A stretch of 64,000 bases of DNA from Buchnera aphidicola (Tetraneura ulmi) (GTDB taxonomy: Bacteria > Pseudomonadota > Gammaproteobacteria > Enterobacterales > Enterobacteriaceae). Position 1 is the first letter of the stretch; every line of letters begins with the position of its first letter. Of the stretch, positions 1 through 64,000 are shown one piece after another. The position numbers and the translations under genes were made by a program. Under the pieces are notes generated by a model, which made no database searches, was not told the origin of the DNA, and worked only from the letters and a program-made list of their open reading frames with translations. Location: NCBI RefSeq assembly GCF_964058925.1, contig NZ_OZ060366.1, positions 100,308-164,307 of the forward strand, read 5' to 3'.

Positions 1-9
1 TTTTTTTTT

Positions 10-42
10 TCTTCTTCTTCTTCTTTTTCTTCTTCTTCTTCT
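10..42. repeat. CTT/TTC trinucleotide microsatellite
   Basis: After ten T residues the window opens with two runs of about five CTT units separated by a short T run, ending at 42. On the plus strand one frame stays open as Phe/Ser-rich codons until a TAG near 82, and the minus strand reads Glu/Lys-rich codons, but no start codon supports a gene. Either reading could be the end of a gene lying outside the window, so its coding status is unresolved. From 43 to 178 I see only AT-rich leader for dcd. Confidence 0.7.
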
Positions 43-178
43 GTATTTTTATTTCTATATCTTAGAAATTGGGATGTTTATTAGCATCTCTATTAGTTTT
101 AATAAGAATATTAATTAAAAATTAAGAATTTTTTTAGTTAATTTTAATTTAATTCATAGAATTTTTATAGGAATGCTT

Positions 179-754
179 ATGAGATTGTCAGATAAAGATA
201 TTGAAATATGGTTAAATAAAGGATTATTACAAGTAATTCCAACTCCTAAAAAGAAATTTATAAATGGAGCAACAATAGATTTGAGATTAGGAAATCAATT
301 TAGAGTTTTTAAAGATTATTCTTTACCTTTTATTGACTTAAGTGGTTCTAGTAATAAAATTAATAATTACAAAAATAGAATTATGAGTTCGGAAATTATT
401 TTGTCGAATAAAGATTTTTTTTATTTACAGCCTGGATCTCTTTCGCTTGGTATTACTAAAGAAGAAATAATTATACCAAATAATTTAATAGGATGGTTGG
501 ATGGTCGTTCTTCTTTAGCTAGATTAGGTTTAATGATACATGCTACTGCACATAGAATAGATCCTGGTTGGAAGGGAAAAATTGTATTAGAATTTTTTAA
601 TTGTGGAAAAGTAACTTTAGCTTTAAAACCTGGAATGTTGATAGGTGCTATTAGTTTTGAAATTTTGTCTAGTATTTCAGTTAGACCGTATGATGTTCGT
701 TCTAGTGCTAAATATTTTAATCAGTTGAATATTATTTCAAGTCAAATAGATTAA
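179..754 (+). CDS. dcd: dCTP deaminase
   Basis: Converts dCTP to dUTP and ammonia, the first step of dTMP supply by the enterobacterial route. The protein has 191 residues against about 193 in E. coli. The family stretch GWLDGRSSLARLG lies at 105-117, with Arg110 and Ser111, and the catalytic Glu sits in VLEFFN at 138, the same numbers as in E. coli. I chose the ATG at 179, not the in-frame ATG at 173. The protein then begins MRLSDKDIE like the E. coli MRLCDRDIE, and a TAGGA sequence lies eight to ten bases upstream. It is followed by metG, as in Buchnera. Nothing is odd about the product. Confidence 0.97.
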   Translation: MRLSDKDIEIWLNKGLLQVIPTPKKKFINGATIDLRLGNQFRVFKDYSLPFIDLSGSSNKINNYKNRIMSSEIILSNKDFFYLQPGSLSLGITKEEIIIPNNLIGWLDGRSSLARLGLMIHATAHRIDPGWKGKIVLEFFNCGKVTLALKPGMLIGAISFEILSSISVRPYDVRSSAKYFNQLNIISSQID

Positions 755-788
755 AAAAAATAATTAATTAAAAATTAAATTTAGATAT

Positions 789-814
789 TTTTTATTTATT
801 TAAATAAATAAAAA
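789..814. repeat. perfect 26-bp AT palindrome
   Basis: Thirteen bases read TTTTTATTTATTT and are followed at once by their exact reverse complement, with no loop. It lies in the 144-bp spacer between dcd and metG. It could form a weak hairpin ending the dcd transcript. It has no G or C, so its stability is low, and chance in such AT-rich DNA is possible. Confidence 0.5.
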
Positions 815-898
815 TTTAAGAATTATCATTTTTTGTATTTTAACAAAAATATTTTTATATTATTTTTTTATATTTTTTATTAGGAGATTTAAATATAT

Positions 899-2548
899 AT
901 GTTAAAGATTAAAAAGAAAATTTTAGTAACTTGTGCTTTTCCATATGCAAACGGTTCTATTCATTTGGGTCATTTATTAGAACAAATTCAAGCAGATATT
1001 TGGGTTCGTTTTCAACGAATGCAAGGAAATACAGTATGGTTTATTTGTTCGGATGATAGTCATGGTACAGCTATTATGTTGCAATCTAAAAAAAAAAAAA
1101 TAGTTCCAGAAGATTTCATTTCTTTAATATTAGAAGAACATAAAAAAGATTTCATTTCTTTTGATATTTCACACAATTATTATTCTTCTACACATACAAA
1201 AGAAAATTATTATTTTGTGAAGAAGATTTTTTTATCTCTTATGAAAAAAGGTTTAATAAAAAAAAGATATGTTTTACAAATGTATGATTTACAAGAGAAT
1301 ATTTTTCTTCCCGATAGATTGATTTTAGGAGGATGCCCGATTTGTTTTTCTCCTAATCAGTTTGGGGATAATTGTGAAGTCTGTGGTTCTATTTATGAAC
1401 CACATGAATTAATCGATCCTGTTTCTTGTTTATCTAAAAAGAGACCTATTCTGCGTCGTTCAAAACATTTGTTTTTTGATTTGCCGTTTTTTAAAGATAT
1501 GTTAATTAAATGGATTAATTCTGGAGTGTTATCTAAATTTGTTTTAAATAAAACTAAAGAATGGTTCATTACTGGTTTGAAAGAATGGAATATTTCAAGA
1601 GATCACCCTTATTTTGGATTTAAAATTCCAAATTTTTCAAAGAAATATTTTTATGTTTGGTTTGATGCGCCTATTGGTTATATGAGTTGTTTCAAAAAAC
1701 TTTGTAAAAAAAAATCAAATATTTCTTTTAGTGAGTATTGGAATAGTAATAAAAATAGTGATTTATATCATTTTATTGGAAAGGATATAATTTATTTTCA
1801 TAGTTTATTTTGGCCATCTATACTAGAAGGTAGTGGTTTTAGAAAACCAACTAAAATTTTTGTTCATGGTTATGTTACTATTAAAGGAAAAAAAATTTCT
1901 AAATCTAAAGGTTTAGCTATATTAGCAAAAGATTGGATTAAACATTTTGATTCAGATAGTATTCGTTATTATTATGCTTCTAAATTATCTTCTAAAATTG
2001 AAGATATTGAAGTTGATTTAGTAGAAATAATACAGAAAGTAAATTCTGATTTAGTAAATAAAGTAGTAAATTTAGCAATTAGATCTGGTAAAATAATAAA
2101 TTCTTATTTTAATAATATTTTATCTGATGTTATTGATAACAGCAATTTATACAATAAAGTAATTAATGCTAGTGAAGATGTTTTACATTTAATACTTAAT
2201 CGAGAATATAAGAAAGCGATTATTTTGATTATTTCTTTAGCTGATTTAGGAAATAGGTATATTAATTTAAGGAAGCCTTGGAATATAGTTAAAATTTATA
2301 ATAGGAATGATTCTCTCATAAAAGAAGCACAATTAATTTGTACAACAGTAATAAATATTTTTCGTATTTTGATGATTTATTTAAAACCTATTACTACTGT
2401 ATTAGCTAAAAAAACAGAACTTTTTTTGAATACGAAATTATCTTGGAAAGATATAAATATTCCATTATTAAATCATAAAATCTCTTATTTTTCACCTCTT
2501 TATTTAAGATTGGATAAAAATAAGGTTGATTTTTTATTGAAAAAATAA
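899..2548 (+). CDS. metG: methionyl-tRNA synthetase
   Basis: Charges tRNA-Met, including the initiator tRNA. It is a class I synthetase with the HIGH-type motif HLGH at 22-25 and the second signature KISKS at 332-336. A zinc knuckle has cysteines at 146, 149, 159 and 162. At 549 residues it lacks the C-terminal EMAP-II-like dimerisation domain that makes the E. coli enzyme about 677 long. I recall the same short form in other Buchnera, so this is family-typical rather than a fresh truncation. A good AGGAGA lies ten bases before the ATG. A run of thirteen A residues at 1088-1100 sits inside the frame and encodes Lys codons, a likely slippage site. Confidence 0.96.
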   Translation: MLKIKKKILVTCAFPYANGSIHLGHLLEQIQADIWVRFQRMQGNTVWFICSDDSHGTAIMLQSKKKKIVPEDFISLILEEHKKDFISFDISHNYYSSTHTKENYYFVKKIFLSLMKKGLIKKRYVLQMYDLQENIFLPDRLILGGCPICFSPNQFGDNCEVCGSIYEPHELIDPVSCLSKKRPILRRSKHLFFDLPFFKDMLIKWINSGVLSKFVLNKTKEWFITGLKEWNISRDHPYFGFKIPNFSKKYFYVWFDAPIGYMSCFKKLCKKKSNISFSEYWNSNKNSDLYHFIGKDIIYFHSLFWPSILEGSGFRKPTKIFVHGYVTIKGKKISKSKGLAILAKDWIKHFDSDSIRYYYASKLSSKIEDIEVDLVEIIQKVNSDLVNKVVNLAIRSGKIINSYFNNILSDVIDNSNLYNKVINASEDVLHLILNREYKKAIILIISLADLGNRYINLRKPWNIVKIYNRNDSLIKEAQLICTTVINIFRILMIYLKPITTVLAKKTELFLNTKLSWKDINIPLLNHKISYFSPLYLRLDKNKVDFLLKK

Positions 2549-2592
2549 ATACTTTATTTTTTTAAAGTTAATTTTTAGAAGTATAATTTTTT

Positions 2593-3951
2593 TCAATTTT
2601 TATTTTTTTCCCAATAAATATTAAAATATTTCTTTAATGTTGTTTTCTTTTTAAAAGATGAAAAATGGTTGAATGCTATGATAAACTTATTGTTAAAGTA
2701 TAAAAATGGGATTTTAGTTCTATTCCAAATTGGTATATTATTTTCATTCCAAAAATTTTTAATTGTTGTTTTTTTATTGTTTTTTATACAAAAAACTGTT
2801 TGATTTTTTATTAAAAATCGTATATTAATCAGTAATTTTTTATTTTTATTTATTGATGTTTTAGTTTCTTTATTATTTATTTTTTTTGTTTTAAGTAATC
2901 CTAATTCGTTTGGTAATACAAGTGGTTTGCTTGTATTTTTCCAGAATAAAATTATATTTTTATTTTCTTTTTTTTTGTCTATTATGTAGATAGATTTTTT
3001 GTATCGACATATTTTATATGTTTTGAACAACAAAACAGGATTAGTATTTTGTGGCATTAAAATTACTTTTTTATATATTTGTGTTATCATTTTATATGAT
3101 GGATTTTTTTTTTTATGTAAAGAAATCCAATTTCTTAAAATTAAATATATAAAAGTTTTTTTTAGATTTTCAAATCCATCTATGTTTAATGATTTATTTT
3201 TTTGAATTTTTTTATTTATAGTTTTTTTAGTTAAATCTTCTAATATTTTTTTTTCTTTAGAACAAATTTTAATACTTCTATAACAAGTATTTTTAAAAAA
3301 ATTCCATCTAGATTCAAATAGTGGAATAATTTTTTTTCTTATAAAATTTCTGTCATTTTTTATATTTTTGTTAGACGGGTCTTCTATCCAAGTTAATTTT
3401 TTTTCAACAGCCCATTGGGTTATTTTTTTTTTTGTTACGTTCAAAAAAGGTCTAATATGTAGATTTTTGCCAATATTTTTTTTATAAGGCATAGATGAAA
3501 GTCCAGTTGGACCACTTCCTCGTTTTAAAGCTAAAAAAAATGTTTCACATTGATCATCTAAATTATGAGCTGTTAATAAAATTTCATTTTTTTTTATTTC
3601 TTTTTTAATTTCTTTGTATCTTTGTTTTCTTAAATCAGCTTCAAGTCCATATTTTTTAATATAATTATTTTTTATCTTTTTTATTATAATGTTTATTTTT
3701 TCTTTTTTGCATATATTTTCACAGAATTGACTCCAATTATACGATTCTTTCTGTACGGAATGATTAATGTGTATTACTCTAAATTTAATTTTTCTATCTT
3801 TTCTTTTTAGAAATATGAATTTATACAATAAAACTGTTGAATCAATTCCACCGCTATATGCAATTAAAAATTTATTTTTTTTATATTTTTCAATAATTTT
3901 TTTAATTAAAGTGAATTTTTCTATTTTTTTTTTTTTAATAAATTTTTTCAT
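2593..3951 (-). CDS. tilS: tRNA-Ile lysidine synthetase
   Basis: Makes lysidine at position 34 of the CAU-anticodon tRNA-Ile so that AUA is read as isoleucine, using ATP and lysine. The PP-loop ATPase signature SGGIDS is at 33-38 of the 452-residue protein. A substrate-binding and a C-terminal domain follow, so length and layout match the roughly 430-residue E. coli protein. The longest frame runs back to 3993, inside the tRNA-Val gene. I therefore chose the ATG at 3951, which gives the natural N-terminus MKKFIKKKK. No clear Shine-Dalgarno is seen. Thirteen A residues (plus-strand T run at 3924-3936) sit just after the start. It probably shares a transcript with the upstream tRNA. Confidence 0.93.
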   Translation of the reverse strand: MKKFIKKKKIEKFTLIKKIIEKYKKNKFLIAYSGGIDSTVLLYKFIFLKRKDRKIKFRVIHINHSVQKESYNWSQFCENICKKEKINIIIKKIKNNYIKKYGLEADLRKQRYKEIKKEIKKNEILLTAHNLDDQCETFFLALKRGSGPTGLSSMPYKKNIGKNLHIRPFLNVTKKKITQWAVEKKLTWIEDPSNKNIKNDRNFIRKKIIPLFESRWNFFKNTCYRSIKICSKEKKILEDLTKKTINKKIQKNKSLNIDGFENLKKTFIYLILRNWISLHKKKNPSYKMITQIYKKVILMPQNTNPVLLFKTYKICRYKKSIYIIDKKKENKNIILFWKNTSKPLVLPNELGLLKTKKINNKETKTSINKNKKLLINIRFLIKNQTVFCIKNNKKTTIKNFWNENNIPIWNRTKIPFLYFNNKFIIAFNHFSSFKKKTTLKKYFNIYWEKNKN

Positions 3952-3969
3952 AGAGATAAAAATTTTATA

Positions 3970-4043
3970 TACGTCCGAGTGGATTTGAACCACTGACTTT
4001 CACCATGTCATGGTGACACTCTACCTAACTGAGTTACGGACGT
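3970..4043 (-). tRNA. tRNA-Val(GAC)
   Basis: Reading the minus strand gives a full cloverleaf of 73 bases plus the discriminator A. The acceptor pairs ACGTCCG with CGGACGT, the D stem ACTC with GAGT, and the anticodon stem TCACC with GGTGA around the loop ATGACAT (anticodon GAC). A five-base variable loop and the T arm AGTGG-TTCAAAT-CCACT follow. All stems are perfect Watson-Crick. The next three bases read ATA, so CCA is not encoded and must be added by the CCA-adding enzyme. The gene lies 18 bases upstream of the tilS start on the same strand. Confidence 0.96.
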
Positions 4044-4087
4044 TTAAATTAAATTAAATAAATTTAAAGTTTTTTTATTAATCTTTT

Positions 4088-4117
4088 ATTTTAACATAAC
4101 TATTTTTCACATTGCAA
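4088..4117 (-). promoter_or_regulatory. possible promoter of tRNA-Val and tilS
   Basis: On the minus strand TTGCAA (4117-4112) is followed after 18 bases by TAAAAT (4093-4088), about 45 bases before the tRNA 5' end. The match to the sigma-70 consensus is moderate, and in such AT-rich DNA this is only suggestive. Confidence 0.35.
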
Positions 4118-4197
4118 TATTTTAGTATTTTAAAAATTTTATAGTTTATTTTTTTAGATTTAAAAATTTAAATTTATTTAATAGGAGTTAATTAATT

Positions 4198-4812
4198 TTG
4201 TTTACAGGAATTATTGATACGATAGCAAAAGTTGTTTTTTTTGAAAAGAAAAATGGTATTTTATCATTAACCGTTTTGGTGGAAGATTTAAATTTTTTTA
4301 ATAATTTAAAATTAGGTTCTTCGATATCTAATAATGGATGTTGTTTAAGTATAGTTAAGATTAATGGTAATTTAATTGATTTTCAGATAATTGAAGAAAC
4401 TTTTAATTCTACTAATTTTTATTCTTTAAAAATTAATGATTATTTAAATTTAGAAAAGTCTAAGAAGTTTTCTGAAGAAATTGGTGGTCATATTATATAT
4501 GGACATGTTTCAACAACAGCTTCTATTTTAAAAATAGAAAATTGTAATAAAAACAAATCTATTAAATTAGTCATAAAAAATAGAAAATTTATTAAATATT
4601 TAATTGAAAAAGGTTCTATTTGTGTAGATGGAATTAGTTTAACAGTAGGAAAAGTTAAACAAAAATCTTTTTTTATTCATTTAATTCCTGATACTTTAGT
4701 CAGAACAAATATAGGTAATAGAATAATTGGAGACATTGTTAATATTGAGGTTGATTATATTACAAAAGTAATTGTAGACACAGTTTTGAAGAACAAAAAT
4801 TTTTTTGTTTAA
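4198..4812 (+). CDS. ribE: riboflavin synthase, alpha chain
   Basis: Dismutates two molecules of 6,7-dimethyl-8-ribityllumazine to riboflavin. The 204-residue protein has the two similar lumazine-binding halves of the family: the first starts MFTGIID, the second near residue 95 with GGHIIYGHV. The start is TTG at 4198, supported by AGGAG about ten bases upstream and by the MFTGI N-terminus. No in-frame ATG fits. The E. coli gene is often called ribC. Riboflavin could be used by the cell or given to the host. The kinase/FAD synthetase gene ribF is absent from its usual place between ileS and rpsT in this window. Confidence 0.95.
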   Translation: MFTGIIDTIAKVVFFEKKNGILSLTVLVEDLNFFNNLKLGSSISNNGCCLSIVKINGNLIDFQIIEETFNSTNFYSLKINDYLNLEKSKKFSEEIGGHIIYGHVSTTASILKIENCNKNKSIKLVIKNRKFIKYLIEKGSICVDGISLTVGKVKQKSFFIHLIPDTLVRTNIGNRIIGDIVNIEVDYITKVIVDTVLKNKNFFV

Positions 4813-5011
4813 TTTTTTAATTAAAATATTTATTTTTTTTAGATGATTAAAAAATATATTTTTTTTTTAAAATATCTATTTAGGTTTTAATTAATTCATA
4901 TGGATTTAATTTATTTATTTTTTTAATGATTAAGTTTTTAAATTATTTTTTTTTTGAATTTTAGTTATTTAAAATTTTTTTATTTTTATTTATTTAAATA
5001 ATGATTAAAAA

Positions 5012-5644
5012 GTGAACAAATTAAAAAGATTAGAAATTTTAAGAATATTCGAAAAAAATGATCCATTTCCAAAAACAGAATTAGAATATAAAAATTCATT
5101 TGAGTTGTTAACAGCAATTTTATTATCTTCTAGAACTAGGGATTCCATAGTTAATAAATCTACAAAAAAATTATTTTTAATAGCAAATAATCCAGAAAAA
5201 ATTATTCGATTAGGATTAAATAGATTAAAAAAATATATAAAAAATATTAATTTTTATAACAAAAAAGCTGATTATATTATTAAAATATCTAAAATTTTAA
5301 ATAAAAAATACTCTGGAAAGGTTCCAGGAACTAGATCTAGTCTATTACAATTACCTGGTGTAGGAAGAAAAACTGTTAATGTATTTTTAAATATTTTTTT
5401 AAAAAAAAGAACAATTGGAATAGATACTCATGTCTATCGTGTTTGTAATAGAACTAATTTTGCTGTAGACAACAATTATCTTTTGTTAGAAAAAAAACTA
5501 ATAAAACTTATTCCTAATAGATTTAAATTGAATTTTCATAATTGGTTTGTTTTGCATGGAAGATACATTTGTACTGCTAGAAAAATGAAATGTAATTTTT
5601 GTTTGATTAATAAACTATGTGAATTTAAAAATAAAAATATTTAA
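5012..5644 (+). CDS. nth: endonuclease III (DNA glycosylase/AP lyase)
   Basis: Removes oxidised pyrimidines and nicks the resulting abasic site. The 210-residue protein aligns with the E. coli one residue for residue up to about 140. The helix-hairpin-helix motif LPGVGRKT carries the catalytic Lys120, Asp138 follows in GIDTH, and the 4Fe-4S cysteines are at 187, 194, 197 and 203. The start is GTG at 5012, giving MNKLKRLEIL like E. coli MNKAKRLEIL; the ATG at 5001 runs into a stop. Oddly, the conserved SAQATD region reads SSRTRD, so position 41 is Arg instead of Gln, and position 81 is Phe instead of Leu. The rnf genes that normally precede nth are absent. Confidence 0.95.
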   Translation: MNKLKRLEILRIFEKNDPFPKTELEYKNSFELLTAILLSSRTRDSIVNKSTKKLFLIANNPEKIIRLGLNRLKKYIKNINFYNKKADYIIKISKILNKKYSGKVPGTRSSLLQLPGVGRKTVNVFLNIFLKKRTIGIDTHVYRVCNRTNFAVDNNYLLLEKKLIKLIPNRFKLNFHNWFVLHGRYICTARKMKCNFCLINKLCEFKNKNI

Positions 5645-5796
5645 TTTTTTATAAATATTTTTTGAAATTTTTTACGACATCTTTGAATATATATAATATT
5701 CATTTATTAATAAAATTTAAATTTAAGATTTGATTTTCAAAGATTATTTTGATATTTTTATTTCTTATAAGAAAACACTATAAAATTGGATACAAT

Positions 5797-8013
5797 TTGA
5801 ATGCAATAAGTGTAGTTTTTCCTATATTTTCGGAAAAAAAATTTGAATATTTGTTTTTAAAAAATGAAATTATAGATGTTTCTATAATAGGGTGTCGTGT
5901 TTTAGCTCCATTTAAAAAATTAAGATTAGTAGGTATTATTGTTTCTTTTAGCTTGGAAAGAAAAGATAATTGTAGAAAGTTAAGAAGAATTTATTCTTTA
6001 ATTGATAAAAATTCTATTTATACTACTAATTTTTTAAGTTTTTTAAATTGGATTTCAAAATATTATTTTCAACCATTTGGTTATACTTTGTTTTATTTTT
6101 TGCCTAAACTATTAAAAAAAAATGGATTTTTGCAAAGAGATTTATTTTTTCAGTGGAAAATAACAAAAAAAGGTAAAAAAATTGATTTAAATATTTTTTC
6201 ATATAATAAAAAATTATTAAATTTTTTAGTAGTTTTAAAAAAAAAAAATATATTTTCTTGTGAATTAATAAAATTTAAAATTTCTTCTTCTTCTTTAAAA
6301 AAATTAAAAAATGATGGATTATGCACCTTTTCTTTGATTTCTAGAAAGGAATCTACTTGGTTAAATATGAATAAATTTAAATTTTTGACAAAAAAAATTA
6401 AAGAAAAAAAAATTTTTTTGAATTTTGGAATATATAGAAAATTTTTTTCTGTATATTTATTAAATTCTATCCAAATAGTTTTTTTAAAGGATATTTTTTT
6501 TATTAGATTATTTAATTTAATTTTAAATAAAGGATCTCAGATATTAATTTTAGTTCCTAACAAAGTTTATGTATATATTTATTTTTCTTACATCAAATCT
6601 TTTTTTGATTTTCCTATTGATTATATACATTCAAAATCTTCTAATAGAAAACATGTTTTACTTTGGAATAAAATAAATAATTCAGAAATTGCAATATTAG
6701 TTGGAACTTCTAGATCTTTGTTTATGCCTTTTTCCTGTCTTGGTTTAATTCTAGTTGTTGAAGAACATGATCTTTCTTATAAAAGATCGGGTTCGATATC
6801 TTTTAATATAAGAAATTTAGCTATTTTAAGAGCTAAAATTGAAAATATTTCAATAATTCTTCAATCAAATACTCCTTCTTTAGAAAGTTTATATAATTTA
6901 AAAATTGGAAAATATAAAAAATTGAATATCAATTTTTTTTCTGAAGACAAAAAACTTAAAATAGTAAAGAAAAATTCGATAAATTTAAATAGAGGCTGTT
7001 TTTATGAAATATTTTCTTATGAATTAATAGAATATATTAAATATTCTTTAGAAAAGAATAACTCTATAATCTTAATTTTTAATGAATCAATACAGTTTTT
7101 TTTTAAATTAGTTTGTAAAAAATGTAATTGGGAAGCAAGATGTTTAATATGTTGTTGTCTTTATGTTTTTGATTTTCAAAAAAATATTTTATTTTGTAGA
7201 AGTTGTTTGTTTAGTATTTCTAAACCATCTGTATGTTTGAGTTGTAGTTCGGTTTTTTTTAAAATCAAAAGATATGGTTTTAACGATTTAATTAAGTTAG
7301 TAAAGGAAATTTTTTTAAAAAATAATAAAAAATATTTTTTTAAAATTTTAAACAAAGATTTTTATTTAGAATTTAAAAAATTAAATTTTAATTATAATTA
7401 TTCCTATATTTTTATATCTAATAAAAAAGAAAATTTATCTATTTTTTCTAATATTCAAAAAAGGATTATTATTTTTTCTTCTATAGATGATATTTTTTAT
7501 TTTTATAGTTATCGTATTTTTGAATATTTTTCTCAGTTTTATTTTCAAATGATTAATTTGTTTTCAAAATGCACTAAGATTATTGAATTTTTCTTTCAAA
7601 CTATCTTTACTAAAGATAATTATCTTATAAATTTAATGAAACATAATACTTATTATAGTTTTTCTAAATATTTGTTTTTTTTTCGTAAAAAAATGAAACT
7701 TCCTCCTTTTACAAACCATGCCATAATAAGTGTTGTTAACGAAGATTTAAATTATTGTATTGATTTTTTTTCTTTTTTAAAAACTATAATTTTTGAAAAA
7801 TGCATAATTAGTTCAGAATCTTTATGGATTTATGGTCCAATATTTAATTTTAAAAATTTTATTTTTAAATATAATTCTCATATTCTTGTTTTACAGACGT
7901 CTACTAGACGTAGTACATATAAATTTTTAAAGAAATTAATTATTATTATTAAAAAAAATAGATATTTTAAAAAAATTAAGTGGAAAATAGATTTAGACCC
8001 AGTTGATTTTTAA
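5797..8013 (+). CDS. priA: PriA-like primosomal protein with lost helicase motifs
   Basis: PriA restarts collapsed replication forks by recognising the fork and loading the primosome. I chose TTG at 5797: with it the phenylalanine of FEY falls at residue 16 as in E. coli, the length is 738 against about 732, and a GGA lies seven to nine bases upstream. The longer frame begins at a TTG at 5749. The N-terminal DNA-binding region, GTSRS, TPS and the C-terminal region ending IDLDPVDF are recognisable. All eight zinc cysteines remain (440, 443, 449, 452, 467, 470, 480, 483). The Walker A slot (about 224-231) reads SIQIVFLK instead of GVTGSGKT, DEEHD reads VEEHD, and the QVAGRAGR motif is absent. 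The frame is otherwise unbroken, so a helicase-dead but structural role is my inference. A pseudogene in slow decay is the alternative. Confidence 0.85.
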   Translation: MNAISVVFPIFSEKKFEYLFLKNEIIDVSIIGCRVLAPFKKLRLVGIIVSFSLERKDNCRKLRRIYSLIDKNSIYTTNFLSFLNWISKYYFQPFGYTLFYFLPKLLKKNGFLQRDLFFQWKITKKGKKIDLNIFSYNKKLLNFLVVLKKKNIFSCELIKFKISSSSLKKLKNDGLCTFSLISRKESTWLNMNKFKFLTKKIKEKKIFLNFGIYRKFFSVYLLNSIQIVFLKDIFFIRLFNLILNKGSQILILVPNKVYVYIYFSYIKSFFDFPIDYIHSKSSNRKHVLLWNKINNSEIAILVGTSRSLFMPFSCLGLILVVEEHDLSYKRSGSISFNIRNLAILRAKIENISIILQSNTPSLESLYNLKIGKYKKLNINFFSEDKKLKIVKKNSINLNRGCFYEIFSYELIEYIKYSLEKNNSIILIFNESIQFFFKLVCKKCNWEARCLICCCLYVFDFQKNILFCRSCLFSISKPSVCLSCSSVFFKIKRYGFNDLIKLVKEIFLKNNKKYFFKILNKDFYLEFKKLNFNYNYSYIFISNKKENLSIFSNIQKRIIIFSSIDDIFYFYSYRIFEYFSQFYFQMINLFSKCTKIIEFFFQTIFTKDNYLINLMKHNTYYSFSKYLFFFRKKMKLPPFTNHAIISVVNEDLNYCIDFFSFLKTIIFEKCIISSESLWIYGPIFNFKNFIFKYNSHILVLQTSTRRSTYKFLKKLIIIIKKNRYFKKIKWKIDLDPVDF

Positions 8014-8187
8014 TTGAAAAAAAACTATTATTTTTGAAAATGAACAAAATTTATTTAATTTAAATTTATTGATATTAATTTTTAAAATTTTGTTAAAGAT
8101 ATAAATTTTTTATGGTTTTATTTTTTTATAAAAATTTTAGTTATAAATCAGTAATTAAAAGAAATTAAAACTTAGGAATAAATTATT

Positions 8188-9465
8188 ATGTTTGAAAATA
8201 TAATTGATGATTTAAGATCAAGAAATTTAATTTTTCAAATGAGTAATGAACAAAAAATAGTTGAAAAAATTAAATTGTTTAAATTGCGTTCTGTTTACTG
8301 TGGTTTTGATTCTACTGCTGAAAGTCTCCATTTAGGACATTTGATACCTTTACTAGTTTTAAAACGTTTCCAAAATTTTGGTTTTGTTCCTGTAGTTGTA
8401 ATAGGAGGAGCTACTAGTTTAATTGGAGATCCTAGTTTTAAAAAAAAAGAAAGAGTATTAAATACTGTTAATGATATAAAAAATTGGAATAAAAAAATAT
8501 CGTTTCAGATTTCTTCTTTTTTAAGTTGCGATAATCAATTAAATAATGTAATTATTTTAAATAATTATAATTGGTTTAAAAAATTAGAAATCATTTATTT
8601 TTTACGTGATATTGGTAAACATTTTTCAATTAATAGAATGATTTCTAGAGATTCGGTAAAAAGTAGAGTTGATCGTATAGGAAATGGGATTTCTTTTACA
8701 GAATTTTCTTATAGTTTATTGCAATCGTACGATTTTTATTTTTTATATAAAAAATATAAAGTTAGTTTGCAAATAGGAGGTTCAGATCAATGGGGTAATA
8801 TTGCATCAGGTATCCATTTAGTAAAAAGATTATCTGGAAATAAAGTTTTTGGATTGACTGTTCCCTTACTTGTTAATAGTTCTGGAGAAAAAATAGGAAA
8901 AAGTGAAGGTAAACCAATTTGGTTAGATCCATCTAAAACTAGTCCATATATGTTTTATCAATTTTGGATAAATATAGAAGATAAAGATGTATATTCTTTT
9001 TTCAAGTGGTTCACGTTTTATAGTTGTAAAAATATTGATCAAATGGAATTTGAAAACAATTTAAAAAACAAATCTTTTTGTTGTGATAGAATTAAATTAG
9101 CTAAAGTAATAACAAAATTAGTGCATGGAGAATCAGCAATGAAGTCAGCAGTTCGAATTACTGAATCTTTGTTTTCTGGTAAACTAGAAAAGTTAAAATT
9201 TTCTGATTTTCAACAATTAGAAAAAGATGGTTTATCTTCTGTTAAAATTAAAGGAAATATATCTCTAAAAGAAGCATTAGTAATTTCTTTTTTATCATCT
9301 TCTAATACACAATCAAAAAAAATGATTCTTTCCAATGCAATTTCTATAAATATGAAAAAAGAATTGAATGAAAATCATATTATATCTAATAATGAAAAAT
9401 TATTTAATCGATTTACTCTATTACAAAAAGGTAAAAAAAATTTTTCTTTGTTGTGTTGGGAATAG
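8188..9465 (+). CDS. tyrS: tyrosyl-tRNA synthetase
   Basis: Charges tRNA-Tyr. It is a class I enzyme of 425 residues, the normal bacterial length. The HIGH-type motif HLGH is at 48-51, the substrate-binding stretch QIGGSDQWGN is near 196-204, and the second signature is KIGKS at 235-239 (E. coli has KFGKT). The last 65 or so residues form the S4-like RNA-binding tail. An AGGA lies about a dozen bases before the ATG. The convergent sufA gene begins its stop only 18 bases downstream, and no strong terminator is seen between them. Confidence 0.97.
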   Translation: MFENIIDDLRSRNLIFQMSNEQKIVEKIKLFKLRSVYCGFDSTAESLHLGHLIPLLVLKRFQNFGFVPVVVIGGATSLIGDPSFKKKERVLNTVNDIKNWNKKISFQISSFLSCDNQLNNVIILNNYNWFKKLEIIYFLRDIGKHFSINRMISRDSVKSRVDRIGNGISFTEFSYSLLQSYDFYFLYKKYKVSLQIGGSDQWGNIASGIHLVKRLSGNKVFGLTVPLLVNSSGEKIGKSEGKPIWLDPSKTSPYMFYQFWINIEDKDVYSFFKWFTFYSCKNIDQMEFENNLKNKSFCCDRIKLAKVITKLVHGESAMKSAVRITESLFSGKLEKLKFSDFQQLEKDGLSSVKIKGNISLKEALVISFLSSSNTQSKKMILSNAISINMKKELNENHIISNNEKLFNRFTLLQKGKKNFSLLCWE

Positions 9466-9483
9466 ATTTTTATATTAATAAAA

Positions 9484-9867
9484 TTATTTTAATTTTAAAT
9501 TAAAACTCTTACCACAACCACAAAAATTTTCTATTTTTGGATGTTTAAATTTGAATATTTTATTAATTCCTTCCTTTTTATAATCTATTTTTAGTCCATT
9601 TATTATTGAAATATTTTCTATAGGTATACAAATAATAAAATTTGAATAGTTAAAGATTAAATCTTTTTTTTTTGTTTTTTTTATTTTTTCTAAATAATAT
9701 TTAAATCCAGCACAACCAGATTTTTTAATATTAATTCTAATTCCTATATTTTTTTTTTTAAAGATTAGTTTTTTAATTTGTTTTTCAGCGTTTTTAGTAA
9801 TTTTTATGTATTGATTATTAGTTTTGTTTAAAATTGTTAAAGAGGATGTATTATTTTTATCTTTCAT
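9484..9867 (-). CDS. sufA: A-type iron-sulfur carrier, SufA-like
   Basis: Receives Fe-S clusters from the scaffold and passes them to apoproteins such as complex I subunits and Nth. Of 127 residues, the three cluster-binding cysteines are Cys52 in SGCAGF and Cys116 and Cys118 in the C-terminal CGCGKSF. The pattern KEGINKIFKFKHPK resembles SufA (REGLNQIFKFHNPK) more than ErpA or IscA, and Buchnera has a sufA homologue (ydiC) beside tyrS. The N-terminal 20 residues are poorly conserved. The assignment within the A-type family (sufA, erpA, iscA) rests on these matches and on gene order. Confidence 0.85.
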   Translation of the reverse strand: MKDKNNTSSLTILNKTNNQYIKITKNAEKQIKKLIFKKKNIGIRINIKKSGCAGFKYYLEKIKKTKKKDLIFNYSNFIICIPIENISIINGLKIDYKKEGINKIFKFKHPKIENFCGCGKSFNLKLK

Positions 9868-10259
9868 AGAATTTTATAGATATGTTTTTTATTTTTATTT
9901 TTTTATTTATTAAATGAACAATATAAACTGATTGTAAAGAAGTATTTTAAACTAAATTAAAATTTTTTTATAAAACTATACAGAGGAATTTTTGTTAAAT
10001 TTTTAAATATTTTTTTAGATTAATTAATTTAATTTATTGATTTTTTTTACAAAAAATTTTTTTAAAACAATTTTTTTTAAAATTATAAAAAGTTTTTATA
10101 AATAATTATACATGTATTACATTAAAAAATGTATAGATTTTTAAAATTAATTTTTTTATTAATTTTTTTTATTTTTAAAATTTTTTCCTTTTTTTCTGAA
10201 AAGAATATTTTTTTAAATTCAGTTATTAACGTTGAAAATTTAAACATTTTTTAGAAATT

Positions 10260-10384
10260 ATTTTTTAGAATTAAAATATAAACGGTTTTTTTATATTTTT
10301 TTTATAAATTATTTATTAAATAAACAAAATTTCTTAAATTGATTGAATCAATTTTTTAGATGTTAAAATATAAAAGGTTTTTTT
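10260..10384 (+). repeat. imperfect direct repeat pair in the spacer
   Basis: TTAAAATATAAACGG plus a run of seven T (10271-10292) recurs as TTAAAATATAAAAGG plus a run of seven T (10363-10384). Both copies are preceded by TTTTTTAGA. The 22-base cores differ at one position. A leftover tandem duplication or coincidence in AT-rich DNA are both possible. Confidence 0.45.
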
Positions 10385-10961
10385 CTAGATATTCCTGTTA
10401 TTTTTTTTAAGATGTTTGTATTATTAGTTATAATAATAATATTTATTTTATAAAAATAGATTTTTTAAAATCTTAATATCATAATAATGATTATTATATG
10501 TATTTTTCTTTAAATTTCTTTATTAATATTTTTTTTAGAAATTTAATCTAAAATGTTAGTTTTTTATTAATTCACATTTTATTTGAATAGTTTTCTTTAG
10601 AATTTTGTTATATTGTAATGAAAAAAGGATTTCTGGATTTTTAATAGAAAAAGCATGTCTAAGTATTATTAATTTTTTTTATTTTTATAAGAATTTCGAT
10701 TTAGAGATATTTTTTTAAAAAAAAACAATTTATTTAGTTCAATTAAGAATAATTTTTTTTAATTTTTTTAGATATTTACATATATAATTTAAATATTTTT
10801 TAGAATTAAATATATTTTTTTATTTTAATATTGATTGTTTTTTTTTTTTTTAATAAGTTATTCTATTTTTTTAATTTTATTTTTATATTTTTTTTTAAAT
10901 TTAAATATGTTTTCAGAATTATTTTTTTTTAAATAGATTATTTTTTTATAAAAGAGATTGT

Positions 10962-10993
10962 TTGTTCTTTAATTTAGATTAAAAATCTATAAT
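10962..10993 (+). promoter_or_regulatory. possible aroH promoter
   Basis: A perfect TATAAT at 10988-10993 lies about 190 bases before aroH. The best upstream hexamer, TTGTTC at 10962-10967, is 20 bases away, longer than ideal. A small inverted repeat TAGATT-aaa-AATCTA (10975-10989) overlaps the -10. The evidence is weak. Confidence 0.25.
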
Positions 10994-11182
10994 ACAATGT
11001 TATTAACAAAAAAATATGAAAGATAAAAAATTTTTTAATTTTTAATAAAAATAGGGGTATGGATTTAATTTTTATTAAGATTAATTAAGAATAGTTTTGT
11101 TAAAATTAGTTTAAAAAATTTTTTTAATATAAATAAAGAAAATATAAATTATAGAAATATAAATTGTAGCATGGAGAAAAAT

Positions 11183-12232
11183 ATGAAAAAAACAGACGAA
11201 TTGAGAACAGTTAGAATAGATCCATTAGTTACTCCATTAGAGTTATCAAAAAAATATCCAGTAACTTCAAAAGTTATAGATAATGTAATTTTGACTAGAA
11301 ACAATATAGCAAAGATTATTACAGGTGAAGACAAACGATTATTGGTAGTTATTGGACCTTGTTCGGTTCATGATCCTATAGCAGCTATGGATTATGCTCA
11401 TCGTTTAAATATTTTGAGAGATCAGTATAAGGATCGTTTAGAGATTGTTATGAGAACTTATTTTGAAAAACCTAGAACTGTTGTTGGATGGAAAGGATTA
11501 ATTGCTGATCCAGATTTAAATGGTAGTTTTAGAGTTAATCATGGTTTATCGGTTGCTAGAAAGTTATTATTAGATATTAATTCTATAGGAATGCCTGCAG
11601 CTACTGAATTTTTAGATATGGTTATAGGGCAGTTTATTGCTGATTTAATCAGCTGGGGAGCAATAGGAGCAAGAACAACTGAAAGTCAAATTCATAGAGA
11701 AATGGCTTCAGCATTATCTTGTCCAGTTGGGTTTAAAAATGGTACTGATGGAAATATTGATATTGCTATTGATGCTATTAGAGCAATTAAGGAAAGACAT
11801 TTATTTTTAGCACCGAATAAGAATGGACAAATGACTATAAATCATACAAGTGGAAATCCTTATAGTCATATAATTATGAGAGGAGGTAGAAAACCTAATT
11901 ATCATTTCTCTGATATTTCTAAAACTGTTAAAAAATTGAAGAATTTTTCTTTAAATGAATATTTGATGATTGATTTTAGTCATGGGAATTCTTTAAAACA
12001 ACATAAATTACAGAAAAAGGTTTCTTCTTCCGTATCTAAACAGATAAAAAATGGTATTGATTGTATTTCAGGAGTAATGATAGAAAGTTTTTTAACAGAG
12101 GGTTCTCAAAAAGTTAATTCTGATAGAAAAAATTTAGTTTATGGACAATCTATTACTGATTCATGTTTAAATTGGAAAGATAGTAAAATTATTTTAGAAG
12201 AATTAGCTTGTTCAGTAGATAGTCGTTTTTAG
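11183..12232 (+). CDS. aroH: DAHP synthase, AroH-type
   Basis: Condenses phosphoenolpyruvate and erythrose 4-phosphate to DAHP, the entry step to chorismate and the aromatic amino acids an aphid symbiont supplies. The 349-residue protein is very close to the tryptophan-sensitive E. coli isozyme. The N-terminus MKKTDELRTVRI corresponds to MNRTDELRTARI, and the motifs GPCSVHD, RTYFEKPRT, GARTTESQ and the metal-site region IDFSHGNS are all present. The start is the ATG at 11183: the ATG at 11171 lies upstream of a GGAG (11173-11176) that serves this start with normal spacing. It is the only aromatic-pathway gene here. Whether feedback inhibition remains cannot be read by eye. Confidence 0.95.
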   Translation: MKKTDELRTVRIDPLVTPLELSKKYPVTSKVIDNVILTRNNIAKIITGEDKRLLVVIGPCSVHDPIAAMDYAHRLNILRDQYKDRLEIVMRTYFEKPRTVVGWKGLIADPDLNGSFRVNHGLSVARKLLLDINSIGMPAATEFLDMVIGQFIADLISWGAIGARTTESQIHREMASALSCPVGFKNGTDGNIDIAIDAIRAIKERHLFLAPNKNGQMTINHTSGNPYSHIIMRGGRKPNYHFSDISKTVKKLKNFSLNEYLMIDFSHGNSLKQHKLQKKVSSSVSKQIKNGIDCISGVMIESFLTEGSQKVNSDRKNLVYGQSITDSCLNWKDSKIILEELACSVDSRF

Positions 12233-12687
12233 TTTTTTAAAATTATTATTCTTTTAATAATTCAATTAAAAAAACTTAACAATTAAATTTTTTTATTTTA
12301 TTAATAATAATTTAATTTATAATTAAAAATTAATGTTTAAGTATTTTAATAATAAAATTTTTTATAAATTTTTCATTTTTTTTGCGAAAAAAATGAATGC
12401 ATAAATATTTTATTTATAATTTTTGTTTTTTTATCTTTTATTGTATATTTTTTTTATTTGAAGTATTGTATGTAAAAAATAAAAACATTGTTTTTTTATA
12501 ATATGAATTACTTTTAATTTTTTTATTCAATAAAAAAAGTCTGTTTAAAAAAAAATTTTTTTAAATAAAAATATAAAATTTATTTTTTATTTTAGTTAGA
12601 TTTTAAAAAAATATATTTTTTTAATAATAGTAAAAGTTATAAAAATTAAAAAATTTTTAATTTTTTTTAAAAATATTAACGGAAATA
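12233..12687. other. spacer before thrS, no editing-domain remnant
   Basis: All frames have frequent stops, with an in-frame TAA ten bases before the thrS ATG. I find no trace of the missing TGS or editing domains of ThrRS. A hairpin at 12372-12397 has an 11-bp stem (TTCATTTTTTT with AAAAAAATGAA) and a TGCG loop. It may end the aroH transcript, but no T run follows on the plus strand. The rest is plain AT-rich sequence. Confidence 0.6.
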
Positions 12688-13935
12688 ATGTTGAAAAATG
12701 AAAATAGAAATATACGATTGGACAAAAAAAGAGACCATCGTATTATTGGGAAAAAGTTAAATTTTTATCATATAAATGAAAACTCTCCAGGAATGGTTTT
12801 TTGGCATTCCGATGGATTGATTGTTTTTAGATTATTAAAAGATTTTATTAGAAAAAAATTACTGGAATACAATTATAAAGAAGTACAAACACCTATATTA
12901 TTAGATGAAATGGTTTGGAAAAAAAGTGGTCATTGGGAAAATTATAAAAATTCAATATTTACAACTTCTTCAGAAAATAGAAGTTATTGTATTAAACCAA
13001 TGAATTGTCCTGGTCATGTAGAAATATTTAATCAAGGTTTAAAGTCGTACAAAGATCTTCCTTTTAGGTTATCTGAATTTGGTAGTTGTCATAGAAAAGA
13101 ACCATCAGGGTCTATGCATGGTTTAATGAGAGTAAGATATTTTACTCAAGATGATGCTCATATATTTTGTAGTGAAGAACAAGTACAAAATGAAATAGAA
13201 ATTTGTATTTCAATGATTTTTGATATTTACAAGATATTTGGATTTAAAAAAATTCATTTAAAGCTATCTACTCGACCAAAAAATAGAATTGGTTTAAACC
13301 AAACATGGGATCGTGCAGAATCAGATTTATTACAAGTATTGAAAAGGAATAATTTGAAATTTGAATATCAAATAGGAGAAGGAGCTTTTTATGGACCTAA
13401 AATCGAATTAATTTTAGAAGATTCTTTAAATCGAATGTGGCAATGTGGAACTATTCAGTTAGATTTTCATTTGTCTAGTAGATTAAATTCTTTTTATATA
13501 AATAAATACAATGAAAAAAAAAACCCAGTTATTATTCATAGAGCAATTTTAGGTTCAATAGAACGTTTTATTGGTATTTTAATTGAAGAATACGCAGGTT
13601 TTTTACCAATTTGGTTGTCTCCATTACAAGTTGTAGTTATTAGTATTAATCCAGTTCATTCGAGTTATGTAGAAAAATTAACAAATAAAATATTTAAATT
13701 AGGAATTCGTGTAAAATCAGACATCAGAAATGTTAAAATAAATGTAAAAATTAGAGATCATACGATTTCTCGAGTGCCTTATATTTTTATATGTGGTGAT
13801 GAAGAAATAAAAAAATCTAAAGTGACTGTACGGACTAGATTAGGTAAAAGTTTCAATCTTGTAGATTTTGGTAGAATTATTAAAAAAATACAATTAGAAA
13901 TATTTACTTATAGTAATCATTATTTGGAGGAATAA
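12688..13935 (+). CDS. thrS: threonyl-tRNA synthetase lacking the editing domain
   Basis: Charges tRNA-Thr. The 415 residues correspond to E. coli residues 228-642 with a constant offset of 227. The zinc ligands Cys107, His158 and His284 match E. coli Cys334, His385 and His511. Class II motifs [11 protein letters not shown] and GAFYGPKIE and the C-terminal anticodon-binding domain are intact. The N-terminal TGS and Ser-tRNA editing domains are missing altogether, and an in-frame TAA ten bases upstream excludes a longer start. GGAAAT precedes the ATG. The 3' end of the gene carries the Shine-Dalgarno of infC, preserving the E. coli thrS-infC coupling. Mischarged Ser-tRNA-Thr would have to be tolerated or cleared by another factor. 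Confidence 0.95.
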
Positions 13936-13938
13936 AGA

Positions 13939-14478
13939 ATTAAAGTTAGAAGAAGAATTCATACAATACGTCCTAATCGAATTAATAAAGAAATTAAATC
14001 GGTAGAAATAAGATTAACTGGATTAGATGGAGAACAAATTGGAATTGTTTCTTTAAAAGAGGCTTTGAAAATAGCTTTTGAACAAGGTTTAGATTTAGTT
14101 GAAATTAGTCCAAATGCAGAACCTCCTGTTTGTCGTATTATGGATTACGGTAAATTTCTTTATAAAAAAAGTAAATATTCTAAAGAGCAAAAGAAAAAAC
14201 AAAAAATTATTCATGTTAAAGAAGTTAAATTTCGTCCTAGTACAGAAGAAAGTGACTATCAAGTAAAATTAAGAAATTTAATTCGATTTTTAAATGATGG
14301 TAATAAAGTTAAAATTACTTTAAGATTTCGTGGTAGGGAAATGGCTCATCAAAGAATAGGTATGAATATTTTATATAGATTAAAAAAAGATTTATTTACT
14401 GTTTCTGTGGTTGAAAGTTTTCCTTTAAAGATAGAAGGAAGACAAATGATAATGATATTATCTCCTAAAAAAAGATAA
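13939..14478 (+). CDS. infC: translation initiation factor IF-3
   Basis: Binds the 30S subunit, prevents 50S joining and checks the initiator codon. The true frame starts at ATT (13939) just three bases after the thrS stop: [16 protein letters not shown] corresponds to E. coli MKGGKRVQTARPNRIN. The length is then 179 residues against 180. A longest-frame caller would start at TTG 14065 and lose 42 conserved residues. GGAGG at 13926-13930, inside the end of thrS, gives a spacing of eight bases. The AUU start is the known device by which IF3 represses its own synthesis, so that autoregulation is probably retained. The gene heads the infC-rpmI-rplT unit. Confidence 0.96.
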
Positions 14479-14553
14479 ATTTTGAGTATTAAAAAATATA
14501 TTTAATAAAATATTTTTTTATTTTTATATTTTTTTAAAAAGGGTTTTTTTATT

Positions 14554-14751
14554 ATGTTAAAAATGAAAACGTTGCGTAGTGCAGCAAAACGTTTTAAAAA
14601 GATTTCATCTGGAAAATTTATTAGAAAAAAATCTAATTTAAGACATTTGTTAACTAAAAAAAATAAAAAATATAAAAGACATCTCAGGCTAAAAACTATT
14701 GTATCTAAAGGGGATCAAAAAACAGTAGTTTCATTTTTCCCTTATAGATAA
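14554..14751 (+). CDS. rpmI: 50S ribosomal protein bL35
   Basis: Small basic protein of the large subunit, 65 residues like E. coli. The sequence has the family core AAKRFKK, then the Lys/Arg-rich LRHLLTKK and a VSKGD stretch close to the end. The N-terminus [14 protein letters not shown] corresponds to MPKIKTVRGAAKRF, which fixes the ATG at 14554. AAGGG lies upstream, slightly far. It is between infC and rplT. In E. coli L20 represses rpmI-rplT through an RNA fold upstream, but I cannot confirm that fold here. Confidence 0.97.
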
Positions 14752-14800
14752 GAAATATATTTTAAATAAATAGTAAAAAATAAGATAGGAGAATAAATTT

Positions 14801-15172
14801 ATGACCAGAGTAAAGCGAGGGGTAACAGCAAAAGCTCGTCATAAAAAAATTTTGAATAAAGCAAAAGGATATTATGGAGCTAGATCTCGTGTTTATAGAG
14901 TAGCTTATCAGGCTGTTATTAAATCAGGTCAATATGCATATCGTGATAGAAGACAAAAAAAAAGACAATTTCGTAAATTGTGGATTTCTAGAATTAATGC
15001 AGCTGTACGAAATTTTGGATTGTCTTATAGTAAATTTATTTTTGGTTTGAAAAAATCTTCAATTATTATAGATCGAAAAATATTATCAAATATTGCTTTT
15101 TTTGATTTTGTTTCTTTTAAAAAAATAGTAGAAGAAGTTAAATCGTCTTTAGATCAAAAAGATTTTATTTAA
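14801..15172 (+). CDS. rplT: 50S ribosomal protein bL20
   Basis: Early 23S rRNA-binding assembly protein, 123 residues against about 118. The N-terminal extension [16 protein letters not shown] and the motif [12 protein letters not shown] are strongly conserved, followed by the globular C-terminal half. An AGGAG precedes the ATG at good distance. The last few residues (SSLDQKDFI) are a slight extension. Downstream comes a GC-rich hairpin before pheS. Confidence 0.97.
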
Positions 15173-15189
15173 ATTTGTCGTGGGGGAGG

Positions 15190-15215
15190 GAGGATATATA
15201 CTTCCTCATTTTTTT
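15190..15215 (+). terminator. terminator or attenuator between rplT and pheS
   Basis: GAGGA (15190-15194) and TCCTC (15203-15207) form a five-base stem with an eight-base loop, followed by seven T (15209-15215). It is preceded by a striking G-rich run (15182-15193) that offers alternative partners for the same TCCTC arm. E. coli has the pheM leader and attenuator at this position. No Phe-rich leader frame is visible here. Confidence 0.5.
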
Positions 15216-15265
15216 ATTTTAAAAAATTATTTTTTTAGAAATAAGATTTGTTGTTTGGAACAATT

Positions 15266-16264
15266 ATGAAAGAAATGTATTTTTTAAGAGATTCAATTGA
15301 ATCTAAAATTAATAATTCAAAAGATATTATTGAATTAGAAAAAATTAGAGTTTTTTACTTGGGTAAAAAAGGATTTTTAAATGAAAAAATAAAAGAACTA
15401 TGTTCTATCAACAAAAGTTTTTTTGATAAGAAAGATGATAATTTAAAAAAAATAATTTTTGTAAATAAAATTAAAGAAAATATTAAATTTAAAATACAAA
15501 AAAAAAAAATTTTTTTGAGAAAAATGTTTTTGGAAGATTTTTTAAAAAAACAAAATTTAGATGTTTCTTTACCAGGAAATAAAAATAATTTTGGATCTAT
15601 TCATCCTATAATTAAGACCATAAATAAGTTAAAAAAATTTTTTTTTGGATTAGGATTTGAACTTAAAAACGGTCCGGAAATAGAAGATATATATCATAAT
15701 TTTGATGCTTTAAATGTTCCTAATGATCATCCATCTCGTAGTAAACAAGATACTTTTTGGATTAATTCACAATTCTTATTAAGAACACAAACTTCTAGCA
15801 TGCAAGTTCGTTCTATGAAAAATAAAACTCCTCCCATTAGAATGATTATGCCTGGAAAAGTATATAGAAATGATAATGATTGTACACATACTCCGATGTT
15901 TCATCAAATGGAAGGATTAGTTATTGATAGTAATATTAATTTATCTAATTTGAAATGGATTATTCAAAGATTTATACAGTTTTTTTTTGGGGAGAATATA
16001 AAAATGAGATTTAGAAGTTCTTATTTTCCGTTTACAACTCCTTCTATGGAAGTAGATATTCAAATGCAAAATAGTGCATGGATAGAAGTATTGGGTTGCG
16101 GAATGGTTCATCCAAATGTTTTAAAAACATTAAATATTGATTTTAAAATGTATTTAGGGTTTGCTTTTGGAATTGGAATAGAAAGAATTGCTATGATAAA
16201 ATATGGAATAAAAGATATTAGATCTTTTTTTGAAAATGATATTAGATTTCTTAAGCAATTTTAA
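15266..16264 (+). CDS. pheS: phenylalanyl-tRNA synthetase alpha subunit
   Basis: Catalytic subunit of the alpha2-beta2 enzyme, with class II motifs GPEIEDIYHNFDALN, RNDNDCTHTPMFHQMEG and the C-terminal GFAFGIGIERIAM. I chose the ATG at 15266: it places the protein in register with E. coli from residue 1 and gives 332 residues against 327. The longest frame begins at TTG 15248. An N-terminal coiled region for tRNA binding covers about the first 85 residues. It contains a 12-A run at 15498-15509 followed by seven T, a likely slippage point. pheT starts 16 bases after the stop. Confidence 0.96.
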   Translation: MKEMYFLRDSIESKINNSKDIIELEKIRVFYLGKKGFLNEKIKELCSINKSFFDKKDDNLKKIIFVNKIKENIKFKIQKKKIFLRKMFLEDFLKKQNLDVSLPGNKNNFGSIHPIIKTINKLKKFFFGLGFELKNGPEIEDIYHNFDALNVPNDHPSRSKQDTFWINSQFLLRTQTSSMQVRSMKNKTPPIRMIMPGKVYRNDNDCTHTPMFHQMEGLVIDSNINLSNLKWIIQRFIQFFFGENIKMRFRSSYFPFTTPSMEVDIQMQNSAWIEVLGCGMVHPNVLKTLNIDFKMYLGFAFGIGIERIAMIKYGIKDIRSFFENDIRFLKQF

Positions 16265-16280
16265 TAAAAGGTTTTTTTAA

Positions 16281-18728
16281 ATGAAATTTAGTGAAGAATG
16301 GCTTAGAGAATGGATTAATTATCCAAAAATAACAACTACAGAACTTTGTAACAAATTGTCTAATTGTGGTATAGAAATTGATTTTATTAAACCAATTTCT
16401 GGTAGTTTTTTTGGGGTAGTAGTAGGAAAAATAGTTAATGTTATTCCACATTGTAAATCAGAAAAATTATTTGTATATGAAGTTAATGTAGGATTAAGTA
16501 TTACTTATCAAGTAGTAAGTAGTTTTTCTAATATTACAAAAAATACGAGAATAGCAATAGCATTACGAGGATCAATATTACCTAAAAATGGTATTCGTAT
16601 TGATACAATTTTTTTAAAAGGAGTTCGATCAGAAGGAATTATTTGTTCTTTTTTAGATTTAGAAATAGAAAATAATAATAAAGAAGAAAAAATAAGGTTT
16701 TCTAATGATATTTCAGTAGGTACTGATGTTAGAAGATTATTTTCTAAATTTGATAAAATAATTTCTATTTCTATACCGCCAAATAGATCTGATTTGTTGT
16801 CTATTTTTGGAATTGCTAGAGAATTATATTTATTAAACGATAGTTTAAAATTTTCTAATTATAATATTAAAATTATAAAAAAAAAAATAGTAAACAAAAA
16901 TTTAAAAATAGAACTTTCCACTAATAATTTTTTTTCAATAAAATATATTGGTAGAATTATTAAGAATGTTAAAATTCAAAATCAGAATATTCCTTTTTTA
17001 ATAAGGGAAAGATTGCGTCAATCTTTTTCTTTTGTAGAAGAAGATGTTATAGAAAATATAATTAATTATATTATATTAGAATTTAATCAAATTATACATA
17101 TTTTTGATGCAGATAAAATTTCTTGTAAAAAAATATGTGTTAGAATGTCTAATTCTAATGATGTCTTTTTTTTTAAAAATAAAAAAATTAATATCACTGA
17201 TAATAATAGTGTTGTTATATCTAACGAAAATAATGAAATTTTATCTTTATATGGTATATTAACTTCTGATTTTGCTAAAGTCTCTTTAAATACAAGAAGT
17301 ATATTTTTAGGTTCTATGAATTTTTATAAGTTAAATAGTTTTGTTTTTTCTTTTAATCCAAAAATCGATATTAAAAATGATTTATTTATTCGTTTAAAAA
17401 AAGGATTAGATTATAAAATTCAAGAATTTGTTTTTGAATATACTACTAAATTTTTAATTGATTTATTAGGAGGTGAAGTTGTTGAAACAATAGTTGTTAA
17501 GAGATTAAAAAATCATTTTAATTCAAATTATATTTCTTTAAAATTTAGTAAAATTAATAAAATTTTAGGTTTTTTTATTGAAAAAGATAATATTACTAAT
17601 ATTTTATCTAGATTAGGATATAAAATAATTGAATATAAACAAGAAACTTGGTTTATAGAAGTTCCTACTTGGAGATTTGATATAAAAATTGAAGAGGATG
17701 TTATAGGAGATATTATAAGAATTTATAATTATGAAAGAATACCTTCTATAATATTAGAAAAAAGTTTTTTGTTTAATTCAAGTTTTCAATATTTAGATTC
17801 TTTTTTAGAACGAATAAGATTACTATTAGTAGATAAAGGATATCACGAAGTAATTACTTATAGTTTTATCAATCCAAAAATTCAAAAGATATTATTTCCA
17901 GACAAAAAAAATATATATATAGAAAACCCAATATCGTTTGAAATGTCTGTTATGAGATCAACTTTATGGGTTGGTTTATTGAATACTTTTTTATATAATG
18001 AAAGTAGACAAGTTAAAACGTCTCGTTTGTTTGAAATTGGAATGTGTTTTGATAAATTAAATGAAAAATGTAAAATTAAACAAAAAATTTTTATATCTGG
18101 ATTATTAAATGAATTTTGTAGTTCAATACATTGGAATAAGATTAAAAAAAGAAATGATTTCTATGATTTGAAAGGGGATATTGAATCTATTTTTGAAATA
18201 AATGGTTCTTTAGAAAATATTATTTTTAGAAAGGAAAAAATATCTTGTTTACATCCAGGAATGAGTGCTGGGATTTACGAATTAAATAATAGAATTGGTA
18301 GTATTGGAGTATTACATCCTAAAATACAAAGTAAATTAAATTTAAAAAATTCAGTTATTCTTTTTGAAATTTTTTGTTTAAAATTTATTAAAAAAAGAGA
18401 CAAAAAAATAAAAAATATATCAATTTTTCCGTCATCTCGTAGAGATATTTCTATTGTTGTTGATAAAGCTATACCAGTTTTTGATATTGTTAGATTTTGT
18501 AAAAAAAATGTCTCTAGTTATATTTTTTCTGTAGAGTTATTTGATGTTTATACAGGAAAAAATATTTCAATTGATAAAAAAAGTTTATCTTTAAGTTTTT
18601 TTTTACATAGTGAAGAAAAAACTCTAAAAGAAAAAGATATAAATAATATTATGAATTCTTGTATTTTAAAATTAAAAATAGAATTTCAAGCTGTTTTGAG
18701 AGATAGAATTTATGAGGGTGGTAACTAA
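16281..18728 (+). CDS. pheT: phenylalanyl-tRNA synthetase beta subunit, editing site degraded
   Basis: Structural and editing partner of PheS, 815 residues against 795 in E. coli. The order is the N-terminal region, the EMAP-II-like tRNA-binding domain (about 40-150), the B3/B4 editing domain (about 210-400), the B5 and class II-like core, and a C-terminal anticodon-binding FDX-ACB domain. The ends are well conserved ([22 protein letters not shown]). In B3/B4, the normally conserved GGEHSGV stretch reads TSDFAKV (328-334) and the DASHRYERGVDP stretch reads [13 protein letters not shown] (366-378). His273 in IHIFD remains. Editing of Tyr-tRNA-Phe is probably weak or lost; synthesis should be unaffected. 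It overlaps ihfA by 17 bases. Confidence 0.95.
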
Positions 18729-19002
18729 ATCTAAAATATCAGAATTTTTATTTGAAAATTCTGAATTGAATAAAAGAGATGCAAAAGAATTAGTAGGATT
18801 ATTTTTTAAAGAAGTTATTTTTTCTTTAGAAAAAGGAGAATTTGTCAAGTTATCTGGATTTGGAAATTTTTTTTTAAGAGATAAAAAATCTAGGCCTGGA
18901 AGAAATCCTAAAACAGGAGAATTAGTTTCTATACAAGCTCGTAGAGTTGTAGTTTTCAGAGCAGGACAGAAATTAAAAAATAGAATTGAAAAAGTGTTTT
19001 AA
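18712..19002 (+). CDS. ihfA: integration host factor alpha subunit
   Basis: DNA-bending protein of the HU/IHF family, 96 residues. The match to E. coli IhfA is clear in [28 protein letters not shown] and the beta-arm [10 protein letters not shown] with the intercalating proline. The ATG at 18712 lies inside pheT, overlapping its last 17 bases in another frame, so the two are translationally linked as in E. coli. The C-terminus lacks the acidic tail of E. coli. Its partner IhfB is not in this window. It would serve chromosome organisation, since no phage or att site is present. Confidence 0.95.
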
Positions 19003-19153
19003 AAATAATTATTTATTATTAAAAAAAAATTTGTTAACTATTTTTTTTATTAATTTTAGGTTATTTATTTTAAAAATTATTTAATTAATAATTAGATATT
19101 TAGATAAGAATTAAAATTATTTTTTATTTATTTTTTATTTTTTTTAAAATTAA

Positions 19154-20290
<1,137 letters not shown>

Positions 20291-20357
20291 AGTGAAATAT
20301 ATTTTTTAATTCTAAAAGGAGGATATTTTAAAAAACGTTTTATTTTTTATATTTTTA

Positions 20358-20395
20358 CCACTTTAGATTAGTTCTAGTGGCAAAAATATTTTTTT
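20358..20395 (+). terminator. rho-independent terminator of tgt
   Basis: CCACT-tt-AGA (20358-20367) pairs with TCT-AGTGG (20373-20380) around the loop TTAGT, with a two-base bulge. After a short A run come seven T (20389-20395). It lies between the convergent genes tgt and glyS. Confidence 0.6.
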
Positions 20396-20452
20396 ATTTT
20401 AAATTATTTTTAAAATAATGTTCAAAACGATTTTTTTTATATTAGATTTTTT

Positions 20453-22522
20453 TTAAAGAAGAGAAAAATCAGCAATATAAAAAAATAGTTTTTTAATTTT
20501 GTTTAGTAAGTTTAATCTATTATTTTTTATTTTTTTGTTTTTATCATTAATAATTGTAATTTTGAAAAAATCCTCTATTGGATTATTTAAATTAATTAGA
20601 TTAATAAGTATCTTATCGTGTTGTTGTGTTTTACATAAAAAATTAGTTTTTTTTTCTAAATCATTAGTTAAAGAAAATAATTTTTTTTCTTCTTTATTTT
20701 TAAATAAATTTTTATTAATTTTTTCTTCAATTTTAAATTTTGATTTTTTTAAGATATTAAATATTCTTTTGTATAAAGAAATTAATTTATTGTATTTTTT
20801 TTTTGTTTTTAAATTTGTGATAATTTTTATACAAGTATCAACGGTTATTGGATTTTTTGGTTTTGTGTTTAGTACGGATTTTATAATATTTGTTTCATAG
20901 CCTTTTTTTTTATACCAATCTAAATATCTATTAGAAAAAAAACAAATTAATTTTTTTTTAGATTCGTTACTATCATTTTTTTTAGAATATAATTTAAATG
21001 ATGTTTTAATTATTTCTTCTAAATTTATTTTCATTTTTTTTTTTATCATGATTCGGATTATTCCTATTGCTGCTCTTCTTAAAGCAAACGGATCTTTTTC
21101 AGCAGAAGGGTATTTTTTTAAATAAAACATACCTGTTAATAAATCAATTTTATCTGATATAGATAAGATAGATCCTATTTTACTAGTTGGTAAATTATCT
21201 TTCAAAAATGATGGACTATATTGTTCTTTAATAGAAATAGCAATTTCTTGTTCTATCCCTTCATTTAATGCATAACTCATTCCAATTATTCCTTGTAGTT
21301 CTGGATAAGTTTTTACCATATTACTAATTAAATCACATTTAGAAATAATAGCTGCAAAAGTAGTTTTTTTTGTTAAAACTGGTTCTATTTTGTTAGAAAT
21401 ATATTCAGATATCTTTTTTATTCTATTTGTTTTATCGAACATATTTCCTAGTTTTTTTTCAAAATTAACTTTTTTTAATAAAGGTAATCTATCTTTTAAT
21501 TTATATTTTTGGTCTTTTTTAAAGAAAAAATATGCATCTGATAATCGTGAATTTAGAACTTTTTCATGATCTTTAATAATTTTATTTTCTTCTAAAGATT
21601 TAATATTACTTACAAAAATAAAAAATTTTGTAATTTTGTTATTTTTTTTAAATATTGGAAAGTATTTTTGTTCTTTTTCTATAGTGTATATGATTATTTC
21701 TTTTGGTAAAATTAAAAATTTTTTTTTAAAATTAGCCATTTTTACAATTGGATATTCCACTAATGATGTTATTTCTTCAAGCAGTTTTTCGTTAATTTTT
21801 AATTTTCCATTTATTTTTTTGTTGATAATTTTTATTTTATTTAGAATAATTTCTTTTCTTTCTTTTAAACATGGGATTACTTTTCCTATTTTTATTAATT
21901 TTTCTGGATATTCAGATGCTTGTTTAATTGATATTTTTTGTTTTCCTAAAGATCTATGACCCATTATAACTCTTGAAGAACGAATTGAAAAAATATTACA
22001 TGGAATTATTGTCTTATCTAGAATTATAGCAATGTTTCTTATTGGTCTAAAAAATTTTTGATTAGTTTCATTCCATCTCATTAGTTTTCCAAACGAAATT
22101 TTTTCAATAATTTTTTTTATGATCGGAATTAATAGTATTTGAATTTTTTTTCTTTTTTTAATTTTTCTATATGCTATCCACTCTCCAAAATTGTTTTTTA
22201 AACGAAATGTTTGTTCTATTTTTATTCCAATTTTTTTAGTCCAAGATAAAGCAGATAGGGTTGGTATTTTTTTATTATCAAAAGAATTAGAAATAGAAGG
22301 TCCTTTTTCTATGATTTCCATTTTTTTATTTTTCAAAAATAATTTTTCTACTTTTATAGACAGCCTTCTAGATGTAGCAAATGAATAAATTTTTTTGAAA
22401 TCGATATTTTTTAAATTAAGTTCTTTTTTAAAGTATTCAAAAAATAATTTAGATATTTTATGTAATTTTTTTGCAGGTAAATCTTCGGTTCCTAATTCTA
22501 TAAGTAATGTTTTTTTTTTCAT
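20453..22522 (-). CDS. glyS: glycyl-tRNA synthetase beta subunit
   Basis: Large subunit of the bacterial alpha2-beta2 GlyRS, needed for tRNA recognition. At 689 residues it equals the E. coli length. The N-terminus TLLIELGTEDLPAKKL and the internal KIGSILSISDKIDLLTGMF (HD-like region) followed by DPFALRRAA are typical. The C-terminal quarter is rich in Lys and Ile and poorly conserved, as expected from AT bias. It follows glyQ by 29 bases on the minus strand and is surely cotranscribed with it. Confidence 0.96.
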   Translation of the reverse strand: MKKKTLLIELGTEDLPAKKLHKISKLFFEYFKKELNLKNIDFKKIYSFATSRRLSIKVEKLFLKNKKMEIIEKGPSISNSFDNKKIPTLSALSWTKKIGIKIEQTFRLKNNFGEWIAYRKIKKRKKIQILLIPIIKKIIEKISFGKLMRWNETNQKFFRPIRNIAIILDKTIIPCNIFSIRSSRVIMGHRSLGKQKISIKQASEYPEKLIKIGKVIPCLKERKEIILNKIKIINKKINGKLKINEKLLEEITSLVEYPIVKMANFKKKFLILPKEIIIYTIEKEQKYFPIFKKNNKITKFFIFVSNIKSLEENKIIKDHEKVLNSRLSDAYFFFKKDQKYKLKDRLPLLKKVNFEKKLGNMFDKTNRIKKISEYISNKIEPVLTKKTTFAAIISKCDLISNMVKTYPELQGIIGMSYALNEGIEQEIAISIKEQYSPSFLKDNLPTSKIGSILSISDKIDLLTGMFYLKKYPSAEKDPFALRRAAIGIIRIMIKKKMKINLEEIIKTSFKLYSKKNDSNESKKKLICFFSNRYLDWYKKKGYETNIIKSVLNTKPKNPITVDTCIKIITNLKTKKKYNKLISLYKRIFNILKKSKFKIEEKINKNLFKNKEEKKLFSLTNDLEKKTNFLCKTQQHDKILINLINLNNPIEDFFKITIINDKNKKIKNNRLNLLNKIKKLFFYIADFSLL

Positions 22523-22551
22523 AATTTTATGATATATAAAGTTATATAATT

Positions 22552-23427
22552 TTAATAATGTTGTTTATTTTTTAAATATGATTTAGCTATTTTTTTTGTT
22601 ATTTCTTTAATTTTTAATATATAGTTTTGTCTTTCAGTAATTGAAATTGCTTGTCTCGATTCTAATAAGTTAAATATATGATTAGCATGTAATATTAATT
22701 CATATGCTGGAAATAGTAATTTTTTTTCAATCATTAATTCTGCTTCTATTAAATTTTTTTTAAATATTTCAATGAGAAATTCGATAGTTGCAAATTCAAA
22801 GTTATATTTAGAATGTTCTACTTCATTTCTTAAAAAAAGTTTTCCGTATGTAATTGTTTGTAAATAATTTTTTGACCAAATTAATTCATAAACATTTTTT
22901 TTATTTTGTATGTGTGCTACTATACGTTCTAGACCGTATGTTATTTCTATAGTTATTGGATAACAATCTAAACTTCCCATTTGTTGAAAATAGGTTATTT
23001 GTGTAATTTCTAATCCATTCAACCAAATTTCCCATCCCATACCCCAAGCTCCTAAAGTTGGATTTTTCCAATCGTCTTCTATAAATTGTATATCGTGTAT
23101 TGAATTATCAATATTTAATTTTTTAAGTGAATTTAAATATATATCTAATATATTTTTAGGAACTGGTTTGATAAGTACTTGAAATTGATAATAGTGTTGT
23201 AATCTATTCGATGATTTTCCAAATCTACCATCATTAGGTCTTCTAGAAGCTTGTAGAAAAGCAATAGATATAGGTTTTGAATCTATTGTTCCAAAAAAGC
23301 TATTTGGGTGAAATGTAGCAGCTCCAACGGGTAAATCTGTTGGTTGAATAATTGCGCAACCTATTTTTGACCAATATTTTTGTAATGTAAAAATGACTTC
23401 TTGAAAACTTTTTTCTGTATTTTTCAT
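22552..23427 (-). CDS. glyQ: glycyl-tRNA synthetase alpha subunit
   Basis: Catalytic subunit of GlyRS, making glycyl-adenylate and Gly-tRNA. It has 291 residues against about 303, with the conserved core SRRPNDGRFGKSSNRLQHYYQFQV (written here only in part: RRPNDGRFG and NRLQHYYQFQV), PTLGAWGMGWEIW and ITYGLER. I chose the ATG at 23427 over the in-frame TTG at 23442 because it aligns best with MQKFDTRTF. No Shine-Dalgarno is obvious. The C-terminal end is about ten residues shorter than in E. coli. The 262-bp region to nfo holds the divergent promoters, which I cannot pin down. Confidence 0.95.
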   Translation of the reverse strand: MKNTEKSFQEVIFTLQKYWSKIGCAIIQPTDLPVGAATFHPNSFFGTIDSKPISIAFLQASRRPNDGRFGKSSNRLQHYYQFQVLIKPVPKNILDIYLNSLKKLNIDNSIHDIQFIEDDWKNPTLGAWGMGWEIWLNGLEITQITYFQQMGSLDCYPITIEITYGLERIVAHIQNKKNVYELIWSKNYLQTITYGKLFLRNEVEHSKYNFEFATIEFLIEIFKKNLIEAELMIEKKLLFPAYELILHANHIFNLLESRQAISITERQNYILKIKEITKKIAKSYLKNKQHY

Positions 23428-23689
23428 TTTTTTTTGAATCAATATTTTGTTTTTTTATATGTTTAATTTAAAGATCATTAAAATAATATTTTTAGAAAAT
23501 AAATAAAAAAAATATTTAAAAAAATTAATTATTTATATTTTAGAAGTATATTTTTTTCTTTAAAATATAGATTATACTTAGTATTTTATAAAAAGTAATT
23601 TATATTCATATATTTTAAAAATTATTTTCATAAAAATTTATTTTTTAAAGTTATATAATTATTTATTTCCATAATACAGGAATTTTTAG

Positions 23690-24541
23690 ATGCGATATAT
23701 AGGTGCTCATGTAAGTGCTTTAGGTGGTGTAGGTCAATCTGTTATTCGCGCTTCTAATATTAAAGCAAATGCATTTTCTTTTTTTACGAAAAATCAAAGA
23801 CGTTGGAAATCTTTATCAATGAAAGTTGATGAGATTAATAATTTTAAAAATTTATGTAAAGAACATAACTTTTCGTATGATTATATTTTGCCTCATGCTA
23901 GTTATTTAATTAATCTTGGACATCCTAATAAGGATTTATTAAAAAAATCAAGAGAGTCTTTTATCGACGAAATTAAAAGATGTCAGTTATTAAATTTACG
24001 TTTTATAAATTTTCATCCAGGAAATCATTTGTATAGAATTAGTGAAGATTTATGTTTACAAAACGTTTCAGATTCTATTAATATAGCTATTCAATCTACA
24101 GAAAAAATCATTTTAGTAATTGAGAATACCGCAGGTCAGGGAAGTAGTATTGGTTATCGTTTTGAACATTTAGCAAAAATTATAGATAAAGTAGAAGATA
24201 AATCAAGAATTGGAGTTTGTTTGGATACTTGTCATTTATTTGCTTCAGGATATGAATTGAGAATAAAAGAATCATTCGATTCTACTTTTAAAAAATTTGA
24301 AAAAATTATAGGATTTCAGTTTTTATTTGCAATGCATTTAAATGATTCTAAAAAAGAATTGAATTCTCGTGTTGATAGACACGAAAATTTAGGAAAAGGT
24401 AAAATAGGTTATGAATGTTTTTCATGGATTATAAAAGATTATAGATTTTGTAGTATCCCATTGATATTAGAAACTCCTAATCATGATCATTGGGAAAAAG
24501 AAATATTTTGGTTACGTTCTAAGAATAATTTTTATACATAA
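23690..24541 (+). CDS. nfo: endonuclease IV
   Basis: AP endonuclease and 3'-repair diesterase with three zinc ions in a TIM barrel. It has 283 residues against 285. The N-terminus MRYIGAHVSALGGV, the metal ligands in FHPGNH, VIENTAGQGS, VCLDTCHLFASGY, MHLNDSK and the H-D-R-H-E-N-L-G-K-G stretch are all present, so it should be active. CAGGA lies a dozen bases before the ATG. With Nth it forms the retained base-excision pair of the window. rplY follows after 57 bases. Confidence 0.97.
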   Translation: MRYIGAHVSALGGVGQSVIRASNIKANAFSFFTKNQRRWKSLSMKVDEINNFKNLCKEHNFSYDYILPHASYLINLGHPNKDLLKKSRESFIDEIKRCQLLNLRFINFHPGNHLYRISEDLCLQNVSDSINIAIQSTEKIILVIENTAGQGSSIGYRFEHLAKIIDKVEDKSRIGVCLDTCHLFASGYELRIKESFDSTFKKFEKIIGFQFLFAMHLNDSKKELNSRVDRHENLGKGKIGYECFSWIIKDYRFCSIPLILETPNHDHWEKEIFWLRSKNNFYT

Positions 24542-24598
24542 TCATCATTTCATATAATGAATGTATATTTTTTTTACTTTGATACAGGATTGTAGTTT

Positions 24599-24886
24599 AT
24601 GATTGAGATAATAGCAGAAATTAGAAAAAAATTTGGTAGTAAAATAAGTCGAAGAATTAGAAAAAATAACAAGTTACCTGCTATAGTTTATGGTAAGAAT
24701 AACAAAACGTTTGGAGTTGAAGTAGAACATGATAAGTTTATAAATTGTTTTAGAAGTAAAAATTTTTATATTCAAGATATAATATTAATTGTAGAAAATA
24801 AAAAATATTTAGTTAAAATAAAGAATTTAGATTGGCATGCTTTTAAAACAAAAATTTTACATGTAGATTTTCATTTAAAAGATTAA
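24599..24886 (+). CDS. rplY: 50S ribosomal protein bL25 (short form)
   Basis: Binds 5S rRNA in the central protuberance. The protein has 95 residues, the short form of gammaproteobacteria (94 in E. coli) without the CTC domain. Recognisable parts are the basic start with GSKISRRIRKNNKLPAIVYG and the end VKIKNLDWHAFKTKILHVDFH. An AGGA lies about twelve bases before the ATG. A long hairpin follows the gene. Confidence 0.96.
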   Translation: MIEIIAEIRKKFGSKISRRIRKNNKLPAIVYGKNNKTFGVEVEHDKFINCFRSKNFYIQDIILIVENKKYLVKIKNLDWHAFKTKILHVDFHLKD

Positions 24887-24946
24887 TTTTTTTTAATTAT
24901 TAATTTTTTATAAAAATTATATTTATGAATTTCTTTTAAGGATAAA

Positions 24947-24987
24947 ATTGTTACTGTAGATTCTAAAATAATAGATTCAGTAACAAT
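24947..24987 (+). other. inverted repeat downstream of rplY
   Basis: ATTGTTACTG (24947-24956) and CAGTAACAAT (24978-24987) are exact reverse complements, separated by 21 bases that hold two direct copies of TAGATT. No T run follows directly. It may end or stabilise the rplY transcript; a protein-binding site is also possible. The two arms are unusually rich in G and C for a spacer here. Confidence 0.5.
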
Positions 24988-25139
24988 CTTAATTAAAAAT
25001 ATAAATTTTTAAACTTAGATATTTTTTTAAATTTTAAAAAATATTTATTTTTTTTATTTTAACAACAAAGAATTTTTAATTTTTATTAGTAACATATTCA
25101 TAAAATTAGTAATATTTTTTTTGAATATATAAAAATTTT

Positions 25140-25769
25140 TTAAAAAAAATTTTTATTTTTTATATATTTTATTATAGTTAATATAGAAAAAAAAACTACT
25201 ATAAATAAAAAAAATTTATTTATTAATTGAATATTTATTGAATTTTTTTTAATTATTTTGTTTATGTTGTTAATAGTAATTTCTGTAAATATTCCTGGGA
25301 TTAGATATAGTGGAGGCCAAACTAAACATCCTATCAAATTGGGGAATATAATTTTTTTTAATGGTAAATTTAGTGTTCCCGCTATAATTGGAACAAATGG
25401 TCTAATTGGTCCAATAAGTTTCCCAATAAATATTGTTATAAAACAATATTTTAAAAGTGATTTTTTTATTTTTTCTATTAAAGAAATGTTTTTTTTAAAT
25501 ATTTTTAAATTATAAATCTGACATTTACATTTATATCCAATATAATAAGAGATCCAATCTCCAAGTATACATCCTATAAATCCGCATATCCAGGCAGAAT
25601 AAAAGTTTATTTTTCCGTTTCCTATGAACGTTCCAAATAATGACATTAATATTAGTCCAGGTAGGATTAAACCAATAATAGCTAGAGATTCTAAGAATGA
25701 AACTATTGTTATAGTTAGTAATAAATATTTTGGATTTATTGTAAGTATGTAATTTGATAAAAATTCCAT
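25140..25769 (-). CDS. yabI: DedA-family membrane protein, YabI-like
   Basis: DedA proteins are polytopic inner-membrane proteins recently linked to undecaprenyl-phosphate flipping and proton-dependent membrane homeostasis. The 209 residues show the family pattern: FLESLAIIGLILPG (24-37), a GD-containing turn in FIGCILGDWISYYIGYK (partly), and the signature GPIRPFVPIIAG with its key arginine. Four to five hydrophobic segments are visible. E. coli YabI is about 45 residues longer at the C-terminus. Buchnera carries this gene between rplY and surA/ksgA, which is why I prefer yabI over other DedA names. Exact substrate is unknown. Confidence 0.85.
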   Translation of the reverse strand: MEFLSNYILTINPKYLLLTITIVSFLESLAIIGLILPGLILMSLFGTFIGNGKINFYSAWICGFIGCILGDWISYYIGYKCKCQIYNLKIFKKNISLIEKIKKSLLKYCFITIFIGKLIGPIRPFVPIIAGTLNLPLKKIIFPNLIGCLVWPPLYLIPGIFTEITINNINKIIKKNSINIQLINKFFLFIVVFFSILTIIKYIKNKNFF

Positions 25770-26312
25770 ATTTTCTCTTTATTATTAATAATAATATATT
25801 TTTTTATTTTTCATAAAAATTAGGTTTTGTAAAAAATAGTTTTTGATATTTAAAATTTTATTTATAAAATTTTTTTTATATAGCCATAATAGTTTTAACA
25901 TTATCTATGTTAAAATTAAAAAAATTTTTTTTTGAAATTATAAATAATTTTATTATACAATAATTTTCTTTTTATTACTTTTATAAAAAAATATTTTTTA
26001 TATATATAAATTAATATTTTTAATGATATATTTTTTTATTTTTAATAATAAATTAAAATATAGAAATTAAAATCTAAGTACTTAAATTTTAAATTTAAAT
26101 TATTTATTTATTTTTTTTATCTTTTTATAAAAAATATTTTTATTTTTTTTATATATTTTTTAAAAAACTACATCATTGGTTGTTTAAATTATAAATATTT
26201 TTATAAATTGTGTATTTAAAAAAAAAATTTTTATTTTAAAAAATAGAAGAAATTGAATTTGTAGTTCATTTTTGTTATAAAAATCTTATTAAAACTATAA
26301 AAAAAAATAAAA
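25770..26312. other. spacer between divergent yabI and rsmA
   Basis: Over 540 bases of nearly pure A/T with no frame worth reporting. In Buchnera relatives surA lies here; I see no remnant of it. The divergent promoters of yabI and rsmA must be inside, but no hexamer pair stands out. Confidence 0.6.
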
Positions 26313-27152
26313 ATGAAAGATAAAAAAAATTATTTTGGTCATAGAATATCTAAGAGTTTAGGACAACATTTTCTAGAAGATGATTTTTTTATTAAAAATA
26401 TTATCAATTTTATTAATCCTAAACCAAAAGAAATTATGTTTGAAATTGGTCCTGGAATGGGTGCTTTAACTAAGCCTATATTATTATTAAATGATAATTT
26501 ATCAGTAATAGAAATAGATAAAAATTTAGTTAATTTTTTAAAAAAAAATATAGTTAATAAAAGATTCAACATTTTTTTACAGGATGTATTGAAGTTTAAT
26601 TTCAGAACTTTTTTTTCTGAAAATAAAAAAATAAGAATATTTGGAAATTTACCTTTTAACATTTCTAATAAAATAATTTTTTATTTAATGATTTTTAAAG
26701 ATATTTTTTTTGATTTACATTTTTTATTACAAAAAGAAGTAGTGCAACGCTTATGTGCTATTCCGGATACAAAAGAATATGGTCGGTTAAGTGTTTTAAT
26801 ACAATATCATTTTAACGTTACATCATTATTTGATATACCTCCTACATCGTTTTTTCCTCTTCCAAAAGTACATTCTTCGTTTGTTAGGTTAATTCCTAAT
26901 AAATTTCCACCAATTCTTTTAAGAGAAACTTATTATTTAAATTCAATTACAAAATTAGCTTTTTCTCAAAGGAGAAAAATTATTAAAAATAGTTTAAGTG
27001 GTTTATTTTCAGAAAATGAATTTTTAAAAATGAATATTTCTCCATTTTTAAGAGCAGAAAATTTAAATTTATTAGATTATTGTAGATTATCTAAATATTT
27101 GTCTTCGAAAAGATCTTGTTTACATACAAATGAACAAAAAAATGAATATTAG
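26313..27152 (+). CDS. rsmA: 16S rRNA adenine dimethyltransferase
   Basis: Dimethylates A1518 and A1519 in the 3' hairpin of 16S rRNA (KsgA). It has 279 residues against 273. The order SLGQHFLEDDFF, the SAM motif FEIGPGMGALT, the acidic VIEIDKN, and the catalytic motif IV NLPFNIS (NLPYNIS in E. coli; aromatic kept) are seen. The C-terminal RRKIIKNSL stretch binds rRNA. There is no obvious Shine-Dalgarno; the ATG follows an A-rich leader. apaG, which separates rsmA and apaH in E. coli, is absent. Confidence 0.96.
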   Translation: MKDKKNYFGHRISKSLGQHFLEDDFFIKNIINFINPKPKEIMFEIGPGMGALTKPILLLNDNLSVIEIDKNLVNFLKKNIVNKRFNIFLQDVLKFNFRTFFSENKKIRIFGNLPFNISNKIIFYLMIFKDIFFDLHFLLQKEVVQRLCAIPDTKEYGRLSVLIQYHFNVTSLFDIPPTSFFPLPKVHSSFVRLIPNKFPPILLRETYYLNSITKLAFSQRRKIIKNSLSGLFSENEFLKMNISPFLRAENLNLLDYCRLSKYLSSKRSCLHTNEQKNEY

Positions 27153-27218
27153 TGCAAAAAATTTTTATGGTTTTAAATTTTTTTTATTAATACATAACCT
27201 GTGAGAAAAAAAATAAAT

Positions 27219-28067
27219 ATGGCTACGTATATTGTGGGAGATGTTCATGGTTGTTTTGAAGAACTACAAGTTTTAATAAATATTTCTAATTTTAATCGGG
27301 AAAAAGACACTATTTACTTTACAGGAGATTTAGTTGCAAGAGGCTCCCTTTCTTTGCAAGTACTACAATATGTATATTCTCTTGGAAAATCAGCTAAAAT
27401 AGTATTAGGGAATCATGATTTATATTTGTTATCTGTATATTTTTGCAAAAAAAAATACAATAAGTTGGATAATTTTGATAATTTATTAAAATTTCCAAGA
27501 ATTGATAAATTAATGAATTGGTTAAAAGGTAATCCATTCTTGTATGTTGATAAAGAAAAAAAAATGATTTTATCTCATGCTGGAATACATCCTAAATGGA
27601 ATATTTCTACAGCTTTAAAATGTTCTAAAGAAATAGAAGATGTTTTTTCTACTGATTGTCATGATTTAAATTTTTTAAAATTATTTCCTAATAATGATCA
27701 TTATATTTGGAATAATAATTTAAAATTTCCAGATAGAATTTTTTTTATCATGAATGTTTTTACTAGAATGAGATTTTGTTATGAAAATGATTCAAAATTA
27801 GATTTTTTTTGTAAATCTGATTTAGATAAAAAAAATAATGTTCATTTATATCCATGGTTTAAAGATTTAAATAAAATTGATAAAAAATATAAAATTATTT
27901 TTGGACATTGGTCTTCTTTAAATAAGAAAAGTACAGATATACCAAAAAATGTGATTCCTTTGGATACAGGATGTTGTTGGGGAGGAGAATTGACTATGTA
28001 TAGACTAGAAGATAAATCATATTTTAAAACTCCATGTTTTTCTTTAAAAAAAAATAAATTAAAATAA
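27219..28067 (+). CDS. apaH: diadenosine tetraphosphatase
   Basis: Hydrolyses Ap4A to two ADP and may decap Np4-capped RNA. It is a calcineurin-type phosphoesterase with GDVHGC at the N-terminus, FTGDLVARG, LGNHD, and LSHAGIHPKW. The length is 282 residues against 280. The longest frame starts at a GTG at 27201, but the ATG at 27219 gives MATYIVGDVHG, matching E. coli MATYLIGDVHG. The stop is only 16 bases from the stop of the convergent folA, so the two transcripts must overlap or end inside each other. Confidence 0.95.
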   Translation: MATYIVGDVHGCFEELQVLINISNFNREKDTIYFTGDLVARGSLSLQVLQYVYSLGKSAKIVLGNHDLYLLSVYFCKKKYNKLDNFDNLLKFPRIDKLMNWLKGNPFLYVDKEKKMILSHAGIHPKWNISTALKCSKEIEDVFSTDCHDLNFLKLFPNNDHYIWNNNLKFPDRIFFIMNVFTRMRFCYENDSKLDFFCKSDLDKKNNVHLYPWFKDLNKIDKKYKIIFGHWSSLNKKSTDIPKNVIPLDTGCCWGGELTMYRLEDKSYFKTPCFSLKKNKLK

Positions 28068-28083
28068 ATTAGGAATTATTTTT

Positions 28084-28587
28084 TTATTTTTTTATTTTTT
28101 CTAAAATCTCAAAATTATACTTAAATAGTTTTAAATTGATTAAATTTTTGTATTTTTTATAATATATTCTTTTCCAAAGTAAATTATTATATTTTGGAAA
28201 ATATGTATCTCCTTCAATTTTTTTATTGATATGTGTTAAGTATAATCGATTAGCATATTTTAAACTCTGTTTATATACATTTCCTCCTCCAATAATCATT
28301 ATTTCTTTTTTATTTTTTGCAGCTTGAATAGCTTTAATAAAAGAGTTAACCCAAAAAATATTTTTTGTATTCTTCTTTGTGGTTATATTTCTAGAAATAA
28401 TTATATTTTGTCTCATGGGAAGAGGGTTTTTCAAGGAATCCCAGGTTTTTCTTCCCATGATTATACTTTTATTTATTGTATTTTTTTTAAACCATTTTAG
28501 GTCATTAGGAATAGTATTCCATGGAAGTTTTTTATTTTTTCCAATTACATAATTTCTAGACATTGCTGCAATTATACTAATAAACAT
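28084..28587 (-). CDS. folA: dihydrofolate reductase
   Basis: Reduces dihydrofolate to tetrahydrofolate with NADPH. It has 167 residues against 159. The active-site Asp29 in LPWNTIPNDL corresponds to E. coli Asp27. The NADPH motifs IMGRKTWDSL and MIIGGGNVYKQ are intact, and the C-terminal LTHINKKIEGDTYFP region is typical. AGGATT precedes the ATG at good spacing. The C-terminus is a little longer and Lys-rich. FolC in this window acts on its product. Confidence 0.96.
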   Translation of the reverse strand: MFISIIAAMSRNYVIGKNKKLPWNTIPNDLKWFKKNTINKSIIMGRKTWDSLKNPLPMRQNIIISRNITTKKNTKNIFWVNSFIKAIQAAKNKKEIMIIGGGNVYKQSLKYANRLYLTHINKKIEGDTYFPKYNNLLWKRIYYKKYKNLINLKLFKYNFEILEKIKK

Positions 28588-28657
28588 TTGTTAATCCTTT
28601 AAGAATTTATAAAAAATGTATTAAATATTTAAAAAATTTATAGTTTTTATTATTGTA

Positions 28658-31600
28658 TTAACTATTGGTATTTTTAATTTTTTTATGTAATTCTTGTATT
28701 GAAATAACTGATTTTGTTGGATTATAATTTAGTGCTGTTATCGTCGCTAAAGCTGCATTTATAGTAGAATCATAGTGTATTTTTTGTTTTATAGCTTCAT
28801 AAAAAATTATTTTTGAATCATTTTTATCTTTTTTTATAGAAGTGGTGTTTATTATATAAGAGTATTCACCATTTTTTAAATAATTTTTTACATTAGGACT
28901 AGGTTCTTGAATTTTATTAACTTGTCTAGATGATATTCCATGCTTTTTTAAAGCAATTGATGTTCCTTCGGTAGCGTCTAGTTTGAATCCATAATTTTTC
29001 AATTTAATAGCAATACTTATTATATTTTTTTTATCTGAATCTTGTACTGATAGTAATGCTCTTCCTACTTTTTGTATATTAAATTCTGCTGCTAATATAG
29101 CTTTAGAAAATGCTTCTGAGAAATTTTTTCCAATTCCCATTACTTCTCCAGTAGAACGCATCTCAGGACCTAAAAATGGATTTGCTCCAGGAAATTTATT
29201 AAATGGTAATGTTACTTCTTTTACTGAATAAAATGGAGGATTTATTTCTTTTATATGTTTTTGTTTTTTTAACGATATTCCACACATTACTTTAACAGCA
29301 ATTTTAGCTAGTGGCAATCCAGTAGCTTTAGAAAGAAATGGAATTGTTCTAGATGCTCTTGGATTAACTTCTATTATATATATAATTTTATTTTTAACTG
29401 CAAATTGTATGTTTATTAAACCTTTAATATCTAATTCTAAAGCTATTTTTTTTACTTGTAATCTTATTTCTTGCTTTATTTCATTATCTAATGTATATGT
29501 TGGTAAAGAACATGCCGAATCACCTGAATGAACACCTGCTTGTTCTATATGTTCCATAATTCCTCCAATAAGAACATTATTTCCATCACATATAGCATCT
29601 ACATCAACTTCTATTGCATTTTTTAAATATTGATCTAATAATACAGGAATATTTTTTTTGTAAATTTTTTGTATATTTAAAAAATATTTTTTTAGTTCTT
29701 TTTTATTATAAAGAATTTTCATGTTTTTTCCTCCTAGAACATACGAGGGTCTTGCCATAATTGGGAATTTAATAAATTTAAGTTGTAAAAATGCTTCTTC
29801 TATTGTTTTTACTGTTTTATTTTTTGGTTGTTTTAAATTTAATTTAGTTACTATTGATTGAAATTTGTTTCTATCTTCTGCTTTATCAATTGATTGTGTC
29901 TTAGTCCCAATTATATTTATTCCTTCTTTTTTAAAATATTTAGCTAATTGTAATGGTGTTTGTCCACCACATTGAATAATTATACCTTTTGGTTTTTCTA
30001 TCCTTATTATCTCTAATATATCTTCTAAAGTTATTGGTTCAAAATATAATCTATTAGATATATCATAGTCAGTAGATACTGTTTCAGGATTACAATTTAT
30101 CATTATTGCTTGGTATCCTTCTTCTTGTAAGGATTGAGCTGCATGTACGCAACAATAATCAAATTCAATTCCTTGTCCAATTCTGTTTGGTCCTCCTCCA
30201 AGTATTATAATTTTTTTTTGGTTATTTTCTTCTGGATTAGATTCACATTCTTCTTCCCAAGTAGAATACATGTATGCTGTTTGACTAATAAATTCAGCTG
30301 AACAAGAATCTATTCTTTTATAGACTGGATGTAAATTCAGTTTATATCTTTTTTTTCTAATTTTAGATTCTGTTGTATTCATCAATACAGATATTCTTTT
30401 ATCTGAAAAACCTCTTTTTTTAATATTTTTTAAGAAATTAAAAGTAATATTTTTTAGTTTCATAACTTTTATTTTTTTTTCTATATTTATTAATTCATGA
30501 ATTTGAGTTAAAAACCATTTGTCAATATTAGTAAGACTTGCAATTTCTTGTATAGACATTCCATATCTAAATGCATCAGCTATATACCATATTCTGTTTG
30601 ATCCTGGATTCTTTAATTCGTATTTAATAGTTTTAAAAAAATCTGGAATAGACGAATTTAGTATCGAATCAAATCCATTTTTATTTATTTCTAGACCTCT
30701 AATTGCTTTTTGAATAGATTCTTGAAATGATCTACCTATAGCCATTACTTCTCCAACAGATTTCATTTGAGTTGTTAGTCGATCGTTACACCCAGGAAAT
30801 TTTTCAAAATTAAATCTTGGAATTTTTATTGCTACGTAATCTATAGAAGGTTCAAAGGCTGCGGGCATATTAACCCCAGTTATATCATTTTTTATTTCGT
30901 CTAAAGTATATCCAATAGATAATTTTGCTGAAATTTTTGCAATTGGAAAACCAGTGGCTTTGGATGCTAAAGCAGAAGATCGAGATACTCTTGGGTTCAT
31001 TTCTATAACAATCATTTTTCCATTTTTAGGATTAATTGCAAATTGTACGTTAGCCCCTCCTGATTCAACTCCAATTTCTTTTAGAATATCGATCGAAGCA
31101 TTTCTCATTGTTTGATATTCTTTGTCTGTTAAAGTTTGTGCAGGAGCAATTGTAATAGAATCACCTGTATGTATTCCCATTGGATCAAAATTTTCAATCG
31201 AACAAACTATAATACAATTGCTGTTTTTATCTCTAATAGCTTCCATTTCGTATTCTTTCCATCCAATTAGAGACTCATCGATTAACAGTTCTTGATTTGG
31301 AGAAATATGTAATCCTAATTTACAAATTTTTTCAAATTCTTTTTTGTTGTATGCAATTCCACCACCAGAACCTCCCATTGTAAATGATGGTCTAATAATA
31401 CAAGGTAATCCTATTTTTTCTAAAATTAAATAAGCAGAATCCATATTTTTTGCAATTCCACAACGAGCGGTATTTAAACCAATTTTTTTAATTGATTTCT
31501 CAAATAATCTTCGATTTTCTGCTTTTTCGATAGATTTAATGTTTGTACCTATAATTTCGACGTTGTTTTTTAGTAAAATATTTTTTTTGTATAATTGTAA

Positions 31601-31897
31601 TGCACAATTTAAAGCAGTTTGCCCTCCCATAGTAGGTAGTAAAGCATTTGGTTTTTCTTTTTCAATTATTTTTTCAATAATTTTCCAATGAATAGGTTCA
31701 ATATATGTTTTATTAGAAATATCTGGATCTGTCATTATTGTGGCTGGATTTGAATTGACTAAAATTGTTTCATACCCTTCTTCTTTAATTGCTTTGCAAG
31801 CTTGTGTCCCTGAATAATCGAATTCGCAAGCTTGTCCAATAACTATTGGTCCTGCTCCTAAAATTAAAATTGATTTTATGTCGTTTCGTTTAGGCAT
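28658..31897 (-). CDS. carB: carbamoyl-phosphate synthase large subunit
   Basis: Makes carbamoyl phosphate from ammonia, bicarbonate and two ATP for arginine and pyrimidines. At 1079 residues (1073 in E. coli) it has two homologous ATP-grasp halves: [20 protein letters not shown] opens the first (shown only in part: [10 protein letters not shown]) and [16 protein letters not shown] the second, each with [11 protein letters not shown] or PSYVLGGK nucleotide loops. The last 150 residues form the regulatory domain. Its start ATG overlaps the last eight bases of carA (ATGCCTAA), giving tight coupling. Nothing suggests decay. Confidence 0.97.
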
Positions 31898-33047
31898 TTA
31901 TTTTTTTCTCATTTTTTTTAAGAGTATTTTTTTTATATTTTTTCATCAATTTAATAAAAGAATTAAATAAAGATGATGCATCATGAGGTCCAGGACTAGA
32001 TTCGGGATGACCTTGAAAACTTAAAACTGGTTTATCAGATCTAGACAGTCCTTGAATACTATTATCAAATAATGATTTGTGTGTGATTAATAGTTGCTCT
32101 GGAATATTTTTGTAATCTACAGTAAATCCGTGATTTTGTGATGTTATTATTACTTTTTTTGTTTTTATATCTTGTACTGGATGATTACTTCCATGATGAC
32201 CAAATTTCATTTTTTTGATTTTTGCTCCACTAGATAACGCAAGTAATTGATGCCCAAAACAAATTCCAAACATAGGTATATTAGTTTTTAGAAATAACTG
32301 AATGGAATTTATTGAATCTTTGCATAATCTTGGATCTCCTGGACCATTTGAAAAAAAGATTCCGTCAGGTTTTAGTTTTAATACATAATTAGCATTTGTT
32401 TCTGCTGGAACAACTGTTAGATTGCAATTTTTTAACTGTAACATTTTTAATATATTTTTTTTAATTCCATAATCATAAACAACAACGTTGAATTTTTCTT
32501 TTATTTTTTTACAAGAATTTGTATTCCAATGATATATTTTCTTTGTAGTAACTTTTTTAGTTAGATCTGTTTTTTTTATTGTTGAAAAATTTTTTGCTTT
32601 TGTAAGACAGAAATTGTAATAATTATAAATATTATTTTTTTTAGTTGCAAAAATACATCCATTTTTAGATCCTGAATTTCTAAGAATATGAGTTAGTTTT
32701 CTAGTATCAATATCAGAAATTGCAATAATTTTATTTTTTTTTAAATATTGATCTAAATTTTCTTGAGATTTATAATTGCTAGAACAAAGAGAAAGATTCC
32801 TTAAAATAATTCCTTTAACATGTATTTTTTCAGATTCATAATCATCATTATTAATTCCAACATTTCCAATATTGGGGTAAGTAAAAGTTATTATTTGTTC
32901 AGCATATGATGGATCTGTAAGAATTTCTTGATATCCTGTCATAGAAGTATTAAAAACTACTTCTCCTACAGATTTTCCTGTTGAACCTATTGATATACCA
33001 TAAAACACGGATCCATCTTCTAAAACTAACATTCCAGATTTGTTCAA
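31890..33047 (-). CDS. carA: carbamoyl-phosphate synthase small subunit
   Basis: Glutaminase subunit that supplies ammonia to CarB. The triad is intact: the nucleophile Cys263 in FGICFGHQ and His347-x-Glu349 in FQGHPES. The N-terminal half has the usual small-subunit fold ([21 protein letters not shown]). I chose TTG at 33047: it gives [12 protein letters not shown], the same spacing as E. coli MIKSALLVLEDG, and a GGAG at 33057-33054 precedes it by six bases. The longer frame begins at a TTG at 33059 that overlaps this Shine-Dalgarno. The length is 385 residues against 382. Confidence 0.95.
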
Positions 33048-33071
33048 AGTTTTCTCCAATGTATATAAAGT

Positions 33072-33100
33072 ATTATATAATTTGAATAGAATAGTTTAAA
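33072..33100 (-). promoter_or_regulatory. probable carAB promoter
   Basis: On the minus strand TTTAAA (33100-33095), a 17-base spacer and a perfect TATAAT (33077-33072) lie just upstream of carA, predicting a leader of under 20 bases. No arginine-operator-like palindrome is visible next to it. Confidence 0.45.
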
Positions 33101-33168
33101 TATTTTTAGATTTTTTAATTTGATCTATTTATTTAAAACAAATTTATAATTTTATAAAATTTAATATT

Positions 33169-33948
33169 TTATTTTATATCTAACACTTCTTGCATATTAA
33201 ATAACCCAGTTTTTTTTGATTGTAACCAAATAGCTGCATCTATTGCTCCATTTGCGAAAATTTTTCTGTTTATAGATTTATGAGTAATTTCTAAATATTC
33301 CCCTAAAAATGAAAAAAAAATGCTGTGTTCACCACTAATATCTCCCATTCTAATAGATGAAATATCGATATTTTTTATTTCTTGATATTTTTTATAAAAT
33401 GTTTCATTTATTACTTTTTTTAAAGTAAGAGCTGTTCCCGAAGGAGAATCTATTTTCTTATTGTGATGATATTCAATTATTTTTACTTCAGATTTTTTTC
33501 CAATAATTTTTGTGATATCTTTAATGATTTTAATTAATATGTTAATTCCTGTACTAAAATTAGAAGATAATACGACACCTATTTCTTTAGAAACGTTTTT
33601 TATTTTTAGTTCTTCTTTTTTATTAAAACCAGTGGTGCCAATAACAATTTTTTTTTTATTTTTTTTACAAAAATCAATGTATTCCATAGTTTTTTTTGGA
33701 TGAGTAAAATCTATTAATACATCAAAATTTTTTTTAGATAGTTCAAAATCAGAACAAATATTAATATTAGTTGAATCTAATTTAAGAATATTTCTAATAT
33801 CTTTTCCTATGTATTTTTTGTTTCTAGATGATATGACTGTTGTTAAAATAGCTTTTGAATTATAGTTATTTATTAGTTGTTTAATTAATATTCTTCCCAT
33901 TCTACCCAATGCGCCTGATATAGCAATTTTTATTATTTTATTATTCAT
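33169..33948 (-). CDS. dapB: 4-hydroxy-tetrahydrodipicolinate reductase
   Basis: Reduces the DapA product on the path to diaminopimelate and lysine. It has 259 residues against 273. The Rossmann loop is SGALGRMG (11-18), the nicotinamide region VIGTTGF follows, and the catalytic segment EYHHNKKIDSPSGTAL holds the acid His and the Lys. Some loops are shorter than in E. coli. The ATG has no clear Shine-Dalgarno. ispH, which lies upstream in Buchnera relatives, is missing, leaving a 222-bp spacer to lspA. Confidence 0.96.
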   Translation of the reverse strand: MNNKIIKIAISGALGRMGRILIKQLINNYNSKAILTTVISSRNKKYIGKDIRNILKLDSTNINICSDFELSKKNFDVLIDFTHPKKTMEYIDFCKKNKKKIVIGTTGFNKKEELKIKNVSKEIGVVLSSNFSTGINILIKIIKDITKIIGKKSEVKIIEYHHNKKIDSPSGTALTLKKVINETFYKKYQEIKNIDISSIRMGDISGEHSIFFSFLGEYLEITHKSINRKIFANGAIDAAIWLQSKKTGLFNMQEVLDIK

Positions 33949-34029
33949 AATATTATAATTTCACAATTTATAGGTTGTTTATTAGTAGATAATAATTAAT
34001 ATTTTTATAAAAATATTAAAAAAAATGTT

Positions 34030-34045
34030 TTCTTATTTATAAGAA
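34030..34045 (-). terminator. possible terminator of the ileS-lspA transcript
   Basis: TTCTTAT and ATAAGAA pair around a two-base loop. On the minus strand the hairpin is followed within four bases by a long T run, as expected for a terminator after lspA. The stem has little GC, so confidence is moderate. Confidence 0.4.
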
Positions 34046-34108
34046 GTTTTTTTGTTTTTTTACAAGTTGGTTTATTTAATTATTTTGATTTTTTTTGGAT
34101 TAGTTATA

Positions 34109-34126
34109 GTACAATTTTAATTGTAC
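34109..34126. repeat. GTACAATT inverted repeat
   Basis: GTACAATT and AATTGTAC are exact reverse complements two bases apart, in the spacer where ispH would lie. No T run follows on the minus strand, so it is not an obvious terminator for lspA. Its role is unknown. Confidence 0.45.
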
Positions 34127-34170
34127 AATATTTTTTTATTTAATTTAAATAGTAGGTGATTGTTTCTTTT

Positions 34171-34608
34171 TTATTTTTTTATATTCTTTTCAAATAAGAT
34201 GCATAACATTCCAAAAAAAATACTAATATCTGAAATATTAAAATTTGGAAAATGAAATTTATATATTTTAAAATCAATAAAATCTGTTATATATCCATAA
34301 TGGATTCTATCTATTAGATTTCCAATTGCTCCACTTATTATCAATAAGTCATAGATTTTTATAGTATTTTTTTTATTTAAATAAAGAATATATATTGCAC
34401 ATATAATAAAGTTTAAAGCAAATAAATATTTTTTTTGTTGTGATAACGTTCCAAATACAATTCCATAATTATGAACATTTGAAATATTTAGAATTGATAT
34501 AATATGTTTATTTTGGTTTAATTCAATGTTTTCGTTTATCCATTTTTTTGTTAAATAATCAAATAGAATTATTATATAATAAACTAAAAAGATTTTTATT
34601 TTTTTCAT
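34171..34608 (-). CDS. lspA: prolipoprotein signal peptidase
   Basis: Inner-membrane aspartyl protease that removes signal peptides from diacylated prolipoproteins. It has 145 residues against 164. Four membrane segments are seen at about 4-20, 60-78, 85-100 and 125-142. The catalytic pair is Asp100 in GNLIDR and Asp127 in NISDISI, and NYGIVFG matches the conserved NxGxxF loop. It starts only 12 bases after the ileS stop and is in the same operon. It implies that at least some lipoproteins are still processed. Confidence 0.94.
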   Translation of the reverse strand: MKKIKIFLVYYIIILFDYLTKKWINENIELNQNKHIISILNISNVHNYGIVFGTLSQQKKYLFALNFIICAIYILYLNKKNTIKIYDLLIISGAIGNLIDRIHYGYITDFIDFKIYKFHFPNFNISDISIFFGMLCILFEKNIKK

Positions 34609-34620
34609 TTTTTTATTTTT

Positions 34621-37452
34621 TTAGAAAAAGAATCTGTTTTCTCCGTTTCCTTTTGTATTTAAAATGCATCTAGGACAGATTTCTTGTTTTATTGTATTTT
34701 TAAATAAATTAGAAATTTGATTTGAATAGTAATGCCAACATCGTGGACATTTTTCTCCTTTTATTTTTTTGATTTTAATTTTTAGTCCATTTATTTTTTT
34801 ATTTTCAATTATTTCTACAGGTGCTTCATTATATTCTTTAATTTTTACAGAAGAAGTTAAAAATATAAATTTTAGTTCTTTTTTTGTTATTGAAAGAATT
34901 TTAAAAAGTTTTTTTTCAACGTATAATGTTAAATTCAATTCTAAAGAATTTTTTATTATTTTTTTCTTTTTATAAGAATCTAGAATTTTATTTATTTCAT
35001 GTCGAATTTTTATTAAAGAATTCCATTCTTGTGTTTTTATCTTTTCTTTATCAGATAAAAAGAATAAATTTGTATACCATTCTTGAATAAAAATACAACC
35101 ATCATCATTAATATTATCGATTCTAGATAAATAATTCCAAATTTCATCTGCTGTAAAGGATAATATTGGTGCTATCCATCGGACTAGGGATTGTAAAATA
35201 TGATAAAAACTCGTTTGACAACTTTTGTATGAATTACTAGTTTTTTTAGTTGTATATTGTCTATCTTTTGTTATTTCAAAATAAAAAGAACTAAGTGTAA
35301 TTGAACAAAATTTAGTTATTTTTTGTACGATTTCGTGAAATTTATATTTTGAATATAAAAATATTATTTTTTTTTGTGTTTTTTTTGTTTTGTCAATTAT
35401 CCATTTGTCTATAAATATCATTTTAGATGGACAAATTAGATCTTTTTTGGGATTAAAATTATTTAAATTAGACAAAAGAAATCTTGATGTATTTCTAATT
35501 TTTTTATATATTTCAGAAAGTTGTTGAATAATTTTTTCTGAGATCGAAATATCATTGGTATAATCAATAGAAGCTACCCATAAACGTAATACGTCAGCAC
35601 CTAGATTTTTTATAATTTTTTTTGGACTTATTGTGTTTCCTTCTGATTTTGACATTTTTTTTCCTGCTTGATCCACAACAAAACCATGTGTTAAAACAGA
35701 ATAGTAAGGTGCCGTATTTTCTATAGCACAAAAAATCATCAATGATGACATGAACCAACCTCTATGTTGATCAGAACCTTCTAAATAAATATCCGCATGT
35801 TTTCTATTTAAAAACTCTTTTCTATTTAAAATAGAAAATTGGCTGCATCCAGATTCAAACCAAACGTCTAAAATATCATTATTTTTAACATAATCATGAT
35901 ATTTTTTTCCTAGTAATTCTTTAGGATCTAGTTCCCACCAAGCTTCAATTCCTTTTTCTTCTACTAATAGTGCTATTTTTTTTATTAATTCAAAAGTATT
36001 TGGATGAATATTTTTGGTTTCTTTATGTATAAATAGTGGAATAGGAACCCCCCATGTTCTTTGTCTAGATATACACCAATCTGGTCTGTTATTTAACATT
36101 GAATTAAATCTTGATTGTGCTTTTTTTGGTATCCAAGAAACATTTTTAATAGATTTAATTGACGTTGATAGTAGTTCTTTTTTTTTCATACTAATAAATA
36201 ATTGAGGGGTTGCTCTATAAATAATTGGTTTTTTATGTCTCCAACAATGCTGATAATTATGTTCTATGAGATCTATTTTTAATAAATTTTTATCAAGTAA
36301 AGAAAATATTATTTTTTCTACTTTGTTTATTTTAATTCCATCAATTTTAGGATGTATGTTTTTTTTATATTGTCCATTAGAATTAACTAAATGGATTGTA
36401 GTAATAGAATATTTTTTACTTGCAATATAGTCTTCTATTCCATGATCCGGTGCTGTGTGTACTAGACCGGTACCAATTTCTTCGGTTACATGATTAGATA
36501 AAATAATAGGTATTGTATAATTTAGAAAAGGATGTTTAAATTTTATTAATTCAAGTTTTTTCCCTACTATTTCGCTTATTATTTTGTAATTTTGAATATT
36601 TATTTTTTGTATTGTTTTATTGGTTGTATTTTTTGAAATAATATAAAGAAAATGTTTAGTTTCTATCAATTGATAACAATTTTTAGAATTTATTGATATT
36701 GCTCTACTAGCAGGTAGAGTCCAAGGAGTTGTAGTCCATATTATTGCATATATCTTTTTCTTGCTTTTAATATTGAATTTTTTTTTAAGTTCATGATCGT
36801 TCTTTGCTTGGACTCGAAAAAATATTGAGTATGTTTTCTTTTTTAAATATTCTGTTTCAGCATCAGAAAGTGAAGATTCACACTTAGTACACCAAGGTAC
36901 AGGTTTTAATTCTTGATATACATGACCTTTTTGTATAATTTTTCCTATTGATTCTATAATTTTTGATTCTGATGCTTTATTCATAGTTAAATATGGATTT
37001 TTCCAATCTGCTAATACTCCTAATCTAATGAATTCTTTTTTTTGAATTTTAACTTGAGTAGATGCATATTTTCTACAGAGTTCTCTAAATTTTTTTTTAG
37101 ATACGTTTATTCCAGGTTTCCCTACTTTTTTTTCGATTTGTTGTTCAATAGGAAGTCCGTGACAATCCCAAGTAGGAATATATGGAGCGTTATATCCACT
37201 CATATTTTTAGATTTTATTATTATATCTTTTAAAATTTTATTAACGGCATGTCCTATATGAATGTTTCCATTTGCATATGGAGGACCATCTTGTAGAAAA
37301 AAGATTGGTTTATTTTTTTTATTTTTCCTAATTTTTTCGTATAAATTAGTATCTTTCCATTTTTTTATTGTTTCTTTTTCTTTTTTTGGTAAATTTCCTT
37401 TCATAGGAAATTTAGTTTTTGGAAGGTTTAAAGTAAATTTATAATTTTTCAT
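34621..37452 (-). CDS. ileS: isoleucyl-tRNA synthetase
   Basis: Charges tRNA-Ile; 943 residues against 938. HIGH appears as HIGH at 65-68 and KMSKS is intact in the KKMSKSEGN stretch. The CP1 editing domain keeps TTTPWTLP and the catalytic region GTGLVHTAPDHGIEDY, so hydrolysis of Val-tRNA-Ile should work. This contrasts with the ThrRS and PheRS of this window. The C-terminal zinc knuckle CPRCWHY...CPRC is intact. The gene is first in ileS-lspA. ribF, which precedes ileS in E. coli and in Buchnera, is absent. Confidence 0.97.
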   Translation of the reverse strand: MKNYKFTLNLPKTKFPMKGNLPKKEKETIKKWKDTNLYEKIRKNKKNKPIFFLQDGPPYANGNIHIGHAVNKILKDIIIKSKNMSGYNAPYIPTWDCHGLPIEQQIEKKVGKPGINVSKKKFRELCRKYASTQVKIQKKEFIRLGVLADWKNPYLTMNKASESKIIESIGKIIQKGHVYQELKPVPWCTKCESSLSDAETEYLKKKTYSIFFRVQAKNDHELKKKFNIKSKKKIYAIIWTTTPWTLPASRAISINSKNCYQLIETKHFLYIISKNTTNKTIQKINIQNYKIISEIVGKKLELIKFKHPFLNYTIPIILSNHVTEEIGTGLVHTAPDHGIEDYIASKKYSITTIHLVNSNGQYKKNIHPKIDGIKINKVEKIIFSLLDKNLLKIDLIEHNYQHCWRHKKPIIYRATPQLFISMKKKELLSTSIKSIKNVSWIPKKAQSRFNSMLNNRPDWCISRQRTWGVPIPLFIHKETKNIHPNTFELIKKIALLVEEKGIEAWWELDPKELLGKKYHDYVKNNDILDVWFESGCSQFSILNRKEFLNRKHADIYLEGSDQHRGWFMSSLMIFCAIENTAPYYSVLTHGFVVDQAGKKMSKSEGNTISPKKIIKNLGADVLRLWVASIDYTNDISISEKIIQQLSEIYKKIRNTSRFLLSNLNNFNPKKDLICPSKMIFIDKWIIDKTKKTQKKIIFLYSKYKFHEIVQKITKFCSITLSSFYFEITKDRQYTTKKTSNSYKSCQTSFYHILQSLVRWIAPILSFTADEIWNYLSRIDNINDDGCIFIQEWYTNLFFLSDKEKIKTQEWNSLIKIRHEINKILDSYKKKKIIKNSLELNLTLYVEKKLFKILSITKKELKFIFLTSSVKIKEYNEAPVEIIENKKINGLKIKIKKIKGEKCPRCWHYYSNQISNLFKNTIKQEICPRCILNTKGNGENRFFF

Positions 37453-37797
37453 TTTTTTTCTCTGTATAAATATTTTTATTTTTTTTAGAATTTTTAATAT
37501 ATTAATATAAAAAAATTTTATAAAAATATAATGAATAATTTCATAAATGTATAAATTAATTGAGTGTTAATTTATTAATTAAGTGTATTCTAAAAATAAT
37601 AGTGTATTCTAAAAATAATAATCAATGAATATAAATTTATGAAATAAAATGATTGCATGTATTTTTTTATAAAAAATCATTTTTTTCTTTTACAAAATTT
37701 TTTATAAAATTTTTAAAAATTATAAAATTGATGTTTTTATTAATAATACTTTTTATTATAAATTTTACAAATTATTTATTCATACAAAGGTTTTAAT
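37453..37797. other. spacer between divergent ileS and rpsT where ribF is missing
   Basis: A 345-bp AT-rich region with no reading frame. In E. coli ribF lies between rpsT and ileS. I find no remnant of the FAD synthetase. It contains the tandem 19-bp duplication listed separately and must carry the divergent promoters. Confidence 0.6.
37582..37619 (+). repeat. tandem 19-bp duplication
   Basis: The unit AGTGTATTCTAAAAATAAT occurs twice, head to tail and without mismatch, at 37582-37600 and 37601-37619. Perfect identity suggests a recent slippage duplication. A VNTR-type marker between strains is possible. Confidence 0.9.
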
Positions 37798-38061
37798 ATG
37801 GCTAATATAAAATCCTCAAAAAGAGATGCAATAAAGTCTAGAAAGAAAAGAACAGAAAATATAAAAAAAAGATCTATGATTAAAAATATTATGAAAAAAG
37901 TACATTTAGAAATAATTAACGGAAAAAAGAAAGAAGCTGAAATTGTGTTTCGAAAAATGCAATCTGTTTTAGATCGATTTGCAACAAGGGGAATAATACA
38001 TAAAAACAAAGCTGCTAGACATAAAAAAAATTTTTCCTTAAAACTTAAAAAGTTAGCATAA
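37798..38061 (+). CDS. rpsT: 30S ribosomal protein bS20
   Basis: Primary 16S rRNA-binding protein, 87 residues like E. coli. It starts MANIKSSKRDAIKSRKKR (MANIKSAKKRAIQSEKAR in E. coli) and consists of helical, Lys-rich sequence ending KAARHKKNFSLKLKKL. AAGG precedes the ATG. A strong hairpin terminator lies 60 bases downstream, shared with the convergent dnaJ. Confidence 0.97.
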   Translation: MANIKSSKRDAIKSRKKRTENIKKRSMIKNIMKKVHLEIINGKKKEAEIVFRKMQSVLDRFATRGIIHKNKAARHKKNFSLKLKKLA

Positions 38062-38120
38062 TAATTTTTTATTAAACTGAATAAAATTCATACATAATTA
38101 AATATGTAGAAAACAATAGG

Positions 38121-38154
38121 TATTGCTTCTTGATTATTGAAGCAATACTTTTTC
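38121..38154 (+). terminator. bidirectional terminator between rpsT and dnaJ
   Basis: GTATTGCTTC (38121-38130) and GAAGCAATAC (38140-38149) form a perfect ten-base stem with a nine-base loop, followed by five T. On the minus strand the stem follows the dnaJ stop by seven bases and is trailed by TATTGTTTT, so it can also end dnaKJ transcripts. Confidence 0.85.
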
Positions 38155-38156
38155 AA

Positions 38157-39305
38157 TTAACGTTTCCTTGTTGTTAAATCGTCAAAAAATCTTTTAACTC
38201 CATCAAAAAATCTTTTAGAACGAGGGTTATTTTTTTCTCCTTTGAATCCTCCTAAACTTTCTCCTAATTTATATAATAGATGTTTTTGTTCACTGTTTAA
38301 TCGAATAGGAGTTTCTACAAATATTTTACAAAAAAGATCACCTTTTCTTCTATTTTTTATAGAAGTAACTCCTTTTTTTGGTATTCTAAAAATCTTTCCA
38401 GATTGAGTTTCTGCAGGTATTTTAAATTTTACTTTTCCATTTAATGTAGGAACTTCTAAATTTCCTCCTAATGCAGCCATACAAAAGTCAATAGGTACTT
38501 CACAGTATAAGTCGTTTTCTTTTCTTTTAAAAATGGGATGTTTTTTTACAGTAACATGTATGTATAAATCTCCAGATGAAGAATTGTTTTTTCCAGCCTC
38601 TCCTTCTTTTTGTAACTTTATTTGATCATTTGTATTAATTCCTGCTGGAATTTTTATGGATATAGATTTAATTTTTTCTATTCTTCCATGTCCATGGCAA
38701 GTAAAACAAGGATTTTTTATTATTATTTTTTGACCTTGACAAGTCGAACATGTTTGTTGAACAGTAAAGAATCCTTTTCTCATTTGTATTTTTCCAGATC
38801 CATTACAAGTAGGACAGTTTTTTTTTTGAGTTCCTGGAGTAGCACCAGTTCCATGGCAAATATTACATTTTTGTAGTATTGGAATTCGAATTATTTTTTT
38901 AACACCTTGTACAGCTTCTTCAAGGGTTATTTCTATGTTATATCTTAAATCGGATCCTCTTTTAGATTGTTGTTGTCCATTTCCAAAAATATCTCCAAAA
39001 ACGTCTCCAAAAATGTCGCTAAAATCTGAAGTAGTTTCAAAACTACTGCTAAACCCACTACTATTAAATCCTGAATTTTGTTGAAATGCATTATGGCCGT
39101 ATTGGTCGTATGATTCTCTTTTTTTTGGATCTATAAGAATTTCGTATGCTTCTTTAATTTCTTTAAATTTAGTTTCTGCATTTTTATCTCCTTGATTTCT
39201 ATCAGGGTGGTATTTCATAGCTAATCGTTTATATGCTTTTTTTATTTCTCTTTCACTAGATGCTTTTGTTATTCCTAAAGTATAATAATAATCTTGTTTT
39301 GTCAT
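38157..39305 (-). CDS. dnaJ: chaperone protein DnaJ
   Basis: Hsp40 co-chaperone that stimulates the DnaK ATPase. It has 382 residues against 376. Order: J domain (1-70) with HPD in KYHPDRNQ; Gly/Phe-rich linker (about 75-125, [10 protein letters not shown]); zinc domain with four CxxCxGxG repeats ([31 protein letters not shown]); and the C-terminal substrate-binding domains. The third repeat ends GQ rather than GSG or GAG, a common variation. It lies downstream of dnaK on the same strand, separated by 134 bases containing a GC-rich hairpin. Confidence 0.97.
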
Positions 39306-39345
39306 TTTTTAACATTTTTCCTGTACTAATATAATATATTCTTTT

Positions 39346-39374
39346 CACGGGAGCGGGGTTTTCCCACTCCTGTG
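39346..39374 (-). other. GC-rich hairpin in the dnaK-dnaJ mRNA
   Basis: On the minus strand CACAGGAGTGGG and CCCGCTCCCGTG pair around the loop AAAAC, with one A-C mismatch and one T-G wobble. This is the most GC-rich spacer element I noticed in the window. There is no T run after it, so it is not a classical terminator. Partial termination, mRNA protection, or control of dnaJ level relative to dnaK are possible. Confidence 0.7.
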
Positions 39375-39439
39375 TTATGGAATAGCAGATTTTTTTTATT
39401 TTATTTTTTTTTAATTTTTTTTATAGAAAAAAATTGTTT

Positions 39440-41356
39440 TTATTTTTTTGTATCTTTAACTTCTTCAAATTCAGCATCTACTACATTATCTTCTTTCTTT
39501 GTAGAGTCATTTTTTTTATAATTGAAATTGTCAGAGTTTTCGTCTTCTTTTTTTTCTTTTAGCATCTCGGATGAAATTTTTAATAAATTTTGAATATTTT
39601 TTTCAATTTCTTCTTTGTTTTCTCCTTTTAAAGAGAAATCTAAATCATTAATTGATTTTTGTATTTTATTTTTTGTTTCTTCTGTTATTTTTGATTCTGT
39701 TTCTTTCAATTGTTTTTTAGTACTGTGAGATAGTTGATCACCTTGATTTCTTATTTTGACTAATTCTTCAAATTGACGATCTGATTCTGAATTAGATTCT
39801 GCATCAGAAACCATTTTTTTAATTTCAGATTCGTTTAGTCCTGAAGATGCTTTAATGGTAATTTTTTGTTCTTTTCCAGTATTTTTATCTTTTGCAAATA
39901 CGTGTAATATTCCATCAGCATCTATATCGAATGTAACCTCTATTTGAGGTACTCCTCTTGGAGCAGCTTGGATTCCATCTAAATTGAATTGACCTAGAGA
40001 TTTATTATCAATCGATCGTTTTCTTTCTCCTTGTAAAACATGTATGGTTACAGCTGATTGATTATCTTCTGCAGTAGAGAATATTTGACTGTGTTTTGTA
40101 GGTATGGTAGTATTTTTATTTATAACAGTTGTCATAACACCACCCATAGTTTCAATTCCTAAAGATAACGGAGTTACATCTAGTAATAGTACATCTTTTA
40201 CGCTTCCAGATAATACTCCTCCTTGTACAGCAGCTCCTACAGCTACAGCTTCGTCTGGATTAACATCTTTTCTAGGAGTTTTTCCAAAAAAATCTGAAAC
40301 TATTTTTTGAACCATAGGCATTCTTGTTTGTCCACCTACCAAGATTACATCATTAATGTCTGAAACAGATAATTTTGCATCTTTTAATGCTATTTTTACT
40401 GGTTCAATGGAACGAGTTACTAAATCTTCTACTAAAGATTCTAATTTAGATCTAGTTACTTTAATATTTAAATGTTTTGGACCGGAAGCATCAGCTGTAA
40501 TATATGGTAAATTCAAGTCGGTTTGTTGAGCTGAAGAAAGCTCAATTTTTGATTTTTCTGCTGCTTCTTTTAAACGTTGCATAGCTAGGGGATCACTTCT
40601 TAAATCCATTCCTTGTTCTTTTTTAAATTCTTGTACTAAATAATTTATAATTCTACTATCGAAATCTTCTCCACCTAGATGGGTGTCACCATTTGTTGCT
40701 AGTACCTCAAATGTTTTTTCCTCATCAACATCATCAATTTCAATTATAGAAATATCGAAAGTACCTCCTCCAAGGTCGTAAACTGCAATAGTTCTATTTC
40801 CCTTTCCTTTATCTAGACCATATGCTAAAGCTGCAGCAGTTGGTTCATTAATTATTCTTTTTATTTCCATTCCAGCAATTTTTCCAGCGTCTTTTGTAGC
40901 TTGTCTTTGTGCATCATTAAAATAAGCGGGAACTGTAATAACTGCTTCTGTAACTTTTTCCCCTAGATAGTCTTCTGCTGTTTTTTTCATTTTTTTTAAA
41001 ACTTCAGCAGAAATTTGAGGTGGTGCAACTTTTTTGTTTTTTATATTTATCCAGGCATCTCCGTTTTTTGATTTGACAATTTCATAAGGCATTATTTTAA
41101 TATCACGTTGAACCTCTTCATCTTTAAAACGTCTTCCAATAAGTCTTTTTATTGCAAAAAGTGTATTTTTAGGATTTGTAATTGCTTGTCTTTTTGCAGG
41201 TTGTCCTACAAGTATTTCTCCTTCTTTTGTATATGCTATAACAGAAGGAGTAGTTCTTTCTCCTTCTGAGTTCTCAAGTACTTTTGCTTTTTTCCCATCC
41301 ATTATAGCTATACAAGAATTAGTGGTTCCCAAATCTATCCCAATAATTTTTCCCAT
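39440..41356 (-). CDS. dnaK: chaperone protein DnaK
   Basis: Hsp70 chaperone of 638 residues, the same length as in E. coli. The nucleotide-binding domain opens with [11 protein letters not shown] and includes [12 protein letters not shown] and the LVGGQTRMP region; the DVTPLSLG linker (about 389-396) leads to the substrate-binding domain, and the lid ends in an acidic tail [12 protein letters not shown]. Codon use is less AT-biased than in the neighbours, in line with high expression. AGGAGGAAT is a strong Shine-Dalgarno seven to twelve bases before the ATG. A sigma-32 promoter is visible upstream. Confidence 0.98.
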
Positions 41357-41401
41357 TTATTCCTCCTAATTTTTGGGTAAAGTCTATTCTAAAATTAATT
41401 A

Positions 41402-41421
41402 CATCTAATAACCATTAGATG
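41402..41421. repeat. inverted repeat over the dnaK -10 region
   Basis: CATCTAAT-aacc-ATTAGATG is a perfect 8-bp inverted repeat. One arm overlaps the sigma-32 -10 box and the other lies across the expected start of transcription. It does not match the CIRCE operator. It could be an operator or fold in the 5' end of the mRNA. Confidence 0.6.
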
Positions 41422-41444
41422 GGGGCTATTTGCATTCCATCAAG
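41417..41444 (-). promoter_or_regulatory. sigma-32 heat-shock promoter of dnaKJ
   Basis: On the minus strand CTTGATG (41444-41438) and CCCCATCT (41424-41417) are separated by 13 bases and lie within C-rich surroundings. This fits the heat-shock consensus CTTGAAA-N(11-16)-CCCCATNT and resembles the E. coli dnaK P1 promoter. It lies about 60 bases before dnaK. It implies an rpoH gene elsewhere in the genome. Confidence 0.85.
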
Positions 41445-41552
41445 GGGATTAAAAAAAACTAATTTTAAAAAAAATAAATTTTTTATTAAAGGCATACTTC
41501 AATTTTTAAAATCGAATAATTAATTATGATATAATAATTTTTTATTTAATGT

Positions 41553-41939
41553 ATGTCTGGAACGAGTATGTCTACCTTTTATACTTCTTTTTTTTCACAT
41601 TTTTCTTTTTTGTACTTTATATTTCTATCTTTTTTAATAGTATTTGCAATGCTTTTATTTGGATGGTTATTAGGAGAAAAATCTAGAGATAAAAAAAACA
41701 TCCCTTTTGAATCTGGGATAGATGGTATTTCTAATATTGATTTTTGTTATTCTGTTAAATTCTATCTAGTAGCTATGATTTTTGTTATTTTTGATGTTGA
41801 AGTTATTTATATATATTCTTGGGTGACAACTATAAATGATACTGGATGGATTGGTTTTGTAGAAATGATGTTTTTTGTTTTTGAATTGTTGGTTGGTTTG
41901 GTGTATGTGGTTAAACTTGGAATTTTAGATTGGTCTTAA
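41553..41939 (+). CDS. nuoA: NADH dehydrogenase I subunit A
   Basis: Small membrane subunit at the junction of the membrane and peripheral arms. It has 128 residues with three membrane segments (about 17-39, 70-92, 97-120) and the conserved loop PFESGID followed by KFYLVAMIFVIFDVE. The C-terminus stops at LDWS and is shorter than in E. coli. The start may instead be the ATG at 41568, which has a GGAA at better distance. A TATAAT at 41530-41535 is a possible operon promoter. This is the first gene of nuoA-N. Confidence 0.95.
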   Translation: MSGTSMSTFYTSFFSHFSFLYFIFLSFLIVFAMLLFGWLLGEKSRDKKNIPFESGIDGISNIDFCYSVKFYLVAMIFVIFDVEVIYIYSWVTTINDTGWIGFVEMMFFVFELLVGLVYVVKLGILDWS

Positions 41940-42013
41940 TTTTAAAAAAATTTTGATATTTAATAAATCATTTATTGATAGTTTTTTATATTATTTTTTT
42001 TGTGGAAAATAAA

Positions 42014-42667
42014 ATGAAATATACATTAACTAATACAAAAAATATAAGTAGTAAAAATGTTTTAGATAAAAATAGTAAGATGAAAGATATGGGTCAAAAA
42101 AATATTATTTTTGGTAAGTTATCAACTTGGTTACGTGTTTTAGTTAACTGGGGAAGGAAAAATTCTTTATGGCCCTACAATTTTGGATTATCTTGTTGTT
42201 ATGTTGAAATGGTAACAGCGTTTACTTCCGTTCATGATGTCAGTCGTTTTGGTTCTGAAGTGTTGAGAGCATCTCCTAGACAATCAGATTTTATGGTAAT
42301 ATCGGGAACTCCATTTATAAAAATGGTTCCAGTAATTAAGAGAATATATGATCAAATGTTAGAACCTAAGTGGGTTATTTCAATGGGTGCTTGTGCTAAT
42401 TCTGGTGGAATGTACGATATTTATTCTGTGGTACAAGGAATAGATAAAATATTACCAGTAGACGTATATGTACCTGGTTGTCCACCTAGACCTGAATCTT
42501 ACATACAAGCTTTGAAATTATTGCAAGAAACTATTTCTAAAGAAAGAAGACCTTTATCCTGGGTATTAGGGGATCAGAATGTTTATAAGAAAAAAACAAA
42601 TGATAAAGTTTTTTCTAAAAATAAAGAAATACCAATAGTAAATTATTGGAGTGATTTTAAAAAATAA
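42014..42667 (+). CDS. nuoB: NADH dehydrogenase I subunit B
   Basis: Carries cluster N2, which passes electrons to quinone. It has 217 residues with the cluster cysteines 61 and 62 (SCCYVEM), 127 (MGACANS) and 156 (PGCPPRP). The longest frame starts at 41975, but the ATG at 42014 gives [10 protein letters not shown], like E. coli MDYTLTRIDP, and GTGGAAA lies before it. Relative to E. coli there is a short insertion ([11 protein letters not shown]) before the conserved core. The stop lies 49 bases before the chosen nuoCD start. Confidence 0.95.
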
Positions 42668-42716
42668 TTTATTTAAATCGAATAAAATAACGAATATTAT
42701 TCAAGAAAAGCATTCT

Positions 42717-44507
42717 ATGAAAAGACAAGATAAAAAAAGAAATATTCAAGAAAAAGTTGATTTTAGAGATGAAGTAATAAAGGAAATTAATTCTTATTTT
42801 AAAGGAAATAAGTTTTTTTTTCAATTTTCTAAAACTGGATTTCCTATTGTTTGGATTCCAAGAGAAATGTTGTTAGAAGTAGTTAATTTTTTAAAAATCA
42901 TTCTTTATAATCCTTACAATATACTTTTTGATTTACATGCAATTGATGAACGTGTTCGTGTTTTTAAAAATGTATTACCTATATCTGATTTTACAGTATT
43001 TTATCATTTTATTTCTATTTCAAGAAATAATGATTTAATGTTAAAAGTTTCTTTATCTGAAAATGATCTAAATATTCCTACTTTAACAAAAATTTATTTG
43101 AATTCTAATTGGTACGAAAGAGAAGTTTGGGATATGTTTGGTATTACTTTTTTAGGGCATCCAAATTTAACTAGAATTATTATGCCAAATACTTGGGAAG
43201 GACATCCTTTAAGAAAGGATTATCCAGCTAGAGCAACAGAGTTAGATCCTTTTTTTTTAACTAAAGAGAAAGAAGATAATGAAATTGAATCTTTAAAATT
43301 TAAACCAGAAATATGGGGTATGAAAAAAAAGCATAAGAATAATAATTTTATGTTTTTAAATTTAGGACCCAATCACCCTTCTGTACATGGTGTATTTAGA
43401 ATTGTTTTACAGTTAGATGGAGAAGAAATTATTGATTGTGTTCCTGATATTGGTTACCACCATCGTGGAGCTGAAAAAATGGCTGAACGTCAAACATGGC
43501 ATACATATATTCCTTACACTGATCGAATAGAATATTTAGGTGGTTGTGTGAATGAAATGCCATATGTTTTAGCTATTGAAAAATTGGCTAATATACAAGT
43601 TCCAGAAAGAGCAAAAGTTATTAGAATAATGTTATCGGAACTATTTCGAATAAACAGTCATTTATTATGTATTTCTACTTTTATTCAAGATGTAGGTTTA
43701 ATGACTCCGGTTTTTTTAGCATTTACGGATAGACAGAAAATTTATGATGTTATTGAATCAATAACTGGAGCAAGAATGCATCCTGCATGGTTTAGAATTG
43801 GTGGAGTAGCTGATGATTTACCAAAAGGATGGAATAATCTTTTAAAAAAATTTTTATCTTGGATTCCTAAACGTATTGATTTTTATTTAAAATCAGCATT
43901 ACAAAATACAATTTTAATTTCTCGTTCGAAAGGAGTTGCTTCTTATTCTAAAGAAGAAGCGTTGTCATGGGGAATTACTGGTTCTGGACTTCGTGCTACT
44001 GGAGTAGATTTTGATATTAGAAAATCTAGACCATATTCTGGATATGAAAATTTTTTGTTTGATATACCGATAGGAAATGGTGTAAGTGATTGTTATTCTA
44101 GAATAATGTTAAAAGTAGAAGAAATTTATCAAAGTTTGAATATTTTAGAACAATGCTTGGAAAATATGCCTGAAGGTTCATACAAAGCAGATCATCCTTT
44201 GACGACTCCACCTGTTAAAGAGTTATCCCTTCATAATATTGAAACTATGATAACTCATTTTTTACAAGTTTCTTGGGGACCTATTTTTGATCCTGAAGAA
44301 AGTTTTCAGATGATTGAAGCTACTAAAGGAATTAATAGTTATTACTTAATTAGTGATGGAAACACCTGTAGTTATCGAACTAGAATACGTACTCCTAGTT
44401 TTGCACACTTACAGCAAATTCCTTCAGTTATTCGAGGTAGTTTAATTTCTGATTTAATTGCTTATTTAGGAAGTATTGATTTTGTAATGTCTGATGTTGA
44501 CCGATAA
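42717..44507 (+). CDS. nuoC: NADH dehydrogenase I fused subunit C/D
   Basis: Fusion of the 30-kDa (C) and 49-kDa (D) subunits, as in E. coli (NuoCD). The C part covers about residues 1-180, with [12 protein letters not shown] and HPLRKDYPA. The D part begins near [12 protein letters not shown] and holds the quinone-site residues in HHRGAEKM and the end [14 protein letters not shown]. The ATG at 42717 gives 596 residues and fits the E. coli start. A GTG at 42651 would extend the protein by 22 residues into nuoB. Upstream AAGAAAAG is a weak ribosome-binding site. Confidence 0.93.
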
Positions 44508-44521
44508 GAAGTCTAAAAATT

Positions 44522-45016
44522 ATGAAAAATAAAATAATACCTACAAATTTTGATTTAAGTGAAAATGAAAAAAAAGAAATTAAAGAGAAAAAAAAATGTT
44601 ATCTTAATTCTAGAGCAGCTTCTATAGAAGCATTAAAAATTGTTCAAAAAAAAAGAGGTTGGGTATCTTTAAATTCTATTTATGCAATTGCTAAATTATT
44701 GAGTTTACCGCCTGTAGAAATAGAAGAAATTGCTACTTTTTATAATCATATATATAGACAACCAGTTGGAAGAAATGTTATTCGCTATTGTGATAGTATG
44801 GTTTGTTATATTACTGGATATATTGAAATAAAAAATGAATTAAAAAGAATATTAAAGATTAATATAGGGGAAACGACTATAGATAATAGATTTACTTTAC
44901 TGCCAACTTGTTGTTTAGGTTGTTGTGACAAATCTCCAGCAATGATGATAAATGATAAAACTTATACTAAATTAACTGTAGGATTAATACCAATTTTATT
45001 AGAGAAACATCAATGA
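44522..45016 (+). CDS. nuoE: NADH dehydrogenase I subunit E
   Basis: 24-kDa subunit with the 2Fe-2S cluster N1a. It has 164 residues against 166. Cluster ligands are Cys90 and Cys95 (CDSMVC) and Cys131 and Cys135 (CLGCC). It starts 15 bases after nuoCD. Its stop overlaps the nuoF start by four bases (ATGA), so translation is coupled. Confidence 0.96.
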
Positions 45017-46296
45017 AAGATGTAATAAAAAAAGAAACACATCCTCTTACTTGGTGGATAAAAAATAATAAGAATAATACAATTTGGATTAAAGAATATG
45101 TAAGTACGATTGGATACTTGTCATTTAAAAAAGTTTTAAAATCCTATTCTCCTAAAGAAGTAATTAAACTAATTATTTTGTCTGGATTAAAGGGAAGAGG
45201 TGGGGCTGGTTTTCCTACAGGGATTAAATGGAAATTAGTTTCTAATCAAGAAAAAGTATTTCCTCATTATTTATTGTGTAATGCTGATGAAATGGAACCT
45301 GGTACTTATAAAGACCGCTTTTTAATGGAAAAAATACCTCATCAATTGATTGAAGGGATTTTAATTTCTGCTTACGCTATTGGATCTTCTTGTGGTTATA
45401 TTTTTTTGAGAGGGGAATATGTAGATGCTGAACGAATACTAAAAAGAGCAATAGAAGAAGCAAAGAATTTTGGTTTTTTAGGTAAAAATATACTAGGAAC
45501 TGATTTCAATTTTAATTTATTTTTGCATAGTGGTGCTGGACGATATATTTGTGGTGAAGAAACTGCTTTAATTAATTCTTTAGAAGGTAGAAGAGCAACT
45601 CCAAGATCAAAACCTCCATTTCCTGCTGTTAGTGGACTTTGGGGAAAACCTACTTGTATTAATAATGTTGAAACATTGTCAAATGTTCCGTCAATTTTTC
45701 TTCATGGAATAGATTGGTATAAAAATTTATCTAATAGCGAAGATTCTGGTACAAAGATGATGGGTTTTTCAGGGAAAGTAAAAAACCCTGGAATTTGGGA
45801 AGTTCCATTAGGAATCACTGCTAGAGAAATATTAGAAGAATATGCAGGTGGAATGCAATATGGATACATTTTAAAAACTTGGTTGCCAGGAGGAGCAAGT
45901 ACTAATTTTTTGATTCAAAAACATTTAGATATGAAAATGGACTTTTCTAGCTTTATGAAAATTGGTAGTAGATTAGGTACTGGGATGGCAATGGCAGTAC
46001 ATCAAGAAATTAATATAGTATCTTTATTAAAAAATTTGGAAATATTTTTTTCTAGAGAATCGTGTGGTTGGTGCACTCCCTGTCGAGATGGATTGCCATG
46101 GATCGTAAAAATTTTAAGTTCTTTAGAGAAAAAAAAAGGAAAATTAGAAGATATTCTTTTGATAGAAGAATTATGTTTATATTTAGGACCTGGAAAAACG
46201 TTTTGTGCACATGCTCCAGGAGCAATATTACCTTTAAAAAGTGCGTTATTTTATTTTCGTAATGAATTTGAAGCAGGTGTAAAAATAAATAAGTAG
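45013..46296 (+). CDS. nuoF: NADH dehydrogenase I subunit F
   Basis: 51-kDa subunit that binds NADH, FMN and cluster N3. It has 427 residues against 445; about 18 C-terminal residues of the E. coli protein are missing after [14 protein letters not shown] and FMN loops are [13 protein letters not shown] and [10 protein letters not shown]. The cluster cysteines are in [12 protein letters not shown] and the distal FCAHAPG. A 109-bp spacer separates it from nuoG, whereas the E. coli genes nearly touch. Confidence 0.97.
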
Positions 46297-46405
46297 TTTT
46301 TTATTTATTTTTTAAGACTAAAATTAAATTAAATTAATTTTAATTAAAACTAATTTTTATAGTATAAATACAAACCTTCATCTAACATTTTGGAATTTTT
46401 TTTTA

Positions 46406-49171
46406 ATGACTATAATTGTTATAAACAATAATCGGTATAATGCAAAGAAAAAAAATAATTTATTGTCTTCTTGTTTGTCTGTAGGAGTTGATGTTCCATA
46501 TTTTTGTTGGCATCCAGAATTAGGTAGTATAGGTTCCTGTAGACAATGTGCTGTAAAGGTTCATTTTGATAAAAGCGATAAAATTGGACAAATAGTTATG
46601 TCCTGTATGACTCCTATAACAGATAATATGATTGTATTTACTGAAACTAGTGATGTTTTGAATTTTAGAAAATCAATCATTGAATTATTAATGATAAATC
46701 ATCCTCATGATTGTCCTGTTTGTGAAGAAGGTGGCAATTGTCATCTTCAAGATATGACTGTTATGAATAAATATTATTCTCGTAGATATATATATAAAAA
46801 AAAAACACATAAAAATCAGTTTATTGGTCCATTTATTTCACATAATATGAACCGTTGTATTAGTTGTCACCGTTGTGTTAGATATTATAAAGATTATTCT
46901 GGAGGAGAAGATTTTGGTGTATTTGGCTCAAAAGATAATCTTTATTTTGGTAGATTAAAAGACGGTTTTTTAAAAAATGAACATTCTGGGAATTTGATTG
47001 AAGTATGTCCTACTGGGGTGTTTACAGACAAAACTAGTTCTGAAAATTATAGTAGAAAATGGGATATGCAGTACGCACCTAGCATTTGTTCACATTGTAG
47101 TGTTGGTTGTAATATTTTAGCAGGAGAAAGATATGGAAAATTGGTTAAAATAGAAAATAGATATCATGGAGACATTAATCATTATTTTATTTGTGATCGA
47201 GGTAGGTTTGGTTATGGTTATGCTAATAGGATGGATAATCCTAAGATAGTAACTACTAAAAATATAAATTTTAAAAATGATTTAAGTAGATTGCAAATAG
47301 ATGTAAAATCGGCAATTAATAAGTGTAGAAAATTTTTAAAAAACTCTTCTAGAGTTATTGGGATTGGTTCATCAAGAGCTAGTATAGAAAGCAATTATGC
47401 TTTATTTAATTTTGTAGGTGAAGAGAATTTTTTTGTTGACAGTACTGAAATTGAAAATTCTTGTATTCAATTAATTATTAAAATTTTAAAAGAGAGCGGA
47501 ATATATACTCCAACATTGCGTGAAATAGAGAGTTACGACTGTATTTTTATATTAGGTGAAGATGTTACAAATACATCTCCTCGTATTGCTTTGTCAGTTC
47601 GTCAAGCAGTAAATAATTGTTCTTTTGGTTTTAGCAGTGATGATAGAAAGGAAATTATTCCTACTTGGCATAGCATGGCTAAATTGTATGCTAAAAATAA
47701 TATAAAAAACCCTTTGTTTATTACTAGTACAGATGCTACTTCTCTTGATAAAATTTCAAAATGGAGTTTTATATCTTCTATTGAAGAACAAATTAACTTA
47801 ATAAGTTTTATTGAAAGAAAACTTAATTCAAATGTATTTGAATCAGAAATTTTTGATGTTTCTTTACAGTCAAAAATTGAAGTGATTGTTGATGCTTTTT
47901 TAAAATCTAAAAAAGTATTAATTATATCAGGATCTCATGCAGGAGATATTAGATTCATTGAATCTGCATTTAATTTATCTAAATCTTTAATAAAAAGAGG
48001 TATTGAAACAGGAATAACTTTATTAACTTCAAATGTTAATAGTATTGGATTAGGAATGATTGGAACTAAATCAATTGAAACAGGAATTAAAAAAATTTTA
48101 GATGAAAAAAAAACAACTACATTAATAATTTTAGAAAATGATTTGTATCGGTTTATTTCAAAAGAAAAAATTGATTACGTACTTTCAAATTTTGATTCTA
48201 TTGTTATTGATCATCAAAATACAAATACTTTTAAAAATGGAAGTGTAAGTTTTCCATGTTCTAATTTTTTTGAAAGTACAGGGACTGTTATGAACCATGA
48301 AGTTAGAGCACAGAGATTTTTTCAAGTATATGATCCTCAATTTTATTTAAAAAATAATGTAGTATTAGATAGTTGGAAATGGATTCATATTTTAGAATCT
48401 AAAATTAAAAAAAGATCATTTTCATGGATTAGTACAGAAGATGTTATTAGTTCTTTAATAAAATCTTTTCCATCTTTAACGAAGATAAAAGAAGCTTCTT
48501 ATAATTCTAATTTTAGAATTAAAGGTCAAAAAATTGCTCGTTCCCCACATCGTTATAGTGGAAGAACTGCACAATTTTCTGATAAAAATATACATGAAAA
48601 AAGTCAACCAATTGACATTAATTCGATGTTCTCTTTTTCTATGGAAGGAAATAATCAATTGTCTGAAACTTCTTCTCAAATACCTTTTTCTTGGTTTCCT
48701 GGTTGGAATTCACTACAATCTTGGAATAAGTTTCAAGATGAAATAGCAGGAAATTTAAAAAATGGAAATCCTGGAATTAGGATATTAGATAATGTAAAAA
48801 ATTGTAATATTAAGAATATAAATTCTATTTCTAATTTTCAAAAAACTATCTTTAATGAAAATAATTTTTTAGTAGTTCCTTTTTATACTTTATTTAATAG
48901 CGAAGAATTATCTAGTCGTTCCGAATTGATAAGAAAAAATTTTAATAAAGAAAATTTTGCGAGAATTTCAATTTTTGACGCTAGAAAACTTGATTTGTTT
49001 GAAGGTGATATAATTCAATTTTATTGTTTAGATACGAAGTTTGTATTATATGTGGAAATTTCTAAATTTTTAAAATCTGGTCACATAGGATTATCTGTAG
49101 GAAATTCTAATATTCCATTATTTTTATTGGGTAGAAAAATAACGAATCTTCGGAAAAAGGATCAAACATGA
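46406..49171 (+). CDS. nuoG: NADH dehydrogenase I subunit G
   Basis: 75-kDa subunit and longest electron wire of the peripheral arm, 921 residues against about 908. Ligands of the 2Fe-2S cluster ([15 protein letters not shown], later MSC), the His-Cys cluster ([14 protein letters not shown]), the CISCHRC...CPTG ferredoxin-like cluster, and the extra E. coli-type cluster N7 (CSHCSVGC) are all seen before residue 230. The rest is the molybdopterin-like domain, which is poorly conserved. Its stop overlaps the nuoH start by four bases. Confidence 0.96.
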
Positions 49172-50133
49172 AGATTATTAATAACACAAAAGACATATTT
49201 TCTCCAATGGCTACAGTCATATTTTTTTTTTCAATTATTTTTTTTTCAGCTTTTTTAAGTTTTTTTGAAAGAAGATTATTAGCGTTGTTTCAAAATCGAT
49301 ATGGACCTAATAGAGTTGGAAAATATGGTTTATTACAAGTTATAGCTGATATGATTAAAATATTTTTTAAAGAAGATTGGATTCCTACTTTTTCAAACCT
49401 TTTATTTTTTGTTATGGCCCCAGTAATTTCTTTTGTTTGTTTATTAGTTGTTATGTGTATTATTCCGATAAACGAAAATTGGATGGTGGTTCATTTAAAT
49501 ATTGGAATTTTGTTTTTTTTTATGATGGCTTCTTTATCTGTATATGGGATTTTATTTGCTGGTTGGTCTAGTGGTAATAAGTATGCATTACTTGGTTCTT
49601 TAAGAGCAGTAGCACAAACATTAAGTTATGAAATTTTTTTAGGTTTATCAGTAATGGGTGTTGTAGTTAGAGCAGGTTCATTCGATTTAGTGGACATTAT
49701 TGAAAGTCAAAGAGAAATATGGAATTTTTTTCCTCAATTTATTGGTTTTTTATCCTTTTTTATATCTAGTTTAGCACTATGTCATAGACATCCTTTTGAT
49801 CAACCAGAATCTGAACAAGAGTTATCAAATGGATATCATATAGAATATTCAGGAGTAAAATTTGGTTTATTTTTTATTGCAGAATATATTTCTATAATTA
49901 CAACTTCATCTTTAATAACAACAATTTTTTTTGGAGGATATTTAGGGCCATTTACGTCTTCTTTTTTTTGTTATTTTATAAAAACTTTTTTATTTATATG
50001 TTTATTTATTTTAGTAAGAGCATCTTTGCCAAGACCTAGATATGATCAAATTATGCGTTTTGGATGGCAGTTTTGTTTTCCTTTAACATTATTAAATCTA
50101 TTTTTTACGGTTTTTTTTAGAATTTTTGTATAA
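49168..50133 (+). CDS. nuoH: NADH dehydrogenase I subunit H
   Basis: Membrane subunit forming part of the quinone chamber. It has 321 residues with eight or so membrane segments. Conserved cytoplasmic loops are [18 protein letters not shown], the acidic stretch [21 protein letters not shown] (partly shown: PESEQEL), and [13 protein letters not shown]. Length and motifs equal the E. coli protein. Its TAA shares one base with an ATG belonging to the longer, less likely nuoI frame. Confidence 0.97.
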
Positions 50134-50147
50134 TGGTGGATAAATCA

Positions 50148-50690
50148 ATGATATTTAAAAAAGTAATTTTGATTTTTTTTAGTCAATTGCGAAGTATGTA
50201 TATGGTTTTTATGAATATTTTTTCTAGAAGAGAAACAATGATGTATCCTGAAACACCAGTTAAATTATCAAATCGAAATAGAGGAAGAATAGTACTAACT
50301 CGTAATTCTGATGGTAGTGAACGATGTGTAGCTTGTAATTTGTGTTCAGTTGTTTGTCCGGTTGATTGTATTACGTTGCAGAAATCAGAAAATAAGTCAG
50401 GTAGATCTTATCCTAAATTTTTTAGGATCAATCTTTCTCGTTGTATTTTTTGTGGTCTTTGTGAAGAATCCTGTCCTACATTAGCAATTCAATTAACGAA
50501 AGATTGTGAATTATCTGAATTTAAAAGAGAACATTTAATTTATGAAAAAGAGGATTTGTTAATTTCTGGAACTGGGAAAAAAGATAATTATAATTTTTAT
50601 AATGTTTCTGGGGTTTCTATAGAAGATAAATCTATTGGAGATTCGAAAAATGAATTTAAGCCAATTAGTGTTAAAAATTTATTACCATGA
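50148..50690 (+). CDS. nuoI: NADH dehydrogenase I subunit I
   Basis: Ferredoxin-like subunit with clusters N6a and N6b between NuoG and NuoB. Two CxxCxxCxxxC motifs: Cys60, 63, 66, 70 ([11 protein letters not shown]) and Cys99, 102, 105, 109 ([11 protein letters not shown]). The ATG at 50148 gives 180 residues, exactly the E. coli length, and is preceded by GGTGG at six to ten bases. The alternative ATG at 50133 overlaps nuoH by one base and would put this Shine-Dalgarno inside the gene. Confidence 0.95.
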
Positions 50691-50702
50691 GGAAAATATT
50701 GA

Positions 50703-51200
50703 ATGGAATTAACTTTTTATATTTTTGGAGCGATTTCAATATTATCTACATTTTTGATAATATTTAGTTTTGATGTTATGTATTCTTTGTTGTATTTTTT
50801 GATATCAATATTATCTACTTCAGGAATTTTTTTTTCGTTAGGCGCTTATTTTCCTGGAGTAATAGAAATAGTAATTTATATTGGTGCCATAATGGTGTTA
50901 TTTGTTTTTTCTTTTATGACATTAAATTTAAAAAAAAAATCTGAAAACGGAAAAAGTAAATGTATATTTTTAATAAATTGGAAAATTTTTTCATTAGTAT
51001 TAATCATATTATTTTCTAGTATTATATACGGTTTATTGTTATTAAATAATAGAGAAATAATTTTTATATCTGAATCGGATAACATTAGAAGATTTGGAAA
51101 TAAATTATTGAGTTCGTATGCCATATTAGTTGAGTTTATTTCTATGATTTTATTATCTGGAATAGTAATTGCATTTCATATCGGAAAAAAAAATAAATAA
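50703..51200 (+). CDS. nuoJ: NADH dehydrogenase I subunit J
   Basis: Membrane subunit with five hydrophobic segments and the pi-bulge helix, seen in YIGAIMVLFVFSFMTLNL (partly: YIGAIMVLFVF). It has 165 residues against 184; the variable hydrophilic tail is shorter, ending IAFHIGKKNK. GAGGAAAA lies 8-14 bases upstream of the ATG. It is 12 bases after nuoI in the operon. Confidence 0.95.
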   Translation: MELTFYIFGAISILSTFLIIFSFDVMYSLLYFLISILSTSGIFFSLGAYFPGVIEIVIYIGAIMVLFVFSFMTLNLKKKSENGKSKCIFLINWKIFSLVLIILFSSIIYGLLLLNNREIIFISESDNIRRFGNKLLSSYAILVEFISMILLSGIVIAFHIGKKNK

Positions 51201-51237
51201 ATTTAGTCAATTATATTTTTGATTAAGGACATATTAT

Positions 51238-51540
51238 ATGATTCCTATACAACATGGTTTATTATTGTCTACATTATTGTATTTTTTAGGATTGTTTTTA
51301 GTATTAACTCGTCGTAATTTTTTATTTATATTAATTGGGTTAGAAATAATAAATAATGCTTGTTCTTTGATTTTAGTTATTACAGGTAATTATGTTCATC
51401 AATTAGACGGTCAAATATTATATTTATTAACAATTACATTATCAGCTATTGAAGCTGGAATTGGATTAGCTCTTTTAATTCAGATGCATCGTTGTTATAA
51501 GACATTAAATATTGATGTTTTAAGTGAGACTTGTGAATGA
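51238..51540 (+). CDS. nuoK: NADH dehydrogenase I subunit K
   Basis: Three-helix membrane subunit of exactly 100 residues, as in E. coli. The conserved membrane glutamates lie in LIGLEIINNA and SAIEAGIGLALL, both needed for proton movement. AAGGAC lies 7-12 bases before the ATG. It overlaps nuoL by four bases. Confidence 0.97.
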   Translation: MIPIQHGLLLSTLLYFLGLFLVLTRRNFLFILIGLEIINNACSLILVITGNYVHQLDGQILYLLTITLSAIEAGIGLALLIQMHRCYKTLNIDVLSETCE

Positions 51541-53402
51541 ATAATATAAGTAGCATTATTTTTTTTCCTTTGTTAGGGTTTTTTATTTTATCTATTTTTC
51601 AAAGAAAATTATCAAATTTTTTCTCTGCTTTAATTGGAATAGGTTCGATTTTTTCTTCATTAACAATAATTTTTTACGTTGTTTTTTATTTTTTTAATAG
51701 TTCTACTTTTTGTTTTTTTTCTCAACATATTGAACTATGGAATAATATTCAATCTTTAAATCTTAATTTTAATTTATTAATGGATAAATTTTCAGTTTTT
51801 ATGTTATTAATGGTTGGTTCAATTGGTTTTTTAATACATGTTTTTTCTTATTGGTACATGAAATCTGAAGAAGAATTTTCTACTTTTTTTTCTTATATGA
51901 ATCTTTTTATGGCCAGTATGTTTTTATTAGTATTATCTGATAATTTACTATTGATGTATTTTGCTTGGGAATTAGTAGGTTTATGTTCTTATTTACTTAT
52001 TGGTTTTTATCATAAGAAAAAAGAAAGTTATAAATCTGCTATGAAAGCTTTTATAATGACTCGAATAGGAGATGTATTTTTTTGTCTATCCATTTTTATT
52101 TTGTATTCTCGTTTTGAGACTGTAAATTTAAATGATTTAAAAAATTTGATAAATAATGGATTATTAATTAATGATTGGAAATTTCATTTTTCTATTTTTT
52201 GTCTTTTGATTGCAGCAATTACTAAGTCAGCTCAGATTCCGTTACAAACATGGTTGCCTGATGCTATGGTTGGTCCAACTCCTGTTTCAGCTTTAATACA
52301 TGCATCAACTATGATTACTGCAGGTGTATATTTAATTGTTCGAACTAATTTTTTGTTTTCAACTTCTCCGATTGTTTTATGTTTTACAGGTGTTATTGGA
52401 ACTTTAACTGTTCTTTTTTCTTGTTTTTCAGCTTTATTTGAAAATAATATAAAAAAAATTTTAGCTTATTCTACGATGAGTCAGATTGGATATATGTTTA
52501 TAGCGATTTCTGTAAAATGTTGGAATGCTGCTATTATGCATTTAGTTACTCATTCTTTTTTTAAGTCTTTATTATTTTTAAGTTCTGCTTCTATAATTTC
52601 TTTTTTTAATGGAGAAGAAAATATTTTTAAAATGGGTGGTTTAATAAAAAAACAACCATTTCTTTATTTTTGTTTTTTAGTTGGAGGTTCCTCATTAAGT
52701 TCCTTGCCATTGATAACTTCAGGTTTTTATACTAAAGGTGAAATTTTATATCTTTTATTAGAAAATAAAAAATGGTTTTTTCTTTTTTCATCTCTTTTAG
52801 GAGTTTTATTAACTTCGATATATACATTTAGAATGATTTTTTTGATTTTTTATGTAAAAAATGAAAAACAAAAATTTTTTTATTTAAATAAAGGTTTTTT
52901 TCATACTTTTCCGCTTTTTATTTTATTAGTTTTTTCAACTTTTTTCATTATGTTATTTCCACCATTTTCTAGTTTATTTTTTGATTTTTATAATAAAAAT
53001 AATATTTTTACAAGAAGGAGTTTTTTAGAATTTGTATCAAGTCTTCTTTCTATTATAGGTTTGTTAATTTCTTATGATTTGTATGTCAATAAGAAAAATT
53101 TTTTTTATAAATTTTTAAAAAATAAAAATTTTATAAATAATTTTTGTTATCTTAATCAAAATTTTGGATTTGATTTTTTTTATGATTTTGTTTTTGTAAA
53201 ATCTTATTTTTTTATTGTAAAAAAAGTTTCTTTCGATCCATTTAGATATTTGTTTTCCTTTTTTTATTTTTTTGTAGTTTTTTTTTATAAAATATTTTTA
53301 TGTTTAGTAAAAAATACTTTATCTTGGCATATTTTATTTTTTATATTTGGAGTTTCTTTTTTTTGTTTATTTTTTAGTTTTTTATTTTTTTTATTTCATT
53401 AA
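51537..53402 (+). CDS. nuoL: NADH dehydrogenase I subunit L
   Basis: Antiporter-like distal subunit with the long lateral helix, 621 residues against 613. The key residues are in place: the Glu of FAWELVGLCSY, the Lys of TKSAQIPLQTWLPDAM, the Lys in the LLFS...KKILAYSTMSQ region, and the His of HLVTHSFFKSLLF. The C-terminal third is rich in Phe and poorly conserved, as in other Buchnera genes of this type. A spacer of 107 bases follows before nuoM. Confidence 0.96.
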   Translation: MNNISSIIFFPLLGFFILSIFQRKLSNFFSALIGIGSIFSSLTIIFYVVFYFFNSSTFCFFSQHIELWNNIQSLNLNFNLLMDKFSVFMLLMVGSIGFLIHVFSYWYMKSEEEFSTFFSYMNLFMASMFLLVLSDNLLLMYFAWELVGLCSYLLIGFYHKKKESYKSAMKAFIMTRIGDVFFCLSIFILYSRFETVNLNDLKNLINNGLLINDWKFHFSIFCLLIAAITKSAQIPLQTWLPDAMVGPTPVSALIHASTMITAGVYLIVRTNFLFSTSPIVLCFTGVIGTLTVLFSCFSALFENNIKKILAYSTMSQIGYMFIAISVKCWNAAIMHLVTHSFFKSLLFLSSASIISFFNGEENIFKMGGLIKKQPFLYFCFLVGGSSLSSLPLITSGFYTKGEILYLLLENKKWFFLFSSLLGVLLTSIYTFRMIFLIFYVKNEKQKFFYLNKGFFHTFPLFILLVFSTFFIMLFPPFSSLFFDFYNKNNIFTRRSFLEFVSSLLSIIGLLISYDLYVNKKNFFYKFLKNKNFINNFCYLNQNFGFDFFYDFVFVKSYFFIVKKVSFDPFRYLFSFFYFFVVFFYKIFLCLVKNTLSWHILFFIFGVSFFCLFFSFLFFLFH

Positions 53403-53509
53403 TTTTACTAATATTAATTTAAAATTATTTTTTTAAAAAATTGACGAATTATTGAATTTTAAATAATTAAAACTTCTAAGTAATATTTTACAACAGGATT
53501 ATAATTTCA

Positions 53510-55012
53510 ATGTCACTTCTTTTTTTAGTTATTATTCCGTATATCGGAGGTTTTTTTTCTTTCTTTTTAAATAGGTTTTGTAGTCGTTTTTCACCTCGTT
53601 GGAATGCTTTATTTTTTACGACAAGTACATTTTTTCTTGTTATTATTTTTTTATATAAAAATTATTTGTATTTAAAATGTATAAAAAACAATTCTAATCA
53701 ATGGATATCTGAATTTATTTTTCCTTGGATACCTCAGTTGGGTATTGATTTTCATTTAGCAATAGACGGATTATCATTGTTAATGATTTTATTAGTTTCT
53801 TTTTTAGGAGTTGTTTCGGTTTTATGTTCATGGTTCGAAAAAAATAAATCCATGCATGTTTTTTATTTTCATCTTCTTTTTATTATTGGTAGTGTAATTG
53901 GAACATTTTTATCAGTTGATTTATTTTTGTTTTTTTGTTTTTGGGAATTAACAATTATTCCAATTTATTTTTTAATTATTTTTTGGGGGGAACCGGATAA
54001 ATGTATTAAAGATAAAAATAAATACTTAGTTAAAGTTGCAAATAAATTTGTTACATATAGTTTAATTTCTGGTTTATTAATGTTATTGTCTATCTTTGGA
54101 TTAGTGATTAATTACTATAATATTAGCTCAAATTTTTCTTTTGATTATCAGACTTTACTAAAAGTTTCTTTAGATCCAAACTTAGAATTATTTTTAATGA
54201 TTTGTTTTTTCTTATCATTTATTATAAAAATGCCAATTGTTCCTTTTCACTCTTGGCTTCCTGATTTGTTAATGAATTCACCAAAATCTGGATCTGTAGA
54301 TATAGTTGGAATTATTATAAAAACTTCTTTATATGGATTATTACGATTTTGTGTTCCGTTATTTCCTCATTCTTTTTCTAAAATTGTTCCATTTGCAATT
54401 TTTCTTGGTATTTTTACTGCTTTTTATGCATCTTGGGTGGCCTATTCTCAAACGAACATAAAACGATTAATTGCTTATATTTCTATTTCTCATATGGGGA
54501 TGATGTTAGCAGCTATTTATAGTGGAAAAAGTTTATTAATATATCAAGGTATAGTAATACAAATAATTGTACAAAGTTTAACTACTTCTGCTTTAATAAT
54601 AATTTTTGGAAAATTATATAAAAAAATCAATTCCATGAATATTAAAGACATGGGAGGATTATGGTTTAATTTGAATTGGTTACCTGGTTTATCTTTATTT
54701 TTTTTAATTTCTAACATTTCTATTCCTGGTTCAGGGAATTTTGTTGGTGAGTTTATGACTTTGTTGGGAATGTTTAAATTTTCTAATTTTTTATCATTTA
54801 TGTTTTTATTTTTATCTATTTTTTCTTCTTTATATTCCTTTAATTTAATGCATAGAATTTATTATGGAAGAGAAAAAAAAATTCATTTTATTGAAGAAAA
54901 ATTTATTACGAAAAGTGAATTTTTGATATTTTTTTCCTTTGTTTTTTTAATTTTGTTGATAGGAATTTTTCCAAAATTAATTTTGGACATTTTATATATT
55001 AATACAATTTAA
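53510..55012 (+). CDS. nuoM: NADH dehydrogenase I subunit M
   Basis: Antiporter-like membrane subunit, 500 residues against 509. Glu146 in CFWELTIIPIY, Lys240 in IIKMPIVPFHSWLPD and Lys271 in IIKTSLYGLLR are the central-axis residues, and all remain. However, the stretch that reads MIAHGLSAAG in E. coli reads IIVQSLTTSA here, so a normally conserved His is Gln355. The spacer before the gene contains TTGACG (53441-53446) and CAGGAT before the ATG. Confidence 0.95.
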   Translation: MSLLFLVIIPYIGGFFSFFLNRFCSRFSPRWNALFFTTSTFFLVIIFLYKNYLYLKCIKNNSNQWISEFIFPWIPQLGIDFHLAIDGLSLLMILLVSFLGVVSVLCSWFEKNKSMHVFYFHLLFIIGSVIGTFLSVDLFLFFCFWELTIIPIYFLIIFWGEPDKCIKDKNKYLVKVANKFVTYSLISGLLMLLSIFGLVINYYNISSNFSFDYQTLLKVSLDPNLELFLMICFFLSFIIKMPIVPFHSWLPDLLMNSPKSGSVDIVGIIIKTSLYGLLRFCVPLFPHSFSKIVPFAIFLGIFTAFYASWVAYSQTNIKRLIAYISISHMGMMLAAIYSGKSLLIYQGIVIQIIVQSLTTSALIIIFGKLYKKINSMNIKDMGGLWFNLNWLPGLSLFFLISNISIPGSGNFVGEFMTLLGMFKFSNFLSFMFLFLSIFSSLYSFNLMHRIYYGREKKIHFIEEKFITKSEFLIFFSFVFLILLIGIFPKLILDILYINTI

Positions 55013-55069
55013 AAGTAAAAAAACAATTCAATTTTCATTATTTTGATTAATTTAAGGTTGCAGAAACTA

Positions 55070-56530
55070 ATGATTATTATCAATAAAGAATTAACTGCAT
55101 TATTTCCGTTTTTTTTGTTTTTTTTAAATATAATTACGTTAACTTTATTAATTTCTTATTCAGTTACAAATGTTAAAAATTTAATTTTTACTGCTTTTTC
55201 TATTTTTTTTAGTTTTTTATCTTTATTTTTTATCATTAATAAAGATCCTATTGATATTAATTATTTATTGAGAATTGATAAATATTCAATCTTTTATTCT
55301 AAAGTTTTTTTAGTTTTTAGTTTTATAATTTGTATTATGTCATATTCTTCTTTGAAAGATAAAAAAAATGATCATTCTCAATTTTATTTATTAATTTTAT
55401 TGTCTACTCTTGGTTGTATTTTTTTAACCACAGTTAATAATTTGATTAGTTTATGTATTGGTATTGAATTAGTTAATATACCTTTATTAGGTTTAATTTG
55501 TTGTTTGGGAAATTATAAACAATCGTTGTCATCAACAATTAAATATATGGTTTTATCTAGTATATCTTTTTCGTTTTTGTTATTTGGAATTGCTTTGACA
55601 TATTTGGTTTCTAGTGGTTTGTCTTTTTTTGAATTGCAAAGATCATTAAATTATCTTTCAAATGATAATTTGTATATATTATTATTTGGTATTGGTTTTA
55701 TTTTTATTTCTTTTGCGTTTAAACTATCAATTTTTCCATTTGGATTGTGGATACCTGATATTTATAATGGTATGCATTCAATTGTATTAAGTTATTTTTC
55801 AACATTGTCTAAGTTATCTATTTTTGTTTCTTTTGTTCGATTAATTTTATATATACCTTATAGAAAAGGAAGAATATTATATTATTTATTAGAAATAATG
55901 GCGTTTTTTTCTATATTATTTGGAAATATAATGGCTTTATTTGAATCTAATTTTAAGAAGTTAATGAGTTATTCTTCGATGTCTAATTTTGGATATTTAT
56001 TAGCTGTTTTATTGTCTTTTAATAGTTATCCCTTTTTTTTAGATGTTATTGCTATCTATATCTGTAGTTATCTAGCTAGTAATATTGGAATATTTTTTAT
56101 AATGAATTTAGTTAGTATTAATAATAAAAAAAAGTTTAAAGAAAATATAATTGCTAGTTATAAAGGTTTATTTTGGAAAGATCCATTTCTTGCTGTTTCA
56201 TTAACAATTATGTTATTTTCTTTATCAGGAATTCCTATAAATTTAGGTTTTATTAGTAAATTTTTGTTATTTTTTAGTATTTTTAGTTCTCATTTGTTTT
56301 TTTTAAGTTTTGTTGTATTTTTTTCTACTTTATTATCTTTTTATTATTACTTTAAAATTATTGTGAATTTATATTATTTTTCTTCAGAATGTGAAAAAGT
56401 TAGTTTTTTTACTCATATTAAAACTATTCCAGGATTTATTATTTTTTTATTAGATTTATTTTTAGTTTTTTTTGGTTTTTTTCCTTCTAATTTAATTGTT
56501 TTATTAAATGATGTAATAGTTTTTTTATAA
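55070..56530 (+). CDS. nuoN: NADH dehydrogenase I subunit N
   Basis: Third antiporter-like subunit, 486 residues against 485. The core KLSIFPFGLWIPDIYNG, the Lys of the FKKLMSYSSMSNFGYLL stretch and GIPINLGFISKF are typical. The ATG at 55070 gives MIIINKELTALFP, in register with the E. coli MTITPQNLIALLP. The longer frame starts at a TTG at 55043. AAGG lies about a dozen bases upstream. It is the last nuo gene. Confidence 0.95.
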   Translation: MIIINKELTALFPFFLFFLNIITLTLLISYSVTNVKNLIFTAFSIFFSFLSLFFIINKDPIDINYLLRIDKYSIFYSKVFLVFSFIICIMSYSSLKDKKNDHSQFYLLILLSTLGCIFLTTVNNLISLCIGIELVNIPLLGLICCLGNYKQSLSSTIKYMVLSSISFSFLLFGIALTYLVSSGLSFFELQRSLNYLSNDNLYILLFGIGFIFISFAFKLSIFPFGLWIPDIYNGMHSIVLSYFSTLSKLSIFVSFVRLILYIPYRKGRILYYLLEIMAFFSILFGNIMALFESNFKKLMSYSSMSNFGYLLAVLLSFNSYPFFLDVIAIYICSYLASNIGIFFIMNLVSINNKKKFKENIIASYKGLFWKDPFLAVSLTIMLFSLSGIPINLGFISKFLLFFSIFSSHLFFLSFVVFFSTLLSFYYYFKIIVNLYYFSSECEKVSFFTHIKTIPGFIIFLLDLFLVFFGFFPSNLIVLLNDVIVFL

Positions 56531-56757
56531 TATTTGAAGATTTTTTTTAAAAAATTTTTAAAAAAGTTTTGGTTTTATTTAATATAAAAACTGATTCAGT
56601 AGTTCAATAATATAATTAATATTATTTTTTAGTAGTAATTTTGTATATCAATTAAGAAAAGATAATTTATTTTAAAATATTTATTTTTAAAAAATATTAA
56701 TTTTATGTATTAAAATTGTTTTTTAATTTTAAAAAGGTTATTTTTTATAAAAAATAT

Positions 56758-58035
56758 ATGAATGAAATTTATTTAAAAAAAAAAAATAGTTTAGATAATC
56801 GAAAATTATCTAAATTGCTATCAAAAATAGAATTACTTTCTAAGTATGTAGTAGTTAATAATTTATTTAATATAAGAAAAGTAGCTAAAAAATTAAATTT
56901 ATTGAATTTTTCTTCTTTTATTTTTACTGTTACTGGAACTAACGGAAAAGGTTCAACTTGTTTTACATTAGAAAAGTATTTATTAATGTTAGGTTTAAGA
57001 GTTGGTTTGTACACTTCTCCACATTTAATTGAATACAAAGAAAGAGTTAGAATAAATGGAAAATGTTTAAATGAACAAAAACATTTTTTTTCTTTATCAA
57101 AAGTTTTATTAGCTAAAGAAAATATTTTATTAACTTATTTTGAAATCATTACTTTATCCTCTCTTTTATTATTTAAACAAGAAAAATTAGATGTAATAAT
57201 TTTAGAAGTAGGAATAGGAGGTAGATTAGATGCAACTAATATAATTGATTCTGATATATCAATTATTACTAATATTGGATTAGATCATAAGGATTGTTTA
57301 GGTTCAAATAAAGATTCTATAGGATTTGAAAAATCTGGGATATTTCGAAAAAATAAAATTGCAATTTTTGGAGATTTAGATCTTCCTATTAGTGTTTATA
57401 AAGAATCTTTGAGAAAAAATGTTTATTTAAAACGATTTGGAAAAGATTGGAAAATAGAAAAAAAAGAACGTTATTGGAATTTTTTAAGTAGAAAAATTAA
57501 AATAAAAAAATTAAAATACGTTTCTTTTCCAGTAGAAAATTTTGCTTTGGCATTAGTTAGTTTACAGTTTTCTGGTTTTAAAATAGTAAATTCTTTAGTT
57601 AAAGAAATGATTGATTCAATTGTTGTACCTGGTCGTTTTCAAACTATATCTTTATCTCCGTGGATTATTTTAGATGTTTGTCACAATCCTCATGGAGCTT
57701 CTTATTTATCAAAAAGACTTTCTTTGATTAAAAAGAATAAAAAAATACATGTTTTAATAGGAATGTTAAAAGATAAAGATATTAAAGAAACTATTCTACC
57801 ATTTATAAATTTGGTCGATTCGTGGACTTGTTCTAAATTAAATACAAATAGAAGTATTGGTTTAAAAGATTGGAAGGATTATTTGGATATTTTTGTTTTT
57901 TTTAAAAATAGTTGTAACGCTTTTTTTCATGTTTTGAATAATTCTAATAAAAATGATATTATTTTAGTGTATGGTTCTTTTTTTTTAATTTCAGAAATTT
58001 TATTTTTAATAAGTCATGGAAAAAATAATTATTAA
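56758..58035 (+). CDS. folC: folylpolyglutamate / dihydrofolate synthase
   Basis: Joins glutamate to dihydropteroate and extends folate polyglutamates. It has 425 residues against 422. The P-loop is TVTGTNGKGST; the omega-loop region YTSPHL, the magnesium site in EVGIGGRLDATN, and LDVCHNPHGA are present. The ATG at 56758 was chosen; the longest frame starts at a TTG at 56716 with no homology support. A 12-A run (56775-56786) lies just after the start. The convergent prs follows, with a shared terminator. Confidence 0.95.
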   Translation: MNEIYLKKKNSLDNRKLSKLLSKIELLSKYVVVNNLFNIRKVAKKLNLLNFSSFIFTVTGTNGKGSTCFTLEKYLLMLGLRVGLYTSPHLIEYKERVRINGKCLNEQKHFFSLSKVLLAKENILLTYFEIITLSSLLLFKQEKLDVIILEVGIGGRLDATNIIDSDISIITNIGLDHKDCLGSNKDSIGFEKSGIFRKNKIAIFGDLDLPISVYKESLRKNVYLKRFGKDWKIEKKERYWNFLSRKIKIKKLKYVSFPVENFALALVSLQFSGFKIVNSLVKEMIDSIVVPGRFQTISLSPWIILDVCHNPHGASYLSKRLSLIKKNKKIHVLIGMLKDKDIKETILPFINLVDSWTCSKLNTNRSIGLKDWKDYLDIFVFFKNSCNAFFHVLNNSNKNDIILVYGSFFLISEILFLISHGKNNY

Positions 58036-58048
58036 ATAGTTTTTTTAA

Positions 58049-58086
58049 AGTCTCAAGAAATTTTTCTCGAGACTAAATTTTTTTTT
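58049..58086 (+). terminator. terminator between folC and prs
   Basis: AGTCTC-a-AGAA (58049-58059) pairs with TTCT-c-GAGACT (58064-58074) around ATTT, with one mismatch, followed by nine T (58078-58086). It ends folC transcripts; the hairpin may also affect prs mRNA, whose stop lies inside the T run. Confidence 0.8.
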
Positions 58087-59032
58087 AATGTTCGAACATA
58101 GCAGAAATTGATTCTTCGTTGTTAATTCTTCTTATTGCTTCAGCTAGCATTGATGATAAAGTTAACGTACGAACATTTGGTAGTTTTTTAATTTCTTTTG
58201 GTAGTGGAATTGTATCGCAAACTATTACTTCATCAATTAGTGATTGTGTTAAATTTTTTATTGCGTTTCCAGAAAAAATAGGATGTGTTGCATAAGCTAA
58301 AACTCTATTAGCACCTTGTTTTTTTAAAGCTTTTGCTGCTTTAAATATCGTTTCTCCAGTATCGATCATATCATCAATTAGAATACAATCTCTTTTTTCT
58401 ACATCTCCAATTATATTCATTATTTGTGAAACATTTGATTGAGGTCTTCTTTTATCTATTATTGCCATATCAGTATCGTCTAATAATTTAGCTATGGCTC
58501 TGGCTCGGACAACTCCTCCAATATCAGGAGAAACTATAATTGGTTTTTTTAATTCAATCTTTAACATGTCTTCTAATAATATTAAACTTCCGAAAACATT
58601 ATCAACAGGTACATCAAAAAACCCTTGAATTTGTTCTGCATGTAGATCTACGGTTAATACTCTATCAACTCCAATACTAGAAATAAAATCGGCTACAACT
58701 TTTGCAGTTATTGGAACTCTTGCAGAACGAACTCTTCTATCTTGTCTAGAATAGCCAAAATAAGGAATTACTGCAGTAATTCTTCCAGCTGAGGCTCTTC
58801 TTAACGCATCTACCATTACTATTAATTCCATTAAATTATCGTTAGTAGGAGAACATGTTGATTGGATGATAAAAATATCTCCTCCACGAACGTTTTCATT
58901 AATTTGAACATTTATTTCTCCGTCACTAAATCTTCCGACTTCAGCATTTCCTAAAGAAGTATCTAATTCTTTAGCTATTTTTTTAGCTAAATTAGGGATT
59001 GCATTTCCTGAAAATAATTTCATATTTAGCAT
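58085..59032 (-). CDS. prs: ribose-phosphate pyrophosphokinase
   Basis: Makes PRPP from ribose 5-phosphate and ATP for nucleotides, histidine and tryptophan. It has 315 residues, equal to E. coli, and is one of the best conserved proteins here. Motifs: [36 protein letters not shown] and the PRPP loop [13 protein letters not shown] (GGT in E. coli, GET here). AGGAATAA precedes the ATG. In E. coli the neighbours are ispE, lolB and hemA; all are absent from this window. Confidence 0.98.
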
Positions 59033-59241
59033 TTTTTTATTCCTTTATTTAGTTTTATTTTTTTAATATTTTTAAAAAGTATCAGTTAATTTTATTTGAT
59101 TTTTTGTTTTTATGTTTTTAAGTATAGTTTATTTTTCGTTAAAATAGTAATTACAGTTTTTAAATTTAATTAAAAAAAAGTTTTTATTTTTTTTTAAAAG
59201 TATTGTTTTAATAAAAATAATTATTTTTTATTTAATAAAAT

Positions 59242-59269
59242 TTTAAACTTATTGAAGTTATGTTAGAAT
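59242..59269 (+). promoter_or_regulatory. possible prfA promoter
   Basis: TTTAAA (59242-59247), 16 bases, then an extended -10 TGTTAGAAT ending at 59269, about 55 bases before prfA. A small inverted repeat AGAAT-taaa-ATTCT overlaps the -10. Suggestive only. Confidence 0.35.
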
Positions 59270-59324
59270 TAAAATTCTATGTTTAACTGTTTTTTTATAA
59301 CAAGATAGTTTTTTATTTAAAAAA

Positions 59325-60410
59325 ATGAAAGATTCTATATTTATAAAATTACAATCACTGTATGAAAGACGTTTGAAATTAGAATTTTTACTTTCTAATA
59401 AAAATATTTTTTCTAATCAAGTAAAATATCTTTCTTTATCTAAAGAATATTTATTACTGTTAGATATAACAAATTATTTTATTTCTTGGAAAAAAGAAAA
59501 AAAGAATATTAAGGAATCTAAAGTTTTATTGTCTGATAGTGAAATCAAAGAATTAGCTAAAGAAGAGATTTTTTATTCTAAAAATAAGTTAATAGAATTA
59601 GAAAAAAAAATAAATTTATTACTTTTACCTCAAGATCCAAACGATAAATTAAGTTGTTTTATTGAAATTAGAGCAGCAACTGGTGGAGAAGAAGCATCTA
59701 TTTTTGCAAAAGAATTATTTAGAATGTACACTCGTTATTCTGAAAAAAAAAAATGGGAATTTAAAACAATTAATTTTCATCAAAGCGAATGTGGTGGATA
59801 TAGGGAAATCGTAGCAAAAATCCAAGGTAAAAATGTTTGTGGAAGATTAAAATTTGAATCTGGTGGACACAGAGTTCAAAGAGTTCCTAAAACGGAATCT
59901 CAAGGAAGAATACACACTTCTACTTGTACAGTGGCAATTATGCCTGAACTTTCTGTCGTAAAAAAAAGTAAAATTAATATTAATGATTTAAAAATTGATA
60001 CTTTTCGTTCTTCTGGAGCGGGTGGACAACATGTAAATACTACAGACTCTGCAATTAGAATAACACATATTCCTACTGGACAAGTTGTAGAATGTCAAGA
60101 TGAAAGATCTCAACATAAAAATAAATCTAAAGCTTTATCAGTTTTATCCGATAGAATTTATTCTGCTGAGTTATTAGATCTTCATAAAAAAGAATCTTCT
60201 ATTAGAAAAAACCTATTAGGTAGTGGTGATAGATCAGATCGCATTCGAACTTATAATTTTCCGCAAAATAGAATAACGGACCATAGAATTAATTTAACCT
60301 TGCATAAGTTGGATAAAGTACTAGAAGGTAATTTAGATATTTTAATTGAAAATTTAATTAAAGAAAATAGAGCTGAACAATTATCTTGCATTTCTGAATC
60401 TGATTCATAA
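59325..60410 (+). CDS. prfA: peptide chain release factor RF1
   Basis: Recognises UAA and UAG and releases the finished peptide. It has 361 residues against 360. The GGQ loop in [15 protein letters not shown] is intact, and the codon-recognition region reads VPKTESQGR, with the P-x-T tripeptide kept. The ATG has no strong Shine-Dalgarno. In E. coli and Buchnera, prmC, whose product methylates the GGQ glutamine, lies directly downstream. Here it is absent, and sirB1 follows after 156 bases. Confidence 0.97.
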
Positions 60411-60566
60411 TTTCTCATTTTTTAAAAAAAATATACAATTTTTAGTAAACCAATAGTTTCTTTTTAAATTATTATTAAAATTTAATATAATTAAATATTA
60501 ATTATATTAATAAGAAAAAATAATTTAATTAATTATTTTAATAAAAAATAAATAAAAAGGAAATTT

Positions 60567-61379
60567 ATGATAGATTTTTCTTGTATTGATTTTTCTAAAT
60601 TTTCGTTATTTGATGTAATTATTTCAATAACTAGTATTATACGAGGAAAAGATTTTTGTTCTGATTTTGTAATTATGGACTTAAAATCAAAAATAAAGGA
60701 AGCTAATTTCTATATTAGTTCTGAAACTAGCGATAAAAAAAGATTTAAAAAATTATTGAATTTGTTTTATTCAAGTTGGGGTTTTGGTTCTTCTGATGGA
60801 GTTTATAAATTGTCAGATTCTTTATGGATAGATAAAGTTTTAAAAAGTAAAAAAGGAACGGCTATTTCCTTAGCAATAATTTTGTTTCATATTTCTAAAG
60901 AATTAAATTTACCTTTGTCTATTGTACTTTTTCCCACTCAATTGATTTTAAGAGCTGATTGGTCAAAAGGGGATAAATCTTTTATTAATCCTTTTGATGG
61001 GGGATTTTTAAATAATCACATTTTAGAAGTGTGGTTAAAAGGTAATATTAGTCCAACTGCAGAATTATATGACCATAATTTAAAATCAGCAGATTTGTTA
61101 ACTATTGTAAAAAAAATATTAAATACATTTAAAACTGCTTTAATGGAAGAAAAAAAAATGGATTTAGCTTTGATTGCAAATAAAATTTTATTAAAAATTA
61201 CTCCAAACGATCCTTATGAAATTAGAGATCGTGGTTTAATATATTCTCAATTAGATTGCAATCATATAGCGTTAGCAGATTTAATTTATTTTATTGAAAA
61301 TTGTCCAGAAGATCCAATTAGTGAAATTATTAAAATTCAAATTCATTCGATTGAGCAAAAAAAAGTAATTTTTCATTAG
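60567..61379 (+). CDS. sirB1: SirB1/YchA family protein (transglutaminase-like with TPR)
   Basis: Conserved protein of unknown biochemical role found next to prfA-prmC in Enterobacterales (YchA in Buchnera). The 270 residues match the usual length of about 269. The first two thirds are a transglutaminase-like fold (KGTAISLAIILFHISKEL, then the VLFPTQLILRADW stretch). The last 80 residues resemble TPR helices (LIANKILLKITPNDPYEIRDRGLIY, shown in part). AAAGGAAA gives a good Shine-Dalgarno. No function can be assigned from the sequence alone. Confidence 0.9.
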   Translation: MIDFSCIDFSKFSLFDVIISITSIIRGKDFCSDFVIMDLKSKIKEANFYISSETSDKKRFKKLLNLFYSSWGFGSSDGVYKLSDSLWIDKVLKSKKGTAISLAIILFHISKELNLPLSIVLFPTQLILRADWSKGDKSFINPFDGGFLNNHILEVWLKGNISPTAELYDHNLKSADLLTIVKKILNTFKTALMEEKKMDLALIANKILLKITPNDPYEIRDRGLIYSQLDCNHIALADLIYFIENCPEDPISEIIKIQIHSIEQKKVIFH

Positions 61380-61535
61380 TTGTTTTTTGTTATATAGTAT
61401 TGAAATTTTTTTTAAAGATTTCTTTTTAATAAAAAGAATTAAAATTTTTTTCTTTTTTTTAATTTAAATAAAATAGGTTAATTAGTTATAATTAATTCTA
61501 GATTAGAAAGATTAATATATTAGTAGATTTTTAGA

Positions 61536-61571
61536 AAAAATATGATATGATTTTTTTTAAATCATATTTTT
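61536..61571 (+). terminator. hairpin between sirB1 and ackA
   Basis: AAAAATATGAT (61536-61546) and ATCATATTTTT (61561-61571) are exact reverse complements with a 14-base loop, ending in T. It lies only 20 bases before the ackA ATG. It could end the sirB1 transcript or act on the ackA leader. Confidence 0.45.
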
Positions 61572-61590
61572 ATAATTTTTAAAATAAAAA

Positions 61591-62814
61591 ATGAAATACG
61601 ACAAATTAGTTTTAGTTTTAAATTGTGGAAGTTCTTCATTAAAATTTTCAATAATAGACACAGTAGAAAAAAAAGTTTATTTGTCTGGATTAGCAGAACG
61701 ATTATATTTAAAAGATACAAGATTGATTTGGTCTACATCTCATAGTTCTAAAAAAAACATTATTCTCTTTAATAAAGAAATAGATCATAATGAAATATTA
61801 AAGATTATAAAAAAAGAAATATTATTTAAAAATAAAGAATTATTTAATAGAATTGGAGTTATTGGTCATCGGGTGGTTCATGGTGGTCGTTATATAAAAA
61901 AAACTACTATTATTGATAAAAAAGTTATTAGTCATATACACGAAGCTTCTATATTTTCTCCTTTGCACAATCCTATAAATTTATTGGGAATTAATTTTTC
62001 TTTAGAAAATTTTCCAAAATTATATAAAAGAAATGTAGCCGTTTTTGATACTTCTTTTTTTTATTCAATGAAAGAAAAATCTTATTTATATGCTATTCCA
62101 TATAGTTTATACAACGATTATGGCATTAGAAAATATGGTGCACATGGAACTAGTCATAAGTACGTTTGTATGAAAGCTTCTACGTTTTTGAAAAAACCAT
62201 TTTCCAATATAAATATAATTTCTTGTCATTTAGGAAATGGTTCTTCTATTTCAGCAATTAAGAATGGTATTTGTGTTGATACTTCTATGGGATTAACTCC
62301 TTTAGAGGGATTGGTCATGGGAACTAGATCTGGAGACATTGATCCTTCAATTATTTTTTTTATGTATGAGAAATTACATTATACAATCAAAGAAATTAAT
62401 GAATTATTAATAAATAAATCGGGATTATTAGGTTTAAGTCAGAGTACTAGTGATTTTAGAGATCTTGAATTGAATTATTATTCTGATGAAAGAGCAAAGT
62501 TAGCAATTGATATTTTTTGTTTCAGATTAAGAAAGTATATTTCTTCTTATTTTTCTTTAATGGATGGTGAATTGGATGGAATTGTTTTTACTGGAGGGAT
62601 TGGAGAAAATTCTTCTTTAGTAAGAGAAAAGAGTTTAAAAAATTTATCTTGGTTTGGAAACATTTTTGTTGATTATAAAAAAAATAATAATTCTTTTAAA
62701 AAAAATGATAATTTAATAATTGATATAAGCAAAAATTCTAATGTTCCAATATTAGTTATACCGACTGACGAAGAATTTGCTATTGCAAAAGAATCATTTA
62801 GTTTGTTTTTTTAA
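61591..62814 (+). CDS. ackA: acetate kinase
   Basis: Makes ATP from acetyl phosphate, or the reverse. It has 407 residues against 400. The N-terminus LVLNCGSSSLKF is the ASKHA phosphate loop. GHRVVHGG, FDTSFF, YGAHGTSHKYV, HLGNGSS, DTSMGLTPLEGLVMGTRSGD (in part) and FTGGIGENS follow. The A-rich leader has no clear Shine-Dalgarno. With the following pta it forms the acetyl-CoA to acetate route, an energy source beside complex I. Confidence 0.97.
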   Translation: MKYDKLVLVLNCGSSSLKFSIIDTVEKKVYLSGLAERLYLKDTRLIWSTSHSSKKNIILFNKEIDHNEILKIIKKEILFKNKELFNRIGVIGHRVVHGGRYIKKTTIIDKKVISHIHEASIFSPLHNPINLLGINFSLENFPKLYKRNVAVFDTSFFYSMKEKSYLYAIPYSLYNDYGIRKYGAHGTSHKYVCMKASTFLKKPFSNINIISCHLGNGSSISAIKNGICVDTSMGLTPLEGLVMGTRSGDIDPSIIFFMYEKLHYTIKEINELLINKSGLLGLSQSTSDFRDLELNYYSDERAKLAIDIFCFRLRKYISSYFSLMDGELDGIVFTGGIGENSSLVREKSLKNLSWFGNIFVDYKKNNNSFKKNDNLIIDISKNSNVPILVIPTDEEFAIAKESFSLFF

Positions 62815-62906
62815 TAAATAAATTTTTTAAAATTAATTTTTAAAAATATCAATGATTGAATATAAAAAATTTATAATTTTTTTTAATTTAAAATGAGAGA
62901 TTTATT

Positions 62907-64000
62907 TTGTCACAAATTACAATTATTTTTTTACCTTTAGATAAATCTATTGATTTAAGCACAACTATTTTAGGATTTATTGACTTTTTAGAAAAAAGTA
63001 ATAATTTTAAAAAAAAATATTTTTTTCAACCTATTTCTAACCAAATTTTTAATAAAAAAAATTTAGATAAAACATTAGAAATTATTAAATTCAATAAATT
63101 AATTTCATTTATTCCAGTTTTAAAGAAAATTAGTATAGATGATATTTTTAATAAAAATAGATTTTCAATTATTTATAATAAAATTTTAAAAAATTTTTAT
63201 AGTTCAAAAAAAAAATCTGATCTAGTTTTAGTAGAAGGACTAAAATTAGTTAAGGACTATGAACATATAATCAATCAAGTTAATTTTGAAATATCGATGA
63301 TATTGAACGCAAATATAATTTTTGTATCAAAAAAAGATATAACAGATGTTTATTATAATAATAGAATAGATTTTTACATGAAAAAATATTTAACTAAATA
63401 TAGTTTAGTTCCTTTAGGAATTATTGTTAATAAATTGCTATCTATTATAGATAATAGTTCTTATTTTTTTTCAAAAGAAAAAAAATTTCTCAATTCTAAT
63501 AAAATTATTTTTTCTAAAAAAAAATCTACTGTTTCTTACAATTATAAATCTTTTAATAACAATAAAGAATTAATTCCAGTAATTGCTTCTATACCTCGGA
63601 GTAAAAAGTTAGTTAATTTTTCCGCTAGTATTTTATTTAATTTTTTAAAAATAAAAATTTTAAATGAAGGAAATTTAAAAGATTGCATAGTAAGAGATTT
63701 TTTTTTATTGAATTTTATACATGAAAATATTTTTAAAAAAAATTATCTTGGTTCTATAATAATTGTTTCTTTTACTAATCAATATTTAGTTGATATATTA
63801 TTGAAAAATAAAAAATTACAAAAAGAGATGAGTGTTTTGTTTTTTGTAGATTTAAAAGATTCAAAAATAGAATTTGTTAGAGAGTTTTGTAAAAAATTAA
63901 TTAAAAAAGATTTACCTGTTGTTTATTCTTCTAAAAATATTTTTAAAGTATTAAATTTATTAGAGAAAAATTTTTTTTCTATTTTAAATAAATCTTATTT
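62907..64000 (+). CDS. pta: phosphate acetyltransferase, N-terminal part (cut by window end)
   Basis: Converts acetyl-CoA and phosphate to acetyl phosphate for AckA. From TTG at 62907 the frame stays open for 364 codons to the end of the window. The start MSQITIIFLP matches E. coli MSRIIMLIP, and GAGAG lies about ten bases upstream; no ATG fits. DLVLVEGLK, ANIIFVSK, GIIVNKLLS and VIASIPRS follow the order of the E. coli N-terminal domain (VVLVEGL, AEIVFVM, GVIVNKL, VLGAVPWS). The P-loop-like PTGTSVGLTS of E. coli is not conserved (LPLDKSIDLST). The catalytic C-terminal domain lies outside the window, so I cannot judge the activity. Confidence 0.88.
   Translation, partial: MSQITIIFLPLDKSIDLSTTILGFIDFLEKSNNFKKKYFFQPISNQIFNKKNLDKTLEIIKFNKLISFIPVLKKISIDDIFNKNRFSIIYNKILKNFYSSKKKSDLVLVEGLKLVKDYEHIINQVNFEISMILNANIIFVSKKDITDVYYNNRIDFYMKKYLTKYSLVPLGIIVNKLLSIIDNSSYFFSKEKKFLNSNKIIFSKKKSTVSYNYKSFNNNKELIPVIASIPRSKKLVNFSASILFNFLKIKILNEGNLKDCIVRDFFLLNFIHENIFKKNYLGSIIIVSFTNQYLVDILLKNKKLQKEMSVLFFVDLKDSKIEFVREFCKKLIKKDLPVVYSSKNIFKVLNLLEKNFFSILNKSY

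Follow-up and report, generated by a model that had tools for sequence, protein, structure and literature searches.

The window, by which we mean the whole stretch of 64,000 nucleotides, belongs to a genome of 535,734 bases in three contigs (G000 in our numbering) and contains, between nth and tyrS, a priA homologue of 738 codons without a single internal stop (Table 1). The other five frames across the same interval contain between 36 and 98 stops apiece. The NCBIfam model NF004065 aligns with residues 4–737 of the 738 (E 3.5e-105) and the Klebsiella PriA structure 4nl4 with residues 5–737 (E 1.3e-70). As the NCBIfam scores are below the curated cut-offs (352.8 bits against 858 for the full-length model, 204.7 against 230.35 for TIGR00595), the protein has to be regarded as a divergent PriA; its identity to E. 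coli PriA is 25% overall and 19–31% domain by domain when the linker is excluded. Neither ATG nor GTG is found in frame at the N-terminus, and both candidate starts are TTG. The same start region of the 11 other full-length Buchnera priA copies contains GTG in nine and ATG in seven.

Table 1. Features of the priA locus and its surroundings (window coordinates)
Feature	Position	Strand	Remarks
nth	5012..5644	+	upstream neighbour of priA
priA homologue without helicase motifs	5797..8013	+	TTG start; longer TTG option at 5749
3' DNA-binding domain (PriA_3primeBD)	5812..6105	+	residues 6–103; Pfam E 7.4e-16, above cut-off
winged helix	6148..6327	+	residues 118–177; Pfam E 1.2e-4, 22.5 bits (cut-off 27)
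Walker A slot SIQIVFLK	6466..6489	+	glycines and Thr lost; Lys (6487–6489) kept
GTSRS	6703..6717	+	in priA
Walker B slot VEEH	6757..6768	+	DEEH in E. coli
cysteine-rich zinc region	7114..7245	+	eight of eight zinc cysteines kept; codons start at 7114, 7123, 7141, 7150, 7195, 7204, 7234, 7243
motif VI region	7513..7569	+	NLFSK in place of GRAGR; RIFEY retains Arg569 and Glu572 (E. coli numbering)
QMINLFSK	7546..7569		QVAGRAGR in E. coli
PriA C-terminal domain	7705..8001	+	residues 637–735; Pfam E 1.4e-5, 26.2 bits (cut-off 26.9)
IDLDPVDF	7987..8010	+	C-terminal end of PriA
tyrS	8188..9465	+	downstream neighbour of priA
thrS	12688..13935	+	415 aa, aligned to E. coli ThrRS 241–642

The order of domains is that of E. 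coli PriA: the 3' DNA-binding domain, the winged helix, two RecA-like lobes with the zinc region, and the C-terminal domain. Both proteins also share the eight zinc cysteines and a C-terminal DxDP. An AlphaFold model matches PriA structures best, with a mean pLDDT of only 56.7 and a pTM of 0.54; it was built from five sequences and is poor across most of residues 1–215. A sequence-only reading of this DNA had described a frame extending over all of PriA that retains the eight cysteines, GTSRS and IDLDPVDF, and the coordinates together with the profile and structure matches bear this out. In the aligned motifs we likewise recovered the losses it had named, i.e. the altered Walker A slot, the replacement of the Walker B Asp by Val and the absence of GRAGR. 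In detail, where an active helicase has GxxxxGKT, DEEH and GRAGR, the window protein has SIQIVFLK followed by D, then VEEH and NLFSK. The last residue of SIQIVFLK aligns with the Walker Lys of the E. coli sequence GVTGSGKT and is preceded by one extra residue. Whereas E. coli PriA has GSGKT, DEEH and GRAGR and works with PriB, all three motifs are changed here and no PriB was found above the cut-off.

Actinobacterial PriA is generally described as lacking helicase motifs, and the window protein matches NCBIfam NF011451–NF011455, which we take to be actinobacterial PriA models, only weakly (E 9.2e-10 to 0.31). Divergence is common to both; in extracts of an older survey the actinobacterial proteins are called 'smaller and very divergent' (PMC1193525).

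Among three congeneric genomes priA is present in that of the window only; the two others (G001 and G002) lack it, and their tyrS lies 124 and 372 bases downstream of nth. The gene order was compared in the window and in five priA-bearing relatives. In G032, G188, G206 and G020 nth and tyrS flank a priA frame or remnant, as they do in the window, and in G165 tyrS follows the priA frame, while nth was not found.

Some further observations concern the same genome and its relatives. The window thrS is short, and no match to ThrRS residues 1–240, which presumably include the editing domain, exists anywhere in the window, including positions 12233–12727 upstream of thrS. The ThrRS of the congener G001 matches from residue 1 (to residue 569, where that stretch ends) and that of another Buchnera genome, G102, over 1–642. 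Over 99% of their length, the first 3000 bases of the third contig share 80% identity with pBTc2, a Buchnera plasmid bearing anthranilate synthase genes and named after the aphid Tetraneura caerulescens, and this match identifies the window as DNA of Buchnera aphidicola. Outside the window, at about 12.2 kb of the first contig, dnaN changes frame near a poly-A stretch (L088:3330-3363), which in an essential gene suggests a sequencing error or slippage. Finally, the gyrB-dnaN-groEL-dnaC stretch of 12 of the 34 Buchnera genomes gave no proper DnaA hit (L098, L100-L105, L108, L109, L118, L119 and L125), and dnaA may there be lost or located elsewhere.

Distribution of the helicase loss and residues retained

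A PriA match was obtained in 259 of 295 genomes of the family, which had been sampled evenly. Sixty of these 259 loci, the 30 best and 30 others, nearly all from small genomes, were aligned with E. coli PriA; the row counts given below therefore describe a chosen subset and no census of the family. Two rows without letters in motif I (L060_G118 and L070_G053) were set aside, giving 59 scored rows. Both GKT and GRxGR are present in 29 of them and both are missing from 28, and motif VI alone is lost in G017 and G068. The alignment excludes four genomes that had PriA matches but no locus (G104, G213, G285 and G097). In the first three of these, which belong to one genus (g103) with genomes of about 0.3 Mb, the PriA-like frames are broken by TGA only, and TGA might be read there as an amino acid.

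Of the 28 rows lacking both motifs, 16 are Buchnera-type frames, every one of those aligned, and the remaining 12 come from seven other symbiont genera. The overall picture first drawn from the window, namely that the helicase motifs are gone and the frame and the zinc ligands retained, is upheld, but the loss is no peculiarity of one lineage. In a DnaB tree of 30 genomes, those with an eroded PriA are scattered among helicase-intact relatives. A rough manual count, which assumes that loss is irreversible and relies on a tree of one gene, several of whose nodes are weak, gives at least six separate origins. By parsimony, the most recent ancestor shared by the sampled Buchnera, or an earlier one, had probably already lost the helicase. 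Twelve of the 16 long Buchnera frames are full-length and four are broken or short (G032, G165, G188 and G206). In G020 a remnant with 12 stops in about 240 codons is left, and 17 of the 34 Buchnera genomes have neither a PriA frame nor a remnant. Apparent PriA hits in G263, G186 and G041 were judged by eye, from their translated frames, to be the transcription-repair coupling factor Mfd and were rejected.

Among the 28 rows lacking GKT, which share descent and so represent fewer than 28 independent cases, Gly229 is kept in none, Thr231 in three and Asp320-Glu321 in ten, whereas Lys230, Arg569 and the eight cysteines are kept in all and Glu572 in 27. The Walker Lys is also invariant in a separate alignment of 20 PriAs. 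Of the ten columns in which 11 or all 12 of the helicase-intact rows have Lys, column 230 is the only one to remain Lys throughout the 12 Buchnera and the 13 other eroded rows; Lys544 of motif V, by contrast, is kept in none of the 12 Buchnera rows. Composition alone does not account for the retention of Lys230, as Lys amounts to 12.5% of the residues of lobe 1 in the Buchnera rows. The distance from Lys230 to the WLL anchor is constant in most rows, the window protein having one additional residue and the rows of genus g89 a shifted gap.

Two known systems offer a comparison. The ATPase-dead K230R mutant of E. coli PriA still assembles primosomes, and the PriA of D. radiodurans has no ATPase and does not unwind DNA, yet binds forks and, by native gel, DnaB (both according to extracts of PMC4504706). 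The earlier analogy with K230R is nevertheless inexact, because the mutant has Arg and Lys230 stays in all 28 eroded frames. With the Deinococcus pseudohelicase the window protein shares degenerate Walker A and B motifs within an otherwise conserved PriA. It differs in having Lys where the Deinococcus protein, as described in those extracts, has Arg; throughout the 28 symbiont rows this Lys is accompanied by the loss of Gly229 in all and of Thr231 in 25. It differs further in the presence of DnaT and DnaC in the same genome. In the window protein motif VI is lost as well. As the phyla are distant, the pseudohelicases of Deinococcus and of the symbionts probably have separate origins. A search of the open-licence literature (titles and beginnings of abstracts) turned up the Deinococcus paper (PMC4504706), and none of the matches listed dealt with a helicase-less PriA in insect symbionts.

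Partners of PriA in primosome assembly

When E. coli PriA binds a fork, its zinc region swings, forming a pore round the lagging-strand DNA and exposing the dock for PriB; the PriA-PriB complex next recruits DnaT (PMC10175261). PriB was found above the cut-off in 12 of 69 genomes and in none of the 34 Buchnera, including that of the window; weaker hits in frames of 160–214 aa were taken to be SSB. Of the docking residues named in PMC10175261, the window protein keeps S481 and has three substitutions, D438K, T482V and H483F (E. coli numbering), giving K S V F at this site. Genomes that have PriB retain the dock in 11 of 12 cases, those lacking it in two of 32. In addition, PriB accompanies 10 of 14 helicase-intact PriAs versus two of 31 eroded ones, both of these being just partly eroded (counts made by hand, with G118 classed as eroded on motif VI).

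Of the partners implied by a primosome scaffold, the window genome has DnaT (E 2.1e-14), DnaC (E 4e-102 to E. coli DnaC) and DnaB (E 1.8e-167), with no PriB above the cut-off. DnaT was found in 21 of 80 genomes searched, a set that excludes G010, G120 and G243. Our Buchnera counts refer to the 34 genomes on a FastTree tree (G023 and G167, which were placed outside the Buchnera clade, are not included), and genomes whose sole PriA hit was judged to be Mfd were counted as PriA-less. DnaT accompanies PriA in all 17 Buchnera with a frame (16) or remnant (G020) and occurs in one of the 17 without PriA, namely G102. Fisher's test gave p = 1.5e-8 by tip and 0.0014 by genus, although the test ignores kinship and genus g1 is counted twice. 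Parsimony places four losses of PriA and six of DnaT within Buchnera, one node that merges PriA losses having a support of 0.507. All six DnaT losses lie inside PriA-less clades, three of them on the same branch as a PriA loss; when the losses were placed at random, all six fell inside such clades in 617 of 200000 trials.

DnaC is present in all 34 Buchnera and shows no pattern linked to PriA, and DnaB was found in all eight of these genomes that were searched, two of them PriA-less. The idea that PriA tracks RecBCD was considered and rejected, as a RecC match exists in 15 of the 17 PriA-less Buchnera genomes, all but G061 and G186. This departs from the older survey, which in extract states that every genome with RecBCD or AddAB, one excepted, had PriA (PMC1193525).

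Seven other genera with a fully or partly eroded PriA (g6, g16, g48, g64, g67, g89 and g117) yielded no DnaT, and a hand-over to DnaT is therefore not the whole story there. The mirror image of Buchnera is seen in G151, G130, G085, G091, G256, G176 and G133, where a helicase-intact PriA and PriB are present and DnaT was not found; a mealybug symbiont with priAB and without dnaT or dnaC has already been described (PMC3620526, in extract).

Selection on PriA and its possible function

To compare the domains, columns invariant in 12 helicase-intact rows were scored across the 12 full-length Buchnera rows. The fraction of cells retained was highest in the winged helix (0.98; 4 columns), followed by the zinc region (0.81; 10 columns, of which 8 are Cys), the 3' DNA-binding domain (0.78; 16 columns), the C-terminal domain (0.62; 9), lobe 1 (0.50; 67) and lobe 2 (0.40; 51), so that the contrast between domains rests on few columns outside the lobes. 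The mean identity of the C-terminal domain is 0.27 compared to 0.47 in intact PriA, a drop similar to that of the lobes, and the relaxation therefore extends beyond the motor.

For whole priA, six Buchnera pairs gave dN/dS ratios (NG86) of 0.31–0.61, four pairs from other genera with an eroded PriA 0.18–0.51 and a single helicase-intact pair 0.21, all pairs being formed from copies other than that of the window. In the same six Buchnera pairs GyrB gave 0.16–0.25, DnaT 0.12–0.44 and DnaC 0.02–0.08, i.e. the PriA ratio is about two to three times that of GyrB, although the A+T bias has brought synonymous sites close to saturation and should thereby inflate these ratios. Domain by domain the outcome was mixed: pairwise values are noisy, and the zinc region (about 45 codons) ranges from 0.11 to 0.93 despite its eight unchanged cysteines. 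Buchnera PriA is constrained but under relaxed selection.

The interpretation that we favour, with a probability of roughly two in three, is that the window PriA is an ATP-independent pseudohelicase, a passive fork sensor which recruits DnaT, DnaC and DnaB, evolves under relaxed selection and has since been lost in parts of Buchnera. Judged from its motifs, the protein would neither hydrolyse ATP nor unwind DNA; binding to forks and direct recruitment of DnaT are likewise probable. It would keep the pore-forming and fork-binding parts, with the motor and the PriB dock gone, and would bind stalled forks whose lagging-strand template is already single-stranded. Without PriB it would hand over directly to DnaT and hence to the DnaB-DnaC complex. 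Once the helicase had gone, purifying selection, weaker yet real, would have maintained the pseudohelicase, with both PriA and DnaT disappearing later from several branches. For a role as scaffold only, which we infer, the main support, itself indirect, is that the losses of PriA and DnaT are linked in Buchnera.

Against this it could be argued that the gene is a decaying pseudogene caught before its first stop, PriA being dispensable and motif loss the earliest visible step. Both congeners lack priA, the frames of G032, G165, G188 and G206 are broken or short and that of G020 has decayed, the whole-gene dN/dS is raised compared to GyrB, and the window copy has no ATG or GTG start; moreover, a slow neutralisation preceding decay has been described for a recombination gene of Wolbachia (PMC4224334, in extract). 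However, 738 codons with a GC content of 17.8% and 24 homopolymer runs of seven or more contain no stop or frame break, although some 22 stops are expected once a gene with these codons has drifted by 0.1 neutral substitutions per site. The window copy also keeps 29 of the 31 positions that are invariant across 24 other eroded PriAs, which makes its free decay unlikely. Furthermore, the motif loss is common to all 16 Buchnera frames and thus old by parsimony, and 12 copies are still full-length, whereas a released copy looks like the remnant in G020. We consider the pseudogene explanation doubtful on these grounds, and still less probable that the protein has become a DNA-binding factor with a new use outside primosome assembly, e.g. 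fork blocking or marking. The latter would suit genera g6, g64 and g89, where a GKT-less PriA occurs without DnaT or PriB above the cut-off and without a frame of DnaC length among the matches listed; yet in Buchnera PriA goes together with DnaT, which points to the old pathway, and the positions retained are those of the old PriA. An error of sequencing or assembly masking intact motifs might be suspected from the dnaN frame change and from the tyrS of G032, which matches in two frames, but the replacements keep the frame at each of three separate motifs, and GKT and GRxGR are also missing from 27 other genomes, which refutes it.

Extended from the fork sensor of the window to insect endosymbionts in general, a joint reading would see in these proteins a convergent ATP-independent fork clamp with a non-catalytic role for the Walker Lys and an ordered dismantling of the pathway. 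We put this forward tentatively, as its being wrong is the likelier outcome. The Lys might form a salt bridge or contact a DNA phosphate and so hold the fork-bound shape, a role that K230R would mask because Arg keeps the charge. Dismantling would have begun with PriB and the helicase, continued with the PriA frame and ended with DnaT.

The symbionts would provide a natural experiment, repeated in several lineages, in which fork recognition and primosome assembly have been parted from unwinding. It suggests that the non-helicase role of PriA needs the eight cysteines, Lys230, Arg569/Glu572 and the LPP at E. coli positions 630–632, and it ties PriA to DnaT without PriB, which is testable in E. 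coli. In the symbionts themselves, the loss of the helicase seems to be a step in a gradual dismantling of replication restart.
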